Source: an uncultured Gemmiger sp. (GTDB lineage Bacteria; Bacillota; Clostridia; Oscillospirales; Ruminococcaceae). From it: a stretch of 64,000 bases of DNA. The stretch spans positions 1-64,000 of the forward strand of contig CALXHQ010000002.1 in NCBI GenBank assembly GCA_944388145.1, read 5' to 3'. Position numbers and translations under genes: made by a program. Under the pieces are notes generated by a model that did not search any database, had not been told where the DNA came from, and saw only the letters and a program-made list of their open reading frames with translations. This document shows positions 1-64,000 of this stretch, in pieces. Position 1 is the first letter of the stretch. Every line of letters begins with the position of its first letter.

Positions 1-281
1 TCAGTCAAGAGACTGGTATTCACATTATTAGCATCCGCATCAACGGTAACTTTGCCTTCACCAGCCTGCTTGTTGTTAACGACATCCCAGTAGTTGACAC
101 CGACAGTCTGAGTAGTAGAAACAACAGGCTTGACTTCAACCCAAATCCAGCCACCGTTAATTGTAACATCACCGGTAGTAGACAACTCATAGCCACTAGG
201 AATATCAGTCAAGAGACTGGTATTCACATTATTAGCATCCGCATCAACGGTAACTTTGCCTTCACCAGCCTGCTTGTTGTT
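1..281. repeat. 204-bp tandem repeat inside the adhesin gene
   Basis: Bases 1-77 and 205-281 are identical, an exact offset of 204 bp (68 codons), after which the copies diverge (bases 78 onward versus 282 onward). The period is a whole number of codons and matches the protein repeat. Further copies probably lie left of the window. Near-identity at DNA level suggests recent duplication or ongoing homogenisation. Confidence 0.95.
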
Positions 282-650
282 CTCAACATCCCAGTAGTTG
301 ACACCAACGGTTTGGGTGGTCGGCTCAGTCTCCTTCAGGCGAACAGGAATATCAATTTCCTTATCGTTTTCATCCTTAGGTGTAAATGTCCAGTCAGCAG
401 AGCCAGCATATTCATACCCGCTCGGCATCGAAACAATCCCAAGAATATCGCCAATTGTGTAGATATCACCGACAGTAAGAATTTGACGAACGTTCTCCTG
501 CCGTTCTACCGTTTCATTCGTCTCAACGTTGACAAAGTCAACGTTCAGGCTCACGCCCGCAGCAAACGCCATGGCCGGGATGCAGACACTCAGCATCAGC
601 ACCGCCAACAGGCCTGCCAACAGACGACGAAACTTTTTCGTCTTCAACAT
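1..650 (-). CDS. Secreted repeat-containing adhesin-like protein (N-terminal part, truncated by window edge)
   Basis: Reading the minus strand from ATG at 650 gives 216 codons open to the window edge. AAAGGAG lies about 8 bases before the ATG. Residues 1-30 form a signal peptide (KKFRR basic start, hydrophobic core, AFA cleavage site). Residues 31-110 are unique and acidic. From residue 111 a 68-residue unit starts (TTQTVGVNYWDVENNKQAGE...) and a second copy begins at 179 and is cut by the edge. The unit, with a VNYWDV start and a later PSGYEL, resembles MucBP/beta-grasp repeats of Gram-positive surface adhesins, but family membership is my inference. Cell-wall anchor or S-layer domains would lie beyond the window. 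Base composition is AT-richer than the neighbouring genes, which may indicate transfer or diversifying selection. Confidence 0.85.
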   Translation of the reverse strand, partial: MLKTKKFRRLLAGLLAVLMLSVCIPAMAFAAGVSLNVDFVNVETNETVERQENVRQILTVGDIYTIGDILGIVSMPSGYEYAGSADWTFTPKDENDKEIDIPVRLKETEPTTQTVGVNYWDVENNKQAGEGKVTVDADANNVNTSLLTDIPSGYELSTTGDVTINGGWIWVEVKPVVSTTQTVGVNYWDVVNNKQAGEGKVTVDADANNVNTSLLT

Positions 651-932
651 GTTATTACTCCTTTGCTTACATAATTTATTCCAACCACTACAACCGGGCC
701 CCCATGTGCCGTTCTTTGGCCGCAATGTTTGAAACCAACGATACCATCTTGCTTGCAGGTCTGCCGCCCAAACTTTCCAACTTTTCGCCTGCCGGCAGCT
801 GTTACAGCAAGCTGCCACAAAGTCAAACAAGGCGGCAACGACCGCCCTGGGTGGGTTTAGCTTTGCATTTGTCTGTGGCATTGCCATGGGGTTTCCCCGC
901 CGGCAGCAGCCACATCCGCCGCAAATGATGTG
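651..932. other. Intergenic, no gene seen
   Basis: About 280 bases between the adhesin start and the operator array. Short frames here have no ribosome binding site and no recognisable product. The adhesin promoter should lie in its left part, but I see no convincing -35/-10 pair. Confidence 0.5.
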
Positions 933-1167
933 ACGATAGACCGGCATCTGCCATGTCTATCGTTTTCTATACACTATCACAATAGAAGTAGTTTGTCAAC
1001 GTCTATTGTTATTTTTCTAGGAGGGGCTTTATTTGCTATGATAAGAAACAAACCAACAGTGAAAGGCATTTTTTTCTTTTTGGGAAAAAATTTGATAAAA
1101 ATAATTTCTGTCGGGCGGTATAGCAATAGAAATAGCCGCTACTTCTATAAACTCCATAAACATAGAA
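933..1167. promoter_or_regulatory. Array of ATAGA/TCTAT inverted repeats (candidate operator cluster)
   Basis: Three palindromes are visible. ACGATAGAC (933-941) pairs with GTCTATCGT (955-963). ACAATAGA (979-986) pairs with TCTATTGT (1002-1009). A 23-base near-palindrome spans 1126-1148, ATAGAAATAGC-c-GCTACTTCTAT, with 10 of 11 positions symmetric. Counting both orientations, the 5-mer ATAGA occurs eight times between 936 and 1166. The array sits between the divergent adhesin and the XRE regulator, so it probably binds that regulator or another one controlling both genes. Which protein binds is not shown by the sequence. Confidence 0.6.
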
Positions 1168-1190
1168 ACAAGCCGGAGGGGGTAAAAAGT

Positions 1191-1553
1191 TTGGGATTTG
1201 ATGTGGCTGTCAACAGCGCGATCGGAAAAAGGCTGCGCAGCCGCCGGGAAGCCGAGGGTCTGACCCGGGAACGCCTGGCAGAATATGCCGATATCTCAGT
1301 CCAGTTCCTGGCCGATATTGAAACCGGCCGCAAGGGCATGACAGTTCAGACATTGCGCAAGCTGGCGCTTGCCCTGCACTGCAGCTGCGATGACCTGATT
1401 TTTGGCGAGGATTTGAAAGCCACCAACAACATTTTCCCCGTTCTTGCCATGCAGCTGTCCAATTTGACCCAGGACCAGGCAAACCTGGCATCGGATATTC
1501 TGGCTCTGGTCAAAAAGGCGATTCCCCACAGCGACCCGCCCTCCGGCAAATAA
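1191..1553 (+). CDS. XRE-family transcriptional regulator
   Basis: A protein of 120 residues with a classic Cro/C1 helix-turn-helix at about residues 12-70 (IGKRLRSRREAEGLT, then a recognition segment ending ETGRKGMTVQTLRKLALAL). A short helical tail (residues 80-110) may dimerise. I place the start at TTG 1191, preceded by GGAGGGGG at the right distance. An in-frame ATG at 1038, with AGGAGGGG 11 bases upstream, would add 51 residues of low-complexity sequence across the palindrome array and is less likely. The gene is divergent from the adhesin gene and downstream of the operator array, so autoregulation and control of the adhesin are plausible. Confidence 0.8.
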   Translation: MGFDVAVNSAIGKRLRSRREAEGLTRERLAEYADISVQFLADIETGRKGMTVQTLRKLALALHCSCDDLIFGEDLKATNNIFPVLAMQLSNLTQDQANLASDILALVKKAIPHSDPPSGK

Positions 1554-1592
1554 CACTTTGGCTGTGTTTTTTACCCACCATTTTCAAACGAA

Positions 1593-1655
1593 AACCGCCC
1601 GCAGGGCCTCTGGCAGATACAGAGACCTTGCGGGCGGTTGCTTTTGTGTTTTGTG
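1593..1655. terminator. Intrinsic terminator between convergent XRE gene and tcdA
   Basis: AACCGCCCGCAGGG at 1593-1606 pairs with CCTTGCGGGCGGTT ending at 1639, followed by GCTTTTGTGTTTT on the plus strand. The other side is also T-rich when read on the minus strand, so it can serve both genes. Confidence 0.8.
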
Positions 1656-1671
1656 GGCAACAGGACAGCAG

Positions 1672-1697
1672 GCGGGCCGCCCCAAGGGGCGGCCCGC
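1672..1697. other. Perfect 12-bp hairpin downstream of tcdA
   Basis: GCGGGCCGCCCC, AA, then its exact reverse complement. There is no clear T-run on either side. It may protect the tcdA mRNA end or assist the neighbouring terminator. Confidence 0.55.
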
Positions 1698-1767
1698 AGT
1701 ATATCGGAATTGTTTCTGTTATTGTCCTGTGTTAATCCTTATATAATAAGGTAGGCGGCTGGCGGGG

Positions 1768-2520
1768 TCACTCTGTGCGCAGGGTGCCGGCGGCGCGCAG
1801 GATGTCCTTGACGGCCTCGCCGCCCATGACCAGGCCACAGGCGGCGGGCACAAAGGCGTTGGAGGCCGGCACGCTGCGCCGGGGGGCGCCGGAAGCCGGG
1901 GCGGGTTCGCTGTCCGGTTCCGGCAGGGGCGCAAGTGGCTGCTCGGTGGAAAAAACCACCTTGAGGCCCCGGATGCCCCGCTTGCGGCACTGGAGGCGCA
2001 CGATGCGGGCCAGCGGGTCCACACTGGTTTTTTCGATGTCCGCCACCCGGAAGGCGGTGGGGTCCAGCTTGTTGGCCGCCCCCATGCTGGACAACACCGG
2101 CACCCCCGCCGCCCTGCACCGCTGGATCAGCAGCAGCTTGGCGGTGACGGTATCGATGCAGTCCAGCACATAGGTAAACCGGCTTATGTCGATGGCGTCG
2201 GCGGTCTCGGGCAGATAGAACAGCCGGACCGGCGTGACCCGGATGGACGGGTCAATATCCGCGATGCGGGCGGCCATGGCGTCCACCTTGTACTGCCCCA
2301 GCGTGGAGTGGAGCGCCACCAGCTGGCGGTTCAGGTTGGAGAGGGCCACCCGGTCGCTGTCCACCAGCGTAAGCGCCCCCACCCCGCTGCGGGCCAGTAC
2401 CTCAGCCGCGTGGCCGCCCACTCCGCCAATGCCGAACACTGCCACATGGGCAGCGCGCAGGGCATCCAGCGCCTTTTGCCCCAAAAGCCGCCGGGTGCGG
2501 CTGTATTGGTCATCCTGCAT
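1768..2520 (-). CDS. tcdA: tRNA threonylcarbamoyladenosine dehydratase
   Basis: A 250-residue E1/ThiF/MoeB-like enzyme that cyclises t6A at tRNA position 37 to ct6A, using ATP, in the cytosol. A Rossmann nucleotide loop GIGGVGGHAAE is near residues 31-41. A DSDRVALSNLNRQ segment follows, then the catalytic-type region DCIDTVTAKLLL, and a C-terminal CGLVMGGEAVKDIL helix. Length is normal for TcdA/YgdL. The ATG at 2520 has GGAG 8 bases upstream. An extended -10 (TGCTATGAT on the minus strand near 2632-2640) may be its promoter. The residue 205-225 linker is Pro/Ala-rich and somewhat longer than in enterobacterial homologues. Confidence 0.92.
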   Translation of the reverse strand: MQDDQYSRTRRLLGQKALDALRAAHVAVFGIGGVGGHAAEVLARSGVGALTLVDSDRVALSNLNRQLVALHSTLGQYKVDAMAARIADIDPSIRVTPVRLFYLPETADAIDISRFTYVLDCIDTVTAKLLLIQRCRAAGVPVLSSMGAANKLDPTAFRVADIEKTSVDPLARIVRLQCRKRGIRGLKVVFSTEQPLAPLPEPDSEPAPASGAPRRSVPASNAFVPAACGLVMGGEAVKDILRAAGTLRTE

Positions 2521-2680
2521 AAGTTTTTCTCCTTCATTTTAGTAATATCACCAAAGCGCGGCGGACGGAAAGGGAGTTTCCTCGGTCGGCACGGCAGATG
2601 CTGCTATTATTACAGTACTCTTATCCCCGTTATCATAGCACGATTTGGCGGCGGGCGTCCAGCAGCGGCGAATTCGGGTA

Positions 2681-4372
2681 TTATTGGCCGCGCAGTTCGG
2701 CCCCGGTGCAGACGCCGTTTTGGAAGTCCAGCTCCAGACAGCTCACCGAGCCGGGCAGGTCGGACAGAGTGATCCAACCGGTGCCGTTCTGCAGTTCCGC
2801 ATCCCGGTAATCGTCAAAGCGGATATAGAACAGGCTAGAGATCTCGTCCGCCGTCCGGCCCGTGAACCAGCCGGCATCCAGCAGGCGGCGGGCGACGTAC
2901 TCCTGCATTGCCCCCTGACCGTTTTCGCACTGATTTATCAGTTGGGCGTCCACCGTCTCGATCTGACCGGAGACGTAGCGGCGGAGGTTTTCCTCCACAC
3001 AGATTTTTTCCACCGGCAGGCAGCAGAACACCGCAAAGCTGCCCGCCAGCGCCAGCACCCCGATGCGCGCCGCCGGGATGGGCCGGTACAGCCACACCAG
3101 CACCAGCACGCACCATGCCACCAGCACCAGCAAAAACCAGCCGGACAGCATCCGCAGCGGCGTGGGGCCGTACAGCAGGATATACGCCCCCAGCTTGGCC
3201 GCTGCCAACAGCGCAAAGGCCAGGCTGAACCCGCCGAACACCGTCAGCAGCAGGCGGCGCCTGCCGGGGGTGCGCAGCGGCCCGGCAAACAGTTCCAGCA
3301 CAGCCACCACCGCAAAGTCCAACAGCAGGATGCGGCACAGCTCCCAGAAGCCGGTGACAGCGAAATCCGACGCCGCCTGCGCGGTGAGGGTCCCCTGCCC
3401 CAACGCCGCGGCGAACTCAGCCGCCTGCAGCCCAAAAAACAGCGTGTAGACGGCGCACAGTGCGCCCGGCACCAGGTACCCGGCGGAGACGGGCAGCCGG
3501 GGTGCGGCAGCCAGCGCCCTTTGCAGGCGGGCAGCGGGGACAGGCGGGCTCGTGCGGCGCAGCCCGCCGCCTGCCAGGCCGAACAGCCATGCCCCCACCG
3601 GCAGCGAGAGAATCCCGTAGATAACGGTGTCAATGTCAATGCGGGACAGGTCCAGCCAGCCCAGCGCCCGGTCGGCCAGCGCGGCGAAGGTGGCGTCCAC
3701 CCCGGCCAGCTGGCCCCAGGCGATCAGGCAGACGGCCACCGCCGCCACAACGCTGAACACGCCGCCCAGCATCTTTTTGCGGCCGGCGCCGCCGGCTTTG
3801 CGCAGCCCTGCCGCAATCCCGTGGAAAACCGTGCGGATGCGCAGCAAAAAGTCCCGCCAGGGCAGCGCGGTGACGCCCATCAGCAGATCCAGCGGCGTCC
3901 AGATACCGCTGCGCCCCGCCGCCAGCATGCCGGTGCGGGCCATCGTCCAGTAGACCGCGGTGGCGTGCCAGGCCAACAGTTGCAACAGCTGCAATCCCGC
4001 CGCCGGGCGCAGGCCGTACACCGCAAAGGCCAGGCTTTGCGCCAGCCAGCACACCGCCCAGAAACGGCTTTCCGGCGCGGCGAGGCGTTTTTGTGCCCGG
4101 GCAAACAGGGTGCCCCACGCCAGATACAGCACCGCAAACGCCGGGATGGACCAGCGGCAGGTTTCCGCATTGGCAAACAGCAGATAACGGGTGTAAAAAT
4201 AGGCCAGCAGGTACATGGCCGCCGCGGCGGGCAGATAGCCGCGTCCCGGCCGCCAGGCAGATTTTGGTGCCGGCAGGGCGCGGGGCGGGAGGTTGTCCGC
4301 CCCCTGTGCGGGCGAAAGGGGTACACTTGAATAGAGGGGACGGCCTGCGCCCTCTTTGGATGTGGATGTCAT
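2681..4372 (-). CDS. DUF4173-type polytopic membrane protein
   Basis: A 563-residue protein with a roughly 45-residue cytosolic start, then many hydrophobic helices across residues 50-430, and a C-terminal extracytoplasmic or cytosolic region of about 115 residues beginning near VEKICVEENLRRYV. The pattern of helices and the ENLRRY..G..DAQ element fits DUF4173/DUF4153 proteins. The function is not known. It is the last gene of an operon with a small XRE regulator and a DUF2975 membrane protein, an arrangement common in Firmicutes. RBS AAGGAG lies before the ATG at 4372. No terminator is evident after its stop. Confidence 0.75.
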   Translation of the reverse strand: MTSTSKEGAGRPLYSSVPLSPAQGADNLPPRALPAPKSAWRPGRGYLPAAAAMYLLAYFYTRYLLFANAETCRWSIPAFAVLYLAWGTLFARAQKRLAAPESRFWAVCWLAQSLAFAVYGLRPAAGLQLLQLLAWHATAVYWTMARTGMLAAGRSGIWTPLDLLMGVTALPWRDFLLRIRTVFHGIAAGLRKAGGAGRKKMLGGVFSVVAAVAVCLIAWGQLAGVDATFAALADRALGWLDLSRIDIDTVIYGILSLPVGAWLFGLAGGGLRRTSPPVPAARLQRALAAAPRLPVSAGYLVPGALCAVYTLFFGLQAAEFAAALGQGTLTAQAASDFAVTGFWELCRILLLDFAVVAVLELFAGPLRTPGRRRLLLTVFGGFSLAFALLAAAKLGAYILLYGPTPLRMLSGWFLLVLVAWCVLVLVWLYRPIPAARIGVLALAGSFAVFCCLPVEKICVEENLRRYVSGQIETVDAQLINQCENGQGAMQEYVARRLLDAGWFTGRTADEISSLFYIRFDDYRDAELQNGTGWITLSDLPGSVSCLELDFQNGVCTGAELRGQ

Positions 4373-4423
4373 ATTGGATTCTCCTTATCGCAATGCGCGG
4401 TCTGGCGCAATCATTTTGGTGGA

Positions 4424-4651
4424 TCAGCGGGCGGTGCCGTCCGCGGCATCCGGCTGATATTCCAGGATATCACCGGGCTGGCAGTCCAGCGCACGGCAGA
4501 GGGCCTCCAGCGTTGTGAAGCGCACCGCCTTGGCCTTGTTGTTTTTCAGGATGGAAAGGTTGGCGGGCGTGATGCCAATCTTTTCGGCCAGTTCCCCGGC
4601 ACCGATGTGCCGTTTGGCCATCATCACATCCAGATTTACGTTGATGGGCAT
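4424..4651 (-). CDS. Small XRE-family regulator (YozG-like)
   Basis: A 75-residue helix-turn-helix protein. MPINVNLDVMMAKRHIG is followed by the HTH (AGELAEKIGITPANLSILKNNKAKAVRF) and a C-terminal PGDILEY segment typical of YozG-like regulators paired with DUF2975 proteins. RBS AAAGGAG precedes ATG 4651. It lies 12 bases after the DUF2975 gene and is translated with it. It probably represses its own operon through the direct repeats in the promoter at 5199-5246. Confidence 0.88.
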   Translation of the reverse strand: MPINVNLDVMMAKRHIGAGELAEKIGITPANLSILKNNKAKAVRFTTLEALCRALDCQPGDILEYQPDAADGTAR

Positions 4652-4663
4652 GGTGCGGCTCCT

Positions 4664-5167
4664 TTATATCGTCAGGTCCAGTTCGTTTTTCATCTTGACG
4701 GCCTGCTCAAAGGCGTTCTTGATCACGTGGACGATCAGCGCCATAAAGCCCGCCGCAATGCCCATGCAGGCGAAGGGGAAGTACAGCACCAACCCGCCGG
4801 GGATGCAGATGACCGCCGCGATGGCGCAGCACCAGGCAATGCGCCGCAGCGCCTTCACGTTGGCGGGCACAAATACCCGCCCCTGTTCCAGCCGGGCGAG
4901 GAACCGGTACAGGCAGCAGAGCATCCACAGAGCGAGCAGCGCCAGCAGATACCCCAGCCCCAGCATAACCCAGCGCACCGCCGGCCCCTGGATGGCAATT
5001 CGCCCCCGGGCAATGAGCCAGTCCACAATGGCCGGCCCGCACAGGGCGATGACAATGCAGCCGATAAACACCCCTGCCGTGACCAGGCGGGTGAGCAGGA
5101 TGCTTTTGCGGTCATCCCAGAAGGGCTTGTGCCCGCCGGGCTGTCCATTTGGTGCAGCAGTTGGCAT
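4664..5167 (-). CDS. DUF2975 family membrane protein
   Basis: A 167-residue protein with four hydrophobic helices (about residues 25-45, 65-88, 108-130 and 135-155). The loop LARLEQGRVFVPANVKALRRIAW is the characteristic DUF2975 signature. It is the first gene of the DUF2975-XRE-DUF4173 operon. RBS AAAGGAGG precedes ATG 5167. The family has no established biochemical role. The fixed partnership with a small XRE protein suggests that it senses a membrane state or tethers the regulator, which is inference. Confidence 0.87.
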   Translation of the reverse strand: MPTAAPNGQPGGHKPFWDDRKSILLTRLVTAGVFIGCIVIALCGPAIVDWLIARGRIAIQGPAVRWVMLGLGYLLALLALWMLCCLYRFLARLEQGRVFVPANVKALRRIAWCCAIAAVICIPGGLVLYFPFACMGIAAGFMALIVHVIKNAFEQAVKMKNELDLTI

Positions 5168-5198
5168 AGTGTATGCCTCCTTTGTTCAGTATGGTTTG

Positions 5199-5246
5199 AG
5201 TATAGCACAGGGCATATTGTTTTTCAAGCTATTTTTATTGTTTTTC
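5199..5246 (-). promoter_or_regulatory. Sigma-A promoter with paired operator repeats for DUF2975 operon
   Basis: On the minus strand, TTGAAA (5222-5227), 17 bases, TATACT (5199-5204). Two copies of plus-strand ATTGTTTTTC lie at 5216-5225 and 5237-5246, exactly 21 bp apart (two helical turns). The first overlaps the -35 box. This fits autorepression by the XRE gene product. Confidence 0.75.
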
Positions 5247-5302
5247 GATAATTTATTTTTGTTTTGCAACAATCTGCATCCGGCAAGCGCCTTACCGGCG
5301 GG

Positions 5303-5348
5303 CACAAAAAAGCCCCGCCCGGCAGTGCCTGCGCACTCAAGGGCGGGG
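5303..5348 (-). terminator. Intrinsic terminator of the MarR-type gene
   Basis: CCCCGCCC (5313-5320) pairs with GGGCGGGG (5341-5348), with an inner AGTGC/GCACT stem. The minus-strand exit is GGGGCTTTTTTG. Confidence 0.85.
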
Positions 5349-5380
5349 GTGATCTTTTCGGGAACCGGGGGCAGGGGCCG

Positions 5381-5833
5381 TCACCCCTTTTCCTCCGGTA
5401 TGGTGATCTCCGGCATCAGCTCATTGCCGATAACCGTCAGCATTTGGTCCAGCCTGGCCACATCCTCGGCGGGAAAGCGGGCCTTGACCCGGTCCACCAC
5501 CGTTTGCAGATAGGCATAACTGATGCTGTAATAATCCATGTACTTTTTGGTGGGCCGGAGGTGATATTCCCGCCGGTCGGTTTCGGAGCGTTCCTTTTCC
5601 ACATAGCCCTTCTGGATCAGGCTGTTGATCTTATAGCTGGCGTTGGGCGTGGAGATGTGCATCACCTGGGCGAACTGAGCGATCGTGGGATGCTTCAGCG
5701 CCATGATGCCCTCCATGCAGAAGGCCTCCACCGTGGTCAGGGTTGCCTCCCGGTTTTCAAAACGACTGAACACCTTCTGGTAAAAGTGCAGCTTGAACTT
5801 GGTGTAAACATTGTAAAAAGCCCGATCCAGCAT
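5381..5833 (-). CDS. MarR-family transcriptional regulator
   Basis: A 150-residue winged-helix protein starting MLDRAFYNVYTKFKLHFY. The recognition region is PTIAQFAQVMHISTPNASYKINSLIQKGYVEKERSETDRREYHL, where DRREYHL is the wing (DxRxxxL) typical of MarR. I choose the ATG at 5833 because AGAGGTG lies just upstream. An in-frame ATG at 5896 would add 21 residues without homology. The gene is monocistronic with its own terminator. It lies next to the TPM operon on the same strand, but nothing in the sequence shows what it controls. Confidence 0.85.
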   Translation of the reverse strand: MLDRAFYNVYTKFKLHFYQKVFSRFENREATLTTVEAFCMEGIMALKHPTIAQFAQVMHISTPNASYKINSLIQKGYVEKERSETDRREYHLRPTKKYMDYYSISYAYLQTVVDRVKARFPAEDVARLDQMLTVIGNELMPEITIPEEKG

Positions 5834-5904
5834 AGGCACACCTCTTTCTCCGGCAGGGAAAACAGTGGAATCAGACAAGCAGCGGGCACGTGGCACACCA
5901 TAGC

Positions 5905-6852
5905 TTAATGCCGGCGTCCGGCTCCGCCGCCGCGGGTGGAGCCGCCGCCGGTGTGAAAACTACGCGGGCGGGAACTGCCGCCGGGGCGGGCCCCGCCAAA
6001 ACTGCCGCGGGGCGGACGCGAACCGCTGTACCCACCGCGAGGCGGTCGGGGCGGATGCGGCGGGCGGGGGCCGCCAAATCCGGGTCCGCCGAAGGGCGGG
6101 CGAGGGGGACGGGGCGGCCTGGGCGGGCGAGGCGGCCCAAAGAAGAAAAAGGTGCGCCGCGGCCTGCCGTAATAACCGGAACCGGGCCCGCGGAACCGGG
6201 GTGTAAGCAGCACTGCCAACACAATGACCAGCACAAGAATCAAAACGATAATACCGACCACAGGAAAGCCCCCTTCCTTGCGGGGGGCCTCACCGCCAAT
6301 GGAGGAGAAGTCCCCGTAGGCAACAGCGTCAATGTCCATGGAAACCCCATAGATGGTACACAGCTGCTCTGTCAGCGCGCGCAGGGTTTTTTGGGTGCCC
6401 AGATCATAATCCCGGCTGACCCAGCTGGGTTCCAGATTGTCCCGCAAAATGCTGCTGAGCGTGCTGCTGGGCAGCTGTGTTTCCAACCCTGACCCCTGCA
6501 TAGCCCAGTAGTCATCGTCGCCGGGCACCAGCAACAGCAGCACACCGTTGTCCTTGTCCGGGTCTCCCAGGCCCCAGGCGTTGAACACCTCATAGGCGTA
6601 GCCTTCCACCGTGGTATTGCCCACCTGATCCACCGTGTAAACACCGATCTGCGCGCCGCAGGTGTCCGACAAAGCACTGGACAGATTGGTGATGAACCCT
6701 TCGGTCTCCTCGGAAAGGATGTTGGCATTGTCAATGACAGCCCTGTCCGGGTCTACCACAGGGGACGCCGCCCACACAGGCAGGGCCAGTGCCGCCATAA
6801 CGAGGAAGGCCAGCGCCAACGTTGCCAGCCGCCGTAAACGAAACTGCATCAT
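5905..6852 (-). CDS. TPM-domain membrane protein (YgcG/Psb32 type)
   Basis: About 315 residues. A signal peptide (FLVMAALALPVWA) is followed by an extracytoplasmic TPM domain (about residues 33-170, with VDNANILSEET-like start, GAQIGVYTVD, NGVLLLLVPGDDDYW). A membrane helix lies near 195-220 (GIIVLILVLVIVLAVLL), then a long Pro/Arg/Gly tail with RPP repeats and a GGGSTRGGG end, as in YgcG relatives. The start at 6852 is chosen because its ATG overlaps the lemA stop as ATGA, giving translational coupling. It is the last gene of the xpaC-telA-lemA-TPM operon. TPM proteins are linked to membrane-complex repair or phosphatase activity, but the role here is unproven. Confidence 0.85.
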   Translation of the reverse strand: MMQFRLRRLATLALAFLVMAALALPVWAASPVVDPDRAVIDNANILSEETEGFITNLSSALSDTCGAQIGVYTVDQVGNTTVEGYAYEVFNAWGLGDPDKDNGVLLLLVPGDDDYWAMQGSGLETQLPSSTLSSILRDNLEPSWVSRDYDLGTQKTLRALTEQLCTIYGVSMDIDAVAYGDFSSIGGEAPRKEGGFPVVGIIVLILVLVIVLAVLLTPRFRGPGSGYYGRPRRTFFFFGPPRPPRPPRPPRPPFGGPGFGGPRPPHPPRPPRGGYSGSRPPRGSFGGARPGGSSRPRSFHTGGGSTRGGGAGRRH

Positions 6853-7478
6853 TGAAATAGTTCCACCTCCCCGGCGCCCCACAGCGCCCCGATCAGGTTA
6901 GCCGGGAAGCCGGAGACGGTACTGTTATACTCCCGCGCGGCGGGGTTATATTCATTTGCCGCGGTACGCAGGATAATGTCCTGCCGGGACAAAAATTCCG
7001 TATACTGTCCCTCGATGGCCTCGGTCAGGCCATGGGCCGCATCGGTCTGCTGATACATGGCGGTAACTGCCCCGCCCAGCGCCGTGTTGGCGGCAAACTG
7101 GTCGGCGGGGCTGCCGGAATCGGTAGCGTTCCAGGCATCCAGCGCCTGCTGCGCCGCCTGCACGGCAGGGTCATCCTCCCCCAGCACCTGGCTGCACAGC
7201 CGGATCAGGTTGGCGGCGGCATCGGCCCGCAGGGCCAGGTCATTCGCCATGCCCTGGCCGTGGGCGTTGGTGGCAGTGTACAGTGCCTGTACCCGGCCAC
7301 GCTCGCCTTTCAGCTTTGCCCCGCCGACGCCGAATATCGCCACCACCGCCGCCAGCACCAGGGCCAACACTGCTGTGGGGCGCTTTTTCATCGGGGCGGG
7401 CAGGCGGGTTTCCACCTCGCCCAGCACTTCCAGCTGGGGGCCCTCGATACGGAAAGTCTGTTGTTGTTCCAGTTGCAT
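6849..7478 (-). CDS. lemA: LemA-family membrane protein
   Basis: A 209-residue protein. Unusually for LemA, about 32 cytosolic residues precede the membrane helix (TAVLALVLAAVVAIFGVGG). A helical-bundle domain follows (residues 55-205). It ends with the LemA signature region AANEYNPAAREYNSTVSGFP and GAGEVELFQ. The start ATG at 7478 directly follows the telA stop. Its stop overlaps the TPM gene. LemA is commonly paired with TPM proteins in membrane-stress operons. The biochemical function is not established. Confidence 0.85.
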   Translation of the reverse strand: MQLEQQQTFRIEGPQLEVLGEVETRLPAPMKKRPTAVLALVLAAVVAIFGVGGAKLKGERGRVQALYTATNAHGQGMANDLALRADAAANLIRLCSQVLGEDDPAVQAAQQALDAWNATDSGSPADQFAANTALGGAVTAMYQQTDAAHGLTEAIEGQYTEFLSRQDIILRTAANEYNPAAREYNSTVSGFPANLIGALWGAGEVELFQ

Positions 7479-8657
7479 TTACTTTGTGGTCTCCATCAGT
7501 TTGGTGCGCAGCTCACCCTCAATGCGGCCCAGCTCCTGCTCAGCCGCTGCGCGCTTGGCTTTGCCATCGGCACGGATCTTGTTCAGCTCATCCAGCGTGG
7601 CGATCAGCTCCTGGTTGGTCTGCTTTAGGGTTTCCAGATCCACCACACCGCGCTCAGACTCCTTGGCGATATCGATGGTACCCTGCTTGAGGGCCGCAGC
7701 ATTTTTGCGCAGCAGCTCGTTGGTGGCGTCGGTCACGGCACGCTCCGCCTCCATAGCCTGCTGGCTGTGGGCCATGCCCAGGGCCAGCACCATCTGGTTT
7801 TTCCACAGCGGGATGGTGTTGACGATGGTAGTCTGGATCTTCTCGGCCATCATGGTGTCGTTGGACTGGATCAGCCGGATCTGGGGGCCCATCTGGATGC
7901 TGATGCTGCGGGTCAGCTGCAGGTCGTGGATCTTCTTCTCAAAGCGGTCACACTGGTCAGCCAGGTCCCGGGCTGCCTGGGCATCCTCCGGCAGCTGGGT
8001 GCGCTGGGCCTTCTCGTTGGCCGCCTTCAATTCACCGCTGCGCACCTGTTCCAGCTTCTTTTTGCCGGCCAGGATGTACATGGTCAGCTCCTTGAAATAG
8101 ACCAGGTTCAGCTGGTACATCTTGTCCAGCATGGTGATATCCTTCATCAGGGTAACCTGATGGTCCTCCAGCTGAGCCTTGATGCGTTCCACGTTCACAT
8201 CGGCCTTTTCATAGCGGGTTTTGAGCGACTCCACATTGAACTGCGTCTTGCGGAACAGGTTGCCAAAAAAGCCCCGGTCCTCCTGCTCGGTGGCGTCAAA
8301 GCCCTTCAGCTCTGTGATCAGGTTGGTGATCAGTTCACCGGTCTCGCCCATGTCCTTGGTTTTGACCCGCGCCAGTGCACTGTCGGAAAAGTCGCTGAGC
8401 TTTTTCTGGCTGGCGGCACCGTACTGCAGCACCAGCTGGCTGTTGGTAATGTCGATTTTTTTGGCAAAGTCATCCACCATCTGCTGTTCTTCCGGCGAGA
8501 GAGGGGTATCCTCCACCTTGACGGGGGTGGGCTTTTTGGCTTCCTCGATCACCTTCTCATCGGCGGCCGGGTCCAGCGTCAGGCTGGGAGCTGCGGGGAC
8601 ATCCAGCGTCAGGCTGGGGCCGGCGGGGACGTTCAGATCAAATTCCTGGTCATTCAT
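7479..8657 (-). CDS. telA: TelA-family toxic anion resistance protein
   Basis: A 392-residue soluble, largely helical protein of the TelA/YaaN family. It has an Asp/Pro-rich N-terminus with two SLTLD repeats (residues 14-30), then the helical core with KKIDITNSQLVLQYGAASQKKLSDFSD and RSISIQMGPQIRLIQSND, which are typical for the family. The C-terminus is an EK-rich coiled coil (about 320-390). Family members are associated with tellurite, colicin and cell-wall antimicrobial tolerance. The mechanism is unknown. It sits between xpaC and lemA, fitting an envelope-stress module. Confidence 0.9.
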   Translation of the reverse strand: MNDQEFDLNVPAGPSLTLDVPAAPSLTLDPAADEKVIEEAKKPTPVKVEDTPLSPEEQQMVDDFAKKIDITNSQLVLQYGAASQKKLSDFSDSALARVKTKDMGETGELITNLITELKGFDATEQEDRGFFGNLFRKTQFNVESLKTRYEKADVNVERIKAQLEDHQVTLMKDITMLDKMYQLNLVYFKELTMYILAGKKKLEQVRSGELKAANEKAQRTQLPEDAQAARDLADQCDRFEKKIHDLQLTRSISIQMGPQIRLIQSNDTMMAEKIQTTIVNTIPLWKNQMVLALGMAHSQQAMEAERAVTDATNELLRKNAAALKQGTIDIAKESERGVVDLETLKQTNQELIATLDELNKIRADGKAKRAAAEQELGRIEGELRTKLMETTK

Positions 8658-8729
8658 GGGAGGATTCCTTCCTTTCTATCTCTGCATGGCATCGTGATGG
8701 AGCAGCCCGCTGCCGGGCAAAAGGCTGCG

Positions 8730-9359
8730 CTATTTTGCCAGATTCTGGCTTTTCAGGATGGTGTCCAGCACCTGGATGTCGGTGCTGATATCCATGGCCT
8801 CGGCGGAATACAGGGCGTCCAGCTGGTTTTCAAAGGCGGTGGCCATGGTGGCGGCGTTGGTGCGGACCTCGGACTGAATCTGTTCAGCGTTGTCACCGCG
8901 GATGCCGCCCTGCTCCATCCGCGCGTAGGCGGCCATGATTTTGACCACTTCCGGCAGATAGTACCGGGCGAAACGGGAGATCTGGTCCGCCTTTTCGGGG
9001 TTGGCCTCCACCGCCTGCAGGATGCCCCGCCCCGCCTTTTCCATCCGGTCCATCTCGGCCGAAAGCTGCGCGTCTGGGATGGCGTCGTTCAGCGCGTGTA
9101 GGGCGTCGAGGTTGGCCGAAATGCCGGAGAGCATCTGGTCCACGGCCTTCTCGCCGGTATCGTAGGGAAGTTCCTTTTTCAGGATGCGCACCGGGCAAAG
9201 CCTGGCCGCAACAAGATAGATCGCCGCGGTGAGCACTGCGTCGGCCACAAGCCCCCACAGCGTATAGACGGGGAGGATTGCCGCCCCCAGCAGGCAGCCC
9301 AGTGCGGCCAGCCACAGGGGCAGCACCGGTTTTTTGCGGATTTCCTGTATCTTACTCAT
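8730..9359 (-). CDS. xpaC: XpaC-family membrane protein
   Basis: A 209-residue protein with a short basic start (KIQEIRKKP), two adjacent membrane helices (about residues 13-33 and 36-52), and a cytosolic helical domain (LPYDTGEKAVDQMLSGI, then RYYLPEVVKIMAAYARME). This matches XpaC (5-bromo-4-chloroindolyl phosphate hydrolysis protein), which is usually encoded with TelA. It is the first gene of the operon, downstream of a strong promoter. Despite the historical name, direct phosphatase activity is doubtful. Confidence 0.87.
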   Translation of the reverse strand: MSKIQEIRKKPVLPLWLAALGCLLGAAILPVYTLWGLVADAVLTAAIYLVAARLCPVRILKKELPYDTGEKAVDQMLSGISANLDALHALNDAIPDAQLSAEMDRMEKAGRGILQAVEANPEKADQISRFARYYLPEVVKIMAAYARMEQGGIRGDNAEQIQSEVRTNAATMATAFENQLDALYSAEAMDISTDIQVLDTILKSQNLAK

Positions 9360-9421
9360 GGGTACCTCCGGAGATGCGGGGGCCGGGGCAATTTTTGCAC
9401 ATCTGCGGCCCGATTGCCTAC

Positions 9422-9450
9422 ATTATATAGCATAACATCACGGTATGCAA
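9422..9450 (-). promoter_or_regulatory. Sigma-A promoter of the xpaC operon
   Basis: Minus strand TTGCAT (9445-9450), 17 bases, TATAAT (9422-9427). The xpaC ATG is about 60 bases downstream. Confidence 0.85.
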
Positions 9451-9492
9451 TCGTAAAACCGTTCAAAATGCCGAAAAAGGCGATGCGTATCC

Positions 9493-10023
9493 TCAAAAAT
9501 TCCGGTCCGGCAGCCAGGGAGCCAGCGCCTTGCCCCAGGCGGCCAGCAGGCGGGGCATGGTCCAGGCAGCGTTGGCCGGGCTGGTGGAGGGCAGCGTGAC
9601 CGCGGCGCGGCCGACGGCCTGTTCCAGATATTTACGGTACAGCTTTGCGGCGGTGCCGCCGTTGCAAAACACCGCCTCCACCCCCAAACGGGCAGCCAAC
9701 GCCGGCACTGCGTTTGGCACCACATCCCGGATGGAAGCATCCGACGCCCCCGTGACGGTGCAGCGGCAGACCACATCCCACACGGCAAAGCCGTGCTCCA
9801 CAATCAGCGCACGTTTCGCCTCCAGGTCATCGCGGTCCGGTGCCGGTTCCCCCAGCAGGGCGGCCATCAGCGGCCAGAACCGGTTCTGCGGGTGGCCGTA
9901 GTAAAAGCCCTGTTCCCTGCTTTTGGGGCTGGGAAAGCTGCCCAAAATCAGCACCCGGGCGGCATCCCCGCAGACAGGCGGCAGGCCGGGCCCCACCGGG
10001 CAGGGTTCTGCGGCGCGGGACAT
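9493..10023 (-). CDS. Hypoxanthine-DNA glycosylase (UDG superfamily)
   Basis: A 176-residue DNA repair enzyme of the uracil-DNA glycosylase superfamily. The motif ILGSFPSPKSREQGFYYGHP followed by QNRFWPLM is the hallmark of the hypoxanthine-DNA glycosylase group, which removes deaminated adenine. A PSTSPANA motif near the C-terminus forms the second active-site loop. The ATG at 10023 shares a base with the TGA of the upstream HAD gene (TGATG), so the two are co-translated. Product assignment to the hypoxanthine group rests on motif recognition. A G/U-mismatch enzyme is the alternative. Confidence 0.85.
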   Translation of the reverse strand: MSRAAEPCPVGPGLPPVCGDAARVLILGSFPSPKSREQGFYYGHPQNRFWPLMAALLGEPAPDRDDLEAKRALIVEHGFAVWDVVCRCTVTGASDASIRDVVPNAVPALAARLGVEAVFCNGGTAAKLYRKYLEQAVGRAAVTLPSTSPANAAWTMPRLLAAWGKALAPWLPDRNF

Positions 10024-10826
10024 CAGAAAGCCTCCGGCCAGAGCTCTTTGCAGAGCTGCGCCACGCCAAACTCGGCCGCCGGCGGGCAGAGGCGGTCGGC
10101 GGCCCGGGCGGCTCTGGGATCGCCTCCGGTCATACAGACGCCCAAACCGGCCCGTTTCAGGATGCCGCAGTCGTTGGAGCCATCCCCCACCGACACTGCC
10201 TGGGCCGGGTCGATGCCCATTGCGGCGCAAACGGTCTCCAGCCCGCGGGCCTTGTCCTGTTCCGCGGTCAGGATGTCACAGCCTTCGCTGTTACCGTAGT
10301 AAAGGAACCGCAGCCCCAGATAGCCGTACTTTTCCTGAAACTGTGCTGCCAACGGCTGGGGCATCCGCCCAAAGGCCGAGTAAGGCATACTTTCCAGATG
10401 GCGTACCTGGTCCTCGCCGTCATGGATGTAGCCGGCCATCCCCCGGGCGGCTTCCTCCTCCAGTTCCCGGGCGCAATTCACATAGCCGTAGGGGCCGTCA
10501 TCGAAATTAAACCCGAGGAAACAATCATAATTTTCAAAAAAGTCCACCAGGGCATACATCTGCTGGTCGGTCATGGTGCCGGTGTGCAGCACGTTGCCGG
10601 CACCGTCCAGCACCTCAGCACCGGCGGCACAGATCCAATAGTCCGGCCGGATGCCGCCCAGCAGCTGTTTGCTGATACCGCCCCGGCATCGCCCGGTGGC
10701 GATGGCCACCTTGACGCCGGCCTTCTGCACGGCGCGCACCGCCGTCACATTTTTCCGCGGGACGCAGGGCAGTGCGTCCGGGCGCAGGGTGCCGTCGATG
10801 TCCAGGGTCAAAAGTTGATATTCCAT
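10023..10826 (-). CDS. HAD-superfamily hydrolase, Cof/IIB type
   Basis: A 267-residue cytosolic phosphatase. HAD motif I is TLDIDGTLR (residues 7-15, with two Asp). Motif II is AIATGR. A cap domain follows (about 85-190). Motif IV is SVGDGSNDCGIL with catalytic Mg-binding Asp residues. Relatives dephosphorylate sugar phosphates or flavin and pyridoxal phosphates, so the substrate cannot be read from sequence. The start at 10826 has a GGGGGG-type RBS. It is co-translated with the glycosylase, which might mean a nucleotide substrate, but this is speculation. Confidence 0.87.
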   Translation of the reverse strand: MEYQLLTLDIDGTLRPDALPCVPRKNVTAVRAVQKAGVKVAIATGRCRGGISKQLLGGIRPDYWICAAGAEVLDGAGNVLHTGTMTDQQMYALVDFFENYDCFLGFNFDDGPYGYVNCARELEEEAARGMAGYIHDGEDQVRHLESMPYSAFGRMPQPLAAQFQEKYGYLGLRFLYYGNSEGCDILTAEQDKARGLETVCAAMGIDPAQAVSVGDGSNDCGILKRAGLGVCMTGGDPRAARAADRLCPPAAEFGVAQLCKELWPEAF

Positions 10827-10899
10827 GGTGTCCCCCCGTATGTTTCTGTGTCCGCCCGGCCGATGCAGGTTTTGTGCCGCGGCACGGGCATCTGGGTGT

Positions 10900-10908
10900 A
10901 TTATACCA
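10900..10908 (-). promoter_or_regulatory. Extended -10 promoter of the HAD-glycosylase operon
   Basis: Minus strand TGGTATAAT (TG-N-TATAAT). There is no good -35 box, as expected for an extended -10 promoter. The ATG is about 75 bases downstream. Confidence 0.6.
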
Positions 10909-11025
10909 AACAGCCGCCCAAAATAAAAGCAGCGGCGGCGGGCCCGCATCATCTGCGCCCCCGCGGCATAGGCTGGGAATGTGCGGGACATTCTGCGGGC
11001 AGCTGGAAAAACGGGAGGTGTCGGA

Positions 11026-11772
11026 ATGCGGCGGGGATTGGATCTGACCGTGCATCGGTACGGCCGGCGGCAGCGGTTGTGCCGGCGGGTGCGCATTGGG
11101 TTGCTGGCGGCGGCGTGTGCGCTGTTGGCCGGGCTGGCGGTGCTGCGGCTGGGCCCAACGGCGGCGGCCTATCTGACCGGTTTGCCCCGCCAGGCGGAAG
11201 CAGCACTGGGCGATTGGCTGATGCCCCACTTTTCCCGGCAGCTGACCGATCTGGAGGCCCAAAATGCCCGGCTGCGCAGCCGGCTGGCGGCCATGGCCGG
11301 GCTGCAGGCAGAAAACCAGGCGCTGCGGCAGCTGCTGGACAGCCCCCGGGCCGAACAGGCGGCGGGGGCGCAGCCGCTGCCGGTGGTCCGGCGCAGCCCG
11401 GAGGGGCTGGCGCTGGCCGGCAGCGCGCGGGCGGGTCAGGCGGTGCTGGACCCGCAGGGACGCTTTATCGGCCGCACTGTCTCAGACCCGGATGCGGAAC
11501 CCGGCACCCTGCCGGTGGAGGACGCCGACGGCACCCCCTGCCTGGCCGGCGGGCTGTGCGGAGTGCTGACCCGGGAAAACGGCAGCTGGTATCTGGACGG
11601 GCTGCCGCGGCACAGCGGGCTGGCCGCCGGCTGCCTGGTGACCACGCCCGACGGGCACTGGGTGGGGGTGCTGGCCTCCCCGCCCACCGAGGACTCCACC
11701 GGACTGTGTGGCCGGGCACCGCTGACCGACACCGCAGACCCGGATGCCGGCGTGCTGTTTGTGGTGGGGTAA
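11026..11772 (+). CDS. mreC: MreC-like cell-shape protein
   Basis: A 248-residue protein with a basic N-terminus, one membrane helix (about 23-41), an extracytoplasmic coiled coil (about 70-105: LTDLEAQNARLRSRLAAM.GLQAENQALRQLL), and a C-terminal beta domain with two similar halves. This is the MreC architecture, though sequence similarity to rod-shape MreC is weak. MreC normally scaffolds the elongasome around PBP2. RBS GGGAGGTG precedes ATG 11026. It is followed by a PBP2 gene, supporting the call, but mreB and mreD are absent. Confidence 0.7.
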   Translation: MRRGLDLTVHRYGRRQRLCRRVRIGLLAAACALLAGLAVLRLGPTAAAYLTGLPRQAEAALGDWLMPHFSRQLTDLEAQNARLRSRLAAMAGLQAENQALRQLLDSPRAEQAAGAQPLPVVRRSPEGLALAGSARAGQAVLDPQGRFIGRTVSDPDAEPGTLPVEDADGTPCLAGGLCGVLTRENGSWYLDGLPRHSGLAAGCLVTTPDGHWVGVLASPPTEDSTGLCGRAPLTDTADPDAGVLFVVG

Positions 11773-11787
11773 CTTTGCCCTTTGAAC

Positions 11788-11816
11788 TGGACTTTTGACC
11801 GCACATGGCGTATAGT
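11788..11816 (+). promoter_or_regulatory. Likely promoter for PBP2
   Basis: TGGACT, 17 bases, TATAGT. It lies between the mreC-like stop and the PBP2 start (ATG 11858, RBS AAGGAGG). Confidence 0.6.
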
Positions 11817-11857
11817 AAGCATAACAAACCCAGCTGGACGAAGAAGGAGGGTGTGCC

Positions 11858-13657
11858 ATGGGCAACCGTCGTGGCGGCCGAGGCCGCGTGATCGCGCTGC
11901 TGGTGCTGTGCGCGCTGGTATTCGGGATCTTTCTGGTGCGGCTGTTCTGGATGCAATTTCCCATGGCAGATTACTACGCTGCGAAGGCGGATGCCGCCTC
12001 CACCACCAGGTACACCTACACGGTGCCGGCGGCACGGGGGGATATCCTGGACCGCAGCGGTACCGTGCTGGCCCAGGATTCCCCGGTTTGGGATGTGTAT
12101 CTGAGATACCCCGCCCCCGCAGGCGGGGAGCTTGCCCAGGTAGCGGAGCAGGCGCTGGAACTGCTGCAGATGACGGGCGGCGAGGATGTGGAAACACAAC
12201 TCGCCGCCTTTTGTTCTGACGTGTCGGCGGGGGAATTTTTGTTGGCCTGCGGCATCACGGCCGAGGAGGCGGCCCCGCTGTATGCGGCGGGCCTGGTGCG
12301 CAGCGGTGCGGTGCGGCTCTCCCCCACCGGCGTGCGGCACTGGCCGGACGGCACCCTGCTGCCCCATGTGCTGGGCACAGTGGGGGCTATCACCGCCGAG
12401 CAGTGGGAGACGCTTTCCGGCAGCGGCCTGCCGATGGATGCGCTGATCGGTCAAAGCGGGCTGGAGGCGGCCTTTGAACCGCTGCTGCACGGAACCGACG
12501 GCCAGGTACAGGTGACGGTGGATGCCCGCGGCCAGGTGAGCGAGCGGCAGGTCCGGGCGCCGCAGCCCGGCGCCGCGCTGGTTCTGACAGTGGATGCCGG
12601 GCTGCAGCGCCGGGTGCAGTCTGCGCTGGAGGACTTTCTTGTCACGCTGCAAACCACCAAAGGCGCCGGCTCCGGCCGGGAGGCCAATGCCGGAGCGGTG
12701 GTGCTGGTGGACCCGCGCACCGGCGGTATCCTGGCCGCTGCCAGTGCCCCCGCCTTTGATCTGGCCTGTTACCGCAGCGACTACGCCGCCCTGGCCGCCG
12801 ACCCCGCTGCACCGCTGCTGGACCGCACCGCCCAGGGCCTGTATGCCCCGGGGTCTGCCTTTAAGCCGGCTGTGGCGGCTGCCGCATTATCCTCGGGTCT
12901 GATCACCCCTGAGGACCGGGTAACCTGCACCGGCACCTACCGCTTTTATCCCGACTACCAGCCCCACTGCCTGCAAATCAGCCACGGCGGCGCGGTAAAT
13001 CTGTTTACTGCACTGAAATACAGCTGCAACATCTTCTTTTATGATGTGGGGCGGCGGTTGGGGGTGGATTGCTTTTCCCACGCGGCCCAAACACTGGGTC
13101 TGGCCGCCTCAACGGGGGTGGAAGTGCCCGAGGCAGAGGGGCGGCTGACCTGGTCATCCGACAAAAACTTTACCCCGGGTCTGGCCTTGCAGGCAGCCAT
13201 CGGCCAGGCAAACACCGCCGTAACCCCGCTGCAGCTGGCCGCCTACGCCGCCGCGCTGGCCAACAACGGCCAGCGGGTGGGGCTGCACTATGCCGACCGG
13301 ACGGTTGACACCGCCGGGCAGACACTATGGCAGGCCGAACCGGAGGTGTTGTCCCGGCTGCCCGGGGGCGAGGCGGTGTTCGGTCCCATCCGGGAGGGCA
13401 TGGTGGCCATGGCTGGTACACTGCGGGCACTGGACGGTATGGACTTGACGGTGGCCTGCAAGACCGGCAGCCCGCAGCGGGCTGAGCGCCTGCCCGGGGG
13501 CGGATACTACACCAACTCGGTGCTGATTGCCTACGCCCCCGCCGACGATCCGCAGGTGGCGGCAGCCATTGTGCTGGAATACGGCGGAGGCGGCGCCAAC
13601 GCCGCGCCGCTGCTGCGCACCGTGCTGGAAGCCTGGCAGCAATGCCAGTTTGGTTAG
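11858..13657 (+). CDS. mrdA: Class B penicillin-binding protein 2 (transpeptidase)
   Basis: A 599-residue membrane-anchored peptidoglycan D,D-transpeptidase. It has an N-terminal helix (about 11-30), then the PBP dimerisation domain (ARGDILDRSGTVLA at about 59-72), then the transpeptidase domain. Active-site motifs are complete: S333-A-F-K336, S389-C-N391 and K535-T-G537. It cross-links wall peptides outside the membrane. Position after an MreC-like gene and before a MinD-like gene recalls the mre-pbp2-min cluster of clostridia. No PASTA domain is present, which argues against a divisome PBP of the SpoVD/PBP2x type. Confidence 0.9.
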   Translation: MGNRRGGRGRVIALLVLCALVFGIFLVRLFWMQFPMADYYAAKADAASTTRYTYTVPAARGDILDRSGTVLAQDSPVWDVYLRYPAPAGGELAQVAEQALELLQMTGGEDVETQLAAFCSDVSAGEFLLACGITAEEAAPLYAAGLVRSGAVRLSPTGVRHWPDGTLLPHVLGTVGAITAEQWETLSGSGLPMDALIGQSGLEAAFEPLLHGTDGQVQVTVDARGQVSERQVRAPQPGAALVLTVDAGLQRRVQSALEDFLVTLQTTKGAGSGREANAGAVVLVDPRTGGILAAASAPAFDLACYRSDYAALAADPAAPLLDRTAQGLYAPGSAFKPAVAAAALSSGLITPEDRVTCTGTYRFYPDYQPHCLQISHGGAVNLFTALKYSCNIFFYDVGRRLGVDCFSHAAQTLGLAASTGVEVPEAEGRLTWSSDKNFTPGLALQAAIGQANTAVTPLQLAAYAAALANNGQRVGLHYADRTVDTAGQTLWQAEPEVLSRLPGGEAVFGPIREGMVAMAGTLRALDGMDLTVACKTGSPQRAERLPGGGYYTNSVLIAYAPADDPQVAAAIVLEYGGGGANAAPLLRTVLEAWQQCQFG

Positions 13658-13708
13658 ACAGCTGAATAATTTTTGGCCAATTTTGTGGCTTTTTTATAGA
13701 AAAATCCA

Positions 13709-13737
13709 TTGCCTATACCTGAATACTGTGCTAGAAT
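13709..13737 (+). promoter_or_regulatory. Sigma-A promoter of minD-like/mgsA
   Basis: TTGCCT (13709-13714), 17 bases, TAGAAT (13732-13737). It lies 52 bases after the PBP2 stop. A weak hairpin plus TTTTTT just before it (about 13669-13697) may end PBP2 transcription. Confidence 0.75.
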
Positions 13738-13894
13738 AATAAACGGAAGAGTTTATTTCCGCCGCGTTTTTGTTACATTACGGCTAGACGACAAAATCCG
13801 GTTCTTTTTGTGGCCGGGCAGCTGCACGCGATCCCCTTGCGGACCCGTTTTGCAGCCGGGCCGCCGGCGGGAGTGTCTCTCAGGGGAGGGTTCT

Positions 13895-14635
13895 GTGAAC
13901 GCACAAACCATAATGGTCTGCTCCGGCAAGGGCGGCACCGGCAAAAGCACCATCGCCGTGCTGGTGGGCGCCCATCTGGCGGCACAGAACCGCAAAGTCC
14001 TGCTGATCGAGCTGGACTCCGGGTTGCGCAGTGTGGACATCATCGCCGGTGTATACGGCAAGACCGTGTACGACATCGAGGATGTTCTGTGCGGGCGCTG
14101 TGACGGCGACAAGGCCGTTGTGGCAAGCCCCCTGTACCCGGGGTTGTCCATCATCAGCGCCCCCTATGAGGGCGGCGTGGTCCGCACTGCGCCGTTGACC
14201 AGGCTGGTCAGCCTGATGTCGCCGTTTTTTGATTTTATTCTGCTGGACACAGCCGCCGGTATGGGGCCTGCCTTCACCGCCGGGGCTGCGGTTTGCGCCA
14301 AGGCACTGCTGGTGCTGACGCCCGATCCCATTGCGCTGCGGGACGGACGTATCGTGGCGGACAGGCTGATTGCCGACGGCCACACCCAGCAGGACCTGCG
14401 GCTGGTGGTCAACCGGCTGCGCCCAGACAGCTTTGGGCGGCGGGCTGCCGTGTATGACCTGGATGAGTGCATTGATACTGTGGGTGTGCAGCTGTTGGGT
14501 GTGGTGCCCGAGAGCAGTGCCCTGCAGCACAGCGTGCTTGCCGGCGAGGCCGTGCCGGAAAACTGCCCGGCTGCGGCTGCCTGCGCTGCCATTGCCGGGC
14601 GGCTGCTGGGCCGGCGGATTCCCTTGACGGTGTGA
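13895..14635 (+). CDS. MinD/ParA-like P-loop ATPase
   Basis: A 246-residue deviant Walker A ATPase with KGGTGKST at residues 12-19. ELDSGLRSVDI replaces the usual switch, LLDTAAGMG is the Walker B region, and VVNRLRP is the nucleotide-base contact. Similarity and context (PBP2 before, MgsA after) point to MinD, the membrane ATPase that positions division inhibitors. The GTG start at 13895 follows AGGGGAGGG. The C-terminus ends ..RRIPLTV with no obvious amphipathic membrane-targeting helix, unlike canonical MinD. No minC or minE gene lies nearby, so it may have another partner. Confidence 0.8.
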   Translation: MNAQTIMVCSGKGGTGKSTIAVLVGAHLAAQNRKVLLIELDSGLRSVDIIAGVYGKTVYDIEDVLCGRCDGDKAVVASPLYPGLSIISAPYEGGVVRTAPLTRLVSLMSPFFDFILLDTAAGMGPAFTAGAAVCAKALLVLTPDPIALRDGRIVADRLIADGHTQQDLRLVVNRLRPDSFGRRAAVYDLDECIDTVGVQLLGVVPESSALQHSVLAGEAVPENCPAAAACAAIAGRLLGRRIPLTV

Positions 14636-14738
14636 CCGCCGGGCACAGGAAGTGCGGTTGCCTTTTTTGAGAATGCTCTTTTTATTTAACATATCGCCGG
14701 GCGGGCGAACTTCCCGCCCGGGGGAAGTGGGGTCCTTC

Positions 14739-15143
14739 ATGACGATTGCGTTGGTTGCACACGACGCAAAAAAGGAACTGATGATTCAGTTCTGTATTGC
14801 GTACTGCCAGATTCTCAGCCATCACCATCTGATTGCCACCGGTACCACCGGTCGGCTGGTGTCCGAGGCTACCGGGCTGCCCATTCAGCGGTTTTTGCCC
14901 GGCGGGCATGGTGGTGACCAGCAGATCATCTCCCGCATTGCCTGCGACGAGGTGGATATGCTGCTGTTTTTCCGGGACCCCATTTCGGCTAAGCCCAATG
15001 AGCCCAACGAGATGAACCTGCTGCGCATCTGTGATGTGCACAACATCCCGGTGGCCACCAACATTGCCACTGCCGAGGTGCTGATCCATGGCCTGGAGAA
15101 CGGCGATCTGGATTGGCGCACCATCCTGAACCCCTCCCACTGA
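14739..15143 (+). CDS. mgsA: Methylglyoxal synthase
   Basis: A 134-residue cytosolic lyase converting dihydroxyacetone phosphate to methylglyoxal and phosphate. It has the family signature GTTGRLV (phosphate loop, about 35-41), catalytic Asp at GGDQQ (D60), and His101 in CDVHNIP. Length is normal. The ATG at 14739 is chosen by homology (MTIALVAHDAKK). Its RBS (GAAGTGGGG) is weak, and coupling to the MinD-like gene is likely. mgsA at the end of a min/mre cluster is a known clostridial arrangement. Confidence 0.93.
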   Translation: MTIALVAHDAKKELMIQFCIAYCQILSHHHLIATGTTGRLVSEATGLPIQRFLPGGHGGDQQIISRIACDEVDMLLFFRDPISAKPNEPNEMNLLRICDVHNIPVATNIATAEVLIHGLENGDLDWRTILNPSH

Positions 15144-15196
15144 GCGGGCGTGTACCACCGGCGGGGTTCTTGCCCCTAAACAACCAAAGATATGCA

Positions 15197-15234
15197 AAAG
15201 AGGGAAAGCCCCGCGGGGCTTTCCCTCTTTATCA
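15197..15234. terminator. Bidirectional terminator between mgsA and the HPr-like gene
   Basis: A perfect 16-bp stem: AAAGAGGGAAAGCCCC, GC, then its reverse complement ending CTCTTT. Convergent genes flank it. Confidence 0.9.
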
Positions 15235-15281
15235 ATTCACTGTCAGGCCGAAGCGGGTCCGGCAATGGAACTTCATCCGCC

Positions 15282-15503
15282 TTACTGGCGAATGGCATGG
15301 ACGACGAGATTCATATCGTTAGCGTCCTCACAGACGATGTTCACAGGGTGGCTGTAATCCAGGCACATCATGCCCAGGATGCTCTTCGCGTCTGCAATGC
15401 TGCCCTTCATGTCATGCACGCCGACTTCGCTCATACATCTGGCGGCGGCAGACACGATCTCCTGGACTTCGGAGAAGCTGGAAACCTTGACTTGTCTCAC
15501 CAT
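15282..15503 (-). CDS. Crh/HPr-like protein lacking the phosphocarrier histidine
   Basis: 73 residues, shorter than HPr (about 88). The N-terminus VKVSSFSEVQEIV aligns with the HPr segment that carries His15, but Gln14 stands there, as Gln replaces His in Bacillus Crh. The regulatory serine region AKSILGMM is intact (Ser41, matching HPr Ser46), and NIVCED fits the next strand. So it cannot act as a PTS phosphocarrier but could be phosphorylated on Ser and bind CcpA-type regulators. That is inference from Crh. RBS GGAGG precedes ATG 15503. It is monocistronic. Confidence 0.8.
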   Translation of the reverse strand: MVRQVKVSSFSEVQEIVSAAARCMSEVGVHDMKGSIADAKSILGMMCLDYSHPVNIVCEDANDMNLVVHAIRQ

Positions 15504-15573
15504 AATACATTCCTCCATGTTTACAGGCAGGGCATTGCGGCGGCACCCTGCCGCCTTTCCGCCCTGCAATTGT

Positions 15574-15582
15574 ATTATAGCA
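15574..15582 (-). promoter_or_regulatory. Extended -10 promoter of the HPr-like gene
   Basis: Minus strand TGCTATAAT. The -35 is weak. The ATG lies about 70 bases downstream. Confidence 0.65.
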
Positions 15583-16000
15583 CAAACCTTTTGTTTTAGC
15601 ATTTTGCCCAAACAGTTTTCCACTTTTTCGGTGTTGTGCACAAAAGCAATAAATCAGAATTTCCATCATTTGGCGTAGAGGGACAATTCATATCCATTAT
15701 TTTCCATATTTGTTTGCCTATTTTGGATATTCATTTTTAGTTTTTGCATTATCGGATTCATTTTCTGTCAATTGTCCTTTTAACAGGTCCTATCTCTTGC
15801 CCGTCAGACCGCACAATTTGCTTACCGTGCCGCACCAGTCTGTCCCCGGCCCGCCCTTCAATTTTGGGGTCAAAAGCCATACCGTACTGTACACATTGCA
15901 CGATTGCCTCCGCTCAATAAAGACATTTGTCCAGTTTTTGGCACAAACCGCTCCGTGTATGGCAGCCGGGAGTCCCCCGGCTGCCTGCCGTTTGCCGCCG
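15583..16000. other. AT-rich intergenic region, no gene seen
   Basis: About 400 bases without a supported gene. A GC-rich hairpin, GGCAGCCGGG with CCCGGCTGCC, lies at 15961-15985, just past the stop of the PepSY gene. It lacks a T-run, so it is more likely an mRNA end-protecting structure than a classic terminator. Confidence 0.5.
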
Positions 16001-16900
16001 TCAGTGGTCGGTTTCATAGCTGACCACGCTTCCGGTCAGAGCATCCACGGTCACGTCGTACTCCGTGTGGCCGATCCGCCACTCAATGTCGAACACCGGA
16101 CGGTCATCGTCCTCATCCGGGTCCACCTTGACGCGGGTGGCGTCACCCTCCGAGACGCCGGCGTACTGGAAGGCGATGGTTTTGGCCTCGTCGGCGGTGA
16201 TGAGAGCGGAGCTGCCGCTGCCTGATCCGGCAGGCTGGCAGTACTCGGCGTCATAGTCAAAGCTCAGCACATCGCCGGTGGCGGCGTCGATTTCATAGTC
16301 GTACTCGGTGTCGCCGGACCAGAACTCCACCTCGTAGACTTGGCGGCCGTGTTCCCAGTCCAGATGGGTGTGGACGAACTGTGCATCCCCGACCGCCACA
16401 CCCGCATGGTCCAGCGCGGCCTGGCAGGCTGCCTCCTCCGTAATGACGGTGCCGGAGGCTGTCGGATCGGAGCTGACGGCTGTGGTGTCCGAGGCTGCGC
16501 CGGAGGTACCGGAGATGTTGCTCTCGGCATCCCGGTCTTTGGAGAGGATGGCGCCGCTGGTGGCGTCAATGTCGTAGTCATACTCGTCGGTGCCGGTCCA
16601 GAACTCCACATCGTAGATGGCACGGCCGTCATCGTACTCCAGCCGGCTGTGCAGCGCGGTGACCGTATCGGCAGTGAGTCCTGCGTCGGTCAGGGCGATG
16701 TTCTCGGCCTCCGACTGGGCAATATAGGCATCCGACCCCTCCGTTCCCGCTATGCCTGCCGAGACGCTGCTGGAGGGAGCCCCCACCGGCGCAACACCGG
16801 CAGCATTGTTGTTTTGGTCGGCGTTCATGGCGGCTGCGGTGCAGCCGGTCATCAGGGCAGCGGTCAGGGCCAGGGCCGCGGTGATCGCAGTTTTTTTCAT
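16001..16900 (-). CDS. Lipoprotein with three PepSY domains
   Basis: A 299-residue exported lipoprotein. The lipobox LMTGC puts the lipidated Cys at residue 20. An Asn/Ala/Ser linker follows, then three PepSY repeats at about 60-122, 150-215 and 230-297. Each ends with an EYDYxIDAxTG-like strand pair (YDYDIDATSG, YDYEIDAATG, YDVTVDALTG). PepSY domains are thought to inhibit or bind extracellular proteases and peptides. RBS GGAAG precedes ATG 16900. The gene follows the histidine kinase gene on the same strand but has its own regulated-looking promoter, so it is probably the target of that two-component system. Confidence 0.9.
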   Translation of the reverse strand: MKKTAITAALALTAALMTGCTAAAMNADQNNNAAGVAPVGAPSSSVSAGIAGTEGSDAYIAQSEAENIALTDAGLTADTVTALHSRLEYDDGRAIYDVEFWTGTDEYDYDIDATSGAILSKDRDAESNISGTSGAASDTTAVSSDPTASGTVITEEAACQAALDHAGVAVGDAQFVHTHLDWEHGRQVYEVEFWSGDTEYDYEIDAATGDVLSFDYDAEYCQPAGSGSGSSALITADEAKTIAFQYAGVSEGDATRVKVDPDEDDDRPVFDIEWRIGHTEYDVTVDALTGSVVSYETDH

Positions 16901-16978
16901 AGGTGCTCTTCCTTTCTTGTCTATATGGGTCAGGCGGTGTGCTTGGTTGGATGTGCCGCCTCTCTTTGTTGTGGTTTT

Positions 16979-17012
16979 AGTATAGCCTGTCAAGATTAAA
17001 GGCACATTAAGG
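16979..17012 (-). promoter_or_regulatory. Activator-type promoter of the PepSY lipoprotein gene
   Basis: Minus strand -10 TATACT (16979-16984) with no good -35. Instead ATTAAAG (16995-17001) and ATTAAGG (17006-17012) form a direct repeat with 11-bp period where -35 should be. This is the usual layout of OmpR/PhoB-type regulator binding sites and fits control by the regulator at 18485-19159. Confidence 0.6.
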
Positions 17013-17114
17013 ATTCTCATTTTGTCAATTGTTCTGAGAAAAAGCTGCGCGTGAAATCTGCACACAAAAAAGTCCCCGCACCGCAGATGCTGTGCAGGGA
17101 CCTTGCCCGGGATT

Positions 17115-18488
17115 TCATTCCGGACGGGCAACCGCTTTTTGACGGGGCAGCGCGAAGGTGAATACAGTGCCGCGCCCCAGCGTACTTTCCACCGTGATGC
17201 AGCCGCCATGGGCTTCCACAATCCATTTGACCATCGACAGTCCCAGCCCGGCACCGCCCCGGCTGCGGGCCGGGTCCGCCTGCCAGAACCGCCGCCAGAC
17301 CTTTTCCAGATCACCGGCGGCAATGCCGATGCCATCGTCTGACACCCGGCCGGTGACGGTATCCGCATCACCGGTGAGGGTGAGGGTCAGGGCCAGCCGG
17401 CCGCCCTGCCGGCCATACTTGATGCCGTTCTCCATCAGGTTGATCAGCATCCGCATCAGCAGCGTTTCATCCCCCAGCACCACCAGGCCGGGGGTAATCT
17501 TTGTTGTGACGGAGATCTGTTTTTCAGCAGCCAGCTCCCGCTGTTCCTCCGCCACGGCGGCTGCCAGTCCGCTCAGGTCCACCGGCTCCCGGCGCAATGT
17601 CTGGCGACCGCTGTCCGCCCGGGCCAGCAACAGCAGCTGGGACAGCAGGCCGGCCATCTTTTCCCCCTGGCGCTGCACCGCTTTCAGGGCAGCGCGCAAC
17701 TCCTCAGGGGAGGCATTGCCATCCAGGGCATCCTCGCACTGGGTCAGGATGACCGCGGTGGGGGTGCGCAGCTCATGGGAGGCATCGTTGGCAAACTGCT
17801 TTTCTGTCTCAAAGGATGCCTCCAGCCGGGCAAACATGTGGTCAAACTCATTGGCCAGGGTGTGGATCTCGTCCCGGCCGGGGCCCAGGTTGATCCGCCG
17901 GGACAGGTCGCCGCCCTGGCCGATCTCCCGGGCGGTCTGCGTGATACGCCGCACCGGGGCAAAGGCCCGCCCGGTAAGCACAAAGCCCCCCACCGCTGCC
18001 AGCACCACAAAGAACGGCAGCACAATCACGGCCAGGTGCAAAAGCACTGTGATGGTGGCATCGATCTCGTCCACCGCAGCCACGGTGCGCACCCAGACAT
18101 CCTGCTGCCCCACCGTGCAGCGCACATCATAGAGATACCAGCGGCCGCCGGTGTCCTCCACCTCCCGCAGAAGGCTGTCTGAGAATACGATGGAGTTGTC
18201 AAACCGCTGGGGCACTGCACCGTAAAGGGGCAGCCCCTGGTCATCATAGGCCGACAGATAGACCCCGTCCCGGAAATATTCCAAGTCACTGTCAAAGACA
18301 ATGCCGTCGGTCCCCAGGCCCATCTGGGCGCGGGAGTCCTCCGCCATCTGTTCCATGCGGCTTTTGGTGGCGGACAGTGCCGACTGCCCGCCCATAAAAA
18401 AGAGAAACCCCAGCCCCACCGCGGCCAGCAAGGTCATCAGCAGAGTAAACCAGAGCGTCACCCGCCATTGGATGGAAAGACGTTTCAT
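17115..18488 (-). CDS. Sensor histidine kinase
   Basis: A 457-residue two-helix sensor. TM1 is at about 11-32, with an extracytoplasmic sensor region of about 115 residues. TM2 is at about 150-172, followed by HAMP (about 173-226) and the H box FANDASHELRTP with His238. The N, G1 (DDGIG) and G2 (GGAGLGLSM) boxes form the ATPase domain. Its ATG overlaps the regulator stop (ATGA), so the pair is translationally coupled. It resembles CusS/BaeS-like kinases. The signal is unknown. The neighbouring PepSY lipoprotein suggests an envelope or peptide signal. Confidence 0.92.
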   Translation of the reverse strand: MKRLSIQWRVTLWFTLLMTLLAAVGLGFLFFMGGQSALSATKSRMEQMAEDSRAQMGLGTDGIVFDSDLEYFRDGVYLSAYDDQGLPLYGAVPQRFDNSIVFSDSLLREVEDTGGRWYLYDVRCTVGQQDVWVRTVAAVDEIDATITVLLHLAVIVLPFFVVLAAVGGFVLTGRAFAPVRRITQTAREIGQGGDLSRRINLGPGRDEIHTLANEFDHMFARLEASFETEKQFANDASHELRTPTAVILTQCEDALDGNASPEELRAALKAVQRQGEKMAGLLSQLLLLARADSGRQTLRREPVDLSGLAAAVAEEQRELAAEKQISVTTKITPGLVVLGDETLLMRMLINLMENGIKYGRQGGRLALTLTLTGDADTVTGRVSDDGIGIAAGDLEKVWRRFWQADPARSRGGAGLGLSMVKWIVEAHGGCITVESTLGRGTVFTFALPRQKAVARPE

Positions 18489-19159
18489 ACTTCCTCCCGC
18501 AAAACATAGCCGGCCCCGCGCACCGTGTGGATCAGCCTGGGGGTGTGCCCCTCGTCCAGCTTTTTGCGCAGGTAACGGATGTAGACATCCACCACGTTGG
18601 AACCGCCCTCGTAGTCATAGTTCCAGACATGGCGGCTGATCTTGTCCCGGGAGAGGACCATCCCCTTGTTGCGGATCAGATATTCCAGAATGTCAAATTC
18701 CCGGGCGGAGAGCGCCACCGGCACGCCGCCCCGCTGCACCGTGCGCGCCGTGCAGTCCACCACCAGGTCCGCCACCGACAGCACATCGCTGGTGTGGCCC
18801 CCGGCACGCCGCAGCAATACCCGCAGCCGGGCCAGCAGCTCATCGAAGGCAAAAGGCTTGACCAGATAGTCGTCGGCGCCGGCATCCAGGCCGGTGACCC
18901 GGTCCTCAATGCCGTCCCGGGCTGTCAGCAGCAGCACGGGGGTACCGTTCCCGGCGCCGCGCAGCCGGCGCAGCACCTCCAGTCCGCTGATGCCGGGCAG
19001 CATCACGTCCAGCACCAGCGCGTCGTACTCGGCACCGCGGAGGTAGTCCAGCGCGTCGGTGCCGCTCAGGCAGGCATCCACGCTGTAATGGGCTTCTTCC
19101 AGGCGCTTTTTCAGCAGCCGGTTCAGGTCCGGCTCGTCCTCCACCACCAGCAACCGCAT
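18485..19159 (-). CDS. OmpR-family response regulator
   Basis: A 224-residue DNA-binding regulator with receiver acidic pair ED (7-8), phosphoacceptor Asp51 (LVLDVMLPG) and Lys in VKPF. A winged-helix C-terminus follows (ALSAREFDILEYLIRNKG, ending DTxIRYLRKKLDE and VRGAGYVLRE). RBS AAAGGAGG precedes ATG 19159. It forms an operon with the histidine kinase behind a sigma-A promoter. Its probable target is the 11-bp direct repeat before the PepSY gene. Confidence 0.93.
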   Translation of the reverse strand: MRLLVVEDEPDLNRLLKKRLEEAHYSVDACLSGTDALDYLRGAEYDALVLDVMLPGISGLEVLRRLRGAGNGTPVLLLTARDGIEDRVTGLDAGADDYLVKPFAFDELLARLRVLLRRAGGHTSDVLSVADLVVDCTARTVQRGGVPVALSAREFDILEYLIRNKGMVLSRDKISRHVWNYDYEGGSNVVDVYIRYLRKKLDEGHTPRLIHTVRGAGYVLREEV

Positions 19160-19199
19160 GACAGGGCCTCCTTTCCGTCATTACCCAAAACTTATTTTT

Positions 19200-19228
19200 A
19201 TTATATCGAAGAATTCCGGCGGGGACAA
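19200..19228 (-). promoter_or_regulatory. Sigma-A promoter of the regulator-kinase operon
   Basis: Minus strand TTGTCC (19223-19228), 17 bases, TATAAT (19200-19205). Confidence 0.75.
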
Positions 19229-19242
19229 GGCAGCCGCAGATA

Positions 19243-19282
19243 CAAAAAGGGCACCGCCCGGTGAATTTCCGGACAGTGCCCT
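19243..19282 (-). terminator. Terminator of lysS
   Basis: AGGGCAC (19248-19254) pairs with GTGCCCT (19276-19282). The minus-strand exit is CCCTTTTTG. Confidence 0.8.
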
Positions 19283-19333
19283 GTATGTGTATTCCGATTG
19301 CATCTGCCCGCTGCCGGGCTGCCGGTCACAGCA

Positions 19334-21292
19334 TCAATACAGCTTGGCGCCGGCGGGGATGTGGTCGTCCACCATCAGAAGATGGAGCTTTTCCTCGCCT
19401 TCCTCATGATGTACGGCACTAATCAGCATACCGCAGGAGTCGATGCCCATCATCTTGCGCGGCGGCAGGTTGGTGATGGCAATGCAGGTTTTACCCACCA
19501 GCTCCTCCGGCTCATAGTAGGCGTGGATGCCGCTGAGGATGATCCGGTCGGTTCCGGTGCCGTCGTCCAACACAAACTGCAGCAGTTTTTTGGACTTGGG
19601 CACAGCGGAGCATGCCTTGACCTTGACGGCGCGGAAGTCCGACTTGCTGAAGGTGTCGAAGTCCACATAGTCGGTGAACAGCGGCTCAATCTCCACCTTG
19701 GAGAAGTCGATGGCTTCAGCCTTGGGGGCGGAGGGGGCTTCCACCGCGGGTTCCTCGGTCTTGACGTCCTTGGGGGCGTTGTTCTCCGGCTTCATAGTGG
19801 GGAACAGCAGCACGTCGCGGATGGAGGCGGAGTCAGTCAGCAGCATGACCAGACGGTCGACACCGAAGCCCAGGCCGCCCGTGGGGGGCAGGCCGTACTC
19901 CAGCGCGGTGACGTAGTCGTAGTCCACCTGGGCCTTGCTGGCGGGGTCCAGCTGCTTGCGCTCGGCCACCTGGCGTTCAAAGCGGCCCTTCTGGTCGATG
20001 GGGTCGTTCAGCTCGCTGAAGGCGTTGCCGAACTCGGTGGCATTGATGAAATACTCAAACCGCTCGGTAAACATCGGGTCATCCGGCTTGCGCTTGGCCA
20101 GCGGGCTGACCTCGACGGGGTAATCGTAGATGAAGGTGGGCTGGATCAGTTTGTCCTCCACATAAGCGTCGAAGAACTCGGCCAAAATGGCGCCCTTGGT
20201 GGGGATCTCGGGCAGCTCGACCTTGTGCTCCTTGGCCAGGGCCACGGCCTCCTCGTCGGAGGCGATGGCGTCAAAGTCCACACCGGAGTACTTTTTGACC
20301 GCTTCCTTCATGGTCATGCGCTCCCAGTGGGACAGGTCGATGGTCTGGCCCTGGTAGGGGATCTGCAATGTGCCGCAGACCTTTTCAGCCACCGTCTTCA
20401 TCATGTCCTCCACCAGGTCCATCATGCCGTGATAGTCGGTGTAAGCCTGGTACAGCTCGATGGTGGTGAACTCGGGGTTGTGCTTGGGGTCCATGCCCTC
20501 GTTGCGGAAGATGCGGCCCACCTCATAAACGCGGTCATAGCCGCCCACGATCAGCCGCTTGAGGTAGAGTTCCGTCTCGATGCGCAGCACCATGTCCATG
20601 TCCAGCGTGTTGTGGTGGGTCACGAACGGGCGGGCGGAGGCGCCGATCTCAAAGGGGGTCAGGATGGGGGTTTCCACTTCCAGGAAGTCCCTGCCGTCCA
20701 GATAGCTGCGCAGCTCCCGCAGGATGCGGCTGCGCTTGACAAAGGTTTCCTTCACATCGGGGTTGACGATCAGGTCCAGGTAGCGCTGGCGATAGCGGGC
20801 CTCCCGGTCGGTAAGACCGTGGAATTTTTCCGGCATGGGCAGAAGGCTCTTGGCCAGCAGCGTCACCTCGCTCACGCGGACGCTCAGCTCGCCGGCCTTG
20901 GTGCGGAACACCTCGCCCTTGCAGCCGATCACATCGCCGATGTCCAGCTTTTTGAAAGCCGCATAGGGCTCGTCACCCATCACATCGCGGCGGGCAAAGA
21001 TCTGGATATCCCCCTTGCCGTCCCGCAGATGGGCAAAGCTGGCCTTGCCCATCACCCGTTTGGACATCATACGGCCGGCCAGATGGACGATGCGGCCAGT
21101 CTCCGCCTCGGCGGGCAGATCGGCGTATTCGGCCTTCAGATCCTGAGAGTAGGCATCCTGGGGGTAGCGGGTGATGGTGAAGGGGTCATGCCCGGCAGCG
21201 CGCAGGTCGGCCAGTTTCTGGCGGCGGACAGCGGCCTGCTGGCTGATGTCCTGTTCCTGGTCGCGGGGGGGCATTGTGGTATTGTGTTCCAT
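19334..21292 (-). CDS. lysS: Lysyl-tRNA synthetase (class II) with C-terminal tRNA-binding domain
   Basis: A 652-residue enzyme charging tRNA-Lys. It has an N-terminal OB anticodon-binding domain (about 50-160), a class II catalytic core with motif 2 (FRNEGMDPKHNPEFTTIELYQAY) and motif 3 (GLGFGVDRLVMLL), ending near residue 485. A Glu/Ala/Pro linker follows, then about 110 extra residues forming a Trbp111/MetG-C-type OB domain (FRAVKVKACSAVPKSKKLL, then CIAITNLPPRKMMGIDSCGMLIS). The extension is normally found on MetRS or standalone. ATG 21292 has GGAG 9 bases upstream. An earlier ATG at 21307 lacks RBS spacing. It follows greA by 52 bases, a usual pairing. Confidence 0.93.
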   Translation of the reverse strand: MEHNTTMPPRDQEQDISQQAAVRRQKLADLRAAGHDPFTITRYPQDAYSQDLKAEYADLPAEAETGRIVHLAGRMMSKRVMGKASFAHLRDGKGDIQIFARRDVMGDEPYAAFKKLDIGDVIGCKGEVFRTKAGELSVRVSEVTLLAKSLLPMPEKFHGLTDREARYRQRYLDLIVNPDVKETFVKRSRILRELRSYLDGRDFLEVETPILTPFEIGASARPFVTHHNTLDMDMVLRIETELYLKRLIVGGYDRVYEVGRIFRNEGMDPKHNPEFTTIELYQAYTDYHGMMDLVEDMMKTVAEKVCGTLQIPYQGQTIDLSHWERMTMKEAVKKYSGVDFDAIASDEEAVALAKEHKVELPEIPTKGAILAEFFDAYVEDKLIQPTFIYDYPVEVSPLAKRKPDDPMFTERFEYFINATEFGNAFSELNDPIDQKGRFERQVAERKQLDPASKAQVDYDYVTALEYGLPPTGGLGFGVDRLVMLLTDSASIRDVLLFPTMKPENNAPKDVKTEEPAVEAPSAPKAEAIDFSKVEIEPLFTDYVDFDTFSKSDFRAVKVKACSAVPKSKKLLQFVLDDGTGTDRIILSGIHAYYEPEELVGKTCIAITNLPPRKMMGIDSCGMLISAVHHEEGEEKLHLLMVDDHIPAGAKLY

Positions 21293-21344
21293 GCGGCGAT
21301 TCTCCATCCTCTCTGTCTGGGGCGCAGGGCCCGGTTGCGGTCTG

Positions 21345-21833
21345 TCAGCGGCTGCGGCTGACGCTGAGCACTTTGTAGGTGATAATGTTGCCGTTGGGCA
21401 GCGTAACATCCACCATATCGCCCACCTTTTTGCCGATCAGGGCGGCGCCCACCGGGCTCTCGTCGCTGATACGGTTGTTGTCCGCATCCGCCTCGGTGGA
21501 ACCGGTGATGTCGTACTCTTCGGCTTCGTCCTCATCATCGCCATCGGCCAGGATGCGCACGTGCATGCCGATGGAGACGGTGTCGTGGGACAGGTCACTG
21601 TCATCAATGACACGGGCAATCTTCAGGGTTGCCTCCAGGTCAGCAATACGGGCTTCCACCATGGCCTGTTCTTCCTTGGCGGCGTCGTACTCCGCATTCT
21701 CAGACAGGTCGCCGTAACCGCGGGCAACCTTGATTTTATCAGCAACTTCCTTGCGCTTGACGGTGCGCAGGTTGTTCAGCTCGTCTTCCAGCTTTTTCAG
21801 ACCCTCGTGGGTAACAACGATCTCTTTTGCCAT
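21345..21833 (-). CDS. greA: Transcription elongation factor GreA
   Basis: A 162-residue factor that stimulates transcript cleavage by backtracked RNA polymerase. It has an N-terminal coiled coil with VTHEGLKKLEDELNNL and ENAEYDAAKEEQ (the acidic tip), and a C-terminal FKBP-like domain ending PVGAALIGKKVGD and YKVLSV. RBS AAGGAG precedes ATG 21833. It is the first gene of the greA-lysS operon behind a consensus promoter. Confidence 0.95.
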   Translation of the reverse strand: MAKEIVVTHEGLKKLEDELNNLRTVKRKEVADKIKVARGYGDLSENAEYDAAKEEQAMVEARIADLEATLKIARVIDDSDLSHDTVSIGMHVRILADGDDEDEAEEYDITGSTEADADNNRISDESPVGAALIGKKVGDMVDVTLPNGNIITYKVLSVSRSR

Positions 21834-21861
21834 AGCCGGTTTCTCCTTAACAGTAAAAGTT

Positions 21862-21923
21862 GTGCGGCCCGCAGCGGGCCGCACTAGCCTTTATATTATA
21901 ATGTGGTGGTTTTGCGTTGTCAA
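21862..21923 (-). promoter_or_regulatory. Consensus promoter and 5' leader hairpin of greA-lysS
   Basis: Minus strand TTGACA (21918-21923), 17 bases, TATAAT (21895-21900), a perfect consensus. The 5' end of the message folds into GTGCGGCCC, GCAGC, GGGCCGCAC (21862-21884), a 9-bp stem. It is likely a stabilising 5' hairpin and lacks a T-run for attenuation. Confidence 0.88.
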
Positions 21924-22036
21924 GTCGTTTCTGTGCTGCGGCAGCGGCGGGCCGGGTTCCGGCCGCAGATTGCCCAAAACCCACCGCTGCGGCGGGATCT
22001 TTCGACGGAAGTTGCCCAAAGATACGATACCGGTTC

Positions 22037-22065
22037 TTGCGGCGGCGGATGGTCCATGCTATAAT
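22037..22065 (+). promoter_or_regulatory. Sigma-A promoter of the surface-polymer locus
   Basis: TTGCGG (22037-22042), 17 bases, TATAAT (22060-22065). The leader of about 130 bases contains a hairpin at 22151-22176 (TACCGCG..CTGC-GT-GCAG..CGCGGTA) shortly before the start codon at 22203. Confidence 0.72.
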
Positions 22066-22202
22066 GACCCTGTGATTATGTACGGGGCCGTTTTGCGCCC
22101 CTTGTGGTATGATTTCTGTACAGGCACCAAGAGAGCGATTTCTGATTTGATACCGCGGCTGCGTGCAGTCGCGGTAAATTTGGTGATAAGGGTGGTGGCG
22201 CC

Positions 22203-23687
22203 ATGGGGCTGTCCAGCGTGGGCTTTTTTGTGTTTTTGCCGGTGGTGGCGGCACTCTATCTGCATCTGCCGCACCGGTTCCAGCCGGTTTTTCTGCTGGC
22301 CGCCAGCTGGGCCTTCTACCTGATGGCGGCGCCCGGCATGTTTGCCGTCACACTGGGCATCACGGTACTGGCCTATCTGCTGGCCCGCGGGGTCGAGTCC
22401 TCTCACCGGGTGGCCTGGCTGCGCGGCGGCGTGGTGCTGCTTTTGCTGATCCTGGCCTTTTTCAAGTACGGGCAGGCGCTGAACCGGACCTGGGGGCTTG
22501 GCCTGCCGGCCATCGCCTTCCCGCTGGGCATCAGCTTTTACACCTTTGCGGCCATCTCCTATCTGATCGACGCCGCCCGCGGGGACTGCCCGGTGGAGAA
22601 AAACTTTATCATCCATGCGCTGTATCTGCTGTTTTTCCCCATTGTCACCTCCGGTCCCATCTGCCGGGCCGGGCAGCTGATGCCCCAGCTGGCCGCCGAA
22701 CACCGGTTTGACCGGCAGCGCACCGTTGACGCGCTGCGGCTGTTTGCACTGGGCACCTTCAAGGCCATCGCGGTGGCCAAGACGCTGTCAGTGCTGGTGC
22801 AGCAGGTGTTCCCCAACTACCGCAGCTACGGCGGCTGGATGCTGATTCTGGCGGCGGTGGCCTACACCCTCTACCTCTATTTCGACTTTTCCGGCTACTC
22901 GGAGGCCGCCCGTGCCGCCGCCCTGATGATGGGCATCCAGCTGCCGGAAAACTTCAAGACGCCGTTTTTTGCCACCAACTTTTCCGGCTTCTGGAACCGG
23001 TGGCACATCAGCTTTTCTTCCTGGCTGCAGGATTACCTGTTTATGCCGCTGGCCTGGGCGGATGTGTCCAGGCTGACCCGGGGCCGGCTGCAGCGGCTGC
23101 CGGTGGGGGGCTGCCTTTTGTGCGTGTTTCTGGTATCCGGCTTCTGGCACGGCAACACGCTGCCCTTTGTGCTGTGGGGCCTGCTGCAGGCGGTCTACCG
23201 CATCGGTGAGGAACTGCTGCACCGGCGGTTGGGCAAACCCAAAAAGAAGGCCCCCGCCCGGGTATTGTGGGGCAAGCGGGCGGTGGTGTTTGTGCTGTGG
23301 ACCTTCAGCATGGTGTTTTTCTGCGTGGGGTCCACCGGCGGCATGACCATCGGCGACTGCTTCGGCTACCTGGCGGGCTGCGTGCAGGGGCTGTCCCCCG
23401 CCCGCTTTGCCGGCGAACTGTACCAGGTGATCTACGACGGCTTCTATCCCCATGCGCTGATGGTGGCCGGCTACTATGCCTTTGTGGTGCTGGCGCTGAC
23501 ACTGGCCTTCCGGCTGGACTGGTACCGCAATTTTTCCTGCAAAAACCGCCCCGCCGAGCAGGCCCTGGCCGCCATGCCGCGGCAGCGGCTGATCTGCTAC
23601 CTGCTGGTGGCGTTTATCCTGATCGGATTGATCTTGGAGAGCGGCGGCTTTGGCGGCAGCAATTTCAGCGCATATGCGGGCTTTTAA
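22203..23687 (+). CDS. MBOAT-family membrane O-acyltransferase (AlgI/DltB-like)
   Basis: A 494-residue polytopic protein with about ten to eleven helices. MBOAT signatures are FFKYGQALN near residue 88, PLGISFYTFAAISYLID (about 107-123), FWNRWHISFSSWLQDYLFMPL (about 267), and the catalytic His in VSGFWHGNTLPF (about 310). Such proteins move acyl groups across the membrane onto extracellular polymers such as alginate or teichoic acid. It is the first gene of a four-gene locus with an SGNH-like partner, a glycosyl or glycerophosphate transferase and a flippase, so it probably O-acetylates a surface glycan. No dltA or dltC is present, which argues against D-alanylation. Confidence 0.9.
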   Translation: MGLSSVGFFVFLPVVAALYLHLPHRFQPVFLLAASWAFYLMAAPGMFAVTLGITVLAYLLARGVESSHRVAWLRGGVVLLLLILAFFKYGQALNRTWGLGLPAIAFPLGISFYTFAAISYLIDAARGDCPVEKNFIIHALYLLFFPIVTSGPICRAGQLMPQLAAEHRFDRQRTVDALRLFALGTFKAIAVAKTLSVLVQQVFPNYRSYGGWMLILAAVAYTLYLYFDFSGYSEAARAAALMMGIQLPENFKTPFFATNFSGFWNRWHISFSSWLQDYLFMPLAWADVSRLTRGRLQRLPVGGCLLCVFLVSGFWHGNTLPFVLWGLLQAVYRIGEELLHRRLGKPKKKAPARVLWGKRAVVFVLWTFSMVFFCVGSTGGMTIGDCFGYLAGCVQGLSPARFAGELYQVIYDGFYPHALMVAGYYAFVVLALTLAFRLDWYRNFSCKNRPAEQALAAMPRQRLICYLLVAFILIGLILESGGFGGSNFSAYAGF

Positions 23688-23720
23688 CCGCACAAACCGG
23701 ATGGAAAGGGGGCGTTGCCC

Positions 23721-24659
23721 ATGAAATATATCCTGCGCAGGGCAGCCCCGCTGTTTGTCCCGGTGCTGGTGTGGCTGGCGTTTTTCATTGCCTTTGAGCC
23801 GAACAACTATTTTGGCCTGAAACCGGCGGCCTCCTCCACCCAGCCGGTGGCCCGGGTGCGGGAGTATCAGGCCAACCCCGGCAAAAATCTGATTTTGGGT
23901 GACAGCCGCCTGGCCCACATCGACGCGGCGCAGGCGGAGGCGGTATCCGGCAAGGAGTGGCAGAACCTGGCCTTCGGCGGCGCCTCCTTGAAGGAGACGC
24001 TGGACCTGGCCGACTATATCCTGGATTCCGGCAACCCGGTGGAGGAGATGGTGCTGGGCGTCTCCTTCTACACCCTCAACCAGAGCTATAGCACCGACCG
24101 GTTTGAGCAGCTGGAGACCACGCTGGAAAACCCGGTGGCGTACTGCCTGAACCTGGAATACAACGTGAACGCCCTGACCGTCTTTCTTGACACGGTGCGG
24201 GGCACCCCGGACGCGGTGGAAACCGGCGACTGGGGCCCGGCCGACTATGTGGGCGACAACGGCGAGACGCTGCCCGTCCATTACAAACTCTATGTCTACC
24301 CGCAAAGCCTGATCCCCCGGTGCGAAAACTGGGCGCTGACCAGCCAGTTTGACCGCATTGCCGCCCTGGCTGCCCGCTGCCGGGAGCAGGGCGTGCAGCT
24401 TGCGGTGGTGCTGCCCCCCATGGCGGATAATGTGCTGACTGAGGTGTGTGAGCCGTTTGGCATCGACAAAGCCATGGAACAGGAGGTCCTGCCCCAGCTG
24501 CACACCTGGGCGAAGGAGTACGGCTTTGCCCTGCTGGACTACGAATGGGAAAACCGCCCGGATTTTGACGACGACACCCAGTTTTATGATGGCTTCCACC
24601 TGGACGAGGTGCACGGCCTGCCCCAGTGGGTGGACATGCTGTTTGGGGCGCTGGCATAG
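23721..24659 (+). CDS. Membrane-anchored SGNH/DltD-like acyltransfer partner
   Basis: A 312-residue protein with one N-terminal helix (about 7-25) and an extracytoplasmic SGNH-hydrolase-like domain. Block I is LILGDSRLAH, with the GDS serine at about residue 62. Block III is LAFGGAS, and the C-terminal Asp/His pair lies in YDGFHLDEVHG. It is encoded 33 bases after the MBOAT gene, as DltD or AlgJ/AlgX follow their MBOATs, and likely completes acyl transfer outside the cell. ATG 23721 follows GGGGG by 8 bases. An in-frame TTG at 23715 is less likely. Confidence 0.82.
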   Translation: MKYILRRAAPLFVPVLVWLAFFIAFEPNNYFGLKPAASSTQPVARVREYQANPGKNLILGDSRLAHIDAAQAEAVSGKEWQNLAFGGASLKETLDLADYILDSGNPVEEMVLGVSFYTLNQSYSTDRFEQLETTLENPVAYCLNLEYNVNALTVFLDTVRGTPDAVETGDWGPADYVGDNGETLPVHYKLYVYPQSLIPRCENWALTSQFDRIAALAARCREQGVQLAVVLPPMADNVLTEVCEPFGIDKAMEQEVLPQLHTWAKEYGFALLDYEWENRPDFDDDTQFYDGFHLDEVHGLPQWVDMLFGALA

Positions 24660-24674
24660 ACAGGAGGCATCCCT

Positions 24675-25994
24675 TTGGCGCTGGACTTTTTGATTTTGTA
24701 CGAGCACACGGTGCGCGAGTACGAGAGTGACCTTTTGCTCAAACTGGAACTGGAACGCCGCGGCTATTCCGTGGAGATCCGCCAGCTGCTGGACCCAAAG
24801 CATCTGCGGCTGTTCGGCAGGGACAAACCGGAGGTGCTGGTGGCCAGCTGTATGTACGACAACGAGGCCATCAACAGCCATGTGTACAACAACATCGGCA
24901 GATGCGACAAGATCGTCAACCTGCACTGGGAGCAGATGCTCTCCGACACGCAGGAGGAGGGCGACTGGTTCAACATGAAGGGCAACGCCAAAAAGTGCGT
25001 GCAGACCTGCTGGGGCAAGCGCACCGCCAGACGGCTGCAGGCCCACGGCATGGAAGAAAAAAACACCCCCGTCACCGGCGCGGTGATGATGGACTTCCTG
25101 CGGCCGGAGTTCCAGGGCTACTTCAAGGACAAGGCGACCCTGTGCAAAGAGTTTGGCCTGGACCCGCAAAAGCATCTGCACCTGTATATTTCCAGCTTTG
25201 GCTACGCCAGCATGTCGGACACCGAGGTGGCCGAGCTGTCCAAAATGGCAGGCACCGATTTTTCCGGCTTTGCCCGCACCAACCGGGTTTCGATGGCTGA
25301 GACACTGGCCTGGTTCGACCGGTATCTCGGCAGCCACCCGGAGGTGGAGCTGGTCTACCGCCGCCACCCCAGCGAGTGGAACAGCACCGCCCTGGACGAG
25401 CTGGCCAGAAAGCGGCCCAACTTCCATGTGATCTTTGCCGACAGCGTCAAGCAGTGGATTGTGGCGGCGGACTCCATCTCCATCTGGATGAGCACCGCCG
25501 TGGCCGAGGTCTATATGGCGGGCAAAAGCTGCCACATCCTGCGGCCGGTGCCCATCGAGCATGAGTACGACCCCGTCATCTACAAGGGCGCCCGCTATGT
25601 GACCAGCTACGACGAGTTTGCCGCTGCCATGGCCGACCCGGAGCCGCCCTTTCCCATCCCGCGGGAGGTGATCGAGGGCTACTTTGACCCCAGCCCCCGC
25701 GCCGCCTATCTGCGCATGGCCGACCTTCTGGAGGACGTGTACAGAAACCCGCCGCGGGATCACCCCATGGGGGAAGGCTTCCAACCCCATTTCAACCTGC
25801 TCAAGTTCGTGGCGCTGGCGGGGGTGCATTTCCTCTACCGGCACGGCTGGCAGCCCAAAACCGTGTTCGGCTTCTGCCCGCCGCTGGCAAACTTTGCCCA
25901 GCGCATCTACGGCTATGTGGACAAGGCCCACGTCACGCCCGAAGAAGTTGAGCGCATGGCCGACCGCATCCGTCCCTTTGTGCAGGGCGGTTGA
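24675..25994 (+). CDS. GT-B-like surface carbohydrate biosynthesis transferase
   Basis: A 439-residue cytosolic protein starting ALDFLILYEHTVREYESD. It has two Rossmann-like halves. The N-half contains EVLVASCMYDNEAI and KIVNLHWEQML. The C-half has VELVYRRHPSEW and a sugar-nucleotide-like pocket DSISIWMSTAVAEVYMAGK, the pattern of CDP-glycerol glycerophosphotransferase and surface carbohydrate biosynthesis families. The TTG start at 24675 is supported by AGGAGG 7 bases upstream, and no nearby ATG is as good. It probably builds the repeat unit that the next gene product exports. The donor is unknown. Confidence 0.72.
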   Translation: MALDFLILYEHTVREYESDLLLKLELERRGYSVEIRQLLDPKHLRLFGRDKPEVLVASCMYDNEAINSHVYNNIGRCDKIVNLHWEQMLSDTQEEGDWFNMKGNAKKCVQTCWGKRTARRLQAHGMEEKNTPVTGAVMMDFLRPEFQGYFKDKATLCKEFGLDPQKHLHLYISSFGYASMSDTEVAELSKMAGTDFSGFARTNRVSMAETLAWFDRYLGSHPEVELVYRRHPSEWNSTALDELARKRPNFHVIFADSVKQWIVAADSISIWMSTAVAEVYMAGKSCHILRPVPIEHEYDPVIYKGARYVTSYDEFAAAMADPEPPFPIPREVIEGYFDPSPRAAYLRMADLLEDVYRNPPRDHPMGEGFQPHFNLLKFVALAGVHFLYRHGWQPKTVFGFCPPLANFAQRIYGYVDKAHVTPEEVERMADRIRPFVQGG

Positions 25995-26064
25995 CTGCCG
26001 GCCGCGCCCGGCGCTGGCAGCCGCCTAAAAATTTCTGATTTCTAATCTCCAAAGAGGTGCCCCC

Positions 26065-27558
26065 ATGCCGGAAACGCCAAAGGAAAAGCCCGCCAAGGCC
26101 GAGAGCTTTGTGGGCAATGTGATGAAATATTCCATCGCCACCTACCTGGGCTTCCTCATCAGCGGGGCGGCGCTGGTCATCAAGGGCATTCTGCCCGCCG
26201 ATACCTACGCCGTGCCCGCCACCTTCATGGCCTACACCATGTCGCTGATGAACCTGGGCATGCTGGGCCTGGACCAGGCGCTGCTGCGCTTCTACCGCGA
26301 GCCGCCCAAAGGCACCACCGGTCGGGGGATGTTTTTGGCCTGCGTGCGGCTGTCGCTTTTGGTAATGCTGGTGGTGGGGGCCGGTGCCAGCCTGTTCTTT
26401 GCCCCCACGCTGGCGGTGGCCTTCGGCCTGGGGCAGGGCGGCACGGCGCTGGTACCGTTCTTGTTTTTGAACGCCGCGCTGTATATGCTGGTGCGGTATG
26501 TGAACGTGCTGCTCCGGCTGGAAAACGATGTGAAGGCCTACACCGTCCAGACGCTTTGGATGAACGCCTGCCTCAATCTCATCTACCTGCTGCCTGGCTT
26601 TTTCACCTCCAACGTCTGGGCCTTCATAGCGGCGGCGCTGGCCGGGTTTGGCGGCGTGGCCATCGCCTTCTGGTTCCGGGCCATCGGCACCACAAAGGAC
26701 GACATCGCCGCTACGCCCAAAGGGCTCAAGGCCCTCAAGGCCGACAGCGGCACCTACCGCTTGCTGCTGCCCTACGGCATCCTGCTGGCCCCGGCGGCCA
26801 TTCTGACGCCGCTGTACCGGTCGGTCTGCCTGTCCTTCCTGGCGGCAGGGGCGGGCGCTACCTCCCAGGGGCTGTTCGAATTTGCCTACACACTGGCCCA
26901 GCTGGTCACCACCGTGCAGGCAGGTTTTTCCACCTACTGGGGGCCTTATGTCTACGCCAACTACCGCACCGAGCAGGCCCGCATCGGCCGCATCCATGAT
27001 GTGCTCAATTTCCTGGTGTTCGGCTTTTTCTGCCTGCTGGTCATGTTCGAGGATATCATCTTCCTGATCTTCCCGGACAAGGCGGCCTGCCTGCGGTTTT
27101 TCCCGGTGATGATGCTCAGCTCGGTGTTTGCCATCCTGATCGAGGGCACTGTCTACGGCAACGCCATCGCCCGCCGCCCCCACCACGACACCATCGGCGT
27201 GGCGCTGGGCGTGCTGGTCAACGTGGGGCTGTGTGCCTGGCTGGTGCCGCTGTACAGCGTGACCGGTGCCGCCGTGGCTGTGGCGGCGTCCAACGCGGCG
27301 ATGTTTTTGTACCGCACCGTCACCGGGCAGTACTATTACCGGACCATCCCCAACTACGGGCGCACCATCTCCGGCTTCCTGCTGGCGTTGGCCGCCACCT
27401 GTGTGGGCGTGGTATTCTATCAGCATTTTGTGATCAAATTTGTTTTGGTGGGCGCCATTGTGTTCATCTACTGCACCCTTTACCGGGCGCAGCTGAACAA
27501 GCTGGTCCAGCTGGGGCTGGGCCTGCTGCGCCGGTTCCTGCACCGGGAACCGCAGTGA
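26065..27558 (+). CDS. Wzx/MurJ-type polysaccharide flippase (MOP superfamily)
   Basis: A 497-residue membrane protein with about 14 helices. The N-terminus has VGNVMKYSIATYLGFLISG, a typical start for O-antigen/teichuronic flippases, and LGLDQALLRFYRE follows TM2. The end is basic (LLRRFLHREPQ). It likely moves a lipid-linked oligosaccharide across the membrane. It is the last gene of the polymer locus, 70 bases after the transferase. RBS AAAGAGGTG precedes ATG 26065. No Wzy polymerase or LytR-Cps2A-Psr ligase is in this window. Confidence 0.85.
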   Translation: MPETPKEKPAKAESFVGNVMKYSIATYLGFLISGAALVIKGILPADTYAVPATFMAYTMSLMNLGMLGLDQALLRFYREPPKGTTGRGMFLACVRLSLLVMLVVGAGASLFFAPTLAVAFGLGQGGTALVPFLFLNAALYMLVRYVNVLLRLENDVKAYTVQTLWMNACLNLIYLLPGFFTSNVWAFIAAALAGFGGVAIAFWFRAIGTTKDDIAATPKGLKALKADSGTYRLLLPYGILLAPAAILTPLYRSVCLSFLAAGAGATSQGLFEFAYTLAQLVTTVQAGFSTYWGPYVYANYRTEQARIGRIHDVLNFLVFGFFCLLVMFEDIIFLIFPDKAACLRFFPVMMLSSVFAILIEGTVYGNAIARRPHHDTIGVALGVLVNVGLCAWLVPLYSVTGAAVAVAASNAAMFLYRTVTGQYYYRTIPNYGRTISGFLLALAATCVGVVFYQHFVIKFVLVGAIVFIYCTLYRAQLNKLVQLGLGLLRRFLHREPQ

Positions 27559-27612
27559 CGCCCCGCGCGGGCGCCCGGCGCCCGGATTGGAAAGGATTGA
27601 GGTGACAGGGAT

Positions 27613-28200
27613 ATGCGCCATTGCGGCACACAGCTGTTGCAGACGGGAAGGCTTGTTCTGCGGCGGTTTACCATCGATGATTCAGAGATGATGTTCGGCA
27701 ACTGGGCCGGCGACCCGGAGGTAACCCGTTACCTGCGCTGGAACGCCCACCGCAGCTGGGCCGAAACCGCCGAGTACCTGAACCTGGTGGCCCAGCAATA
27801 CCCCAACCCGGAATTTTATGACTGGGGCATCGAGGTGCGCGCCACCGGCGTGCTGATCGGCAGCATCAGCATCGGCAAGGGGCAGCTGGACACCGGCTGG
27901 CCCCGCGCCTGTGACCGGCTGGGACTGCCCTGGGAGGTGGGCTACTGCCTGGGCCGCAAATGGTGGAACCAGGGCTACGCCACTGAGGCCCTGTGCGCGG
28001 TGCGGGACTTCTGGTTCGGAACGGCAAAGGGCCAGTGGCTGACCTGCTGCCATGCCTTTGAGAATGTGGCCTCCGCCGCCGTGATGCAAAAGGCCGGCTT
28101 CACCTATCATCACGATGCCGTGCACCGCCGCTTTGACGGCACTGAGGTACCGGTGCGCGTCTACTTTTTGCTGCGCAACCAGGTGGAACTGCCCCGGTGA
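27613..28200 (+). CDS. GNAT-family N-acetyltransferase (RimJ/RimL type)
   Basis: A 195-residue cytosolic acetyl-CoA-dependent transferase. It starts LLQTGRLVLRRFTIDDSEMMF, as in ribosomal-protein-alanine acetyltransferase relatives. Motif A is VGYCLGRKWWNQGYATEAL, and motif B ENVASAAVMQKAGFTYHH contains the acetyl-CoA-facing Asn. The target is unknown (protein N-terminus, small amine or antibiotic). It lies between the polymer locus and hflX without obvious functional linkage. Confidence 0.9.
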   Translation: MRHCGTQLLQTGRLVLRRFTIDDSEMMFGNWAGDPEVTRYLRWNAHRSWAETAEYLNLVAQQYPNPEFYDWGIEVRATGVLIGSISIGKGQLDTGWPRACDRLGLPWEVGYCLGRKWWNQGYATEALCAVRDFWFGTAKGQWLTCCHAFENVASAAVMQKAGFTYHHDAVHRRFDGTEVPVRVYFLLRNQVELPR

Positions 28201-28233
28201 CCCGCGCGGCACAAGAAACAAGGGACAAAAAAT

Positions 28234-29571
28234 ATGAGTGAATTGATTCATCTGCCGGGTGGGGAACCTTTGGAGACGGCAACGCCATTGGACAGCACCG
28301 CCGCGCCGCAAGGTCCCATCCCGGTGGTACTGCTTGCCCTGGACCAGGGCAGGTTTGACGCTGCCCGCAGTCTGGAGGAACTGGCCGCCCTGGCCGAGGC
28401 CAACGGCATGCAGGCGGTGGCGTCAGTGGTGCAAAAGCGTGCCGTCCCGGAAGCCGCCACCATGCTGGGCGAGGGCAAGGTAGCTGAAGCCCGCATGGTC
28501 TGCCTGAACGCCGGGGCGGAGGTTGCCATCTTTGACGGGGAGCTCACCGGCAGCCAGCTGCGCAACCTGAGCGCGGCGCTGCAGGTGGAGGTCATTGACC
28601 GCACCATGTTGATTTTGGAGATCTTCCGTTCCCGCGCCACCACCAACGAGGGCAAATTGCAGACCGAACTGGCACTGCTGCGCTACCAGATGCCCCGGCT
28701 GCAGGGCCTGGGCGAGGTGCTCAGCCGCCAGGGCGGCGGTGGCGGCGGCGGAGCCGGCGCCCGGCGCGGTGCCGGCGAGACCAAACTGGAACTGGACCGG
28801 CGGCACATCCGCCGCCGGATCGAGACGCTGGAAGGCCGCCTGAAGGAAATGGAAAAGCGCCGGGGCGAGACCCGCCGTGCCCGCCAAAAGAGCGGCGTGC
28901 CGGTGGTGGCCATGGTGGGTTACACCAATGTGGGCAAGTCCAGCCTGACCAACACCCTGTGCGGGGCCGAGATCTTTGAGGCGGACATGCTGTTTGCCAC
29001 GCTGGACCCCACCGCACGGCGGCTGACACTGCCCAGCGGCCTGACCGTGGTGCTGGTGGACACCGTCGGCTTTGTCAGCCGGCTGCCCCACCACCTGGTG
29101 GAGGCCTTCAAGAGCACATTGGAGGAGGCCGCCTACGCCGATGTATTGATCCGGGTGGCGGACGCCAGCGACCCTGCCGCTGCAGACCAGCTGGCCGTGA
29201 CCGACCAGGTGCTGGACGAGCTGGGCTGCGGGGACATCCCCCGCCTGACGGTCTACAACAAGTGCGACAAAACCGGCGCCGTCCCCTTTGACCCGGATAT
29301 CCTGCTGACCAGCGCCCGCACCGGCCGGGGGCTGGATGCGCTGAAGGCCAAACTGGACGAGGTGCTTGCCGGGCGGGTACGCCGCATTGAGGTCCTTTTG
29401 CCCTACGACCAGCTGGCTCTGGCAGACATCCTGCGCAGCCGGGGCAGCGTGCAGGAGGAGGAGTACCGCGCCGAGGGCGTCTATTACGCCGGCACGGTGC
29501 GCATTGACGACCTGCACCGGTTTGCCCCCTATCTGCTGCCCCACACCGCCGGGGATGCCCCCGCCGAATGA
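28234..29571 (+). CDS. hflX: Ribosome-associated GTPase HflX
   Basis: A 445-residue GTPase that splits or rescues stalled 70S ribosomes. It has an N-terminal HflX domain (GEGKVAEARMVCLNAGAEVAIFDGELTGSQLRNL), a Gly-rich loop (QGGGGGGGAGARRGAGE, about 166-182) and a long helix. The G domain has P-loop GYTNVGKSS (229-237), DTVGF (G3) and NKCD (G4). The C-terminal domain is ALP-like. Length is normal for Firmicutes. Confidence 0.95.
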   Translation: MSELIHLPGGEPLETATPLDSTAAPQGPIPVVLLALDQGRFDAARSLEELAALAEANGMQAVASVVQKRAVPEAATMLGEGKVAEARMVCLNAGAEVAIFDGELTGSQLRNLSAALQVEVIDRTMLILEIFRSRATTNEGKLQTELALLRYQMPRLQGLGEVLSRQGGGGGGGAGARRGAGETKLELDRRHIRRRIETLEGRLKEMEKRRGETRRARQKSGVPVVAMVGYTNVGKSSLTNTLCGAEIFEADMLFATLDPTARRLTLPSGLTVVLVDTVGFVSRLPHHLVEAFKSTLEEAAYADVLIRVADASDPAAADQLAVTDQVLDELGCGDIPRLTVYNKCDKTGAVPFDPDILLTSARTGRGLDALKAKLDEVLAGRVRRIEVLLPYDQLALADILRSRGSVQEEEYRAEGVYYAGTVRIDDLHRFAPYLLPHTAGDAPAE

Positions 29572-29586
29572 CCCATACTGCAAGCG

Positions 29587-29636
29587 GCAGGCCCCGCCGT
29601 GCTCTTTCCAAAACGGGAGAGCGCGGCGGGGCCTGC
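29587..29636. other. Long GC hairpin between convergent hflX and amidase genes
   Basis: GCAGGCCCCGCCG-T-GCTCT pairs with AGAGC-G-CGGCGGGGCCTGC. There is no T-run on either strand, so it is not a classic intrinsic terminator. It could stabilise both 3' ends or act with Rho. Confidence 0.6.
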
Positions 29637-29652
29637 CTGTATTGTAAGGAGA

Positions 29653-30669
29653 TTATGTCAGAGAATCGGTGGCCGGGGCCGGGCTGGCGGTGTCTGCCTG
29701 CGGGCCGTAGGTATCATACCACTCACAGATGGCTTCGTAGTAGATTTGGGCAGCGGCCTGGCGGCCATCCTCGTCCCCAAAGGCATCCACATCGGCGGGG
29801 CTGGTGATAAAGCACTGCTCAGCCAGAACGGCAGGGCAACCGCACTCCTCCAGCAGGGTGAAGCTGGTATCTGTATGTACACTGGTGTCGCTTACCTCAT
29901 AGACGTGTTTTTCATTGTTGTCCTCGTAGTAGAGGTAGCGCACGCCGCCCTCGCCCCGCAGCCGCTCGCCGGTCTGGCCAAAGCGCTCGGCGATCATCCG
30001 GCCAAAGGCCAGGCTTTCCGCGTTGTAAGTGCGCCCCGGCGGGACAGGGTAACACTCAAATCCCGCATACTCAGGGTCATCGCCGGAATTCCCGTGGATA
30101 GAGATCAACAGCTGGGCCCCCTGTTCCCGGGCGTTGGCCGCCCGCTGGCTTGGGCGCTCATATTCGGTGCCGTCGGTGGTCATAACAGGGGCAAAGCGGT
30201 CATCGGCCTCCAGCAGTTCCATCAGCCGGCGGGCCGTGTCCCAGGTCATTTCCTCCTCGGTGAAGGAGATCCCCTCGGTGCCGGGGTCCCCGCCGCCATG
30301 GCCGGGGTCCACCGCCACCACAAAGCCGGTGGGTTCCGGTTGTTCCACCGGAGCGACAGCGGGCTGGGCCTCCTCCTCAGGCTGAAAGAGATTTTGGATG
30401 CCCGGAGCGTTCAATACCACAAACACCGCCCCCACCAGCACCGCAGCCACCAGCAGGGCCGCCACCTTTTTCAGCAGGGTTCCCCGCCGTCTGTGCCGTG
30501 CATACTGGCGATAGTTTGCGGGCGGCGGGGCGGCAGACCGGCCGCCGGGCCGGGATACGCCGGGCCGGGCATTGGGCATAGGCCGGGCCGGGCGCACATT
30601 GCGGCGTGGCGGCGGGCTGCTGCGGTAGGGATTCCGGCGCGGGCCGGTGGGTGGGGTTCTGCGATCCAT
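29653..30669 (-). CDS. Membrane-anchored N-acetylmuramoyl-L-alanine amidase
   Basis: A 338-residue protein. Residues 1-62 are cytosolic and rich in Pro, Arg and Asn. A membrane helix lies at about 65-85 (KKVAALLVAAVLVGAVFVVL), then an acidic/Pro linker, then an Amidase_3 zinc domain (about 115-315) with VAVDPGHGGGDPG (Zn His), EEEMTWD (Zn Glu), LLISIHGN (Zn His) and the catalytic Glu region CPAVLAEQCFI. It cleaves the glycan-peptide bond of peptidoglycan outside the membrane. ATG 30669 follows AGGAG by 6 bases. An upstream ATG at 30729 lacks an RBS. Confidence 0.88.
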   Translation of the reverse strand: MDRRTPPTGPRRNPYRSSPPPRRNVRPARPMPNARPGVSRPGGRSAAPPPANYRQYARHRRRGTLLKKVAALLVAAVLVGAVFVVLNAPGIQNLFQPEEEAQPAVAPVEQPEPTGFVVAVDPGHGGGDPGTEGISFTEEEMTWDTARRLMELLEADDRFAPVMTTDGTEYERPSQRAANAREQGAQLLISIHGNSGDDPEYAGFECYPVPPGRTYNAESLAFGRMIAERFGQTGERLRGEGGVRYLYYEDNNEKHVYEVSDTSVHTDTSFTLLEECGCPAVLAEQCFITSPADVDAFGDEDGRQAAAQIYYEAICEWYDTYGPQADTASPAPATDSLT

Positions 30670-30846
30670 TCTGCGCTCCTGTGATCTGGCGGGAACTGCA
30701 CCCGCCGTGTTGATACCGGTTTGATACATTCAGCATACCGCAAAATTGTATCGGTTTTGTCACGATGGGCAGAGGAATTTGCACAAATTTTTAATGCACA
30801 TTTTGGCTATTTTGCTACATACATCGATAATTCGTCTCTTTTCGAT

Positions 30847-32247
30847 TCATTCGACATACAGCGCGGTGAAATTGCCGCGGCTGGCCAGCGCGTCCTCCAC
30901 CGGCAGCAGGCCGTAGAGGATGCTGTATTCCCGGTAGGTATAGGGCATACCATCCTTGTCCAGCGCGGGGATGGGCGCGCTGGCCGCAGTCTCGTACTGA
31001 CAGTAGAATTGCCCGCCGTATTGGTCCAAAAAGCACACCGGCTGGCTGCCGCGCGGCCCGCTGTACTGCGAAAAGCTGATTTCCACCGGGCCGCCGCCCG
31101 CCGCCGGGATTAAAAACTGCCGGGAACTGGTCTCCTGCGTGGTCCAGTCCAGCCGATTGACCGTGACCACATACCAGCCGGGCAGCGCCTGCACGTCATA
31201 ACCGGCAATGCGCCCGGCGGCATTGGGCAGGCCGGTGCAGAGCAGCCGCTCCTGCCCGGTGGCCGTGTCGATGGCGGCAAGGGTGCCTGCCTGCTCGTCC
31301 ACGTGCACCAGCGGCCCGCCGGGCAGCTGACGGCTGGCGCGGGCGGGGGCAACCCAATTGTCGTAGCCGGAAAGGCCGTCCTCCTGCCAAAGGCCGGAAT
31401 CGGCGTAGCGGGCTGTCATGCTCCACAGGCCGGTGGCGGGTTCCAGCCGCCAAACCTCCGCGCCGTCCCCGCTTAAACCCAGCCAGAGGTACAAAAAGCT
31501 GTCGCGGGCGTCAAAAATTTCGGCATTCGTCACCCGCTGGTCTGCCGGGCGGGGGTTTTCAGCGGGCGGCGTCTCCCGGAAGGAATACAGGCTGGGGGCG
31601 CCGCTGGCCTTGCAGATAGCCATCACCCCGGCCTGTTCCTCCTGAGGGACGGCCGGGTCCACCGCAGTGGGGTAGCTTGCGGCATTCAGGTAGAGGTTCT
31701 CTTCATCCGCCGCAGCCAGCGCCCAGTCGTACTCCCGCGCCTCAAACCGCGGCAGGGTGCAGAGGACGCGGGTGGTATCATCGTCCAGGCTGCGGGCTTC
31801 CAGCCAGGCATCGCCGTCTATCACATCATGCAGCAGGTAGAGGGTGTCGCCGTCGGCGGCCAGTGTGAGGCGGCTGCCGTCCGGGACCAGCCAAGCCGCA
31901 CAGCCGGGCTGGTCATGGGTGCAGCCGGGTTGGTGACAGAGGGGCTGCGCAGTCCCGGCCCCGCAGTCAATCACAGTCAACAGCCCCATTGCCATGGTGC
32001 TGCCTCCCGGCTGCTGGTAATCGAAAGTTTTATACTCGTACCGGCAGCCGTCCAGCACTTCCGAGATCCGGTGGATAGCGTCCGCCTCATCCCCAGGCTG
32101 CGCACCGGGGGCAGGTTGGGCGGTGGCTGTGGGCATTGGCGTTGGGGCGGTTTCCGACGTGGCAGCTGTCTGCCCGCCCGGCACACAACCGCACAGCAGG
32201 GCCAGGCAAGCGGCAAGGGCGGCGATTGGGGCGCATCGCATATACAT
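30847..32247 (-). CDS. Propeller-like lipoprotein B with C-x4-C-x6-C motif
   Basis: A 466-residue exported lipoprotein with lipobox ALLCGC (Cys21) and an Ala/Pro/Thr linker to about 55. A motif C104-x4-C109-x6-C116-AAWL follows. Several short strand-turn repeats come after it (LTLAADGDTLYLL, DDDTTRVLCTLP, DEENLYLNAA, ...), suggesting a beta-propeller. It is the last gene of the RR-lipoprotein-HK operon and a paralogue of lipoprotein A. AAGGAG precedes ATG 32247. Function is unknown. It probably acts as an extracytoplasmic input or output of the kinase. Confidence 0.75.
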   Translation of the reverse strand: MYMRCAPIAALAACLALLCGCVPGGQTAATSETAPTPMPTATAQPAPGAQPGDEADAIHRISEVLDGCRYEYKTFDYQQPGGSTMAMGLLTVIDCGAGTAQPLCHQPGCTHDQPGCAAWLVPDGSRLTLAADGDTLYLLHDVIDGDAWLEARSLDDDTTRVLCTLPRFEAREYDWALAAADEENLYLNAASYPTAVDPAVPQEEQAGVMAICKASGAPSLYSFRETPPAENPRPADQRVTNAEIFDARDSFLYLWLGLSGDGAEVWRLEPATGLWSMTARYADSGLWQEDGLSGYDNWVAPARASRQLPGGPLVHVDEQAGTLAAIDTATGQERLLCTGLPNAAGRIAGYDVQALPGWYVVTVNRLDWTTQETSSRQFLIPAAGGGPVEISFSQYSGPRGSQPVCFLDQYGGQFYCQYETAASAPIPALDKDGMPYTYREYSILYGLLPVEDALASRGNFTALYVE

Positions 32248-32270
32248 TAGTGCTCCTTTTGACAAAAATG

Positions 32271-33170
32271 TTACAGGGTTCCCCCCGGCAGGGCGGCAAA
32301 CTGCTCCGGCGTCATGCTGGCGGCGCTGACCGTCAGCCCTCCGTTGGCGTTGACGGTCAGGTACAGCTGCGCCGTGGGCGAGTAGGCGGCCTCGCCCGCA
32401 TGGGGCAGGCGGCCGCCCCAATCCACCGGCTGCCAATCGGTAAAGTCGGACACGCCCAGCAGCTCCATGGCGGGCTGCAGCAGACCGTCGGTTTCAGCAA
32501 AATAGTCGGTGCGGGTCAGGTCCTGCCAGCGGAAAGCCACCGGCTGGCCGTCCGGGGCCAGGGTCAACTCCAGCATCAGGTCGTCGGCGGGCGAGGCGGG
32601 GGCCGGGGTGGACGGGACAGCCGCAACCTCCCCGGCTGTCTCAGGCGTGGCGGCGGGGCTGTCCGTCCAGTCCCCCGGGGCTTCCTCCTGCGGCGTCCCG
32701 GCCGGGGGCTCGCTGAGGGTCAGGGTGCAGGCCGTCATGCCGGCGGGGCCGCTGCGGACTGCAAGGGTGAAGCCGTCGCTCTCCAGCGCGGCGCGCAGCC
32801 GTCCGGCGTCGGCAGGGGTAACCAGGCCCAGCTCTTCCGCCCGTTCCACCGCCGCGGCGCACTGCCCCCGCAGAGCGCAGGTTTCCGCTGCCGCCGGCTG
32901 GCGTTGCGGCCATTGGGCTGTGTCTGTCATCTGCAGCAGGGCGGCGTCATACAGCAGGCAAGCAGTCTGGTTTTGCCGCCCGGCATCGGGCAGCGGGTCA
33001 GCCTGCCCGGCATCGGCACGGGGCAGCGGATTGCCCAGCAGCACCCTGTCCCAGACGGCAAACACCGCCAGCGGCAGCAGCAGGCAGGCCAGCACCGCGC
33101 CGGCACAGAGCAGCACCGACCGCCGGGTGCGGGGCTGCATGGCACAAAACCGCCGGATCAGATCACGCAT
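32271..33170 (-). CDS. Single-pass membrane protein of unknown function
   Basis: A 299-residue protein. A basic start (MRDLIRRFCAMQPRTRRS) is followed by one membrane helix (about 20-40) and an extracytoplasmic region. A Pro/Ala/Glu-rich linker at about 155-200 separates two segments. The first contains two Cys (ETCALRGQC). The second ends with a strand-rich domain (LYLTVNANGGLTVSAAS). I do not recognise a family. Its start overlaps the histidine kinase end by 8 bases, with GGAGG inside the kinase gene, so they are coupled. It is likely an accessory sensor or target of the kinase. Confidence 0.7.
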   Translation of the reverse strand: MRDLIRRFCAMQPRTRRSVLLCAGAVLACLLLPLAVFAVWDRVLLGNPLPRADAGQADPLPDAGRQNQTACLLYDAALLQMTDTAQWPQRQPAAAETCALRGQCAAAVERAEELGLVTPADAGRLRAALESDGFTLAVRSGPAGMTACTLTLSEPPAGTPQEEAPGDWTDSPAATPETAGEVAAVPSTPAPASPADDLMLELTLAPDGQPVAFRWQDLTRTDYFAETDGLLQPAMELLGVSDFTDWQPVDWGGRLPHAGEAAYSPTAQLYLTVNANGGLTVSAASMTPEQFAALPGGTL

Positions 33171-34605
33171 GGTCGGCCTCCTTTCGGGGTTTTGCCAGCG
33201 GCAGGCGGAAGGTGACGGTGGTGCCGGCATCCACCGTGCTTTGCAGCTCCAGACGGCTATGGTGCAGGGCAGCGATGCGGGCACAGAGCGTCAGCCCGAT
33301 GCCGCTGCCTCCGCCCGCCCGGGCACGGGACTTGTCCACCATGTAAAAGGGCTCGGTGACGCGGGGCAGGTCGTCGGCGGGGATGCCGCAGCCATTGTCC
33401 GCCACCGTAAAAACCGCCTGGCCGGCTTCTGCCCGGCAGCTGACGGTCACCCGGCCGTCGGGCCGGCCGTCGCAGGCGCGCAGCGCATTTCGGACCAGGT
33501 TGCGCAGCAAATCATCCAGCAGCGCAGCGTCACCGGCCACTGTGCAGCCGGTGGGCCGGAACTGCAGCACGGCCCGGCCGGGATTATCCGGCAGACTGTG
33601 GGCCAGCCGGGCAAACAATGCCTGGTCGGTGACCGGGGCCATCTGAATGGCGCCATCCTCCCCCTCGGCGCGGCGCTCCAGGCCCATCAGGGCCAGCAGC
33701 TTGCGGCTCAGCTCCTCCAGGCGGCGGGTCTCCCGGAAGATAAAGCCCGCCGCCTCCCGCTGAGTCTCGGTGCTCTGGGGCCGGGCGCGCATCAGATCGG
33801 CATACCCCAGCATACTGGTCATGGGGGTCTTGATCTCGTGGGTGAAGGCCGCCACAAAATCCTTTTGCTGGCGGACATTTTCGTCCAGGGCGGCGATGCG
33901 GCTTTCCACCGCCGCGGCCATCTCGTCAAAACTGCGGCTCAGCGCGCCGATCTCGTCATCGGTGTCCACCGCGGTGCGGCCGGTGTAATCCCCCGCCGCG
34001 ATCCGCCCGCTGGCCTGCTGCAGCTGTGTCAGCGGTGCAGTCAGCCGGCGGCTGACCCGCGAGACCAGCCAGGCGCCCGCTGCCAGCACAACCAGCGTGG
34101 CGGCCATCCAGGCGGTCAGCTGGGCGTTCCGGCTGGCAAATACACCGGACACATCATAGGCGCTGACCAGCACGGCGTCAGTGCCCGGGATGTTCAGCGG
34201 CAGGGCCGAAAGCAGCCACCAGTTTGTCCCGGCCTTTGTCAGCAAGATCCGGCTCCGGCCGGCGGCCAGCGTTTTCAGCAGGGCGGCGTTTTCAATTTGC
34301 AGCGGCAGATTGGAATAGGCGCGGGTTGTCCCGTCCAAATACAGCGCCATGCTGCTGCCGGACGTACTTTCGGCATAGTTTTGCACCGCGTTGGCCATGG
34401 TCCCGGCGGCATAGGGGTCCCCCGGGTCGGTGAGGATGGTGCGCTCGATGGCATAAGCCTCGCTTGCCTGCCGGGCGGCGGCGGTGGCAGCCGCCGTGGA
34501 CAGTCCATCAGCAAAGCTGCGGCCCACCATCACCAACCCCACAGCGCACAGGCCGGCAGCCAGCAGCGCGGTGAAGCTCAGGCTGAGTTTTGTGGAAAAC
34601 CGCAT
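33163..34605 (-). CDS. Sensor histidine kinase
   Basis: A 480-residue sensor. TM1 is at about 9-29, with an extracytoplasmic sensor of about 130 residues. TM2 is at about 163-183, followed by HAMP (about 184-236), the H box FVAAFTHEIKTPMTSM with His256, an N box LLRNLVRNALRAC, and ATP boxes DNGCGIP and GGGSGIGLTL. It is a VanS/PhoR-like kinase. Its regulator is two genes upstream, separated by lipoprotein A, which is an uncommon order. The lipoproteins on both sides suggest it reads an envelope state. Confidence 0.92.
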   Translation of the reverse strand: MRFSTKLSLSFTALLAAGLCAVGLVMVGRSFADGLSTAAATAAARQASEAYAIERTILTDPGDPYAAGTMANAVQNYAESTSGSSMALYLDGTTRAYSNLPLQIENAALLKTLAAGRSRILLTKAGTNWWLLSALPLNIPGTDAVLVSAYDVSGVFASRNAQLTAWMAATLVVLAAGAWLVSRVSRRLTAPLTQLQQASGRIAAGDYTGRTAVDTDDEIGALSRSFDEMAAAVESRIAALDENVRQQKDFVAAFTHEIKTPMTSMLGYADLMRARPQSTETQREAAGFIFRETRRLEELSRKLLALMGLERRAEGEDGAIQMAPVTDQALFARLAHSLPDNPGRAVLQFRPTGCTVAGDAALLDDLLRNLVRNALRACDGRPDGRVTVSCRAEAGQAVFTVADNGCGIPADDLPRVTEPFYMVDKSRARAGGGSGIGLTLCARIAALHHSRLELQSTVDAGTTVTFRLPLAKPRKEADHA

Positions 34606-34642
34606 CGTTGGCAGCTCCTTTCGGGAAAAATGTGTGGAGCGT

Positions 34643-36046
34643 TCAGGGGGCGGAGCGGACGGCGTACAGATCGGCGGGGGTGCAGGTTGTCCAGTCCTGA
34701 CTGCCGCTCAGGTACTCCTCCAGCCCAATCACGGCATAAACCGGTGTTTCGGCGGGATGGGTGTACACGGTGCCGTCCTGCCCCATGTCAATGGCGGTAC
34801 CCGTGCGGCTGCCCACCTGCAGGATCGCCCGGCCGCCGCCTGCTGCATAAAGGGTGGGCAGCTGGGGCATGGCGCCGTCCTTCATCCATGTGGCGGGCAG
34901 TTCCCGCAGCAGGCTGCCGGTTGCCCGGTCAAACACCAGGCGATGGATCTGGCAGGAAAGACTGCCGTCCGGCGCAGGGGTGCATTCCCTGCCATCGATG
35001 GCAAAGGCCTGGTCGGTCACGGCAAAGATGGTCTGCGGTTCCCATGTCTCCGGCCAGAGGCCCGGATACTCCTGCAAGGTTTCCCCGGTGAGCAGATCGG
35101 TCACCGTCAGGTTGCCGGCATCGTCGATCTGCCAGGCCTCCTCCCCCTGCAGCGAGAAAAAGTCGCTGGCATCCTCCACCGGCAGCGGCTGGCTCAGGGT
35201 ACCGGTGTCCAGGTCCAGGATGTGGAAGGTGATGCGGGTGGCGGCGGCATCGTCGGCCATGCTGCCGGTGTGCGCCTCCGGCGGATGATCCCGGCTCAGT
35301 ACCAGCCGGCCGCTGCACACCGCCGCGGCAAATATCCGCGGGGTGGTGGTGGGCATCTCGCCGCCTGCCGCCCAGTCGAACAGGATGCGGACACTGCCGT
35401 CCGCCTTGGCGATGGACAGTACCACCGTCCGCTCAGAGCTGAGACCATCGGATCGGGGCGGGTTGGACTCGTACACAGCGTAGAGGTACCCGTCATCCGC
35501 CAGCCAGGCAATGTCCAGGCAGCTGCCATCCGGGGCAAAGCCTTCACACAGAGTTTTCTGGCCGCTGCCGTCCAATGCGCTGACGGTCAATGTGCTGCGC
35601 GCCGCGCCGCCGCCGTGTTCCGGCGCGGTCACGTATACGCGGTACAGTTTGCCGCCGTCAGCAAAGGCGCCGCACTGGGCAATGGTATAGCCATCGGCAG
35701 GGCTGGGGCCCAGCCAGGCATCACAGCGGGCATCCCTTTGGGAACAGCCGGACTTGGCGCACACCAACTCCAGAACGCCTGTGTCCAAATCCAGCCCGGT
35801 CAAAAAACGGGCATCGTAATAGTAGCCGCTGTCCACACCGTAAACGGTTTTGCCGTCCACGCTGGGCCGGCTGCCGCCCTGCCAGACAAAATGCAGCCTG
35901 CCCTGTGGCATCGCCTCTGCGGCGGGGGTCGCAGCGGTTTCTTCCGTGGCCGCGGGCGCTGCCGGCATGGTATCCTGCACCCCGCAGCCGGACAGCATCA
36001 GCACCGCCAGCAGGGCGAAGCACTTGGTGGCAAAGTTTGATTTCAT
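34643..36046 (-). CDS. Propeller-like lipoprotein A with C-x4-C-x6-C motif
   Basis: A 467-residue lipoprotein with lipobox LMLSGC (Cys21), a Thr/Ala/Pro linker, then SVDGKTVYGVDSGYYYDARF and a motif C96-x4-C101-x6-C108-DAWL followed by repeated strand units (LDLDTGVLELV, ALDGSGQKTL, LDLDTGTLSQP, TDLLTGETLQEY). The repeated D-TG turns suggest a beta-propeller. It is a paralogue of lipoprotein B with the same Cys spacing. Its ATG overlaps the regulator stop (ATGA), so both are made together. The three Cys could bind metal or form a disulphide; this is unproven. Confidence 0.75.
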   Translation of the reverse strand: MKSNFATKCFALLAVLMLSGCGVQDTMPAAPAATEETAATPAAEAMPQGRLHFVWQGGSRPSVDGKTVYGVDSGYYYDARFLTGLDLDTGVLELVCAKSGCSQRDARCDAWLGPSPADGYTIAQCGAFADGGKLYRVYVTAPEHGGGAARSTLTVSALDGSGQKTLCEGFAPDGSCLDIAWLADDGYLYAVYESNPPRSDGLSSERTVVLSIAKADGSVRILFDWAAGGEMPTTTPRIFAAAVCSGRLVLSRDHPPEAHTGSMADDAAATRITFHILDLDTGTLSQPLPVEDASDFFSLQGEEAWQIDDAGNLTVTDLLTGETLQEYPGLWPETWEPQTIFAVTDQAFAIDGRECTPAPDGSLSCQIHRLVFDRATGSLLRELPATWMKDGAMPQLPTLYAAGGGRAILQVGSRTGTAIDMGQDGTVYTHPAETPVYAVIGLEEYLSGSQDWTTCTPADLYAVRSAP

Positions 36047-36714
36047 GGGATTTCATCCTCACTTTCCAGCCGGTAGCCCACCCGGTGGATGGTGGTGATT
36101 TTGTCCTCCCAGCCAAGCTTGCGGCGCAGGCGCTGGATGTGGGTGTCCAGCGTGCGGGTGTTGTCCAGCATTTCCTCCTCGCCCCAGACCGTCTCGTAGA
36201 GATAGTCCCGATAGAGCACGCTGCCCCGGTTGCGCAGCAAAATCAGCAGCAGGTCGTATTCCTTTGGGGTCAGCTGCACCGGTTTGCCCGCCCGGGTCAC
36301 CCGGCAGGCCGCGGTGTCCACCACCACATCCCAGGCTGTGAACCGCAGGCTGCCCCGCCCGGTGCGGCGCAGCACCGCCTCCACCCGGGCGATCAGCTCC
36401 GCCGGCTCAAAGGGCTTGACGATATAGTCGTCCGCCCCCATGTGCAGCCCCCGCACCCTGTCGGCCAGCGTCCCTTTTGCGGTGAGAAAGATACAGGGCG
36501 TGCCGGTGGGCAGGATATATTGCAGCAGGTCGTAGCCGTCAATACCGGGCATCATCACATCCAGCAGCACCAGGTCGTAGCTGTTTTGCTCCAGCAGGTC
36601 GGCTGCCTGGGCGCTGCTGGTCACCGCCCGGCACAGGTACCCGGCGTTGGACAGGGTGCGGGCAATCAGCCGGGCAATGGCTTCCTCGTCATCCACAATC
36701 AGAATGGGTTTCAC
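36043..36714 (-). CDS. OmpR-family response regulator
   Basis: A 223-residue regulator with acidic pair DD (8-9), phosphoacceptor Asp52 (LLDVMMPG) and Lys in VKPF. A winged-helix DNA-binding domain follows (QLTPKEYDLLLILLRNRG, ending TLDTHIQRLRRKLG and HRVGYRL). It is the first gene of the five-gene operon. It is the likely partner of the histidine kinase at 33163-34605 and probably controls its own operon. Confidence 0.93.
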   Translation of the reverse strand: MKPILIVDDEEAIARLIARTLSNAGYLCRAVTSSAQAADLLEQNSYDLVLLDVMMPGIDGYDLLQYILPTGTPCIFLTAKGTLADRVRGLHMGADDYIVKPFEPAELIARVEAVLRRTGRGSLRFTAWDVVVDTAACRVTRAGKPVQLTPKEYDLLLILLRNRGSVLYRDYLYETVWGEEEMLDNTRTLDTHIQRLRRKLGWEDKITTIHRVGYRLESEDEIP

Positions 36715-36754
36715 GTCGGCGGGCTCCTTTCAGGGCAATCCTTTTCTGTCTCCT

Positions 36755-36760
36755 ATTATA
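36755..36760 (-). promoter_or_regulatory. -10 element of the regulator-lipoprotein-kinase operon
   Basis: Minus strand TATAAT about 40 bases before ATG 36714. The -35 region is poor, and two AATT elements about 10 bp apart occupy it, which may indicate activation by the operon's own regulator. Confidence 0.5.
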
Positions 36761-36805
36761 CGGCTAAATTCGTCTGAATTGTATCCAGCGCAAAAGTTTC
36801 CCACA

Positions 36806-36853
36806 GGCAGAGCCGCCCGCCCCGGCAATAAATGCGGGGCGGGCGGCTCTGCC
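36806..36853. terminator. 18-bp perfect hairpin after the DUF3793 gene
   Basis: GGCAGAGCCGCCCGCCCC and its exact complement flank a 12-base loop. The minus-strand exit is TGTGGGAAACTTTTG, so the T-run is displaced. It is likely the 3' end of the DUF3793 transcript. Confidence 0.6.
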
Positions 36854-36888
36854 AGAATATCTGTAAACGGAAAAAACGGGAAAGCAGT

Positions 36889-37428
36889 TCAGGCAGCCAC
36901 CGTCAGCTGGGGCACGGTCCGGCCCTGCTGCCACAGGCGGGTGTAAACCTGGGTGCATTTTTTCAGCCGGGCAAAGGTGCGCCGGGCCTCGCACTCATTG
37001 CAATAGACCTTCCAGCAGCCGACGCAGCGGCAGTTTTTGCCCCGGTTGCGGATAAAACCCGCCACATCCCCCACCGGGTAACCGAGGAAGAGCCCGATCT
37101 CATGGGGGAAGCCCTGCCCCGCGGCCAGACGTTGGCGCAGCCGGTCCAGGGCGGGGGCCATCTCGGTGGAGGGATAGCCATATCCCCGCAGCAGCCAGCC
37201 GGTGCCGGGGCGCTGCAGGTCCCGGGCCAGCCGGGCCGGGCGGTAAACATAGACGAGCGCATAGGTGCCATCGCAGCAAAGCACCGTCAGTTCGATGCCC
37301 TTGGTCCCCAGCGCCTGCCGCCAGGCGTCCAGCTCCTCCCGCCCGGGGCAAAGGCAGCGGAACAGGCTGGCTGTCTTGAGGTTGGCCAGGGTGGGGGCGC
37401 ATTGGGTGATCAGGTATCGTTCCAGCAT
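36889..37428 (-). CDS. DUF3793 family protein
   Basis: A 179-residue cytosolic protein. Family features are an N-terminal APTLANLKTASLF helix, HEIGLFLGYPVGDVAGFI (about 110-127), a Cys cluster CRCVGCWKVYCNECEA (about 134-149), and a C-terminal KKCTQVYTRLW. DUF3793 proteins are encoded near ferrous-iron transport or flavodoxin genes in clostridia (recalled, not checked). The four to five clustered Cys could bind Fe-S or metal. A TTAG-N6-CTAA box lies just upstream, shared with the feo operon in this window. RBS AAAGGAG precedes ATG 37428. Confidence 0.88.
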   Translation of the reverse strand: MLERYLITQCAPTLANLKTASLFRCLCPGREELDAWRQALGTKGIELTVLCCDGTYALVYVYRPARLARDLQRPGTGWLLRGYGYPSTEMAPALDRLRQRLAAGQGFPHEIGLFLGYPVGDVAGFIRNRGKNCRCVGCWKVYCNECEARRTFARLKKCTQVYTRLWQQGRTVPQLTVAA

Positions 37429-37776
37429 GGGATGGCTCCTTTCCTTTGAGGCGGATGAAATACAGCCTACCGTAAATTAGCATACGCTAACTTGTGGGGA
37501 AGAAATCAGCCGCTGCACCGGTGCTGTGTCACCCGATTGCAGCGGCTGAGGCGTCCCCGCAAGTGACCGTTAAGTCAGTTATACTATATCATGTGTTCTT
37601 TCATCTGTCAACTGGTAATTCAGTCATCTTTGATCCAGAGAACTGCCCGGGCCCCTTCCAAAGGCATCCCGTATCCAGCATTGGTTTGCGTTTTGTCCCG
37701 CCGCCCGCTGGGCATCCCCGTTTGAGAGCGGGTTCAGCGGGGAACATCTTTCCATCCTGCGGCTTGAAAAAGCACA
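37429..37776. other. Intergenic between divergent DUF3793 and lacZ
   Basis: There is no supported gene. It holds the iron-type box at 37477-37490 and a perfect 12-bp stem, TCAGCCGCTGCA (37506-37517) with TGCAGCGGCTGA (37538-37549), whose role is unclear because neither side has a T-run. The rest shows nothing I can name. Confidence 0.55.
37477..37490. promoter_or_regulatory. TTAG-N6-CTAA box (candidate DtxR/IdeR-type iron operator) upstream of DUF3793
   Basis: TTAGCATACGCTAA. The symmetry extends to 20 bases (37474-37493) with 8 of 10 positions matching. The same TTAG-N6-CTAA spacing recurs at the feoA promoter (46989-47002). Confidence 0.6.
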
Positions 37777-37805
37777 TTGCCACAGGACCCGTTATGAGAT
37801 ATGAT
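37777..37805 (+). promoter_or_regulatory. Sigma-A promoter of lacZ
   Basis: TTGCCA (37777-37782), 17 bases, TATGAT (37800-37805). ATG 37870 has AGGAGG 7 bases upstream. Confidence 0.65.
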
Positions 37806-37869
37806 AAAGGTATCCCATCCCTCATTTCCCGCATTTTTGCCCGCGGAAGTTGTAACAGGAGGCGTTTTT

Positions 37870-40698
37870 ATGCAGGCATCCCTTTCCTGGCTGACAGACC
37901 CCACCGTCTTTGCGGTAAACCGCCTGCCGGCACACTCGGACCATTGCTGCTACCGTACCCGGGAGGAACTGGCCGCCGGGGCCAGTTCCCTGCGCCAGCC
38001 ACTGGACGGGCTGTGGCGCTTTGCGTACAGCCCCTGCCCGGCCCGCCGCCCGGCGGAGTTTTGGCAGGCAGGGGCCGACCTTTCCGGGTTTGGCACCATT
38101 CAGGTCCCCAGCCACATTGAGCTGCAGGGCTACGGCCAGCGCCGCTATGTGAACGCCCAGTACCCCTGGGACGGCCACCGGGAGATCCATCCCCCCGAAA
38201 TTGACTGGGACGACTGCCCGGTGGGCAGCTACGTGCGGGACTTCACGCTGGAGGACAGCCTGGCCGGGCAGCGGGTGTGCATCTCGTTCCAGGGGGTGGA
38301 GGTGGCCTTCTATCTGTGGTGCAACGGGCAGTTTGTCGGCTACGCCGAGGATAGCTTTACCCCCTCTGACTTTGACCTGACCCCCTACCTGCAGCCGGGC
38401 CGCAACCGCCTGTGCGTGGAGGTGTACAAGTATGCCAGCGCCGCCTGGCTGGAGGATCAGGATATGTTCCGGTTCTTCGGCATTTTCCGCAGCGTGTTCC
38501 TCTACGCAAAGCCGTCGGTCCACATCGACGATTTGTGGCTGCGGGCGGGACTTTCGGCGGACAATACCACCGGCACCCTGGCCCCGCGGCTGAAAGTTTC
38601 GGCTGCCGGGGGCGCTGACCCTGCCGCCTGCCGGGTGGTCTGCCGCATCACCGCCCCCGACGGTCGGGCACTGTACGACGCGCCGCTGGCCCTGACCGCG
38701 GAGGGCGAGTACTGGACGGCTGAGCCCCTCTCGCTGCCAGGGGTGCAGGCCTGGAGCAACGCCACCCCCGCGCTGTACCAGGTGGAACTGGCACTGTATG
38801 GCCCCGACGGCGAACTGCTGGAGGTTATCCCCTACCGGGTGGGCTTCCGCCGGTTTGAACTGAAGGACGGCATTTTGTGCCTGAACGGTGAGCGAATCGT
38901 CTTTCACGGGGTCAACCGGCATGAATGGAACCCCGCCACCGGCCGCGCCATCGCTCCCGACGATATGCGCCGGGCAATGGCCACCTTCCGCCGCAACAAC
39001 ATCAACGCCGTGCGCACCTGCCATTACCCCAACCAGAGCCTGTGGTACGACCTGTGCGATGAGAACGGCATCTACATGATCGATGAGGCCAACCTGGAAA
39101 CCCACGGCACCTGGCAGGGCACCAATGGCTATGACCTGCGCTGGCATGTGCCCGGCGACCTGCCCCAGTGGAAGGACTGCTGCGTTGATCGGGCACGGTC
39201 GATGTTTGAGCGGGACAAAAACCACACGGCCATCCTGCTGTGGAGCTGCGGCAACGAGAGCTATGCCGGGGCGGACATCCAGGCAATGAGCGATTTCTTC
39301 CACGCCAGCGACCCCAGCCGCCTGGTCCACTACGAGGGCGTGGTCCAAAATCGCAAGTGGGATGCCATCTCCGACGTGGAAAGCCGGATGTATGCCAAAC
39401 CCAACGACATCCGCGCCTATCTGGAAAGCAAGCCGGCCAAGCCCTTCCTGCTGTGCGAGTATATGCACGACATGGGCAACAGCCTGGGCGGCATGGAGAG
39501 CTATATCCGCCTGGGCGAGGAGTTCCCCCAGTATCAGGGCGGATTCATCTGGGATTACATGGATCAGGCACTGTGGCATACCGACGCGCTGGGCCGCCGG
39601 GTGCTGGGCTACGGCGGAGATTTTGCCGAGCGCCCCACCGACTACGCCTTCAGCGCAGACGGCATTGTTTTTGCCGACGGAACCGAGAAACCTGCCATGC
39701 AGGAGGTGCGCTACTGGTATGCCCCCTCCCGGGAGCGGGCCAGCTGGGACGCTGCCAACGCCCGGGATGCCGCTGCTGCCGACGCCGACCTGGCTGAACT
39801 GCACCGTAGCCACGCTGCCTGTGTGGCTGCCGCGCCGCAGTTGCAGGCGGCCCGGGGCATCACCAACGTGGGTGTGCGGGGCAAAGGCTTTGAAGTGCTG
39901 TTCGGCTACCCCCAGGGCGGACCGGTCAGCCTGAAGTGCGCCGGGCAGGAGTGGCTGTGGCGCGCGCCGCGGCTGGCGGTCTGGCGCGCGCCCACCGAAA
40001 ACGACCTGGGCTGCGGGTATCCGCTGCGGGCTTCGGCCTGGCAGGCGGCGGACAGCTGGCAGCAATGCACCGGCTGGCAGGTGCTGGAGGACGCCCCCCG
40101 GCTGTTCCGCATCCGGTTCAGCTACGCGCTGCCGGCGGTGCCCGGTGCCGCAGCCGCCCTGACCTACACGGTGGACGCTGCCGGCCTGCTGACGGTGGAC
40201 GCCACGCTGGACCTGCCGGAAACCGCCCCCGAGCTGCCCTGCTTTGGCGTACGGTTCGACACCGCGATGCCGCTGGATGCGGTAACCTGGCAGGGTCTGT
40301 CCGGCGAAACCTACCCCGACCGGTACAAAGGCGCCCGCTTTGGCCTGCATACCGAAGCCCCCCATATTCCCGGCTATCTGGTCCCGCAGGAGTGCGGCTG
40401 CCACTGGAATACCCGCCGGGCCGCACTGCGCCGGGGCAGCTGCATGCTGGAGCTGCAAGCCTGTGACGTGCCTTTTGGCTTCTCGGCGCTGCCCTGGACG
40501 CCGCAGCAGCTGGAGGCTGCCGCCCACCGGGAGGAACTGCCCGACCCGGTACGCACCACCGTTACCGTGTTTGGTGCCATGCGGGGTGTGGGCGGCATTG
40601 ACAGCTGGGGCACCGATGTGGAACCGCCCTATCGCCTGACCGGCAGCCACCAGCAGTGCCGGTTTGGCATCCAGCTCACCGGCGAGACATTGTTGTAA
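37870..40698 (+). CDS. lacZ: Beta-galactosidase, GH2 (LacZ type)
   Basis: A 942-residue cytosolic enzyme hydrolysing lactose or other beta-galactosides. There is no signal peptide. The order is N-terminal sugar-binding jelly roll (about 40-215), Ig-like domain (about 217-325), TIM barrel (about 327-620) with acid/base Glu463 in GNES and nucleophile Glu530 in LLCEYMH, second Ig, then the LacZ small-chain domain (about 680-942, including WRAPTENDLG). The usual LacZ length is about 1000, so it is complete. The start at 37870 is supported by AGGAGG. An in-frame ATG at 37801 sits on the promoter. No lactose permease lies nearby, so the substrate enters by another route. Confidence 0.95.
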   Translation: MQASLSWLTDPTVFAVNRLPAHSDHCCYRTREELAAGASSLRQPLDGLWRFAYSPCPARRPAEFWQAGADLSGFGTIQVPSHIELQGYGQRRYVNAQYPWDGHREIHPPEIDWDDCPVGSYVRDFTLEDSLAGQRVCISFQGVEVAFYLWCNGQFVGYAEDSFTPSDFDLTPYLQPGRNRLCVEVYKYASAAWLEDQDMFRFFGIFRSVFLYAKPSVHIDDLWLRAGLSADNTTGTLAPRLKVSAAGGADPAACRVVCRITAPDGRALYDAPLALTAEGEYWTAEPLSLPGVQAWSNATPALYQVELALYGPDGELLEVIPYRVGFRRFELKDGILCLNGERIVFHGVNRHEWNPATGRAIAPDDMRRAMATFRRNNINAVRTCHYPNQSLWYDLCDENGIYMIDEANLETHGTWQGTNGYDLRWHVPGDLPQWKDCCVDRARSMFERDKNHTAILLWSCGNESYAGADIQAMSDFFHASDPSRLVHYEGVVQNRKWDAISDVESRMYAKPNDIRAYLESKPAKPFLLCEYMHDMGNSLGGMESYIRLGEEFPQYQGGFIWDYMDQALWHTDALGRRVLGYGGDFAERPTDYAFSADGIVFADGTEKPAMQEVRYWYAPSRERASWDAANARDAAAADADLAELHRSHAACVAAAPQLQAARGITNVGVRGKGFEVLFGYPQGGPVSLKCAGQEWLWRAPRLAVWRAPTENDLGCGYPLRASAWQAADSWQQCTGWQVLEDAPRLFRIRFSYALPAVPGAAAALTYTVDAAGLLTVDATLDLPETAPELPCFGVRFDTAMPLDAVTWQGLSGETYPDRYKGARFGLHTEAPHIPGYLVPQECGCHWNTRRAALRRGSCMLELQACDVPFGFSALPWTPQQLEAAAHREELPDPVRTTVTVFGAMRGVGGIDSWGTDVEPPYRLTGSHQQCRFGIQLTGETLL

Positions 40699-40710
40699 GG
40701 GGGCCGCCGA

Positions 40711-41310
40711 ATGGAATACAAACTGCTGATCACCGGGTTCGAGCCTTTTGGCGGGCAGAGCGTCAATCCCGCCTGGGAGGCGGTGGCCGCCCTGCCTGAC
40801 CACATCGGCCCCTTTGCGCTGACCAGGCTGCAGGTACCGGTGGAGTTTGACCGTGCCGCCCGGTTGGCGCTGAATGCCGCCGAGGCTCTGCGTCCCGACG
40901 TGATCCTGTGCGTTGGGCAGGCGGGCGGCCGGGATGCTGTTACCCCAGAGGCTGCCGCGCTGAATCTGCGGGAGACGGAACAGCCGGACAATGCCGGACA
41001 GACACCGCAGGACCAGCCCTGTGTGCCGGGCGGGGAAAATGCGCTGTTCTCTTCCCTGCCGGTGCGGCGGATGGTGCAGGCCATCCGGGACGCCGGGCTG
41101 CCGGGAAAACTGAGCTGCTCGGCGGGAACCTACGTCTGCAATGACCTGTTGTACACTCTGCTGCACGCCTGCCGCGGCAGTCGCACCCGGGTGGGCTTTA
41201 TCCATGTGCCCTTTTTGCCGGAACAGGCAAAGCCCGGCGTGCCCAGCCTGCCGCTGGCAGACACTGTTCGGGCGCTGACTGCCGCCATCCGGGCCATCGA
41301 CCCGCTGTGA
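40711..41310 (+). CDS. pcp: Pyroglutamyl-peptidase I
   Basis: A 199-residue cytosolic C15 cysteine peptidase removing N-terminal pyroglutamate. It starts LLITGFEPFGGQSVNPAWE, the family signature. The catalytic triad is Glu80 (VTPEAAALN), Cys143 (GTYVCND) and His165 (GFIHVPFLP). It begins 12 bases after lacZ and overlaps or abuts sfsA, so the three are co-transcribed. Confidence 0.95.
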   Translation: MEYKLLITGFEPFGGQSVNPAWEAVAALPDHIGPFALTRLQVPVEFDRAARLALNAAEALRPDVILCVGQAGGRDAVTPEAAALNLRETEQPDNAGQTPQDQPCVPGGENALFSSLPVRRMVQAIRDAGLPGKLSCSAGTYVCNDLLYTLLHACRGSRTRVGFIHVPFLPEQAKPGVPSLPLADTVRALTAAIRAIDPL

Positions 41311-41318
41311 GGGAATGT

Positions 41319-42035
41319 ATGATCCTGTATCACAAAATCCGGCCGGCGGTATTTCGCCGCCGGCCCAACCGATTTGTCGCCTGTGTCACCACCGGGGACG
41401 GTGCCGAACTGCGCGCCCATGTCAAAAACACCGGCCGCTGCGCGGAACTGCTGGTGCCGGGGGCCCGAGTCTACCTGGAGTTTTCGGACCGGCCGGGGCG
41501 GTCCACCCCCTGCGACCTGGTGGCAGTGGAAAAGTCCCTGCCCGGCGGCAGCCTGCTGGTCAACATGGATTCGGCGGCGCCCAACGCGGCGGCAGGTGAG
41601 TGGCTGGCCGCCGGCGGGCTTGGCCCGCTGGAACAGCTGCGGCCGGAGCAGACCTTTGGCGATTCCCGCTTTGACTTTGCCGCCCGGCAAGGCGGCCGCC
41701 CGGTGTTGGTGGAGGTGAAAGGCTGCACGCTGGAGCGGGCAGGGGTGGCGGCCTTTCCCGATGCGCCCACGCTGCGGGGGCTGAAACATGTGCGGGCGCT
41801 GACCGGCTATGCCCGGCAGGGCTGGCGCTGCTGCATACTGGTGGTGATCCAGATGGACCGGGTGGACCGTTTTTGCCCCAACTGGGCCACCCAGCCCGCC
41901 TTTGGGCTGGCCCTGCAGGAGGCTGCTGCCGCCGGTGTGGAGGTGCTGGCTATGGACTGTGCCGTAACCCCCACTTCCGTCACATTGCGGCGGCCGGTGC
42001 CGGTGGACCTGACCCCGCCTCCGGATCTGCGCTGA
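41319..42035 (+). CDS. sfsA: SfsA-family DNA/RNA nuclease
   Basis: A 238-residue protein. It has an N-terminal OB-like part (RRPNRFVACV, HVKNTGRCAELLVPGARVYLE) and a C-terminal PD-(D/E)XK-like nuclease core with DSRFDF and VEVKGCTLE as catalytic Asp/Glu/Lys. SfsA was named for sugar-fermentation stimulation and is now considered a nuclease. ATG 41319 has GAGGG at good spacing. A GTG at 41307 overlapping the pcp stop is the alternative start. Confidence 0.92.
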   Translation: MILYHKIRPAVFRRRPNRFVACVTTGDGAELRAHVKNTGRCAELLVPGARVYLEFSDRPGRSTPCDLVAVEKSLPGGSLLVNMDSAAPNAAAGEWLAAGGLGPLEQLRPEQTFGDSRFDFAARQGGRPVLVEVKGCTLERAGVAAFPDAPTLRGLKHVRALTGYARQGWRCCILVVIQMDRVDRFCPNWATQPAFGLALQEAAAAGVEVLAMDCAVTPTSVTLRRPVPVDLTPPPDLR

Positions 42036-42095
42036 GCGGCCCGGCCTGCTCCGCCGCAGCCGCCTTGCCGGGCCATTCGTCCCGCTTGAATTTTC

Positions 42096-42124
42096 TTGAC
42101 GGCCGCCCCAAAGGATGGTATAGT
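42096..42124 (+). promoter_or_regulatory. Sigma-A promoter of the GH32 gene
   Basis: TTGACG (42096-42101), 17 bases, TATAGT (42119-42124). Confidence 0.85.
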
Positions 42125-42140
42125 AATCTTTCCAAAATTG

Positions 42141-42154
42141 GTGAATCGATTCAC
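42141..42154. promoter_or_regulatory. LacI-type operator before the GH32 gene
   Basis: GTGAATCGATTCAC, a perfect 14-bp palindrome with central CG, at about +10 to +24 from the expected start site. Position and form fit a LacI/GalR-family repressor of sucrose or fructan genes. No such repressor is in the window. Confidence 0.7.
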
Positions 42155-42235
42155 GGCGGCCTGCACGGCTCCGCGCAGGCTGCATTCCAGCAAGTACTGG
42201 CAACCATATAAAATTGTAAAGGAAAGGGCTTTTCC

Positions 42236-43717
42236 ATGGCTCATGAAGGAACCAAACTGAATGCCGCCCGCGCGTTTGAGTGCAGCGCGGCGGAAAAAAT
42301 CTCTGCCGGCGATCGGCCAAGCTTTCACCTGACGCCGCTGACCGGCTGGATGAATGACCCCAACGGATTTTGCTGGTACAACGGCTGCTATCATCTGTTC
42401 TACCAGTACTATCCCTACGACACGGTGTGGGGCCCCATGCACTGGGGCCACGCCACCAGCACGGACCTGCTGCACTGGCAGTATCAGCCCTGCACCCTGG
42501 CGCCGGACACCATCCCCGACGGGATGGGCTGCTTTTCCGGCAGTTCGCTGCCCCTGCCGGACGGCCGCCTGCTTTTGATGTACACCGGCGTGACCGCAGA
42601 TCCGCAGGGCGGCAAGAATCTGCAGGTCCAGTGTGTGGCCTCGGGTGACGGCATCGACTTTGTCAAGGAGGAAAACAACCCTGTCATCCCCCGCACCTTG
42701 CTGCCGGAGGGGTACAGCGCGGTGGATTTTCGCGACCCGAAGATCTGGTACGAGGGCGGCAGCTATTACTGTGCCGTTGCCAGCCGCCACACTGAGAACC
42801 TGGGCTCCGTGCTGCTGTTTGAAAGCCTGGACGCCCTGCACTGGAAGTTTGTGACCGTGCTGGATTCCAGCCGCGGCCAGTTGGGCAGAATGTGGGAATG
42901 CCCCGACTTTTTTGCTCTGGGCAATACCCAGGTGCTGCTGGTCAGCCCCCAGGAGGTGCAGGCCACCGCCGACGGCGAGTTTCACTGCGGCGACAATACC
43001 GCTGCGCTGCTGGGCAGCTACGACCGCACCACCCATGTGTTCACCCGCCGCAGTGTGCAGGCGGTGGACCAGGGGCTGGACTTTTACGCACCGCAGACCA
43101 CCCTGGCCCCGGACGGCCGGCGAATCCTGGTGGGCTGGATGCAAAGCTGGGCCACCACCCCCACTGCGCCGCGCCGCCACACCTGGTTTGGCCGGATGTC
43201 TCTGCCCCGGGAGCTGGCTGTGCACAACGGCCGCCTGTGCCAGCAGCCGGTGCGGGAGATCGAAACGCTGTGGGCCGACGAGATCCGCCTGGAGGGCGTG
43301 ACGGTGGCAGCCCCCACCGGGCTGCCCGGCATCGGCGGGCGCAGCCTGGACCTGACGGTGACGGTGGATGTTGCCGCCAGCCCCGACTGCCGCTGCTTTG
43401 CCCTGCGCTTTGCCGAAGGCGGCGGGCGGTTTGTGGAGGTCCGCTGTGACCTGGCAAAGGGCAGCCTGACCTTTGACCGCAGCTGCGGCGGCTGCCGGCG
43501 GGATATCCCCCATATCCGCACCCTCCCGGCCGTCCCCCGGGAGGGCCGGCTGACTTTGCGCCTGATCCTGGACCTCGACTGTGCCGAGCTGTTCCTGAAC
43601 GGCGGCGAGCGGACAGTTTCCGCCCTGCTGGAGGCGCCGGCACAGGCGGCAGGCATCTCGTTCCGGGCTGAGGGAGGCCCTGTCCGGCTGACCGTGGTAC
43701 AGCATACCCTGCGGTGA
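42236..43717 (+). CDS. GH32 sucrose-6-phosphate hydrolase / beta-fructosidase
   Basis: A 493-residue cytosolic enzyme (no signal peptide) cleaving sucrose, sucrose-6-phosphate or fructo-oligosaccharides. It has a five-bladed propeller with nucleophile Asp41 in WMNDPNG, FRDPK (residues 165-169) and acid/base Glu221 in WECPDFF. The C-terminal beta-sandwich spans about 355-493. The lack of a PTS or permease nearby means I cannot tell the phosphorylated from the free substrate. It is monocistronic between a LacI-type operator and a strong terminator. Confidence 0.92.
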   Translation: MAHEGTKLNAARAFECSAAEKISAGDRPSFHLTPLTGWMNDPNGFCWYNGCYHLFYQYYPYDTVWGPMHWGHATSTDLLHWQYQPCTLAPDTIPDGMGCFSGSSLPLPDGRLLLMYTGVTADPQGGKNLQVQCVASGDGIDFVKEENNPVIPRTLLPEGYSAVDFRDPKIWYEGGSYYCAVASRHTENLGSVLLFESLDALHWKFVTVLDSSRGQLGRMWECPDFFALGNTQVLLVSPQEVQATADGEFHCGDNTAALLGSYDRTTHVFTRRSVQAVDQGLDFYAPQTTLAPDGRRILVGWMQSWATTPTAPRRHTWFGRMSLPRELAVHNGRLCQQPVREIETLWADEIRLEGVTVAAPTGLPGIGGRSLDLTVTVDVAASPDCRCFALRFAEGGGRFVEVRCDLAKGSLTFDRSCGGCRRDIPHIRTLPAVPREGRLTLRLILDLDCAELFLNGGERTVSALLEAPAQAAGISFRAEGGPVRLTVVQHTLR

Positions 43718-43864
43718 TTGCCCCTGCGCTCTTTCTGTGATGCCTGCGGTGTGTCGCCTGGCGCGCTGACAGCCGCCTGACGCCGCCGGCGTTCCGCGGC
43801 GATTTCCCCGCCGTACCGGTTTTTCCTTTGGCAGACCGACTGCACTGTCGGGGGTACCGTAAGC

Positions 43865-43918
43865 AAGGCCTCCCCGCCCGGAAATCCGGGCGGGGAGGCC
43901 TTCTGTTTTTTCTTTTTA
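43865..43918 (+). terminator. Intrinsic terminator of the GH32 gene
   Basis: A perfect 18-bp stem, AAGGCCTCCCCGCCCGGA with its complement, followed by CTGTTTTTTCTTTTT. Confidence 0.93.
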
Positions 43919-44104
43919 GGTTTGGGAATTTGCGGACTCTGTTTTATGGTTCGCGTGGCAGAGCCCCGCGCCGGGGCAGCCGGAGCACCCACCGCCGCAG
44001 CTGCAGCCGCCGCCCTTGTGGTGGACGCGGTTGTAAATGCCCTTGCCGATGATGTACGCCACGGCGCCAAAGATCAGCACAGCGATCAGGATGGTAGCAA
44101 ACAT
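43916..44104 (-). CDS. FeoB-associated Cys-rich membrane protein
   Basis: 62 residues. One membrane helix (about 2-22) is followed by a His/Gly/Cys tail with Cys at 34, 36, 40, 43 and 49. This is the small protein regularly encoded after feoB in Firmicutes (annotated as FeoB-associated Cys-rich protein). It may help metal handling at FeoB, as FeoC does elsewhere; this is inference. RBS AAAGGAG precedes ATG 44104. It is the last gene of the feo operon. Confidence 0.9.
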   Translation of the reverse strand: MFATILIAVLIFGAVAYIIGKGIYNRVHHKGGGCSCGGGCSGCPGAGLCHANHKTESANSQT

Positions 44105-44140
44105 AACGGGACTCCTTTCTTTGGGGACGATTTTCGCCCT

Positions 44141-46330
44141 TTACTTGGCGGCAGCCGCCATGCGGCTGGCCTTCAGGCTGCCCCCCTCCTGGTCCTCATA
44201 GGGGTTCTTGCGGAACAGCAGGTAAAGCAGGCCAATCAGGATGACAAGCGCCGCGACGGTGCCCGGGCCGAAGCTGACCTCGCCGGTGATCAGGCCGCCG
44301 AACTGGTAGACCATCAGCGACACGCAGTAGGCAAACACGCACATATACCCGATGGCGAAGGCGGTCCACTTGGGGTTGTTCATCTCCCGCTTGATGGCGC
44401 CCATGGCCGCAAAGCAGGGGGCGCACAGCAGGTTGAAGATCATGAAACTGTAGGCCGTCAGGGCGGTAAAGTGTGCCGGAATCATGCCCCAGATCTCATC
44501 GCCGTTCTCCGAGAGTTCGCCAAGATAGCCGAACAGCTGGCCGAAGGTGGCAACAACATTTTCCTTGGCGATCAAGCCGGTGACGGTGGCAACCGTGGCC
44601 TGCCAGTTGCCGAAGCCCAGCGGGGCGAAGATAAAGCTGACCGCGCCGCCGATGGAGGCCAGCAGGCTGGTGTTGTTATCCTCGACCATGCCGAAGGTGC
44701 CGTCGGTGAAGCCGAAGCCCTGCAGGAACCACAGCACAACGGTGGAGGCCAGGATCACCGTGCCGGCCCGCTTGATGAAGGACCAGCCGCGCTCCCAGGT
44801 GGCGCGCAGCACGTTGCCCCAGGCGGGGATGTGGTAGGCGGGCAGCTCCATGACGAAGGGGGCCGGGTCGCCGGCGAACAGCTTGGTCTTTTTCAGCATG
44901 ATGCCGGAGACGATGATGGCCGCCACGCCGATAAAGTAGGCGGAGACTGCCACCAGCGTGCTGCCGCCGAAGATGGCGCCGGCAAACAGGCCGATAATCG
45001 GCATTTTGGCGCCGCAGGGGATGAAGCAGGTGGTCATAATGGTCATCTTGCGGTCGCGGTCATTCTCAATGGTGCGGGAGGCCATGACGCCGGGTACGCC
45101 GCAGCCGGTGCCCACCAGCATGGGAATGAAGCTCTTGCCGGACAGGCCGAACTTGCGGAAGATGCGGTCCATGATGAAGGCGATGCGGGCCATATAGCCC
45201 ACGTCCTCCAGGATGGACAGCAGGAAGAACAGCACCAGCATCTGGGGCACAAAGCCCAGCACCGCGCCCACACCGGCCACGATGCCGTCATTGATCAGAC
45301 TGAGCAGCCAGTCGGCACAGCCGATGGAGGTCAAAAAGCCCTCCACCGCCGGGGGGACGATCTCGGTGAACAGGACGTCGTTGGTCCAGTCGGTGGCCAT
45401 GGTGCCGATGGAGATGGGGGTGCCGCCCATGGCGATGGCGTAGACCGCCGCCATGACCAGCACAAAGATGGGCAGCGCCGCAACGCGGTTGGTCACCACC
45501 CGGTCGATCTTGTCGGAGGTGGTCAGCGAATGGACGGCCCGCTTTTTGACCACCGCCTTCTGCACCACGCCGGCGATGTAGGCATAGCGCTGGTTGGTGA
45601 TGATGCTCTCGGCGTCGTCGTCCAGTTCCTTCTCGCAGTCGGCGATATGCTGGTCGATGTGCCGGGCCAGGTCGGCGGGCAGGGCCAGCTGGGCCTGCAC
45701 CTTCTCGTCCCGCTCAAACAGCTTGATGGCGTACCAGCGCAGCAGGCCCGGGTCCACCTTGTCCGAGATAGACTCCTCAATGTGAGCGATGGCATGCTCG
45801 ACGCTGCCGGTAAAGACGTGGGGCAGCTCGGCGGTGCGGGGCTTTCCGGCCAGCTTGACAGCAGCCTCGGCGGCCTCGATGCAGCCCTCGCCTTTCAGGG
45901 CGCTGATGGTGTGCACCTCGCAGCCCAGGGCGGCGCCCAGCTTTTTCACGTCGATGCGGTCGCCGTTTTTGCGCACCAGGTCAATCATGTTGACCGCCAT
46001 CACCACCGGGATGCCCAGCTCGATCAGCTGGGTGGTCAGGTAGAGGTTGCGCTCGACGTTGGTGCCGTCGATGATGTTCAGGATGACGTCCGGCTTCTCG
46101 GTGACCAGATAGCTGCGGGCCACCACCTCCTCCAGCGTGTAGGGGGACAGCGAGTAGATGCCGGGCAGGTCCTGGATGATAACATCATCGTGGCCCTTCA
46201 GGCGGCCCTCCTTTTTCTCCACGGTGACGCCCGGCCAGTTGCCCACATACTGGTTGGCGCCGGTCAGGTGGTTGAACAGTGTCGTCTTGCCGCAGTTGGG
46301 GTTGCCGGCAAGCGCAATTTTGATTGGCAT
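44141..46330 (-). CDS. feoB: Ferrous iron transporter FeoB
   Basis: A 729-residue membrane GTPase importing Fe2+. The N-terminal G domain has GNPNCGKTT (9-17), DLPGIYSLSPYTLEE (switch II region) and NMIDL (G4). A helical GDI-like region follows (about 170-265), then two Gate domains with GTGCGVPG and CFIPCGAKMPI, where conserved Cys line the pore. Length is normal. ATG 46330 follows GGAGG by 8 bases. It is preceded by two feoA genes. Confidence 0.97.
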   Translation of the reverse strand: MPIKIALAGNPNCGKTTLFNHLTGANQYVGNWPGVTVEKKEGRLKGHDDVIIQDLPGIYSLSPYTLEEVVARSYLVTEKPDVILNIIDGTNVERNLYLTTQLIELGIPVVMAVNMIDLVRKNGDRIDVKKLGAALGCEVHTISALKGEGCIEAAEAAVKLAGKPRTAELPHVFTGSVEHAIAHIEESISDKVDPGLLRWYAIKLFERDEKVQAQLALPADLARHIDQHIADCEKELDDDAESIITNQRYAYIAGVVQKAVVKKRAVHSLTTSDKIDRVVTNRVAALPIFVLVMAAVYAIAMGGTPISIGTMATDWTNDVLFTEIVPPAVEGFLTSIGCADWLLSLINDGIVAGVGAVLGFVPQMLVLFFLLSILEDVGYMARIAFIMDRIFRKFGLSGKSFIPMLVGTGCGVPGVMASRTIENDRDRKMTIMTTCFIPCGAKMPIIGLFAGAIFGGSTLVAVSAYFIGVAAIIVSGIMLKKTKLFAGDPAPFVMELPAYHIPAWGNVLRATWERGWSFIKRAGTVILASTVVLWFLQGFGFTDGTFGMVEDNNTSLLASIGGAVSFIFAPLGFGNWQATVATVTGLIAKENVVATFGQLFGYLGELSENGDEIWGMIPAHFTALTAYSFMIFNLLCAPCFAAMGAIKREMNNPKWTAFAIGYMCVFAYCVSLMVYQFGGLITGEVSFGPGTVAALVILIGLLYLLFRKNPYEDQEGGSLKASRMAAAAK

Positions 46331-46399
46331 GATAGATTCCTCCGTAATACACAAATCGTTGGCGAAAACGCGGCGGGAGACAACACCCCTTCCCCGCCC

Positions 46400-46621
46400 T
46401 CAGGCCAGCTCGATCATCTCTGCATCGGCCTTGCGGACCGAAAGCTCATAGCCGCGTACGGTCAGCTCCATGGGGTCGCCCAGGGGCGCCACCTTCTGGA
46501 CCTTGAGCGTTGTGCCCTTGGTGATGCCCATGTCCATGATGCGCCGCTTGACCGGGCCCTCGCCATGCAGGCGCGCGACGGTGACCACCTCGCCCACCTT
46601 GGCATCCTTGAGTGTTTTCAT
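46400..46621 (-). CDS. feoA: FeoA-domain protein 2
   Basis: A 73-residue SH3-like protein: KVGEVVTVARLHGEG, then RRIMDMGITKGTTLKV, then GDPMELTVRGYELSVRKADAEMI. FeoA is a cytosolic accessory that binds FeoB. RBS GGAGGAGG precedes ATG 46621. It is the second of two tandem feoA genes. Confidence 0.93.
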   Translation of the reverse strand: MKTLKDAKVGEVVTVARLHGEGPVKRRIMDMGITKGTTLKVQKVAPLGDPMELTVRGYELSVRKADAEMIELA

Positions 46622-46643
46622 CTTGCTTGCCTCCTCCTGTTTG

Positions 46644-46856
46644 TCAGATCATCACACGGTTGGCCATCTGCCGGTCCAGCGCCACGCGGCTGTCCTTGAC
46701 CTGCAAGATCAGGCTGCCGCCCAGCGCGTTAACCACCGTGACCTGGCTGTCCACCACAAAGCCCATCTCCGCCAGGTGCTGGCGGACCTCGTCCTTGCCC
46801 GTGATTTTGCGAATGGTTACGGTTTCGCCCGGTTTTGCCATGGATAACGGCATCAT
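46644..46856 (-). CDS. feoA: FeoA-domain protein 1
   Basis: A 70-residue SH3-like protein: KPGETVTIRKITGKDEVRQHLAEMGFVVDSQVTVV, then a shortened end DSRVALDRQMANRVMI. It diverges from the second feoA, so this is not a recent duplication. ATG 46856 follows AAGGAGG by 8 bases; ATG 46853 is adjacent. It is the first gene of the feo operon, directly after the boxed promoter. Confidence 0.92.
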   Translation of the reverse strand: MMPLSMAKPGETVTIRKITGKDEVRQHLAEMGFVVDSQVTVVNALGGSLILQVKDSRVALDRQMANRVMI

Positions 46857-46940
46857 GCGGGGCGCCTCCTTTCCCGTATGGCGCCCGGCCACCCGCTGCG
46901 GCGGGCCGGGCCTGTGTAGAAATAATTCGGTTCGCCTTGA

Positions 46941-47002
46941 AGTTTACCATTGCTAATGTTGGTTGTCAATAGCTAACATGCATTTTAGTTAGTTTTGGCT
47001 AA
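46941..47002 (-). promoter_or_regulatory. feo operon promoter with three iron-type boxes
   Basis: Minus strand TTGACA (46964-46969), 17 bases, TAAACT (46941-46946). Read on the plus strand, TTAGTTTTGGCTAA (46989-47002) is a full TTAG-N6-CTAA box. TTGTCAATAGCTAA (46963-46976) and TTTACCATTGCTAA (46943-46956) match at all but two positions and cover the -35 and -10. The layout fits repression by a DtxR/IdeR-type Fe2+ regulator. Confidence 0.75.
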
Positions 47003-47137
47003 TTTATAGGATGTACGGTTGTTAGGCGCTTCAAATTTCGTTAAAGTTGCGCATGGCAAACCACATTTGTTTTGCCGTTTTCCCCTCTTTCAGGGGGCAA
47101 ATAACCCCACCGGGGGCTTTTTTCTGCCCGGCTTTTT

Positions 47138-47146
47138 TGCTATACT
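47138..47146 (+). promoter_or_regulatory. Extended -10 promoter of the nickel/peptide importer
   Basis: TGCTATACT (TG-N-TATACT). The -35 is T-rich and weak. It gives a leader of about 170 bases before ATG 47322. Confidence 0.55.
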
Positions 47147-47321
47147 TATTCATCATAAAGTGGGCATGCCCCGGCTGCTGAAGCGCCGGGTCCGGCAGCA
47201 GCTCCGGCATGGCGCCCTCTGTCCTGATGGAATGTTTGCAGACCGAAGTCTGTTCCGCGTACCGCGATGACGCGCGCACAGGCTTCGCTTTTTTTGTATG
47301 CCCGCCGGAGGGGAGATTTTT

Positions 47322-48293
47322 ATGCGAAAACGGGTTCTTTTTCCCCGGACAGCCCGGGTTGTACTGCGGCGGCTGGCGCTGATGATCCCGCTGCTGCTGG
47401 CCATCACACTGTTGTCCTTTGGGATGATGCGGCTGGCCGGCAGCGATGTGGTGCTGCAGCGGATGGAGAGCACCGGCACTGTGCTCAGCCAGCAGGCACT
47501 GGATGACGCCCGGGCCCAGCTGGGGCTGGACCGCCCTTTCTGGCAGCAGTATCTGCACTGGCTGTGCGGTGTGCTGCGGGGGGATATGGGGGTCAGCTAT
47601 GTTTCCGGGCAGGAGGTGTTCTCCGCCATTGTGCAGCGGCTGCCTGCCACACTGCTGCTGGCTTCTCTGGCTGTGGCCATGACGGTGGTTATCGCTCTGC
47701 CGCTGGGTATTCTGGCAGCGGTGTGTCGGGGCAGGGCCATCGACTGGCTGCTGCGGGCGGCCAGCTTTGTGGGCGGCAGCCTGCCCAACTTTTTTGTGGC
47801 GCTGGTGCTGATGTACCTGTTTGCCATCCGACTGCGGCTGCTGCCGGTGATTTCCACCGGGGTCAACCTGACCAGCGCGCTGCTGCCGGCGCTGACATTG
47901 GCCATTGCCATGTCGGCCCGGTACCTGCGTCAGGTACGGGCCGCCGTGCTGGAGGAGCTGGCCCGCCCCTATGTGGCGGGGGCGTTGGCCCGCGGGGTAC
48001 CTTTCTGCCGGGTGCTGTGGGGCAGTGTGCTGCGCTCGGCCTTGGGAACGCTGCTGACGCTGCTGGCGCTGTCCATCGGCAGCCTGCTGGGCGGCACCGC
48101 CATTGTGGAGTCCATCTTTTTGTGGGACGGGGTGGGCAAACTGGCTGTGGACGCCATCCAGATGCGGGACTACCCCATTATCCAGGCCTATGTGATGTGG
48201 ATGGCCATCCTGTACAGCGTGCTGAACCTGGTCACCGACCTGGTCAGCCCGCTGCTGGACCCACGCCTGCGCGCCGGGGAGGCCCCCGCGTGA
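47322..48293 (+). CDS. ABC importer permease (NikB/DppB type)
   Basis: A 323-residue inner-membrane channel subunit with six helices. The N-terminal helix has LLLAITLLSFGMMRLAGSD. LGLDRPFWQQYLHWLCGVLRGDMG is the typical family loop, and an EAA-like loop follows (RAAVLEELARPYVAGALARGV). GGEIF-ATG: GGAGGGGAG lies 8 bases before ATG 47322. It is the first gene of a five-gene ABC importer operon (two permeases, binding protein, two ATPases). Confidence 0.92.
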   Translation: MRKRVLFPRTARVVLRRLALMIPLLLAITLLSFGMMRLAGSDVVLQRMESTGTVLSQQALDDARAQLGLDRPFWQQYLHWLCGVLRGDMGVSYVSGQEVFSAIVQRLPATLLLASLAVAMTVVIALPLGILAAVCRGRAIDWLLRAASFVGGSLPNFFVALVLMYLFAIRLRLLPVISTGVNLTSALLPALTLAIAMSARYLRQVRAAVLEELARPYVAGALARGVPFCRVLWGSVLRSALGTLLTLLALSIGSLLGGTAIVESIFLWDGVGKLAVDAIQMRDYPIIQAYVMWMAILYSVLNLVTDLVSPLLDPRLRAGEAPA

Positions 48294-49120
48294 GCCGCCG
48301 GGCGTGCCGTGTCCGCCTGCGGCTGGGCGTTCTGCTGGTGCTGACCGCACTGTTGTTGCTGGCAGTGGTGTTTGCCCGGCAGATTTGCCCCTTCGATCCC
48401 TACGCCCACGACTACGCCGCCGCACTGCTGCCGCCCTGTCCGGCGCATCCCCTGGGCACCGACCAGTTTGGCCGGGATATGCTGGCCCGGGTTTTGGTGG
48501 GGGGCCAGACCAGCATCTTTTCCGCGCTGGGTCTGGTGGGCGTTCTGACCCTCACCGGCACTGCGGCGGGGTTGGTCTGCGGCTGGGCAGGCGGCCTGTG
48601 GGACACCTTGCTGATGCGCCTGGCTGATCTGTGTCTGGCCTTTCCCGGGCTGGTGGCAGCACTGGGCATTGCAGCGCTGGCCAACGGAGGCAGCGCCGGC
48701 GCAGTGCTGGCACTGGCGGTGATCGGCTGGCCCAAATATGCCCGGCTGGTGCGCAGCCACACCTTGACCCTGCGGGACAGTGATTTTGTGGCCGCCGCCA
48801 AGCTGGCAGGGGAATCCCCCGCCTTTGTTGTGGTGCGGCATATCCTGCCCAATCTGGCCGGGCCGGTGCTGGTGACCGCCGCGCTGGACGTGGGCACCAG
48901 CATGATGGAACTGGCTGGGCTGTCCTTTCTTGGCCTGGGGGCACAGTCCCCCGCCGCCGAGTGGGGCAGCATGATGAGCGGCAGCCGCAGTATGCTGCAG
49001 CTGTATCCCTGGGTGTTGCTGGCACCGGGCCTGGCCATCTTTCTCACCACAGCGCTGTTCAATCTGCTGGGGGATGCCGTGCGGGATGTTCTGGCCCCGG
49101 AGCAGAACACCGCCGGCTGA
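48290..49120 (+). CDS. ABC importer permease (NikC/DppC type)
   Basis: A 276-residue partner permease. It starts with GTG 48290, which overlaps the previous stop (GTGA), and has GGGGAGG 7 bases upstream. TM1 is at about 12-30, then a short loop leads directly to LGTDQFGRDML (about 55). The EAA loop is AAKLAGESPAFVVVRHILPN. It is of ordinary length, which makes it a useful internal comparison for the oversized permease at 54719-56539. Confidence 0.92.
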   Translation: MSRRACRVRLRLGVLLVLTALLLLAVVFARQICPFDPYAHDYAAALLPPCPAHPLGTDQFGRDMLARVLVGGQTSIFSALGLVGVLTLTGTAAGLVCGWAGGLWDTLLMRLADLCLAFPGLVAALGIAALANGGSAGAVLALAVIGWPKYARLVRSHTLTLRDSDFVAAAKLAGESPAFVVVRHILPNLAGPVLVTAALDVGTSMMELAGLSFLGLGAQSPAAEWGSMMSGSRSMLQLYPWVLLAPGLAIFLTTALFNLLGDAVRDVLAPEQNTAG

Positions 49121-49147
49121 CCCCGGCCCCATAAGGGACAGGAATCT

Positions 49148-50680
49148 ATGAAACGGATCATTTCTCTATTCTGCCTGCTGCTGGCCTGCTGCCTGCTGGC
49201 CGGGTGTGCCGCCCGGGCAGCTGCACGCCGGCCGGGCACCTTTGCGCTGGGGGACCCCTCCTTCAGCGCGGAACATGAGATCAACGGCATCGACCCTCAT
49301 AACGCCTACTCGGGCTGGGCCTGTATCCGCTACGGTATTGGCGAGACACTGTTTCGCTACTCCGACCGGATGGAAGTGCAGCCCTGGCTGGCCTCCGGCT
49401 ATGAGCGGCTGGACAGCAATACCTGGCGCATCACCCTGCGGGACGGCGTCCGTTTTACCAGCGGCCGGATGCTGGACGGCGCCGCGGTGAAGGAGTGCCT
49501 GGAGCATCTGATCCGGGTGCATGACCGGGCCCGCGCCGATCTGAAGATTGCCGGCATCCAGGCCGATGGTCAGACAGTAACCATCACCACCGCAGAGCCA
49601 AATCCGGCGCTGCTCAACAATCTCAGCGATCCCTATGGCTGCATCATCGACCTGCAGGCCACCACAGCGGACGGTCTGGTGGCGGGCACCGGCCCCTACC
49701 GTGCGGTGGAAATGCTGCCCGGCCAGCGGCTGGAACTGGAACCCAATCGGGACTACTGGGACGGCACACCCCAGATGGAGCACATCACAGTGCGTACCAT
49801 CTCAGACGGTGACACGCTGACCATGGCGCTGCAGGCCGGTGAGATTGATGCCGCCTATGGCCTGCCCTTCCTCAGCCTGCCCATATTTCAAAACGGGGGG
49901 TACACCATCAGCAGCGCCGCTACCAGCCGGGTGCTGTTTGTTGCCATGAACTTTTCCAGCCCGGTCCTGCAGCAGCAGGAGGTACGCCGGGCCGTCGCCA
50001 TGGGCATCGACAAGCAGAGCTTCGCCCAGGTGCTGCTGGGCGGCAACGGACAGGCAGCGGCGGGTCCCTTTCCCGCCGGGTTTGCCTTTGGCGGCGGCGT
50101 TGCGGCGCCGGAGTATGACCCGCAGGCCGCCTGTGCGCTGCTGGAGCAGGCCGGCTGGGTGGACACCGACGGCGATGGCATTCGGGAAAAGGACGGCCAG
50201 CAGTTAACTCTCCGTTGGCTGACCTATCCCAGCCGCCAGGAGCTGCCCCTTCTGGCCGAATCCGCCCAGGCAACGCTGCGGCAGATCGGCATAGAGGTGT
50301 CGGTGCTGTCCACCGCCAGCCACACCAGTCTCCGTGCCGACCCGGAGGCCTGGGATATGTACGCCAGCGCGCTGGTCACCGCCCCCACCGGGGACCCCGC
50401 CTACTTTTTTTCCAGCTGCTGCCTGGATGGCTCTTCCGCCAACCACGGCGGTTATCACAGCGATGCGCTGGAAGCGCTGGCCGGGGAGCTGGCCGCCACC
50501 TTTGACACCGGCCGCCGCAACCGGCTGGCGGTGCAGATGCAGCAGCAGATCCTGGACGACGATGCCTACATCTTTTGCGCCCACCTGGAGATGAATCTGG
50601 TGGCCCGGGCGGGGGTAACGGGGCTGACTGCCCATCCCTGCGATTATTACGAGATCACAGCGGCATTGCAGGTGGAGTGA
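49148..50680 (+). CDS. ABC importer substrate-binding lipoprotein (family 5, NikA/DppA type)
   Basis: A 510-residue lipoprotein with lipobox LLAGC (Cys20). Family 5 solute-binding features are NGIDPHNAYSGW, GETLFRYSD, LRDGVRFTSGRMLDGAAVKECLEHLI, GTGPY and the late GYHSDALEAL. The GIDPHN..GW start and KECLEHLI resemble proteins annotated as nickel-binding, but peptides or metallophores are equally possible. It sits mid-operon, between permeases and ATPases. Confidence 0.88.
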   Translation: MKRIISLFCLLLACCLLAGCAARAAARRPGTFALGDPSFSAEHEINGIDPHNAYSGWACIRYGIGETLFRYSDRMEVQPWLASGYERLDSNTWRITLRDGVRFTSGRMLDGAAVKECLEHLIRVHDRARADLKIAGIQADGQTVTITTAEPNPALLNNLSDPYGCIIDLQATTADGLVAGTGPYRAVEMLPGQRLELEPNRDYWDGTPQMEHITVRTISDGDTLTMALQAGEIDAAYGLPFLSLPIFQNGGYTISSAATSRVLFVAMNFSSPVLQQQEVRRAVAMGIDKQSFAQVLLGGNGQAAAGPFPAGFAFGGGVAAPEYDPQAACALLEQAGWVDTDGDGIREKDGQQLTLRWLTYPSRQELPLLAESAQATLRQIGIEVSVLSTASHTSLRADPEAWDMYASALVTAPTGDPAYFFSSCCLDGSSANHGGYHSDALEALAGELAATFDTGRRNRLAVQMQQQILDDDAYIFCAHLEMNLVARAGVTGLTAHPCDYYEITAALQVE

Positions 50681-50689
50681 GGAGAGCCT

Positions 50690-51502
50690 ATGGAACCACT
50701 TTTGCAGTATGATGGGGTGACGGTACGCTACGGCGGCCGCCCGGTGGTGCAGAATGTGAGCTTTGCCCTGGCCCCCGGCCAGCTGCTGGCCATAGTGGGG
50801 GAATCGGGCAGCGGCAAAAGCACGCTGCTGCGGGCCGCCATGGGGTTGTTGGGCCCGGGCGGGCAAGCCAGCGGCAGCATCCGGTTTTCCGGCCGGGAGC
50901 TGGTGGGGCTGCCGTCCCGGGCCATGCAGCGGCTGCGGGGCGGCGGGATCGGCATGGTGTTTCAGGATGCGGGTGCGTCGCTGTGTCCGGTGCGGACCAT
51001 CGGCAGCCAAGTGTATGAGTGCCTTTCCGCCCGGGAGCGCCTGACCCGCCGGGAGGCCTGCCGCCGGGCGCTGGAGCTGTTTGCCCGGCTGGACCTGCCG
51101 GACGGCTCCCGCCTGTGGCGCAGCTATCCCTTTGAGCTGTCCGGCGGGATGCAGCAGCGGGTCAGCATTGCCATGGCGCTGCTACTGCGCCCGGCAGTCC
51201 TGCTGGCCGACGAGCCCACCAGCGCGCTGGACACCCTGGCCCGCCGGCAGGTGGTGGGCGAGCTGCAGCGGCTGCGCACACTGACCGAAACAGCGCTGGT
51301 GGTGGTAACCCACGACATCGGCACTGCGGCGGCGTTGGCCGACCACATACTGGTTCTGCACCGCGGCCGCGTGGCGGAGCAGGGCCCGGCCGCCCCCCTG
51401 CTGCGCCACCCCGACAGCGAAATCACCCGCCGGCTGCTGGCCGCCGTACCGCGGCTGCACCGGCCCGTTCCCGAGGTAAAACCATGTCCAACCGATTGCT
51501 GA
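50690..51502 (+). CDS. ABC importer ATPase (NikD/OppD type)
   Basis: A 270-residue ATPase. Walker A is GESGSGKST, the Q loop is VFQDAGASL, the signature is LSGGMQQRV, Walker B is VLLADEPTSAL, and the switch His is in VTHD. Its end overlaps the next ATPase by 19 bases, so they are coupled. There is no C-terminal oligo_HPY Cys domain, unlike OppD at 53716-54711. Confidence 0.93.
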   Translation: MEPLLQYDGVTVRYGGRPVVQNVSFALAPGQLLAIVGESGSGKSTLLRAAMGLLGPGGQASGSIRFSGRELVGLPSRAMQRLRGGGIGMVFQDAGASLCPVRTIGSQVYECLSARERLTRREACRRALELFARLDLPDGSRLWRSYPFELSGGMQQRVSIAMALLLRPAVLLADEPTSALDTLARRQVVGELQRLRTLTETALVVVTHDIGTAAALADHILVLHRGRVAEQGPAAPLLRHPDSEITRRLLAAVPRLHRPVPEVKPCPTDC

Positions 51503-52245
51503 CTGTGGAACATTTGAGCAAGAGTTTTCCCCGCCGGGACGGCAGCCGGCAGGAAGCGGTGCGGGATGTGAGTTTCCAGCTGGAGCAGGGCGAAACGCTG
51601 GGCATTGTGGGCGGTTCCGGCAGCGGTAAGAGCACACTGGCCCGGTTGGTGACACGGCTGATCGCCCCCGACGCCGGGCGTATTCTGCTGGCAGGGCAGG
51701 ACATCACCCGGCTGAAAGGCCGGCCGCTGCGGCAGGTACAGTGCCGGATGCAGATGGTGTTTCAGTCTCCGGCAGGCTCCTTTGATCCGCGGCAGACGCT
51801 GGTTCATGCCGTGGCCGAGCCCTTGTGCTGCCAGGGGATGCCCCGCCGCCTGGCTGTGGGGCGGGCCCGAAGTTTGCTGGAGCAGTGCGGCCTGCCCGCC
51901 GATCTGGCGGACCGCCGCCCCGGCCAGGTGAGCGGCGGGCAGTGCCAGCGGGCGGCCATTGCCAGAGCGCTGACTATTGGGCCGCGCCTGCTGGTGTGCG
52001 ACGAAGCCACCAGCGCCCTGGATGCAACGGTACAACAGCAGATTTTGGATCTGCTGAGACAGCTGCGCAGCCAATGCGGGCTTGCCTTTTTGTTTATCTG
52101 CCACGATTTGGCGGTGGTGCAGCAGTTCTGCGACCGGGTTTTGGTGCTGCATGGAGGCCGGATGGTGGAGGACGGCCCGGTGGCGGAGGTGCTTGCCCAT
52201 CCCCGGAACGCCTACACCCGGGCGCTGATCGACGCCGCCTGGTGA
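51484..52245 (+). CDS. ABC importer ATPase (NikE/OppF type)
   Basis: A 253-residue ATPase. Walker A is GGSGSGKST, the Q loop is VFQSPAGSFDP, the signature is VSGGQCQRAA, Walker B is LLVCDEATSALD, and the switch His is in ICHD. It is the last gene of the operon, followed by a strong bidirectional terminator. Confidence 0.93.
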   Translation: MSNRLLTVEHLSKSFPRRDGSRQEAVRDVSFQLEQGETLGIVGGSGSGKSTLARLVTRLIAPDAGRILLAGQDITRLKGRPLRQVQCRMQMVFQSPAGSFDPRQTLVHAVAEPLCCQGMPRRLAVGRARSLLEQCGLPADLADRRPGQVSGGQCQRAAIARALTIGPRLLVCDEATSALDATVQQQILDLLRQLRSQCGLAFLFICHDLAVVQQFCDRVLVLHGGRMVEDGPVAEVLAHPRNAYTRALIDAAW

Positions 52246-52326
52246 CGGGCGTCCAGACATTGGGGTCGGCGCGGTTCAAATTTTGGCTGAATCTTCCGGC
52301 GAAACCAGGCCACGAAAAGGCAAAAA

Positions 52327-52391
52327 AACAGGACGGCCGGTCCCTGCCGGCAGGAATATTCCTGCTGTCGGGACCGGCCGTCCTGTTTTAT
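52327..52391. terminator. Bidirectional terminator between the two ABC importers
   Basis: An 18-bp stem, AACAGGACGGCCGGTCCC (52327-52344), pairs with its complement (52370-52387), with an inner CAGGAATATTCCTG palindrome. Plus-strand exit is GTTTTATG. Minus-strand exit is TGTTTTTTTG. Confidence 0.93.
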
Positions 52392-52422
52392 GAAGGATGA
52401 GGATTGAGACAGATTGTTTGCC

Positions 52423-52632
52423 TTAAAAATAGCGGAAGAAGAAGAAATACAACACCGCCGCAAATACCGCGAAAACCACCAGCAAGGCAGGGATAAAAAC
52501 AATCAGCGCAGCCAGAATCATGGCCAGGCGGTCATTCTTTTCCAGCGGGGCCTCCTTCAGCGTCTCTTCAAAACGCTTTTCAGCTTCCTTCTGGTTGGTC
52601 AGAACACGCTTGAGCTTTTTCTGAAAAAACAT
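52423..52632 (-). CDS. Small membrane protein of unknown function
   Basis: 69 residues. A charged helix (KKLKRVLTNQKEAEKRFEETLKE) is followed by a strong double hydrophobic segment (about 36-66) ending FFFFRYF. RBS GGAAG precedes ATG 52632. It lies 50 bases after oppF on the same strand and before the shared terminator, so it is probably the last cistron of the opp operon. I know no family for it. Confidence 0.7.
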   Translation of the reverse strand: MFFQKKLKRVLTNQKEAEKRFEETLKEAPLEKNDRLAMILAALIVFIPALLVVFAVFAAVLYFFFFRYF

Positions 52633-52682
52633 GGCTGGCTTCCTTTCTGGTCATGCCTTCCGGTTGATCTGGCGGGGGCAGA

Positions 52683-53715
52683 TTACTCGATCACTTCGCC
52701 GGTGGGGGCGTTATTCTCGTGCAGCGGGAAATGGCAGGCCACCCAGTGGTCCTTGCCGATTTCACGCCACTCGGGCACCTCGTGCTTGCACTTTTCCTGG
52801 CAGTAACGGCAGCGGGTATGGAACTTGCAGCCCTCCGGCGGATTGACCGGGCTGGGGATATCGCCCTCCAGCAGGATGCGCTCACGGCCGCCGTTATTTT
52901 CCTCAGTGGTGGGGATGGCGGAGAGCAGCGCCTCGGTGTAGGGATGCAGTGTGTCGCTGAACAGATCCTCGGCGTTGGCCAGCTCCACCAGATTGCCCAG
53001 GTACATGACGGCGATGCGGTCGCTGATATACTTGACCACGCTCAGGTCATGGGTGATGAACAGGTAAGTCAGGCCCGCCTTCTTTTTCAGGTCGGACAGC
53101 AGGTTCAAAATCTGGGACTGGATGGACACGTCCAGGGCCGAGACCGCCTCGTCACAGACAACAAACTTGGGGCGCAGCGCCAGGCTGCGGGCAATGCCGA
53201 TACGCTGCCGCTGGCCGCCGGAGAACTGGTGGGGGTAGCGGTTGAACATATAGGTGTCCAGACCGCAGTCCTGCATGACCTGGAAGATGTACTCCTTCAT
53301 GGCGGGGTCGTTCTTCTTGAAGATCTTGTGGGAGGTCAGACCCTCACCGATGATCTGACCCACCGTCATGCGGGGGTTCAGGGAGGAATACGGATCCTGG
53401 AAGATCAGCTGCAAATCCTTGCGCAGCACACGCATCTGTTCCGGGGTCTGCTTTTTCAGGTCAATGGCCTGGCCGTCCTTGTGGTAGATGATATCGCCAT
53501 GGGTCTGGGGATACAGCTGCAGGATGGTACGGCCCAGGGTGGACTTGCCGCAGCCGGACTCGCCGACCAGGCCCAGCGTCTCGCCCTCGTAGATGTCCAG
53601 GGTGACGCCGTCATTGGCGCGCACATAGCGCTGCTTTTCCCGGATTTTGGTCTTTTTCACCGGAAAGTACTGCTTCACATCGCGGACTTCCAGAAGTACT
53701 TTGCGGTTATTGTTC

Positions 53716-53726
<11 letters not shown>
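52683..53726 (-). CDS. oppF: Oligopeptide importer ATPase OppF
   Basis: A 347-residue ATPase. Walker A is GESGCGKST, the Q loop is IFQDPYSSLNPRMTVG, the signature is FSGGQRQRIGIARSLAL, Walker B is FVVCDEAVSALD, and the switch His is in ITHDLS. The C-terminal oligo_HPY domain carries clustered Cys (CKFHTRCRYCQEKC), as seen in Dpp/Opp ATPases that bind an iron-sulphur cluster. It overlaps oppD by 11 bases. Confidence 0.95.
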
Positions 53727-54711
<985 letters not shown>

Positions 54712-54718
54712 ACGTCAA

Positions 54719-56539
54719 TCACCTCTCCTTCGATTTCGGGTCAATGGCATCGCGCAGGCCGTCACCCACACAGTTGATGCTGATGGTGCAGATGCCGAAC
54801 GCGATGGACGGGAACAGCCAGCGCCACCAGTAGTTCTCGATGACCTGACCATTCTGCGCACCGTTGAGCATGTTGCCCCAGGTGGCGTTGGGCTCGGTGA
54901 CACCGAAGCCGATGAAGGACAGGGAGGACTCGGTCAGCATGCAGGTGGCGAAGTCCAGCGTGGCATTGACAATGATGACGGTGATGATGTTGGGCAGGAT
55001 GTGCCGCAGGATAATGCCGAACTCCTTGACGCCCAGCGCCTTGGCGGCGGTGACAAACTCCTGCTCACGCTCGGCCAGCACGCTGCCGCGGACCAGGCGG
55101 GCAATGCCGGGCCAGGACAGCAGGCCCAGAATGAACATGATCAGGATGATCTTTTGCGTCTGGTCAATGCTGTTGCCCAGGATACTGGACAAAATGATAC
55201 AGAACGGAAGGAACGGGATGGAGGAGACGATCTCGGTCAGGCGCATCATCAGGTTGTCCACCTTGCCGCCCTTGTAGCCGGAGATGCCGCCCACCAGAAC
55301 GCCGATGACGGTGGAGATGATGACCGCGATAAAGCCGACGGTCATGGTCATGCGGCCGCCCACCAGCAGGCGGCGGAACAAATCGCGGCCCAGCTGGTCG
55401 GTGCCCATCAGGTAGCCGTCCAGGCCCCAGCCCTCGGCATGGCCGTTCTCATCGATGGCGTAGCTGCCGTAGTAGCCGGCCGAGATGGTGGTCACAGCGC
55501 TGTCAAAGGAGGGAGCATCGCACTGGTTGAAGTTGTCGTTGCCCCAGGTGTAGACGGTGCCGTCATCCAGGATGGCGGTGTAGTGGTAACGGCCGCCTTC
55601 GATGTCGGTGACATGGCCCTGGATCTCCTCGGGCACGTCCATGGACCCGTTGACGTTGTTGCCCCAGGTGTAGACGCGGCCGTCGCTGGTCAGCGCCGCG
55701 GCGCTCTCGTCAGACAGGGCGATATCGATCGTGTTGCCCTGGATTTCCTCCGGCACGTTGGTGTAGGAGGAAGCCTTGTTGGACAGGGGGACCACCTCGC
55801 CGTCGTTGGTCAGCGCGATGACGATGTTGGTGTTGTCCTCAAACTGGGCAATGTTGCCCTGCACCCCTTCGGGGAAGTAGATGTTCAGCAGATAGGCGCT
55901 GCCCCAGTTGTACAGGCGGCCCGACTCGGTCAATGCCAGCGAGAACTGGTACCCGGCCGAGATCTGCTTGATGGGCGAGGTGTTCATCTTCAGCTCGATG
56001 GGCAGGCTGGCCAAACCCATACGGTCATTGCCCCAGGTGAAGATCTCGTTGTCCTCGTTGACGGCGACCACATGGTCCAGGCCGGCCGAAATCATGGTCA
56101 GCTTGCCCATCTCATCGCTGGAGGGGATGTTCTTCAGCTTCTCGGTGGGGAAGGTGCCCCACTCGTAAACGTTGCCGTCGTTGTCAATACCAACGGAGAA
56201 GGTACTGCCGGAGGAGATCGCCTTGGCGTTGTTCTTCAGGCCGTCGGGAATCTTCAGCATGCCAAAACCGGGGGCCACGTTGGCCTGGGTGACATCCTGA
56301 TAGTTGAGTTCAATCGGGAAGAAGAACGGCAGGATCATGCAGCACAGGAAGACGACGATGAATGCGCAAAGGCCGATCATCGCGATCTTGTCGCGGATGA
56401 AGCTGCCCACCACCATGCGCATGGGGCTTTGCATCAGCTCCTCATCCTGCTCCTGCTGGGGCATACCGCCCATCACCATGCGCTCGGCCGCTGCGGCGGC
56501 GGTGGATTTCCTGCCGGCGTCTTTCTTTTTCTTTGCCAT
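54719..56539 (-). CDS. oppC: OppC-type ABC permease with inserted RCC1-like seven-bladed propeller
   Basis: 606 residues, about twice the usual OppC. The order is a cytosolic Lys/Ala start, then TM1 (about 51-74), then residues 91-377 as seven RCC1-like repeats beginning near 107, 148, 191, 230, 270, 310 and 349. Each is about 40 residues with the pattern I-S-A-G-x-x-x-S-x-A-[IL]-x-x-[DN]-G-x-[VL]-Y-x-W-G (e.g. ISAGLDHVVAV, ALTSDGRVYTWGNN, AILDDGTVYTWGND). Repeat 4 is degenerate. Canonical OppC resumes at GTDQLGRDLFRRLL (379), with five more helices and the EAA loop AAKALGVKEFGIILRHILPN. The frame is continuous and the flanks are canonical, so this is an insertion, not a broken fusion. The propeller should sit outside the membrane beside the binding protein. 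Confidence 0.93.
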   Translation of the reverse strand: MAKKKKDAGRKSTAAAAAERMVMGGMPQQEQDEELMQSPMRMVVGSFIRDKIAMIGLCAFIVVFLCCMILPFFFPIELNYQDVTQANVAPGFGMLKIPDGLKNNAKAISSGSTFSVGIDNDGNVYEWGTFPTEKLKNIPSSDEMGKLTMISAGLDHVVAVNEDNEIFTWGNDRMGLASLPIELKMNTSPIKQISAGYQFSLALTESGRLYNWGSAYLLNIYFPEGVQGNIAQFEDNTNIVIALTNDGEVVPLSNKASSYTNVPEEIQGNTIDIALSDESAAALTSDGRVYTWGNNVNGSMDVPEEIQGHVTDIEGGRYHYTAILDDGTVYTWGNDNFNQCDAPSFDSAVTTISAGYYGSYAIDENGHAEGWGLDGYLMGTDQLGRDLFRRLLVGGRMTMTVGFIAVIISTVIGVLVGGISGYKGGKVDNLMMRLTEIVSSIPFLPFCIILSSILGNSIDQTQKIILIMFILGLLSWPGIARLVRGSVLAEREQEFVTAAKALGVKEFGIILRHILPNIITVIIVNATLDFATCMLTESSLSFIGFGVTEPNATWGNMLNGAQNGQVIENYWWRWLFPSIAFGICTISINCVGDGLRDAIDPKSKER

Positions 56540-56553
56540 AGTCAGGAACCTCC

Positions 56554-57546
56554 TTAGTTTTCAAGCCGGACCCGCGGGTCGACGATGGTGTAGGCGATGT
56601 CCATGATGACATTGCCGGCCAAAGACAGAATGACGTAGAACATCTGCAGCGTCAGAACCAGCGCAAAGTCGCGCTGCATCAGCGAGTCGATCAGCATTTT
56701 GCCAAGGCCGTTCCACAGGAAGACGCTCTCGATGACGATGGAGCCGCCGAACAGAGAGACCACCCAGGCCGTGGCAATCGTGACGATGGGGATCAGGGCA
56801 TTGCGGAAGGCATGGACGTAGATGACCGTCTTTTCCTTCAGGCCCTTGGCCCGCGCCGTCTTGATATAATCCATGCGCAGCACGTCGATCATCTCGGCGC
56901 GGACATAGCGGGTGATGCTGCCGATACCCGAGATGGACATGACGATGACAGGCAGCGCCATGTGCCACAGCGTATCCAGCACAAATGCCATTCCGGTGCC
57001 CGTAAAGCCCGGGCTGCGGATACCGCTGATGGGGAAGATCGGGATCTTGACCGCGAAGGCGAAGATGAACAGCAGCGCGATGATGAAGCTGGGCAAACTG
57101 TAACCCACAATCGTGATAACCTGCACAAACTTGTCAAAGACAGTGTTCTTGTGCACGGCGGTTGCAATGCCCAGCGGGATCGAGATGGCAAACACCACGA
57201 TCATAGAGGCAGCGTTGAGCATCACGGTGTTGAGCATCGGGGTGCCGATGACCTGGATAACCTGCTGCTTGTACTGGGTAGAATAGCCAAAATTGCCGGT
57301 GAGCATGTTGCCGATCCAGATCAGATACTGGATCACCAGGGGCTTGTCCAGGCCAAGCTGCTGGCGGGTGCGGTTATACAGCTCAAGATAATCGTCCGGC
57401 CGCATATTGTTCTTCGAGTCGCCCAGCATCATGGTGACAGGATCACCGGGCATGGACTTGTAGATGAAGAACATCAAGATTGAGATGATAAAGAATACGA
57501 AAACGATATAGACAAGACGTCGGATCAGGTACCTGCCTTTGCCCAT
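56554..57546 (-). CDS. oppB: Oligopeptide importer permease OppB
   Basis: A 330-residue permease of normal length. TM1 is YIVFVFFIISILMFFIYKSMPGDPV. LGLDKPLVIQYLIWIGNMLTGNFG is the usual extracytoplasmic loop. The EAA loop is RAKGLKEKTVIYVHAFRNAL, and the end is IVDPRVR. It follows a readthrough-type terminator after oppA and is 14 bases before the RCC1 permease gene. Confidence 0.94.
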   Translation of the reverse strand: MGKGRYLIRRLVYIVFVFFIISILMFFIYKSMPGDPVTMMLGDSKNNMRPDDYLELYNRTRQQLGLDKPLVIQYLIWIGNMLTGNFGYSTQYKQQVIQVIGTPMLNTVMLNAASMIVVFAISIPLGIATAVHKNTVFDKFVQVITIVGYSLPSFIIALLFIFAFAVKIPIFPISGIRSPGFTGTGMAFVLDTLWHMALPVIVMSISGIGSITRYVRAEMIDVLRMDYIKTARAKGLKEKTVIYVHAFRNALIPIVTIATAWVVSLFGGSIVIESVFLWNGLGKMLIDSLMQRDFALVLTLQMFYVILSLAGNVIMDIAYTIVDPRVRLEN

Positions 57547-57565
57547 TCGGTTTCCCCCCCATTTC

Positions 57566-57607
57566 CTAAAAAAGCCGGCGGCCCCCCGGCAAGAGGGGGA
57601 CCGCCGG
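57566..57607 (-). terminator. Attenuating terminator between oppA and oppB
   Basis: CCGGCGG (57575-57581) pairs with CCGCCGG (57601-57607), with an inner CCCCC/GGGGG stem. Minus-strand exit is GGCTTTTTTAGG. Partial readthrough would keep binding protein in excess over the channel. Confidence 0.85.
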
Positions 57608-57645
57608 AACTAAGAGTTCAATTTTACAGGTTCAAAATGTCGAGA

Positions 57646-59559
57646 TTATTCGGCAACCCAGGCATCCAGGACAGCCAGCTCCCAACCCCAGATGGAAGAA
57701 GGATCCCAGCCCTGCAGCTTGGTGTTGTAGAAGTCGTAGTACTCATCAGAGTACAGGGGGATGTCAGGCATCTTGTCGTTCCAGACCTTGATGTAATCGC
57801 GCCAAGCGGTCAGCCAGGTCTCGGTATCGTCATAGGGGATGCTCTTCAGAGCGTTGGCGGCAGCCTCCAGCTCGGGATCCTTGATCCAGTTGGCGTTGTA
57901 GCCGCTGCCCATGTAATTCTCGTCGCTGGTGTAGTAGTACCAGGGGGAGTTGGCAGTGGCAAAGCCGGTGGCCAGGTTGTACATGTTGTACATCGTGTCG
58001 CCCTGATGATCGATGCAGCTGAACAGGGTGGAAACGTCCATGGTGGTGGGCACCAGCTCCATGCCGGCCTTAGCCATGTTGGTGGGCAGCATGGTGGCCA
58101 GCAGGTCGGAGACGGGGTTGCCCTCGGAGTTGGCCCAGGTGATCTGCAGAGGAACGATCTCGCCGTCCACTTCCTTGTAACGGGTGCCGGTGCCGGAATA
58201 CTCGGAACCGTCAGCGTTCAGGGTCCAGCCGTCCTCTTCCAGCAGCTGCTTGGCAGCGTCGATGTTGACCTCGTAGCTGTTCAGGTTCTCAGTCAGCCAG
58301 TCGATGGAGTCCTGATACTCCCACTGGGCCAGGCCGTAAGCGGCGTTGACAACAGCGCCGTAGCCGCCGGTGTACTGGCGGGCGAACTCGTTGCGGTCCA
58401 GGCAGTAGGCGATGGCCTTGCGGACGTTCGCGCTGTCAGTGGGGAAGATGCTGCAGTCAAACTCCAGCTTGCCGTAACCGTTGCGGTAGTAGGAGCTGTC
58501 AGCAACAGCACCCTCTTCCACCAGGTCAAGGCCGGCATTGATGGTATCGCCGCCGGAGCACTGGAACAGCAGGTCAACAGAACCAGCTTCCAGCTCGTTC
58601 ATCATGGTGTCGCTGGAGACGGTGCGGATGACCAGGTTCTCGATGACGGGCTTGACACCGCGGTAATCGCCGGCGTAGTTGGGGTTGACGGTCAGCACAG
58701 CCTCACGGCTGGAGGTGTCGTAGCTGGTCAGGGTGTAGGGACCGCAGGTCGGGTTGGGATGATAGCGGTAGCCGGTGGCGGGATCGTTGATGGTCTTCTG
58801 CAGCAGCTCGGCGCTGAAGTCGCCGGTGATGCGGGCGCCATCCTCGGTATCCTCAACATCGCAGTCCGGAGCGATCACGCTCATCGGACGGGGTGCCAGG
58901 CTGGCGTAGGTGATGTCGTAGTGGTTGGGCAGCTCCTCAGCGGCGATGGTGACCGAGTAGGTCATATCGTCAACCAGGTGCACACCGGCGAAGGTGTCGC
59001 TCTCACCGGAGGAGTACTCGGGCCAGCCAACCAGAACAGACAGGCCGGTGTTGCTGTAACCGTCCAGGCTGCCCATCTCGTCGCTGTTCTCCAGCAGGGC
59101 GGCAAAGACATAGTCCTTGGCGGTGATGGGGGTGCCGTCGCTCCAGACCAGGCCGTCGTTGATGGTGACGGTGTAGGTCTTGGTGCCATCCTCGTTCTCA
59201 GTCTCCTCGTGGGAAGCAACGACGGTGGGGTCGAACTCAAACTCGCCATCCTTGGTGAAGGCAACTGTGCCGTAGCCGTGGATCAGGCTGTACATGGCGT
59301 AGTTGGTGGCGGCGTTGTTCATGCCGGCATCGTAGAAGTCGTTCTCGACCGGGGTGATGGTGCCGATGACCAGCTGGCCAGTCGGCTCGGTGGGACGGGT
59401 GCTGGTGGTTTCCGCCGTAGCACCGCTCTCCGCAGTCGAAGCCTCAGAGGCTTCGGACGAAGAGGAGTTGTTGGTGACAGCTTCCTGGCCGCCGCAGGCT
59501 GCCAGAGAGACTGCCATCGTCCCCGCCAGCAGCAGGGATGCAATCTGTTTTGCTTTCAC
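57646..59559 (-). CDS. oppA: Oligopeptide-binding lipoprotein OppA
   Basis: A 637-residue family 5 binding protein with lipobox LAACGG (Cys22), a Ser/Glu/Thr linker, then FYDAGMNNAATNY, TVTINDGLVWSDGTPITAKDYVFAALL, NPTCGPYTLTSYD and VRKAIAYCLDR. It is large for the family (about 540), partly due to the linker and an added strand region after 195. The GTG start at 59559 follows AAGGAG by 8 bases. It is the first gene of the opp operon, so it is made most abundantly. Confidence 0.92.
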   Translation of the reverse strand: MKAKQIASLLLAGTMAVSLAACGGQEAVTNNSSSSEASEASTAESGATAETTSTRPTEPTGQLVIGTITPVENDFYDAGMNNAATNYAMYSLIHGYGTVAFTKDGEFEFDPTVVASHEETENEDGTKTYTVTINDGLVWSDGTPITAKDYVFAALLENSDEMGSLDGYSNTGLSVLVGWPEYSSGESDTFAGVHLVDDMTYSVTIAAEELPNHYDITYASLAPRPMSVIAPDCDVEDTEDGARITGDFSAELLQKTINDPATGYRYHPNPTCGPYTLTSYDTSSREAVLTVNPNYAGDYRGVKPVIENLVIRTVSSDTMMNELEAGSVDLLFQCSGGDTINAGLDLVEEGAVADSSYYRNGYGKLEFDCSIFPTDSANVRKAIAYCLDRNEFARQYTGGYGAVVNAAYGLAQWEYQDSIDWLTENLNSYEVNIDAAKQLLEEDGWTLNADGSEYSGTGTRYKEVDGEIVPLQITWANSEGNPVSDLLATMLPTNMAKAGMELVPTTMDVSTLFSCIDHQGDTMYNMYNLATGFATANSPWYYYTSDENYMGSGYNANWIKDPELEAAANALKSIPYDDTETWLTAWRDYIKVWNDKMPDIPLYSDEYYDFYNTKLQGWDPSSIWGWELAVLDAWVAE

Positions 59560-59624
59560 GTGTGTGTCTCCTTCCTCATAAATGCTATCTAAACATTTTC
59601 TTTGCCGCCGACCTGTTCTTTTTA

Positions 59625-59728
59625 CACAAACAAGTTCCAGTACCTGTTTGTGAGTGAAAACCATGTCAAAACGGTGACAGAAATATGAATAGCTTATATA
59701 TTCTAGCAAGAACCTGTTAAAACGTCAA
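59625..59728 (-). promoter_or_regulatory. opp operon promoter, leader operator and leader hairpin
   Basis: Minus strand TTGACG (59723-59728), 17 bases, TAGAAT (59700-59705). About 14-29 bases after the start site lies the palindrome TGTCAAAACGGTGACA (59664-59679), a candidate operator. Further on, CACAAACA (59625-59632) pairs with TGTTTGTG (59645-59652) to form a leader hairpin. The regulator is unknown. Confidence 0.75.
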
Positions 59729-59740
59729 GGTTTTTTCGGA

Positions 59741-59770
59741 AAGGCTGAAAGAATATACAAAATCAGCCTT
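59741..59770 (-). terminator. Possible terminator of the oligoendopeptidase gene
   Basis: AAGGCTGA (59741-59748) pairs with TCAGCCTT (59763-59770). The T-run after it on the minus strand is short, so readthrough into opp is possible. Confidence 0.4.
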
Positions 59771-59854
59771 CAAAATTCAGCAACATTCACCACAAAGTTC
59801 AGGAATTTTCACAATCCTGTACGCTGTGTAAAAACAGGCATGCCACAGCCGGCC

Positions 59855-61558
59855 TTACCGGATGCCGGTCAGGTCGAAATTGTCCAGCCAGGTGCTGGCC
59901 GCCTGGCAGACGGTGCGCAGGCAATCCTCCTCAAAGGGGCTTTCCAGGCCGGCGTTTTTCAGCAGTTCGGTGAACACTCTGGTGCCGCCCTGCCGGGTAT
60001 AAGCCATATAGTGGGCCCAGGCGTCCTTGGGGTCCTTCTGGATCATGGCCCAGAACTCCAGCGAGACGGTCTGCGCCAGGCAGTAATCAATATAATAGAA
60101 GGGGCTGGAATAGATGTGGTGCTTCTGCTGCCAGCTCTCGCCGTCGCCGTAGAAGGGAATCTCGCCATCCAGCCGCAGCCAGGGCATATAGATGCCCAGC
60201 AGGCGCTTCCACTCGGCATGGCGCTGGGCGGGGGTCAGGTCGGGCTTCTCATAGGCAATGTGCTGGAAGTGGTCCACCGCGGTGCCATAGGGGATGAAGG
60301 TCAGCGCCGATGCCAGATGGCTGTACCGGAACTTGGCCGCATCGGCGCCGAAGAAGTCCTCCGCCCAGGGCCAGGCGAAGAATTCCATCGACATCGAGTG
60401 ACACTCGCAGGCCTCCATGGTGGGCCAGGTATACTCCATGGGGACGCGGTCGCGGTTCATCCAGGCAGCAAAGGCATGGCCGGCCTCGTGGGTGACCACC
60501 TCCACATCGCCCTGGGTGCCGTTGAAGTTGGCAAAGATGAAGGGCACGTTGTAGTCAGGCAGCGAGGTGCAGTAGCCGCCGTCCTCCTTGCCGGGGGTGG
60601 ACAGCACATCCAGCAGCTTGCCGTCCAACATGGTGCGGAAAAACTCGCTGGTCTCGGGGGAAAGTTCATCATAGAACTTTTTGCCTGTGGCCAGGATGTC
60701 GTCGGCGGTGCCCACCGGGCGGGGGTTGCCGGAGCGGAACATCAGCGCCTCATCGGCATAGCTCAGGGGGTAGGCAACGCCCAGCCGCTCAGCCTGGGCG
60801 CGGCGGATGCGGTCGGCCACCGGCACCAGGTACTTGACCACTGCGGCGCGGAACTTTTCAATGTCCGCCTTGGTGTAGCAGTTGCGCTGCATACGGTAGT
60901 AGCCCAGGGTTGTGTAGCCCTCATAGCCCAGCTTTTTGCCCATGGCATCCCGCAGGTGGACCAGCTTGTCATAGATCTCGTCCATTTTGGGCTGGTTCTG
61001 CTTGAACCAGCGGCCCTCGGCCTTCCAGGCTTCCAGGCGGCGGGCATCGTCGGCACAGGTCTTGTAGGGGGACAGCTGGCTCAGGGTATAGACGCCGCCC
61101 TCAAAGGGGATCTGGGCGCTGGCCAGCAGCTTCTCGTATTCCTGGGCCAGGTCGTTCTCCTGCTGCATTTCGGGAACGATCTCGGGCGAGAACGCCTTGC
61201 GGGCAATCTCGGCGTTTGTGAACATCAGGTCACCGTACTCAGCGGCAAAGTCGGCACGGTAGGGGCTTTCCAACATGGCGGCAGTGAAAGCGTCGCCGCA
61301 GGTCTGGATCTCGGGAGCCGCGGCGTTCCAGAACTTTTTCTCCTCATTGTAAAAGGCATCGCGGGTGTCGATGCTGTGGCGGATGCTGGCCAGGGTAGCC
61401 TGGGTCTGGATATGCTTTTCCAGCTCTTCCTTGTCCAGGAAGGCGGCGCGGGCATCGGCATAGCTGCCGGCGGCGCGCAGGCGGGCGGTGATGGCGTTGT
61501 ACTCTGCTTTCAGGGCGTCCAGGTCGGGGCGCTGGTAGGGCATTTCGGCAAAGGTCAT
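59855..61558 (-). CDS. pepF: M3-family oligoendopeptidase (PepF type)
   Basis: A 567-residue cytosolic zinc metallopeptidase. It has a mostly helical N-terminal half and the zinc motif THEAGHAFA with a downstream Glu region (PTMEACECHSMSMEFF). The C-terminal FYYIDYCLAQTVSLEFWAM is typical of M3 oligoendopeptidases. It cleaves imported oligopeptides, and its position directly upstream of the opp operon suggests linked peptide uptake and digestion. ATG 61558 has GGAG upstream. Confidence 0.93.
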   Translation of the reverse strand: MTFAEMPYQRPDLDALKAEYNAITARLRAAGSYADARAAFLDKEELEKHIQTQATLASIRHSIDTRDAFYNEEKKFWNAAAPEIQTCGDAFTAAMLESPYRADFAAEYGDLMFTNAEIARKAFSPEIVPEMQQENDLAQEYEKLLASAQIPFEGGVYTLSQLSPYKTCADDARRLEAWKAEGRWFKQNQPKMDEIYDKLVHLRDAMGKKLGYEGYTTLGYYRMQRNCYTKADIEKFRAAVVKYLVPVADRIRRAQAERLGVAYPLSYADEALMFRSGNPRPVGTADDILATGKKFYDELSPETSEFFRTMLDGKLLDVLSTPGKEDGGYCTSLPDYNVPFIFANFNGTQGDVEVVTHEAGHAFAAWMNRDRVPMEYTWPTMEACECHSMSMEFFAWPWAEDFFGADAAKFRYSHLASALTFIPYGTAVDHFQHIAYEKPDLTPAQRHAEWKRLLGIYMPWLRLDGEIPFYGDGESWQQKHHIYSSPFYYIDYCLAQTVSLEFWAMIQKDPKDAWAHYMAYTRQGGTRVFTELLKNAGLESPFEEDCLRTVCQAASTWLDNFDLTGIR

Positions 61559-61648
61559 GGCAATTTCTCCTCTTCGCGGTAAATTCAGCAGCCGGACGGC
61601 CGGGCAGGCACGGCCCGGAGGCCGGGCGGCGGCTTTTTGACTGTCTGC

Positions 61649-61657
61649 ATTATACCA
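61649..61657 (-). promoter_or_regulatory. Extended -10 promoter of the oligoendopeptidase gene
   Basis: Minus strand TGGTATAAT. The -35 is weak. Confidence 0.6.
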
Positions 61658-61666
61658 CACAGGGCA

Positions 61667-61712
61667 AAAAAATACACGCCCTCCGCAGGCAGAGCTTGCC
61701 TGCGGAAGGCGT
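61667..61712 (-). terminator. Terminator of the transketolase operon
   Basis: ACGCC-c-TCCGCAGGCA (61676-61691) pairs with TGCCTGCGGA-a-GGCGT (61697-61712). Minus-strand exit is GTATTTTTTTGCCC. Confidence 0.92.
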
Positions 61713-61760
61713 GCACCATTGCACGATAGAATAAGTAAGATAAAATCAGCAGCAGACCGC

Positions 61761-62711
61761 TTAGTTTGCCTTGATCATGTCGCGCATGACCGCCAGCAGG
61801 TGCTCGGCGTCCAGGCCGTAGTCGGCCAGGACCTGCCAGGCCGGGGCCGAGTGGCCGAACTGATCCGGCACACCCACACGGCGGACGGTGGTGGGCAGCT
61901 TTTCGCTGAGCAGCGAACAGACAGCCTCGCCCAGGCCGCCGATGACGCTGTGCTCCTCCACCGTCAGGATCTTTTTGCAATCCCGGGCGGCGCGCAGGAC
62001 CAGATCCTCATCCAGCGGCTTGATGGTGGGCATGTTGATGACCCGCACCGCAACGCCCTGCTTTTTCAGCTTGAGGGCGGCTTTGAGCACCTCGCCGGTC
62101 ATCAGGCCGGTGGAGATCACCGCCAGGTCAAACCCGTCGGTGAGCTGCTCGCCCTTGCCGATCTCGAAGTGGTAGTTCAACTCATCGTGGAACACCGGCA
62201 CCGGCAGGCGGCAGAAGCGCATATAGACAGGCCCCTTGTACCGGTAGGCGGCTTTGACAGCAGCCCGGGCCTCCACATCATCGGCAGGGCAGATCACCAC
62301 CATACCGGGGATGGCGCGCATCAGGGCGAAGTCCTCGATGCACTGGTGGGAGGCGCCGTCCTCCCCCACCGACAGGCCGCCGTGGGTGGCGCCGATCTTG
62401 ACGTTCAGGTGGGGGTAGCCGATGGAATTGCGGATCTGTTCAAAGGCACGGCCGGCAGCAAACATGGCAAAGCTGGAAGCAAACGGCACATAGCCGAAGG
62501 TGGACAGGCCCGCTGCCACGCCGATCATATTCTGCTCGGCGATGCCGCACTCAAAAAAGCGGCTGGGGTAAGCGTCCCGGAACAGGCAGGTCTTGGTGGA
62601 GACCGACAGGTCCGAGTCCAGGACCACCAGGTCATTGCAGCCGGCGTCGGCCAGTTCCAGCAGTGCACGGCCGTAGCTGTCGCGGGTGGCGATCATTTTC
62701 GGTTCCGACAT
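61761..62711 (-). CDS. Transketolase, C-terminal subunit
   Basis: A 316-residue pyrimidine-binding and C-terminal half of a split transketolase. It has ATRDSYGRALLELA, FECGIAEQNMIGVAAGLSTFG (with the catalytic Glu that activates thiamine diphosphate), IGATHGGLSVGEDGASHQ, and a C-terminal domain VEEHSVIGGLGEAV. It works with the next subunit in the pentose phosphate pathway. Its ATG overlaps the stop of the N-subunit gene (TGATG), ensuring equal amounts. Confidence 0.94.
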   Translation of the reverse strand: MSEPKMIATRDSYGRALLELADAGCNDLVVLDSDLSVSTKTCLFRDAYPSRFFECGIAEQNMIGVAAGLSTFGYVPFASSFAMFAAGRAFEQIRNSIGYPHLNVKIGATHGGLSVGEDGASHQCIEDFALMRAIPGMVVICPADDVEARAAVKAAYRYKGPVYMRFCRLPVPVFHDELNYHFEIGKGEQLTDGFDLAVISTGLMTGEVLKAALKLKKQGVAVRVINMPTIKPLDEDLVLRAARDCKKILTVEEHSVIGGLGEAVCSLLSEKLPTTVRRVGVPDQFGHSAPAWQVLADYGLDAEHLLAVMRDMIKAN

Positions 62712-63571
62712 CAGCGCTGCGCCTCCTTCTCCAACACATCATATTCCTGGCGAAGCTCCGCCATGGCCTTTTCATACTGCTCGTCGTTGGGGCCTTTGCC
62801 GTGCCAGTCCACGGCATTTTCCATAAAGCTGACGCCCTTGCCCTTGGTGGTGTGCAGCAAAAAGCAGGTGGGCTTGCCGCTGCCGTGGGCGCGGTCAAAC
62901 AGGATAAACGCCTGTTCCAGCTCCGTCATCGAGTTGCCGTTGCAGATGATGGTGTTGAAGCCGAAGGCATCCATCTTCTGGTCCAGCGGCTCCGTGGACA
63001 TGACAGTGTTGGTGGCGCCGTCAATCTGCAGGTTGTTCACATCCACCATAATGCACAGGTTGTCCAGCTTGTAGTGGGATGCCAGCATAAAAGCCTCCCA
63101 GCACTGGCCCTCGTTCAGCTCACCGTCACCCAGCAGGGTAAAGACGTTGATGTTGGCGCCCTGCAGCCGGGCTGCCAGCGCCATGCCGCAGGCAGCGGAC
63201 ACACCCTGGCCCAGGCTGCCGGTGGACATATCCACACCGGGCACTGTGTTCATATTGGGGTGGCCTTCCAGATAGCTGCCGTCCTGACGCAGGGTGGTCA
63301 GATCCCGCACCGGGAAAAAGCCCCGTTCCGCCAAAACCGAGTACAGGCAGGGTGCCGCATGGCCCTTGGACAGCACAAAGCGGTCGCGGGTGGGGTCCTG
63401 CGGATTCTCGGTATCCACATTCATAACCTTGAAGTAGAGATAGGTCAGCACGTCGGCGGCGGACAGGCTGCCGCCCGGGTGGCCGCTTTTGGCGCTGTGC
63501 GTGGCCTCAATAATGCCCATACGCACACGGGTCGCAGTCATTTTCAGCTGCAACACTTCAGCTTTTGTCAT
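62711..63571 (-). CDS. Transketolase, N-terminal subunit
   Basis: A 286-residue thiamine-diphosphate-binding half. It has TKAEVLQLKMTATRVRMGII, SAKSGHPGGSLSAADVLTYLYF (His), VLSKGHAAPCLYSVL, TGSLGQGVSAACGMAL and the TPP motif GDGELNEGQCWEA...DVNNLQIDG. Two-gene transketolases are common in Firmicutes and archaea. RBS GGAGG precedes ATG 63571. Confidence 0.95.
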   Translation of the reverse strand: MTKAEVLQLKMTATRVRMGIIEATHSAKSGHPGGSLSAADVLTYLYFKVMNVDTENPQDPTRDRFVLSKGHAAPCLYSVLAERGFFPVRDLTTLRQDGSYLEGHPNMNTVPGVDMSTGSLGQGVSAACGMALAARLQGANINVFTLLGDGELNEGQCWEAFMLASHYKLDNLCIMVDVNNLQIDGATNTVMSTEPLDQKMDAFGFNTIICNGNSMTELEQAFILFDRAHGSGKPTCFLLHTTKGKGVSFMENAVDWHGKGPNDEQYEKAMAELRQEYDVLEKEAQR

Positions 63572-63767
63572 AACGCTTCCTCCAGATGACCAGGATTTGT
63601 AGAAAGAGAAACGATGAAAGGGCGGCGTCCGGCCCCCGGCACGCCGCAGACGCTGCGCCGCGCGCAGCAGGGCACACAGGCCCGCAAGGTGCCGCCCGCC
63701 CCACGGTCGCCCGGCAACAGGCCGGGCCCCGCCTTTTGGGGCGCTGTGCAGACACCGCTACTTCTGT
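63572..63767 (-). other. Long GC-rich 5' leader of the transketolase operon
   Basis: About 190 bases between promoter and start codon with several possible stems (e.g. CCCGGC-ctgtt-GCCGGG on the minus strand near 63710-63726). No known riboswitch motif was recognised. Confidence 0.45.
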
Positions 63768-63797
63768 ATTATACACGCAAACCTTGGCATATCGCAA
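63768..63797 (-). promoter_or_regulatory. Sigma-A promoter of the transketolase operon
   Basis: Minus strand TTGCGA (63792-63797), 18 bases, TATAAT (63768-63773). Confidence 0.72.
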
Positions 63798-63899
63798 CAG
63801 GTTTTTTACAAAAAGTGCAGGCTTTTTGCCGCGAACACGGTCGGTTTTCGCCGAAATAGGGCAGGTTCCTGCCAAATATTGGGAACTGTTCCTTGCGGT

Positions 63900-64000
63900 T
63901 CAGTCACAGCCGCCGCAGTCGGCGCAGTCACTGCCGGGCACCGGGGCCTCGTCCCCGATGCGGGCGCCGCCCAGCGCCGGGTCCATAGCCTCAGCCACTT
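63900..64000 (-). CDS. C-terminal fragment of a Cys-rich protein (runs off the right edge)
   Basis: Minus strand, open from the window edge to TGA at 63900-63902, giving ...VAEAMDPALGGARIGDEAP VPGSDCADCGGCD and stop. The end has three closely spaced Cys (C-x2-C-x2-C). The frame uses GC-rich codons like its neighbours. The fragment is too short to assign. It is the likely end of a gene upstream of the transketolase promoter. Confidence 0.5.
   Translation of the reverse strand, partial: VAEAMDPALGGARIGDEAPVPGSDCADCGGCD

Follow-up and report, generated by a model that had tools for sequence, protein, structure and literature searches.

The window, by which we mean the whole 64,000-nucleotide stretch of DNA analysed here, carries on its minus strand a peptide importer operon whose OppC-type permease contains a large propeller insert. 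The operon and the parts of this permease gene, here called oppC-RCC1, are as follows.

52683-53726, minus strand: oppF, ATPase of 347 aa, without the long insert of many relatives (ORF list, profiles, spacing)
53716-54711, minus strand: oppD, ATPase of 331 aa (ORF list, Pfam, NCBIfam)
54719-56539, minus strand: oppC-RCC1, OppC-type permease of 606 aa with propeller insert (ORF list, Pfam, NCBIfam, model)
54722-55420, minus strand: permease core of oppC-RCC1, residues 374-606, with the GTDQLGRD motif, the remaining TM helices and an EAA-type loop (profiles, PDB sequence match, model)
55421-56269, minus strand: RCC1 propeller insert, residues 91-373, seven units (Pfam, Foldseek, models)
56321-56389, minus strand: TM1, residues 51-73, a helix in the model (within OppC_N 38-90, AlphaFold2 model)
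56554-57546, minus strand: oppB, partner permease of 330 aa (ORF list, Pfam, NCBIfam)
57575-57607, minus strand: terminator-like hairpin between oppA and oppB (consensus match only)
57646-59709, minus strand: oppA, family 5 binding protein, listed frame of 687 aa from TTG (ORF list, Pfam)

An earlier note on this DNA had described the operon as complete and expressed from a good promoter. The first part holds, as oppA, oppB, oppD and oppF are all present in the window; the second was not borne out by a promoter scan, which gave four promoter-like sites where shuffled sequence gave 3.3 on average. One such site overlaps the first codons of the listed oppA frame; its TTG start at 59709 probably lies upstream of the true one, as a signal of lipoprotein type begins about 50 codons in (59559-59709, minus strand). 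The hairpin between oppA and oppB is strong, with 13 pairs, 12 of them G-C, and could raise the abundance of OppA over the remaining products. Just upstream of oppA we found a Peptidase_M3 gene (59855-61660, minus strand, 93.8 bits), which is also present at four other loci. The window holds, in addition, a second peptide importer operon (47298-52245, plus strand), which by sequence comprises two permeases, one of them an ordinary OppC, a binding protein and two ATPases.

The reading frame of oppC-RCC1 is intact, as the earlier note had stated. Pfam profiles matched OppC_N at residues 38-90 (36.5 bits, cut-off 23.9), BPD_transp_1 at 413-603 (120.9 bits, cut-off 26.4) and RCC1_2 in six stretches (136.8 bits, cut-off 22, E 1.1e-40), and the RCC1 model also exceeded its threshold (36.7 bits, cut-off 21.7); the whole-domain model WD40_RLD reached 143.1 bits, below its cut-off of 150. 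The RCC1 insert lies between TM1 and GTDQLGRD. By its domains, GTDxxGRD motif, core fold and operon partners, the protein is identified as a permease subunit of the OppC/DppC type. The ordinary permease at 48290-49120 has, counted by eye, about 25 residues from TM1 to GTDQFGRD, in agreement with the earlier figure. The first strands of the seven RCC1 units start at residues 105, 147, 190, 230, 270, 310 and 349, giving spacings of 42, 43, 40, 40, 40 and 39 residues, and the 39-43 residues proposed before are thus recovered from the model. The insert bounds suggested then (55409-56269) were nearly right, since profiles and model place them at 55421-56269; the WG-type pattern claimed for every unit fails in blade 4, where the motif is degenerate and lacks WG. 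The insert is acidic, with 38 D+E against 13 K+R.

AlphaFold2 was used to predict the structure of the whole protein. With an alignment of 24 rows, the propeller was confident and the permease poor (mean pLDDT 63.5, pTM 0.56); a model from 98 rows, which superseded it, reached a mean pLDDT of 91.0 and a pTM of 0.83, with propeller blocks at pLDDT 91-98. The rise in pTM suggests that propeller and permease take up a defined mutual placement. In both models, DSSP resolved the insert into a propeller of seven blades, each of three strands. Foldseek searches of the PDB with the 98-row model placed BLIP-II at the top of the list (TMt 0.84-0.87), with E. coli OppC in sixth place (TMt 0.74, rmsd 1.8, 226 columns), and sequence matches in the PDB were similarly divided: the core was nearest to E. 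coli OppC (8z21_B, E 9e-55), while the insert matched BLIP-II best, followed by UVR8. With repeats above cut-off and a predicted seven-bladed fold, the insert qualifies as a modelled member of the RCC1 propeller family. Hence the central claim of the earlier note, a seven-repeat RCC1-like insert inside an OppC subunit, was upheld by Pfam, AlphaFold2 and Foldseek; the profile search and the prediction of the permease alone that it had proposed gave RCC1_2 and RCC1 above their cut-offs and a propeller, respectively.

As regards topology, the TM1-TM2 regions of the E. coli DppBCDF complex are described as periplasmic in the available text of PMC12136057. Since the insert occupies the OppC loop equivalent to the periplasmic DppC loop, it is predicted by homology to be extracytoplasmic, as the earlier note had also held. 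In the 98-row model, residue 372 closes the last propeller strand and residue 387 opens the next helix, leaving a linker of about 14 residues to TM2; with so short a linker, the propeller should lie near the membrane or the channel entrance.

We then looked at how widely the architecture occurs. A whole-protein query recovered it in 7 of 35 genomes of the same genus. Searches with the insert, counting only frames on which an OppC core was also confirmed, found it in 20 of 197 genomes of the family, in at least 23 of 295 of the order (best matches only, 211 bits and more) and in at least 14 of 398 of the phylum (best matches only, 247 bits and more); these family, order and phylum sets overlap, and each includes the window's own genome. 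The thirteen loci ranking next below the counted top matches carried no OppC core. Another 16 genomes of the family gave weaker matches, and among the six examined none had an OppC. A contig search returned 44 matching loci, comprising 28 with the full architecture, two cut by contig ends and 14 OppCs without RCC1. In total, 80 insert-bearing stretches yielded 77 distinct proteins, in all of which the OppC core follows the insert, a few being cut by contig ends. The architecture occurs under 13 family labels, and the names given by submitters include Gemmiger, Caccousia, Anaeromassilibacillus, Pseudoflavonifractor, Intestinimonas and one Erysipelotrichaceae MAG. Identity to the window's protein was 61-88% for the insert and 85-99% for the core in 27 of 28 proteins, and 33% and 57%, respectively, in the Erysipelotrichaceae protein. 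A PF00415 search gave no match in the window's own genome, but likewise none in 14 control genomes, and is therefore uninformative. Two further loci encode long proteins with RCC1 repeats and a C-terminal stretch of dockerin-like appearance.

The operon partners were also retained. Among the 77 OppC-RCC1 loci, fragments included, OppB was present at 76, OppD at 75, OppF at 73 and OppA at 72, and all four at 69. Seven of the loci missing at least one partner are cut by a sequence end. The other, L145 (3058-5678), is untruncated and has no OppA gene beside oppB, which is preceded instead by an unrelated frame of 352 aa; it is a real exception to oppA linkage. In 36 of the 54 operons in which it could be measured, OppF carries about 180 extra residues between Walker A and the Q-loop, a stretch that looks coiled-coil-like by eye; in the remaining 18, the window's among them, the spacing is the usual 50.

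When permease cores were placed in a tree, all 76 RCC1 tips fell into one clade (support 0.977) with no other sampled OppC inside, one of these tips (L049) being cut before the insert and labelled as RCC1 by us. A core-based search of 299 genomes of the phylum agreed with this picture: its nine best matches (265 bits and more) all measured 609-642 aa in frame length, and the tenth, at 242 bits, was an ordinary OppC of 326 aa. The propeller was apparently inserted into OppC once, with no loss among the sampled sequences, most of which entered the tree through the insert, a bias against detecting losses. In ten pairs, dN/dS was 0.06-0.36 for the insert against 0-0.145 for the core, and by this measure the insert is under purifying selection. 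Insert and core were alike in composition (GC 0.605 and 0.608; GC3 0.883 and 0.893); this match, together with the single clade of cores, contradicts a recent foreign cassette in this genome.

What might the propeller do? The earlier note had suggested docking of OppA, pre-binding of peptides, or tethering of wall or host components. Our preferred reading, to which we give a probability of about 0.5, is that it serves as a docking platform beside the channel entrance, gripping, retaining or positioning OppA. The gene product is the C-type transmembrane subunit of a peptide ABC importer (type I) and carries a BLIP-II-like propeller in its TM1-TM2 loop. Short linkers would keep this propeller above the membrane, next to the channel entrance and on the side at which OppA docks; there it would grip OppA, hold it at the translocator once loaded and position it for release. 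Such a role would resemble the one played by MalF-P2, an unrelated loop, or by the scoop that follows TM1 in the partner subunit DppB. In E. coli, DppA is described as capping DppB and DppC, with the DppB scoop motif entering the DppA cleft (PMC12136057, available text). A propeller of this kind should be able to grip a protein tightly, because BLIP-II is described as doing so (PMC6121496, available text). The confident full-length model, linkage of the operon to oppA at 72 of the 77 loci and the low dN/dS of the insert count for docking. Against it, ordinary OppC transporters work without such a domain, and L145 has no adjacent OppA gene.

In order to examine the link with OppA from another side, rates of evolution were compared across 64 operons with near-full-length genes. 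Using tree distances, the partial rate correlation of the insert was 0.46 with OppA, and -0.01 with OppB, -0.06 with OppD, -0.10 with OppF and 0.14 with its own core. OppA was the top partner of the insert in 499 of 500 subsamples, each of 40 thinned operons. We also simulated alignments on one tree without co-evolution, with 70 runs at each of two settings. A value of 0.46 was reached 15 times at sigma 0.3 and 10 times at sigma 0.45, and a lead over the next-ranked partner as large as that observed arose in only 4 runs and 1 run, respectively; a smaller trial agreed. Since simulated nulls attain its size this often, rate co-evolution was downgraded as a proof of docking, and the covariation between insert and OppA is suggestive only. 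Sliding windows along OppA gave values of 0.09-0.34 in 18 windows (the 19th was undefined), with peaks at ORF positions 161-220 and 553-613, and no clear contact region emerged from this comparison with insert rates. Nor did conservation by blade element (JSD) single out one face of the propeller, A-B turns having a mean of 0.509 and strands 0.483-0.583, and one conserved binding face is thus unsupported. We infer the partnership with OppA and the docking function mainly from geometry and precedent, to which the rate covariation lends slight weight.

Other OppCs seen along the way, among the loci at hand rather than in a systematic survey, also carry inserts in this loop. EF-hand domains occur there above the Pfam cut-off at three loci, and an insert of about 200 residues, apparently of two repeats, at nine (judged by sequence or frame length), with no Pfam match in the four that were scanned. 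Five loci have smaller inserts, estimated by eye at some 70-110 residues, and the RCC1 insert is the largest among those seen. Unrelated inserts at the same site raise the idea that the TM1-TM2 loop may be a general slot for docking or sensing modules, filled differently from lineage to lineage, the RCC1 version being a permanently attached receptor for OppA; we regard this as possible and advance it tentatively.

We also considered that a face or the funnel of the propeller binds peptides or covers the entrance, adding a second selectivity filter beside OppA. The position next to the channel entrance, as implied by the model, would suit this, as would the blade-specific conserved polar or aromatic residues H156, Q198, H319 and Y360, some of which may be mere RCC1 consensus. 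We consider it unlikely, however, since in this importer class specificity is described as set by the binding protein (PMC12136057, available text), and the closest structural relative, BLIP-II, binds proteins. A role as a tether, in which the propeller binds cell wall, a secreted peptidase or a host component and so places the importer there, appears more doubtful. The insert does evolve faster than the core, and in the window, as at four other loci, oppA has a Peptidase_M3 gene upstream; but those four are the only ones of 31 other loci with an M3 homologue within reach, no conserved third partner gene was found, and the M3 protein has, by eye, no obvious export signal. There is slightly less again to be said for a structural spacer or shield without a specific ligand, kept because its removal disturbs OppC folding or exposes the gate. 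The invariant residues of the insert are largely structural (WG, G and P), as a spacer would have it, whereas one clade without a sampled insert-less member, together with purifying selection, argues that the domain is useful, without saying in what way. The earlier note had named three grounds for refutation, namely a prediction lacking a propeller, an insert in the cytosol and an assembly chimera absent from related strains, and none of them was borne out. An assembly chimera or frame artefact, for which nothing spoke, is ruled out with near certainty by the 77 distinct proteins in related genomes, among them three strain-titled, non-MAG records (Gemmiger formicilis An723, Gemmiger sp. An120 and Anaeromassilibacillus sp. 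An200), and by the like composition of insert and core.

Peptide importers of this class are common bacterial gates for nutrients and signals, and how the translocator recruits and opens the binding protein is still under study. The architecture reported here is a real, well supported and conserved variant of such a known importer, for which we infer the function: the propeller has been kept across many bacterial families of Firmicutes, probably because it holds or positions the peptide-delivering binding protein. A natural importer variant with a large self-folding module by the docking face, available in named gut strains, offers a clean test of this role. Our results further suggest that among genes labelled merely as ABC transporter permease, recurrent insertion of domains at a single site goes unnoticed. 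Among the literature matches listed, outside which lie subscription papers and InterPro, we found no description of an RCC1 domain in OppC; an unremarked database annotation may exist.

Among known systems, Opp4B and Opp4C are the NCBIfam models that score best against the OppB and OppC encoded here, neither reaching its curated cut-off (296.4 against 450 and 320.3 against 350, respectively). E. coli OppC and DppC (PDB 8z21, 8z1v-8z1z) are alike in permease core, motif and operon partners, but their TM1-TM2 loop is short and has no propeller. UVR8, RCC1 and the RLD domains of HERC2 are likewise propellers of the RCC1 superfamily; they differ in being eukaryotic, in serving in other contexts and in a TMt of mostly about 0.5-0.6. 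MalF-P2 of the maltose importer is similar as a large extracytoplasmic insert of one permease subunit; it lies in a different loop (TM3-TM4), has an unrelated fold and belongs to a different importer family, and no homology with the RCC1 insert is claimed. It reportedly mediates activation of transport and communicates substrate availability. The closest counterpart of the insert is BLIP-II (PDB 1jtd, 3qi0, 3qhy), with a TMt of 0.84-0.88 and 25-28% identity. The BLIP-II propeller is described as having seven blades of only three strands each (PMC6121496, available text), and the P2 loop as moving around MalE in simulations (PMC8134467, available text). BLIP-II of Streptomyces exfoliatus is a free, secreted beta-lactamase inhibitor, whereas the propeller described here is a loop of a membrane channel; it is this context that sets the two apart, and inhibition of beta-lactamase is not expected of the insert.
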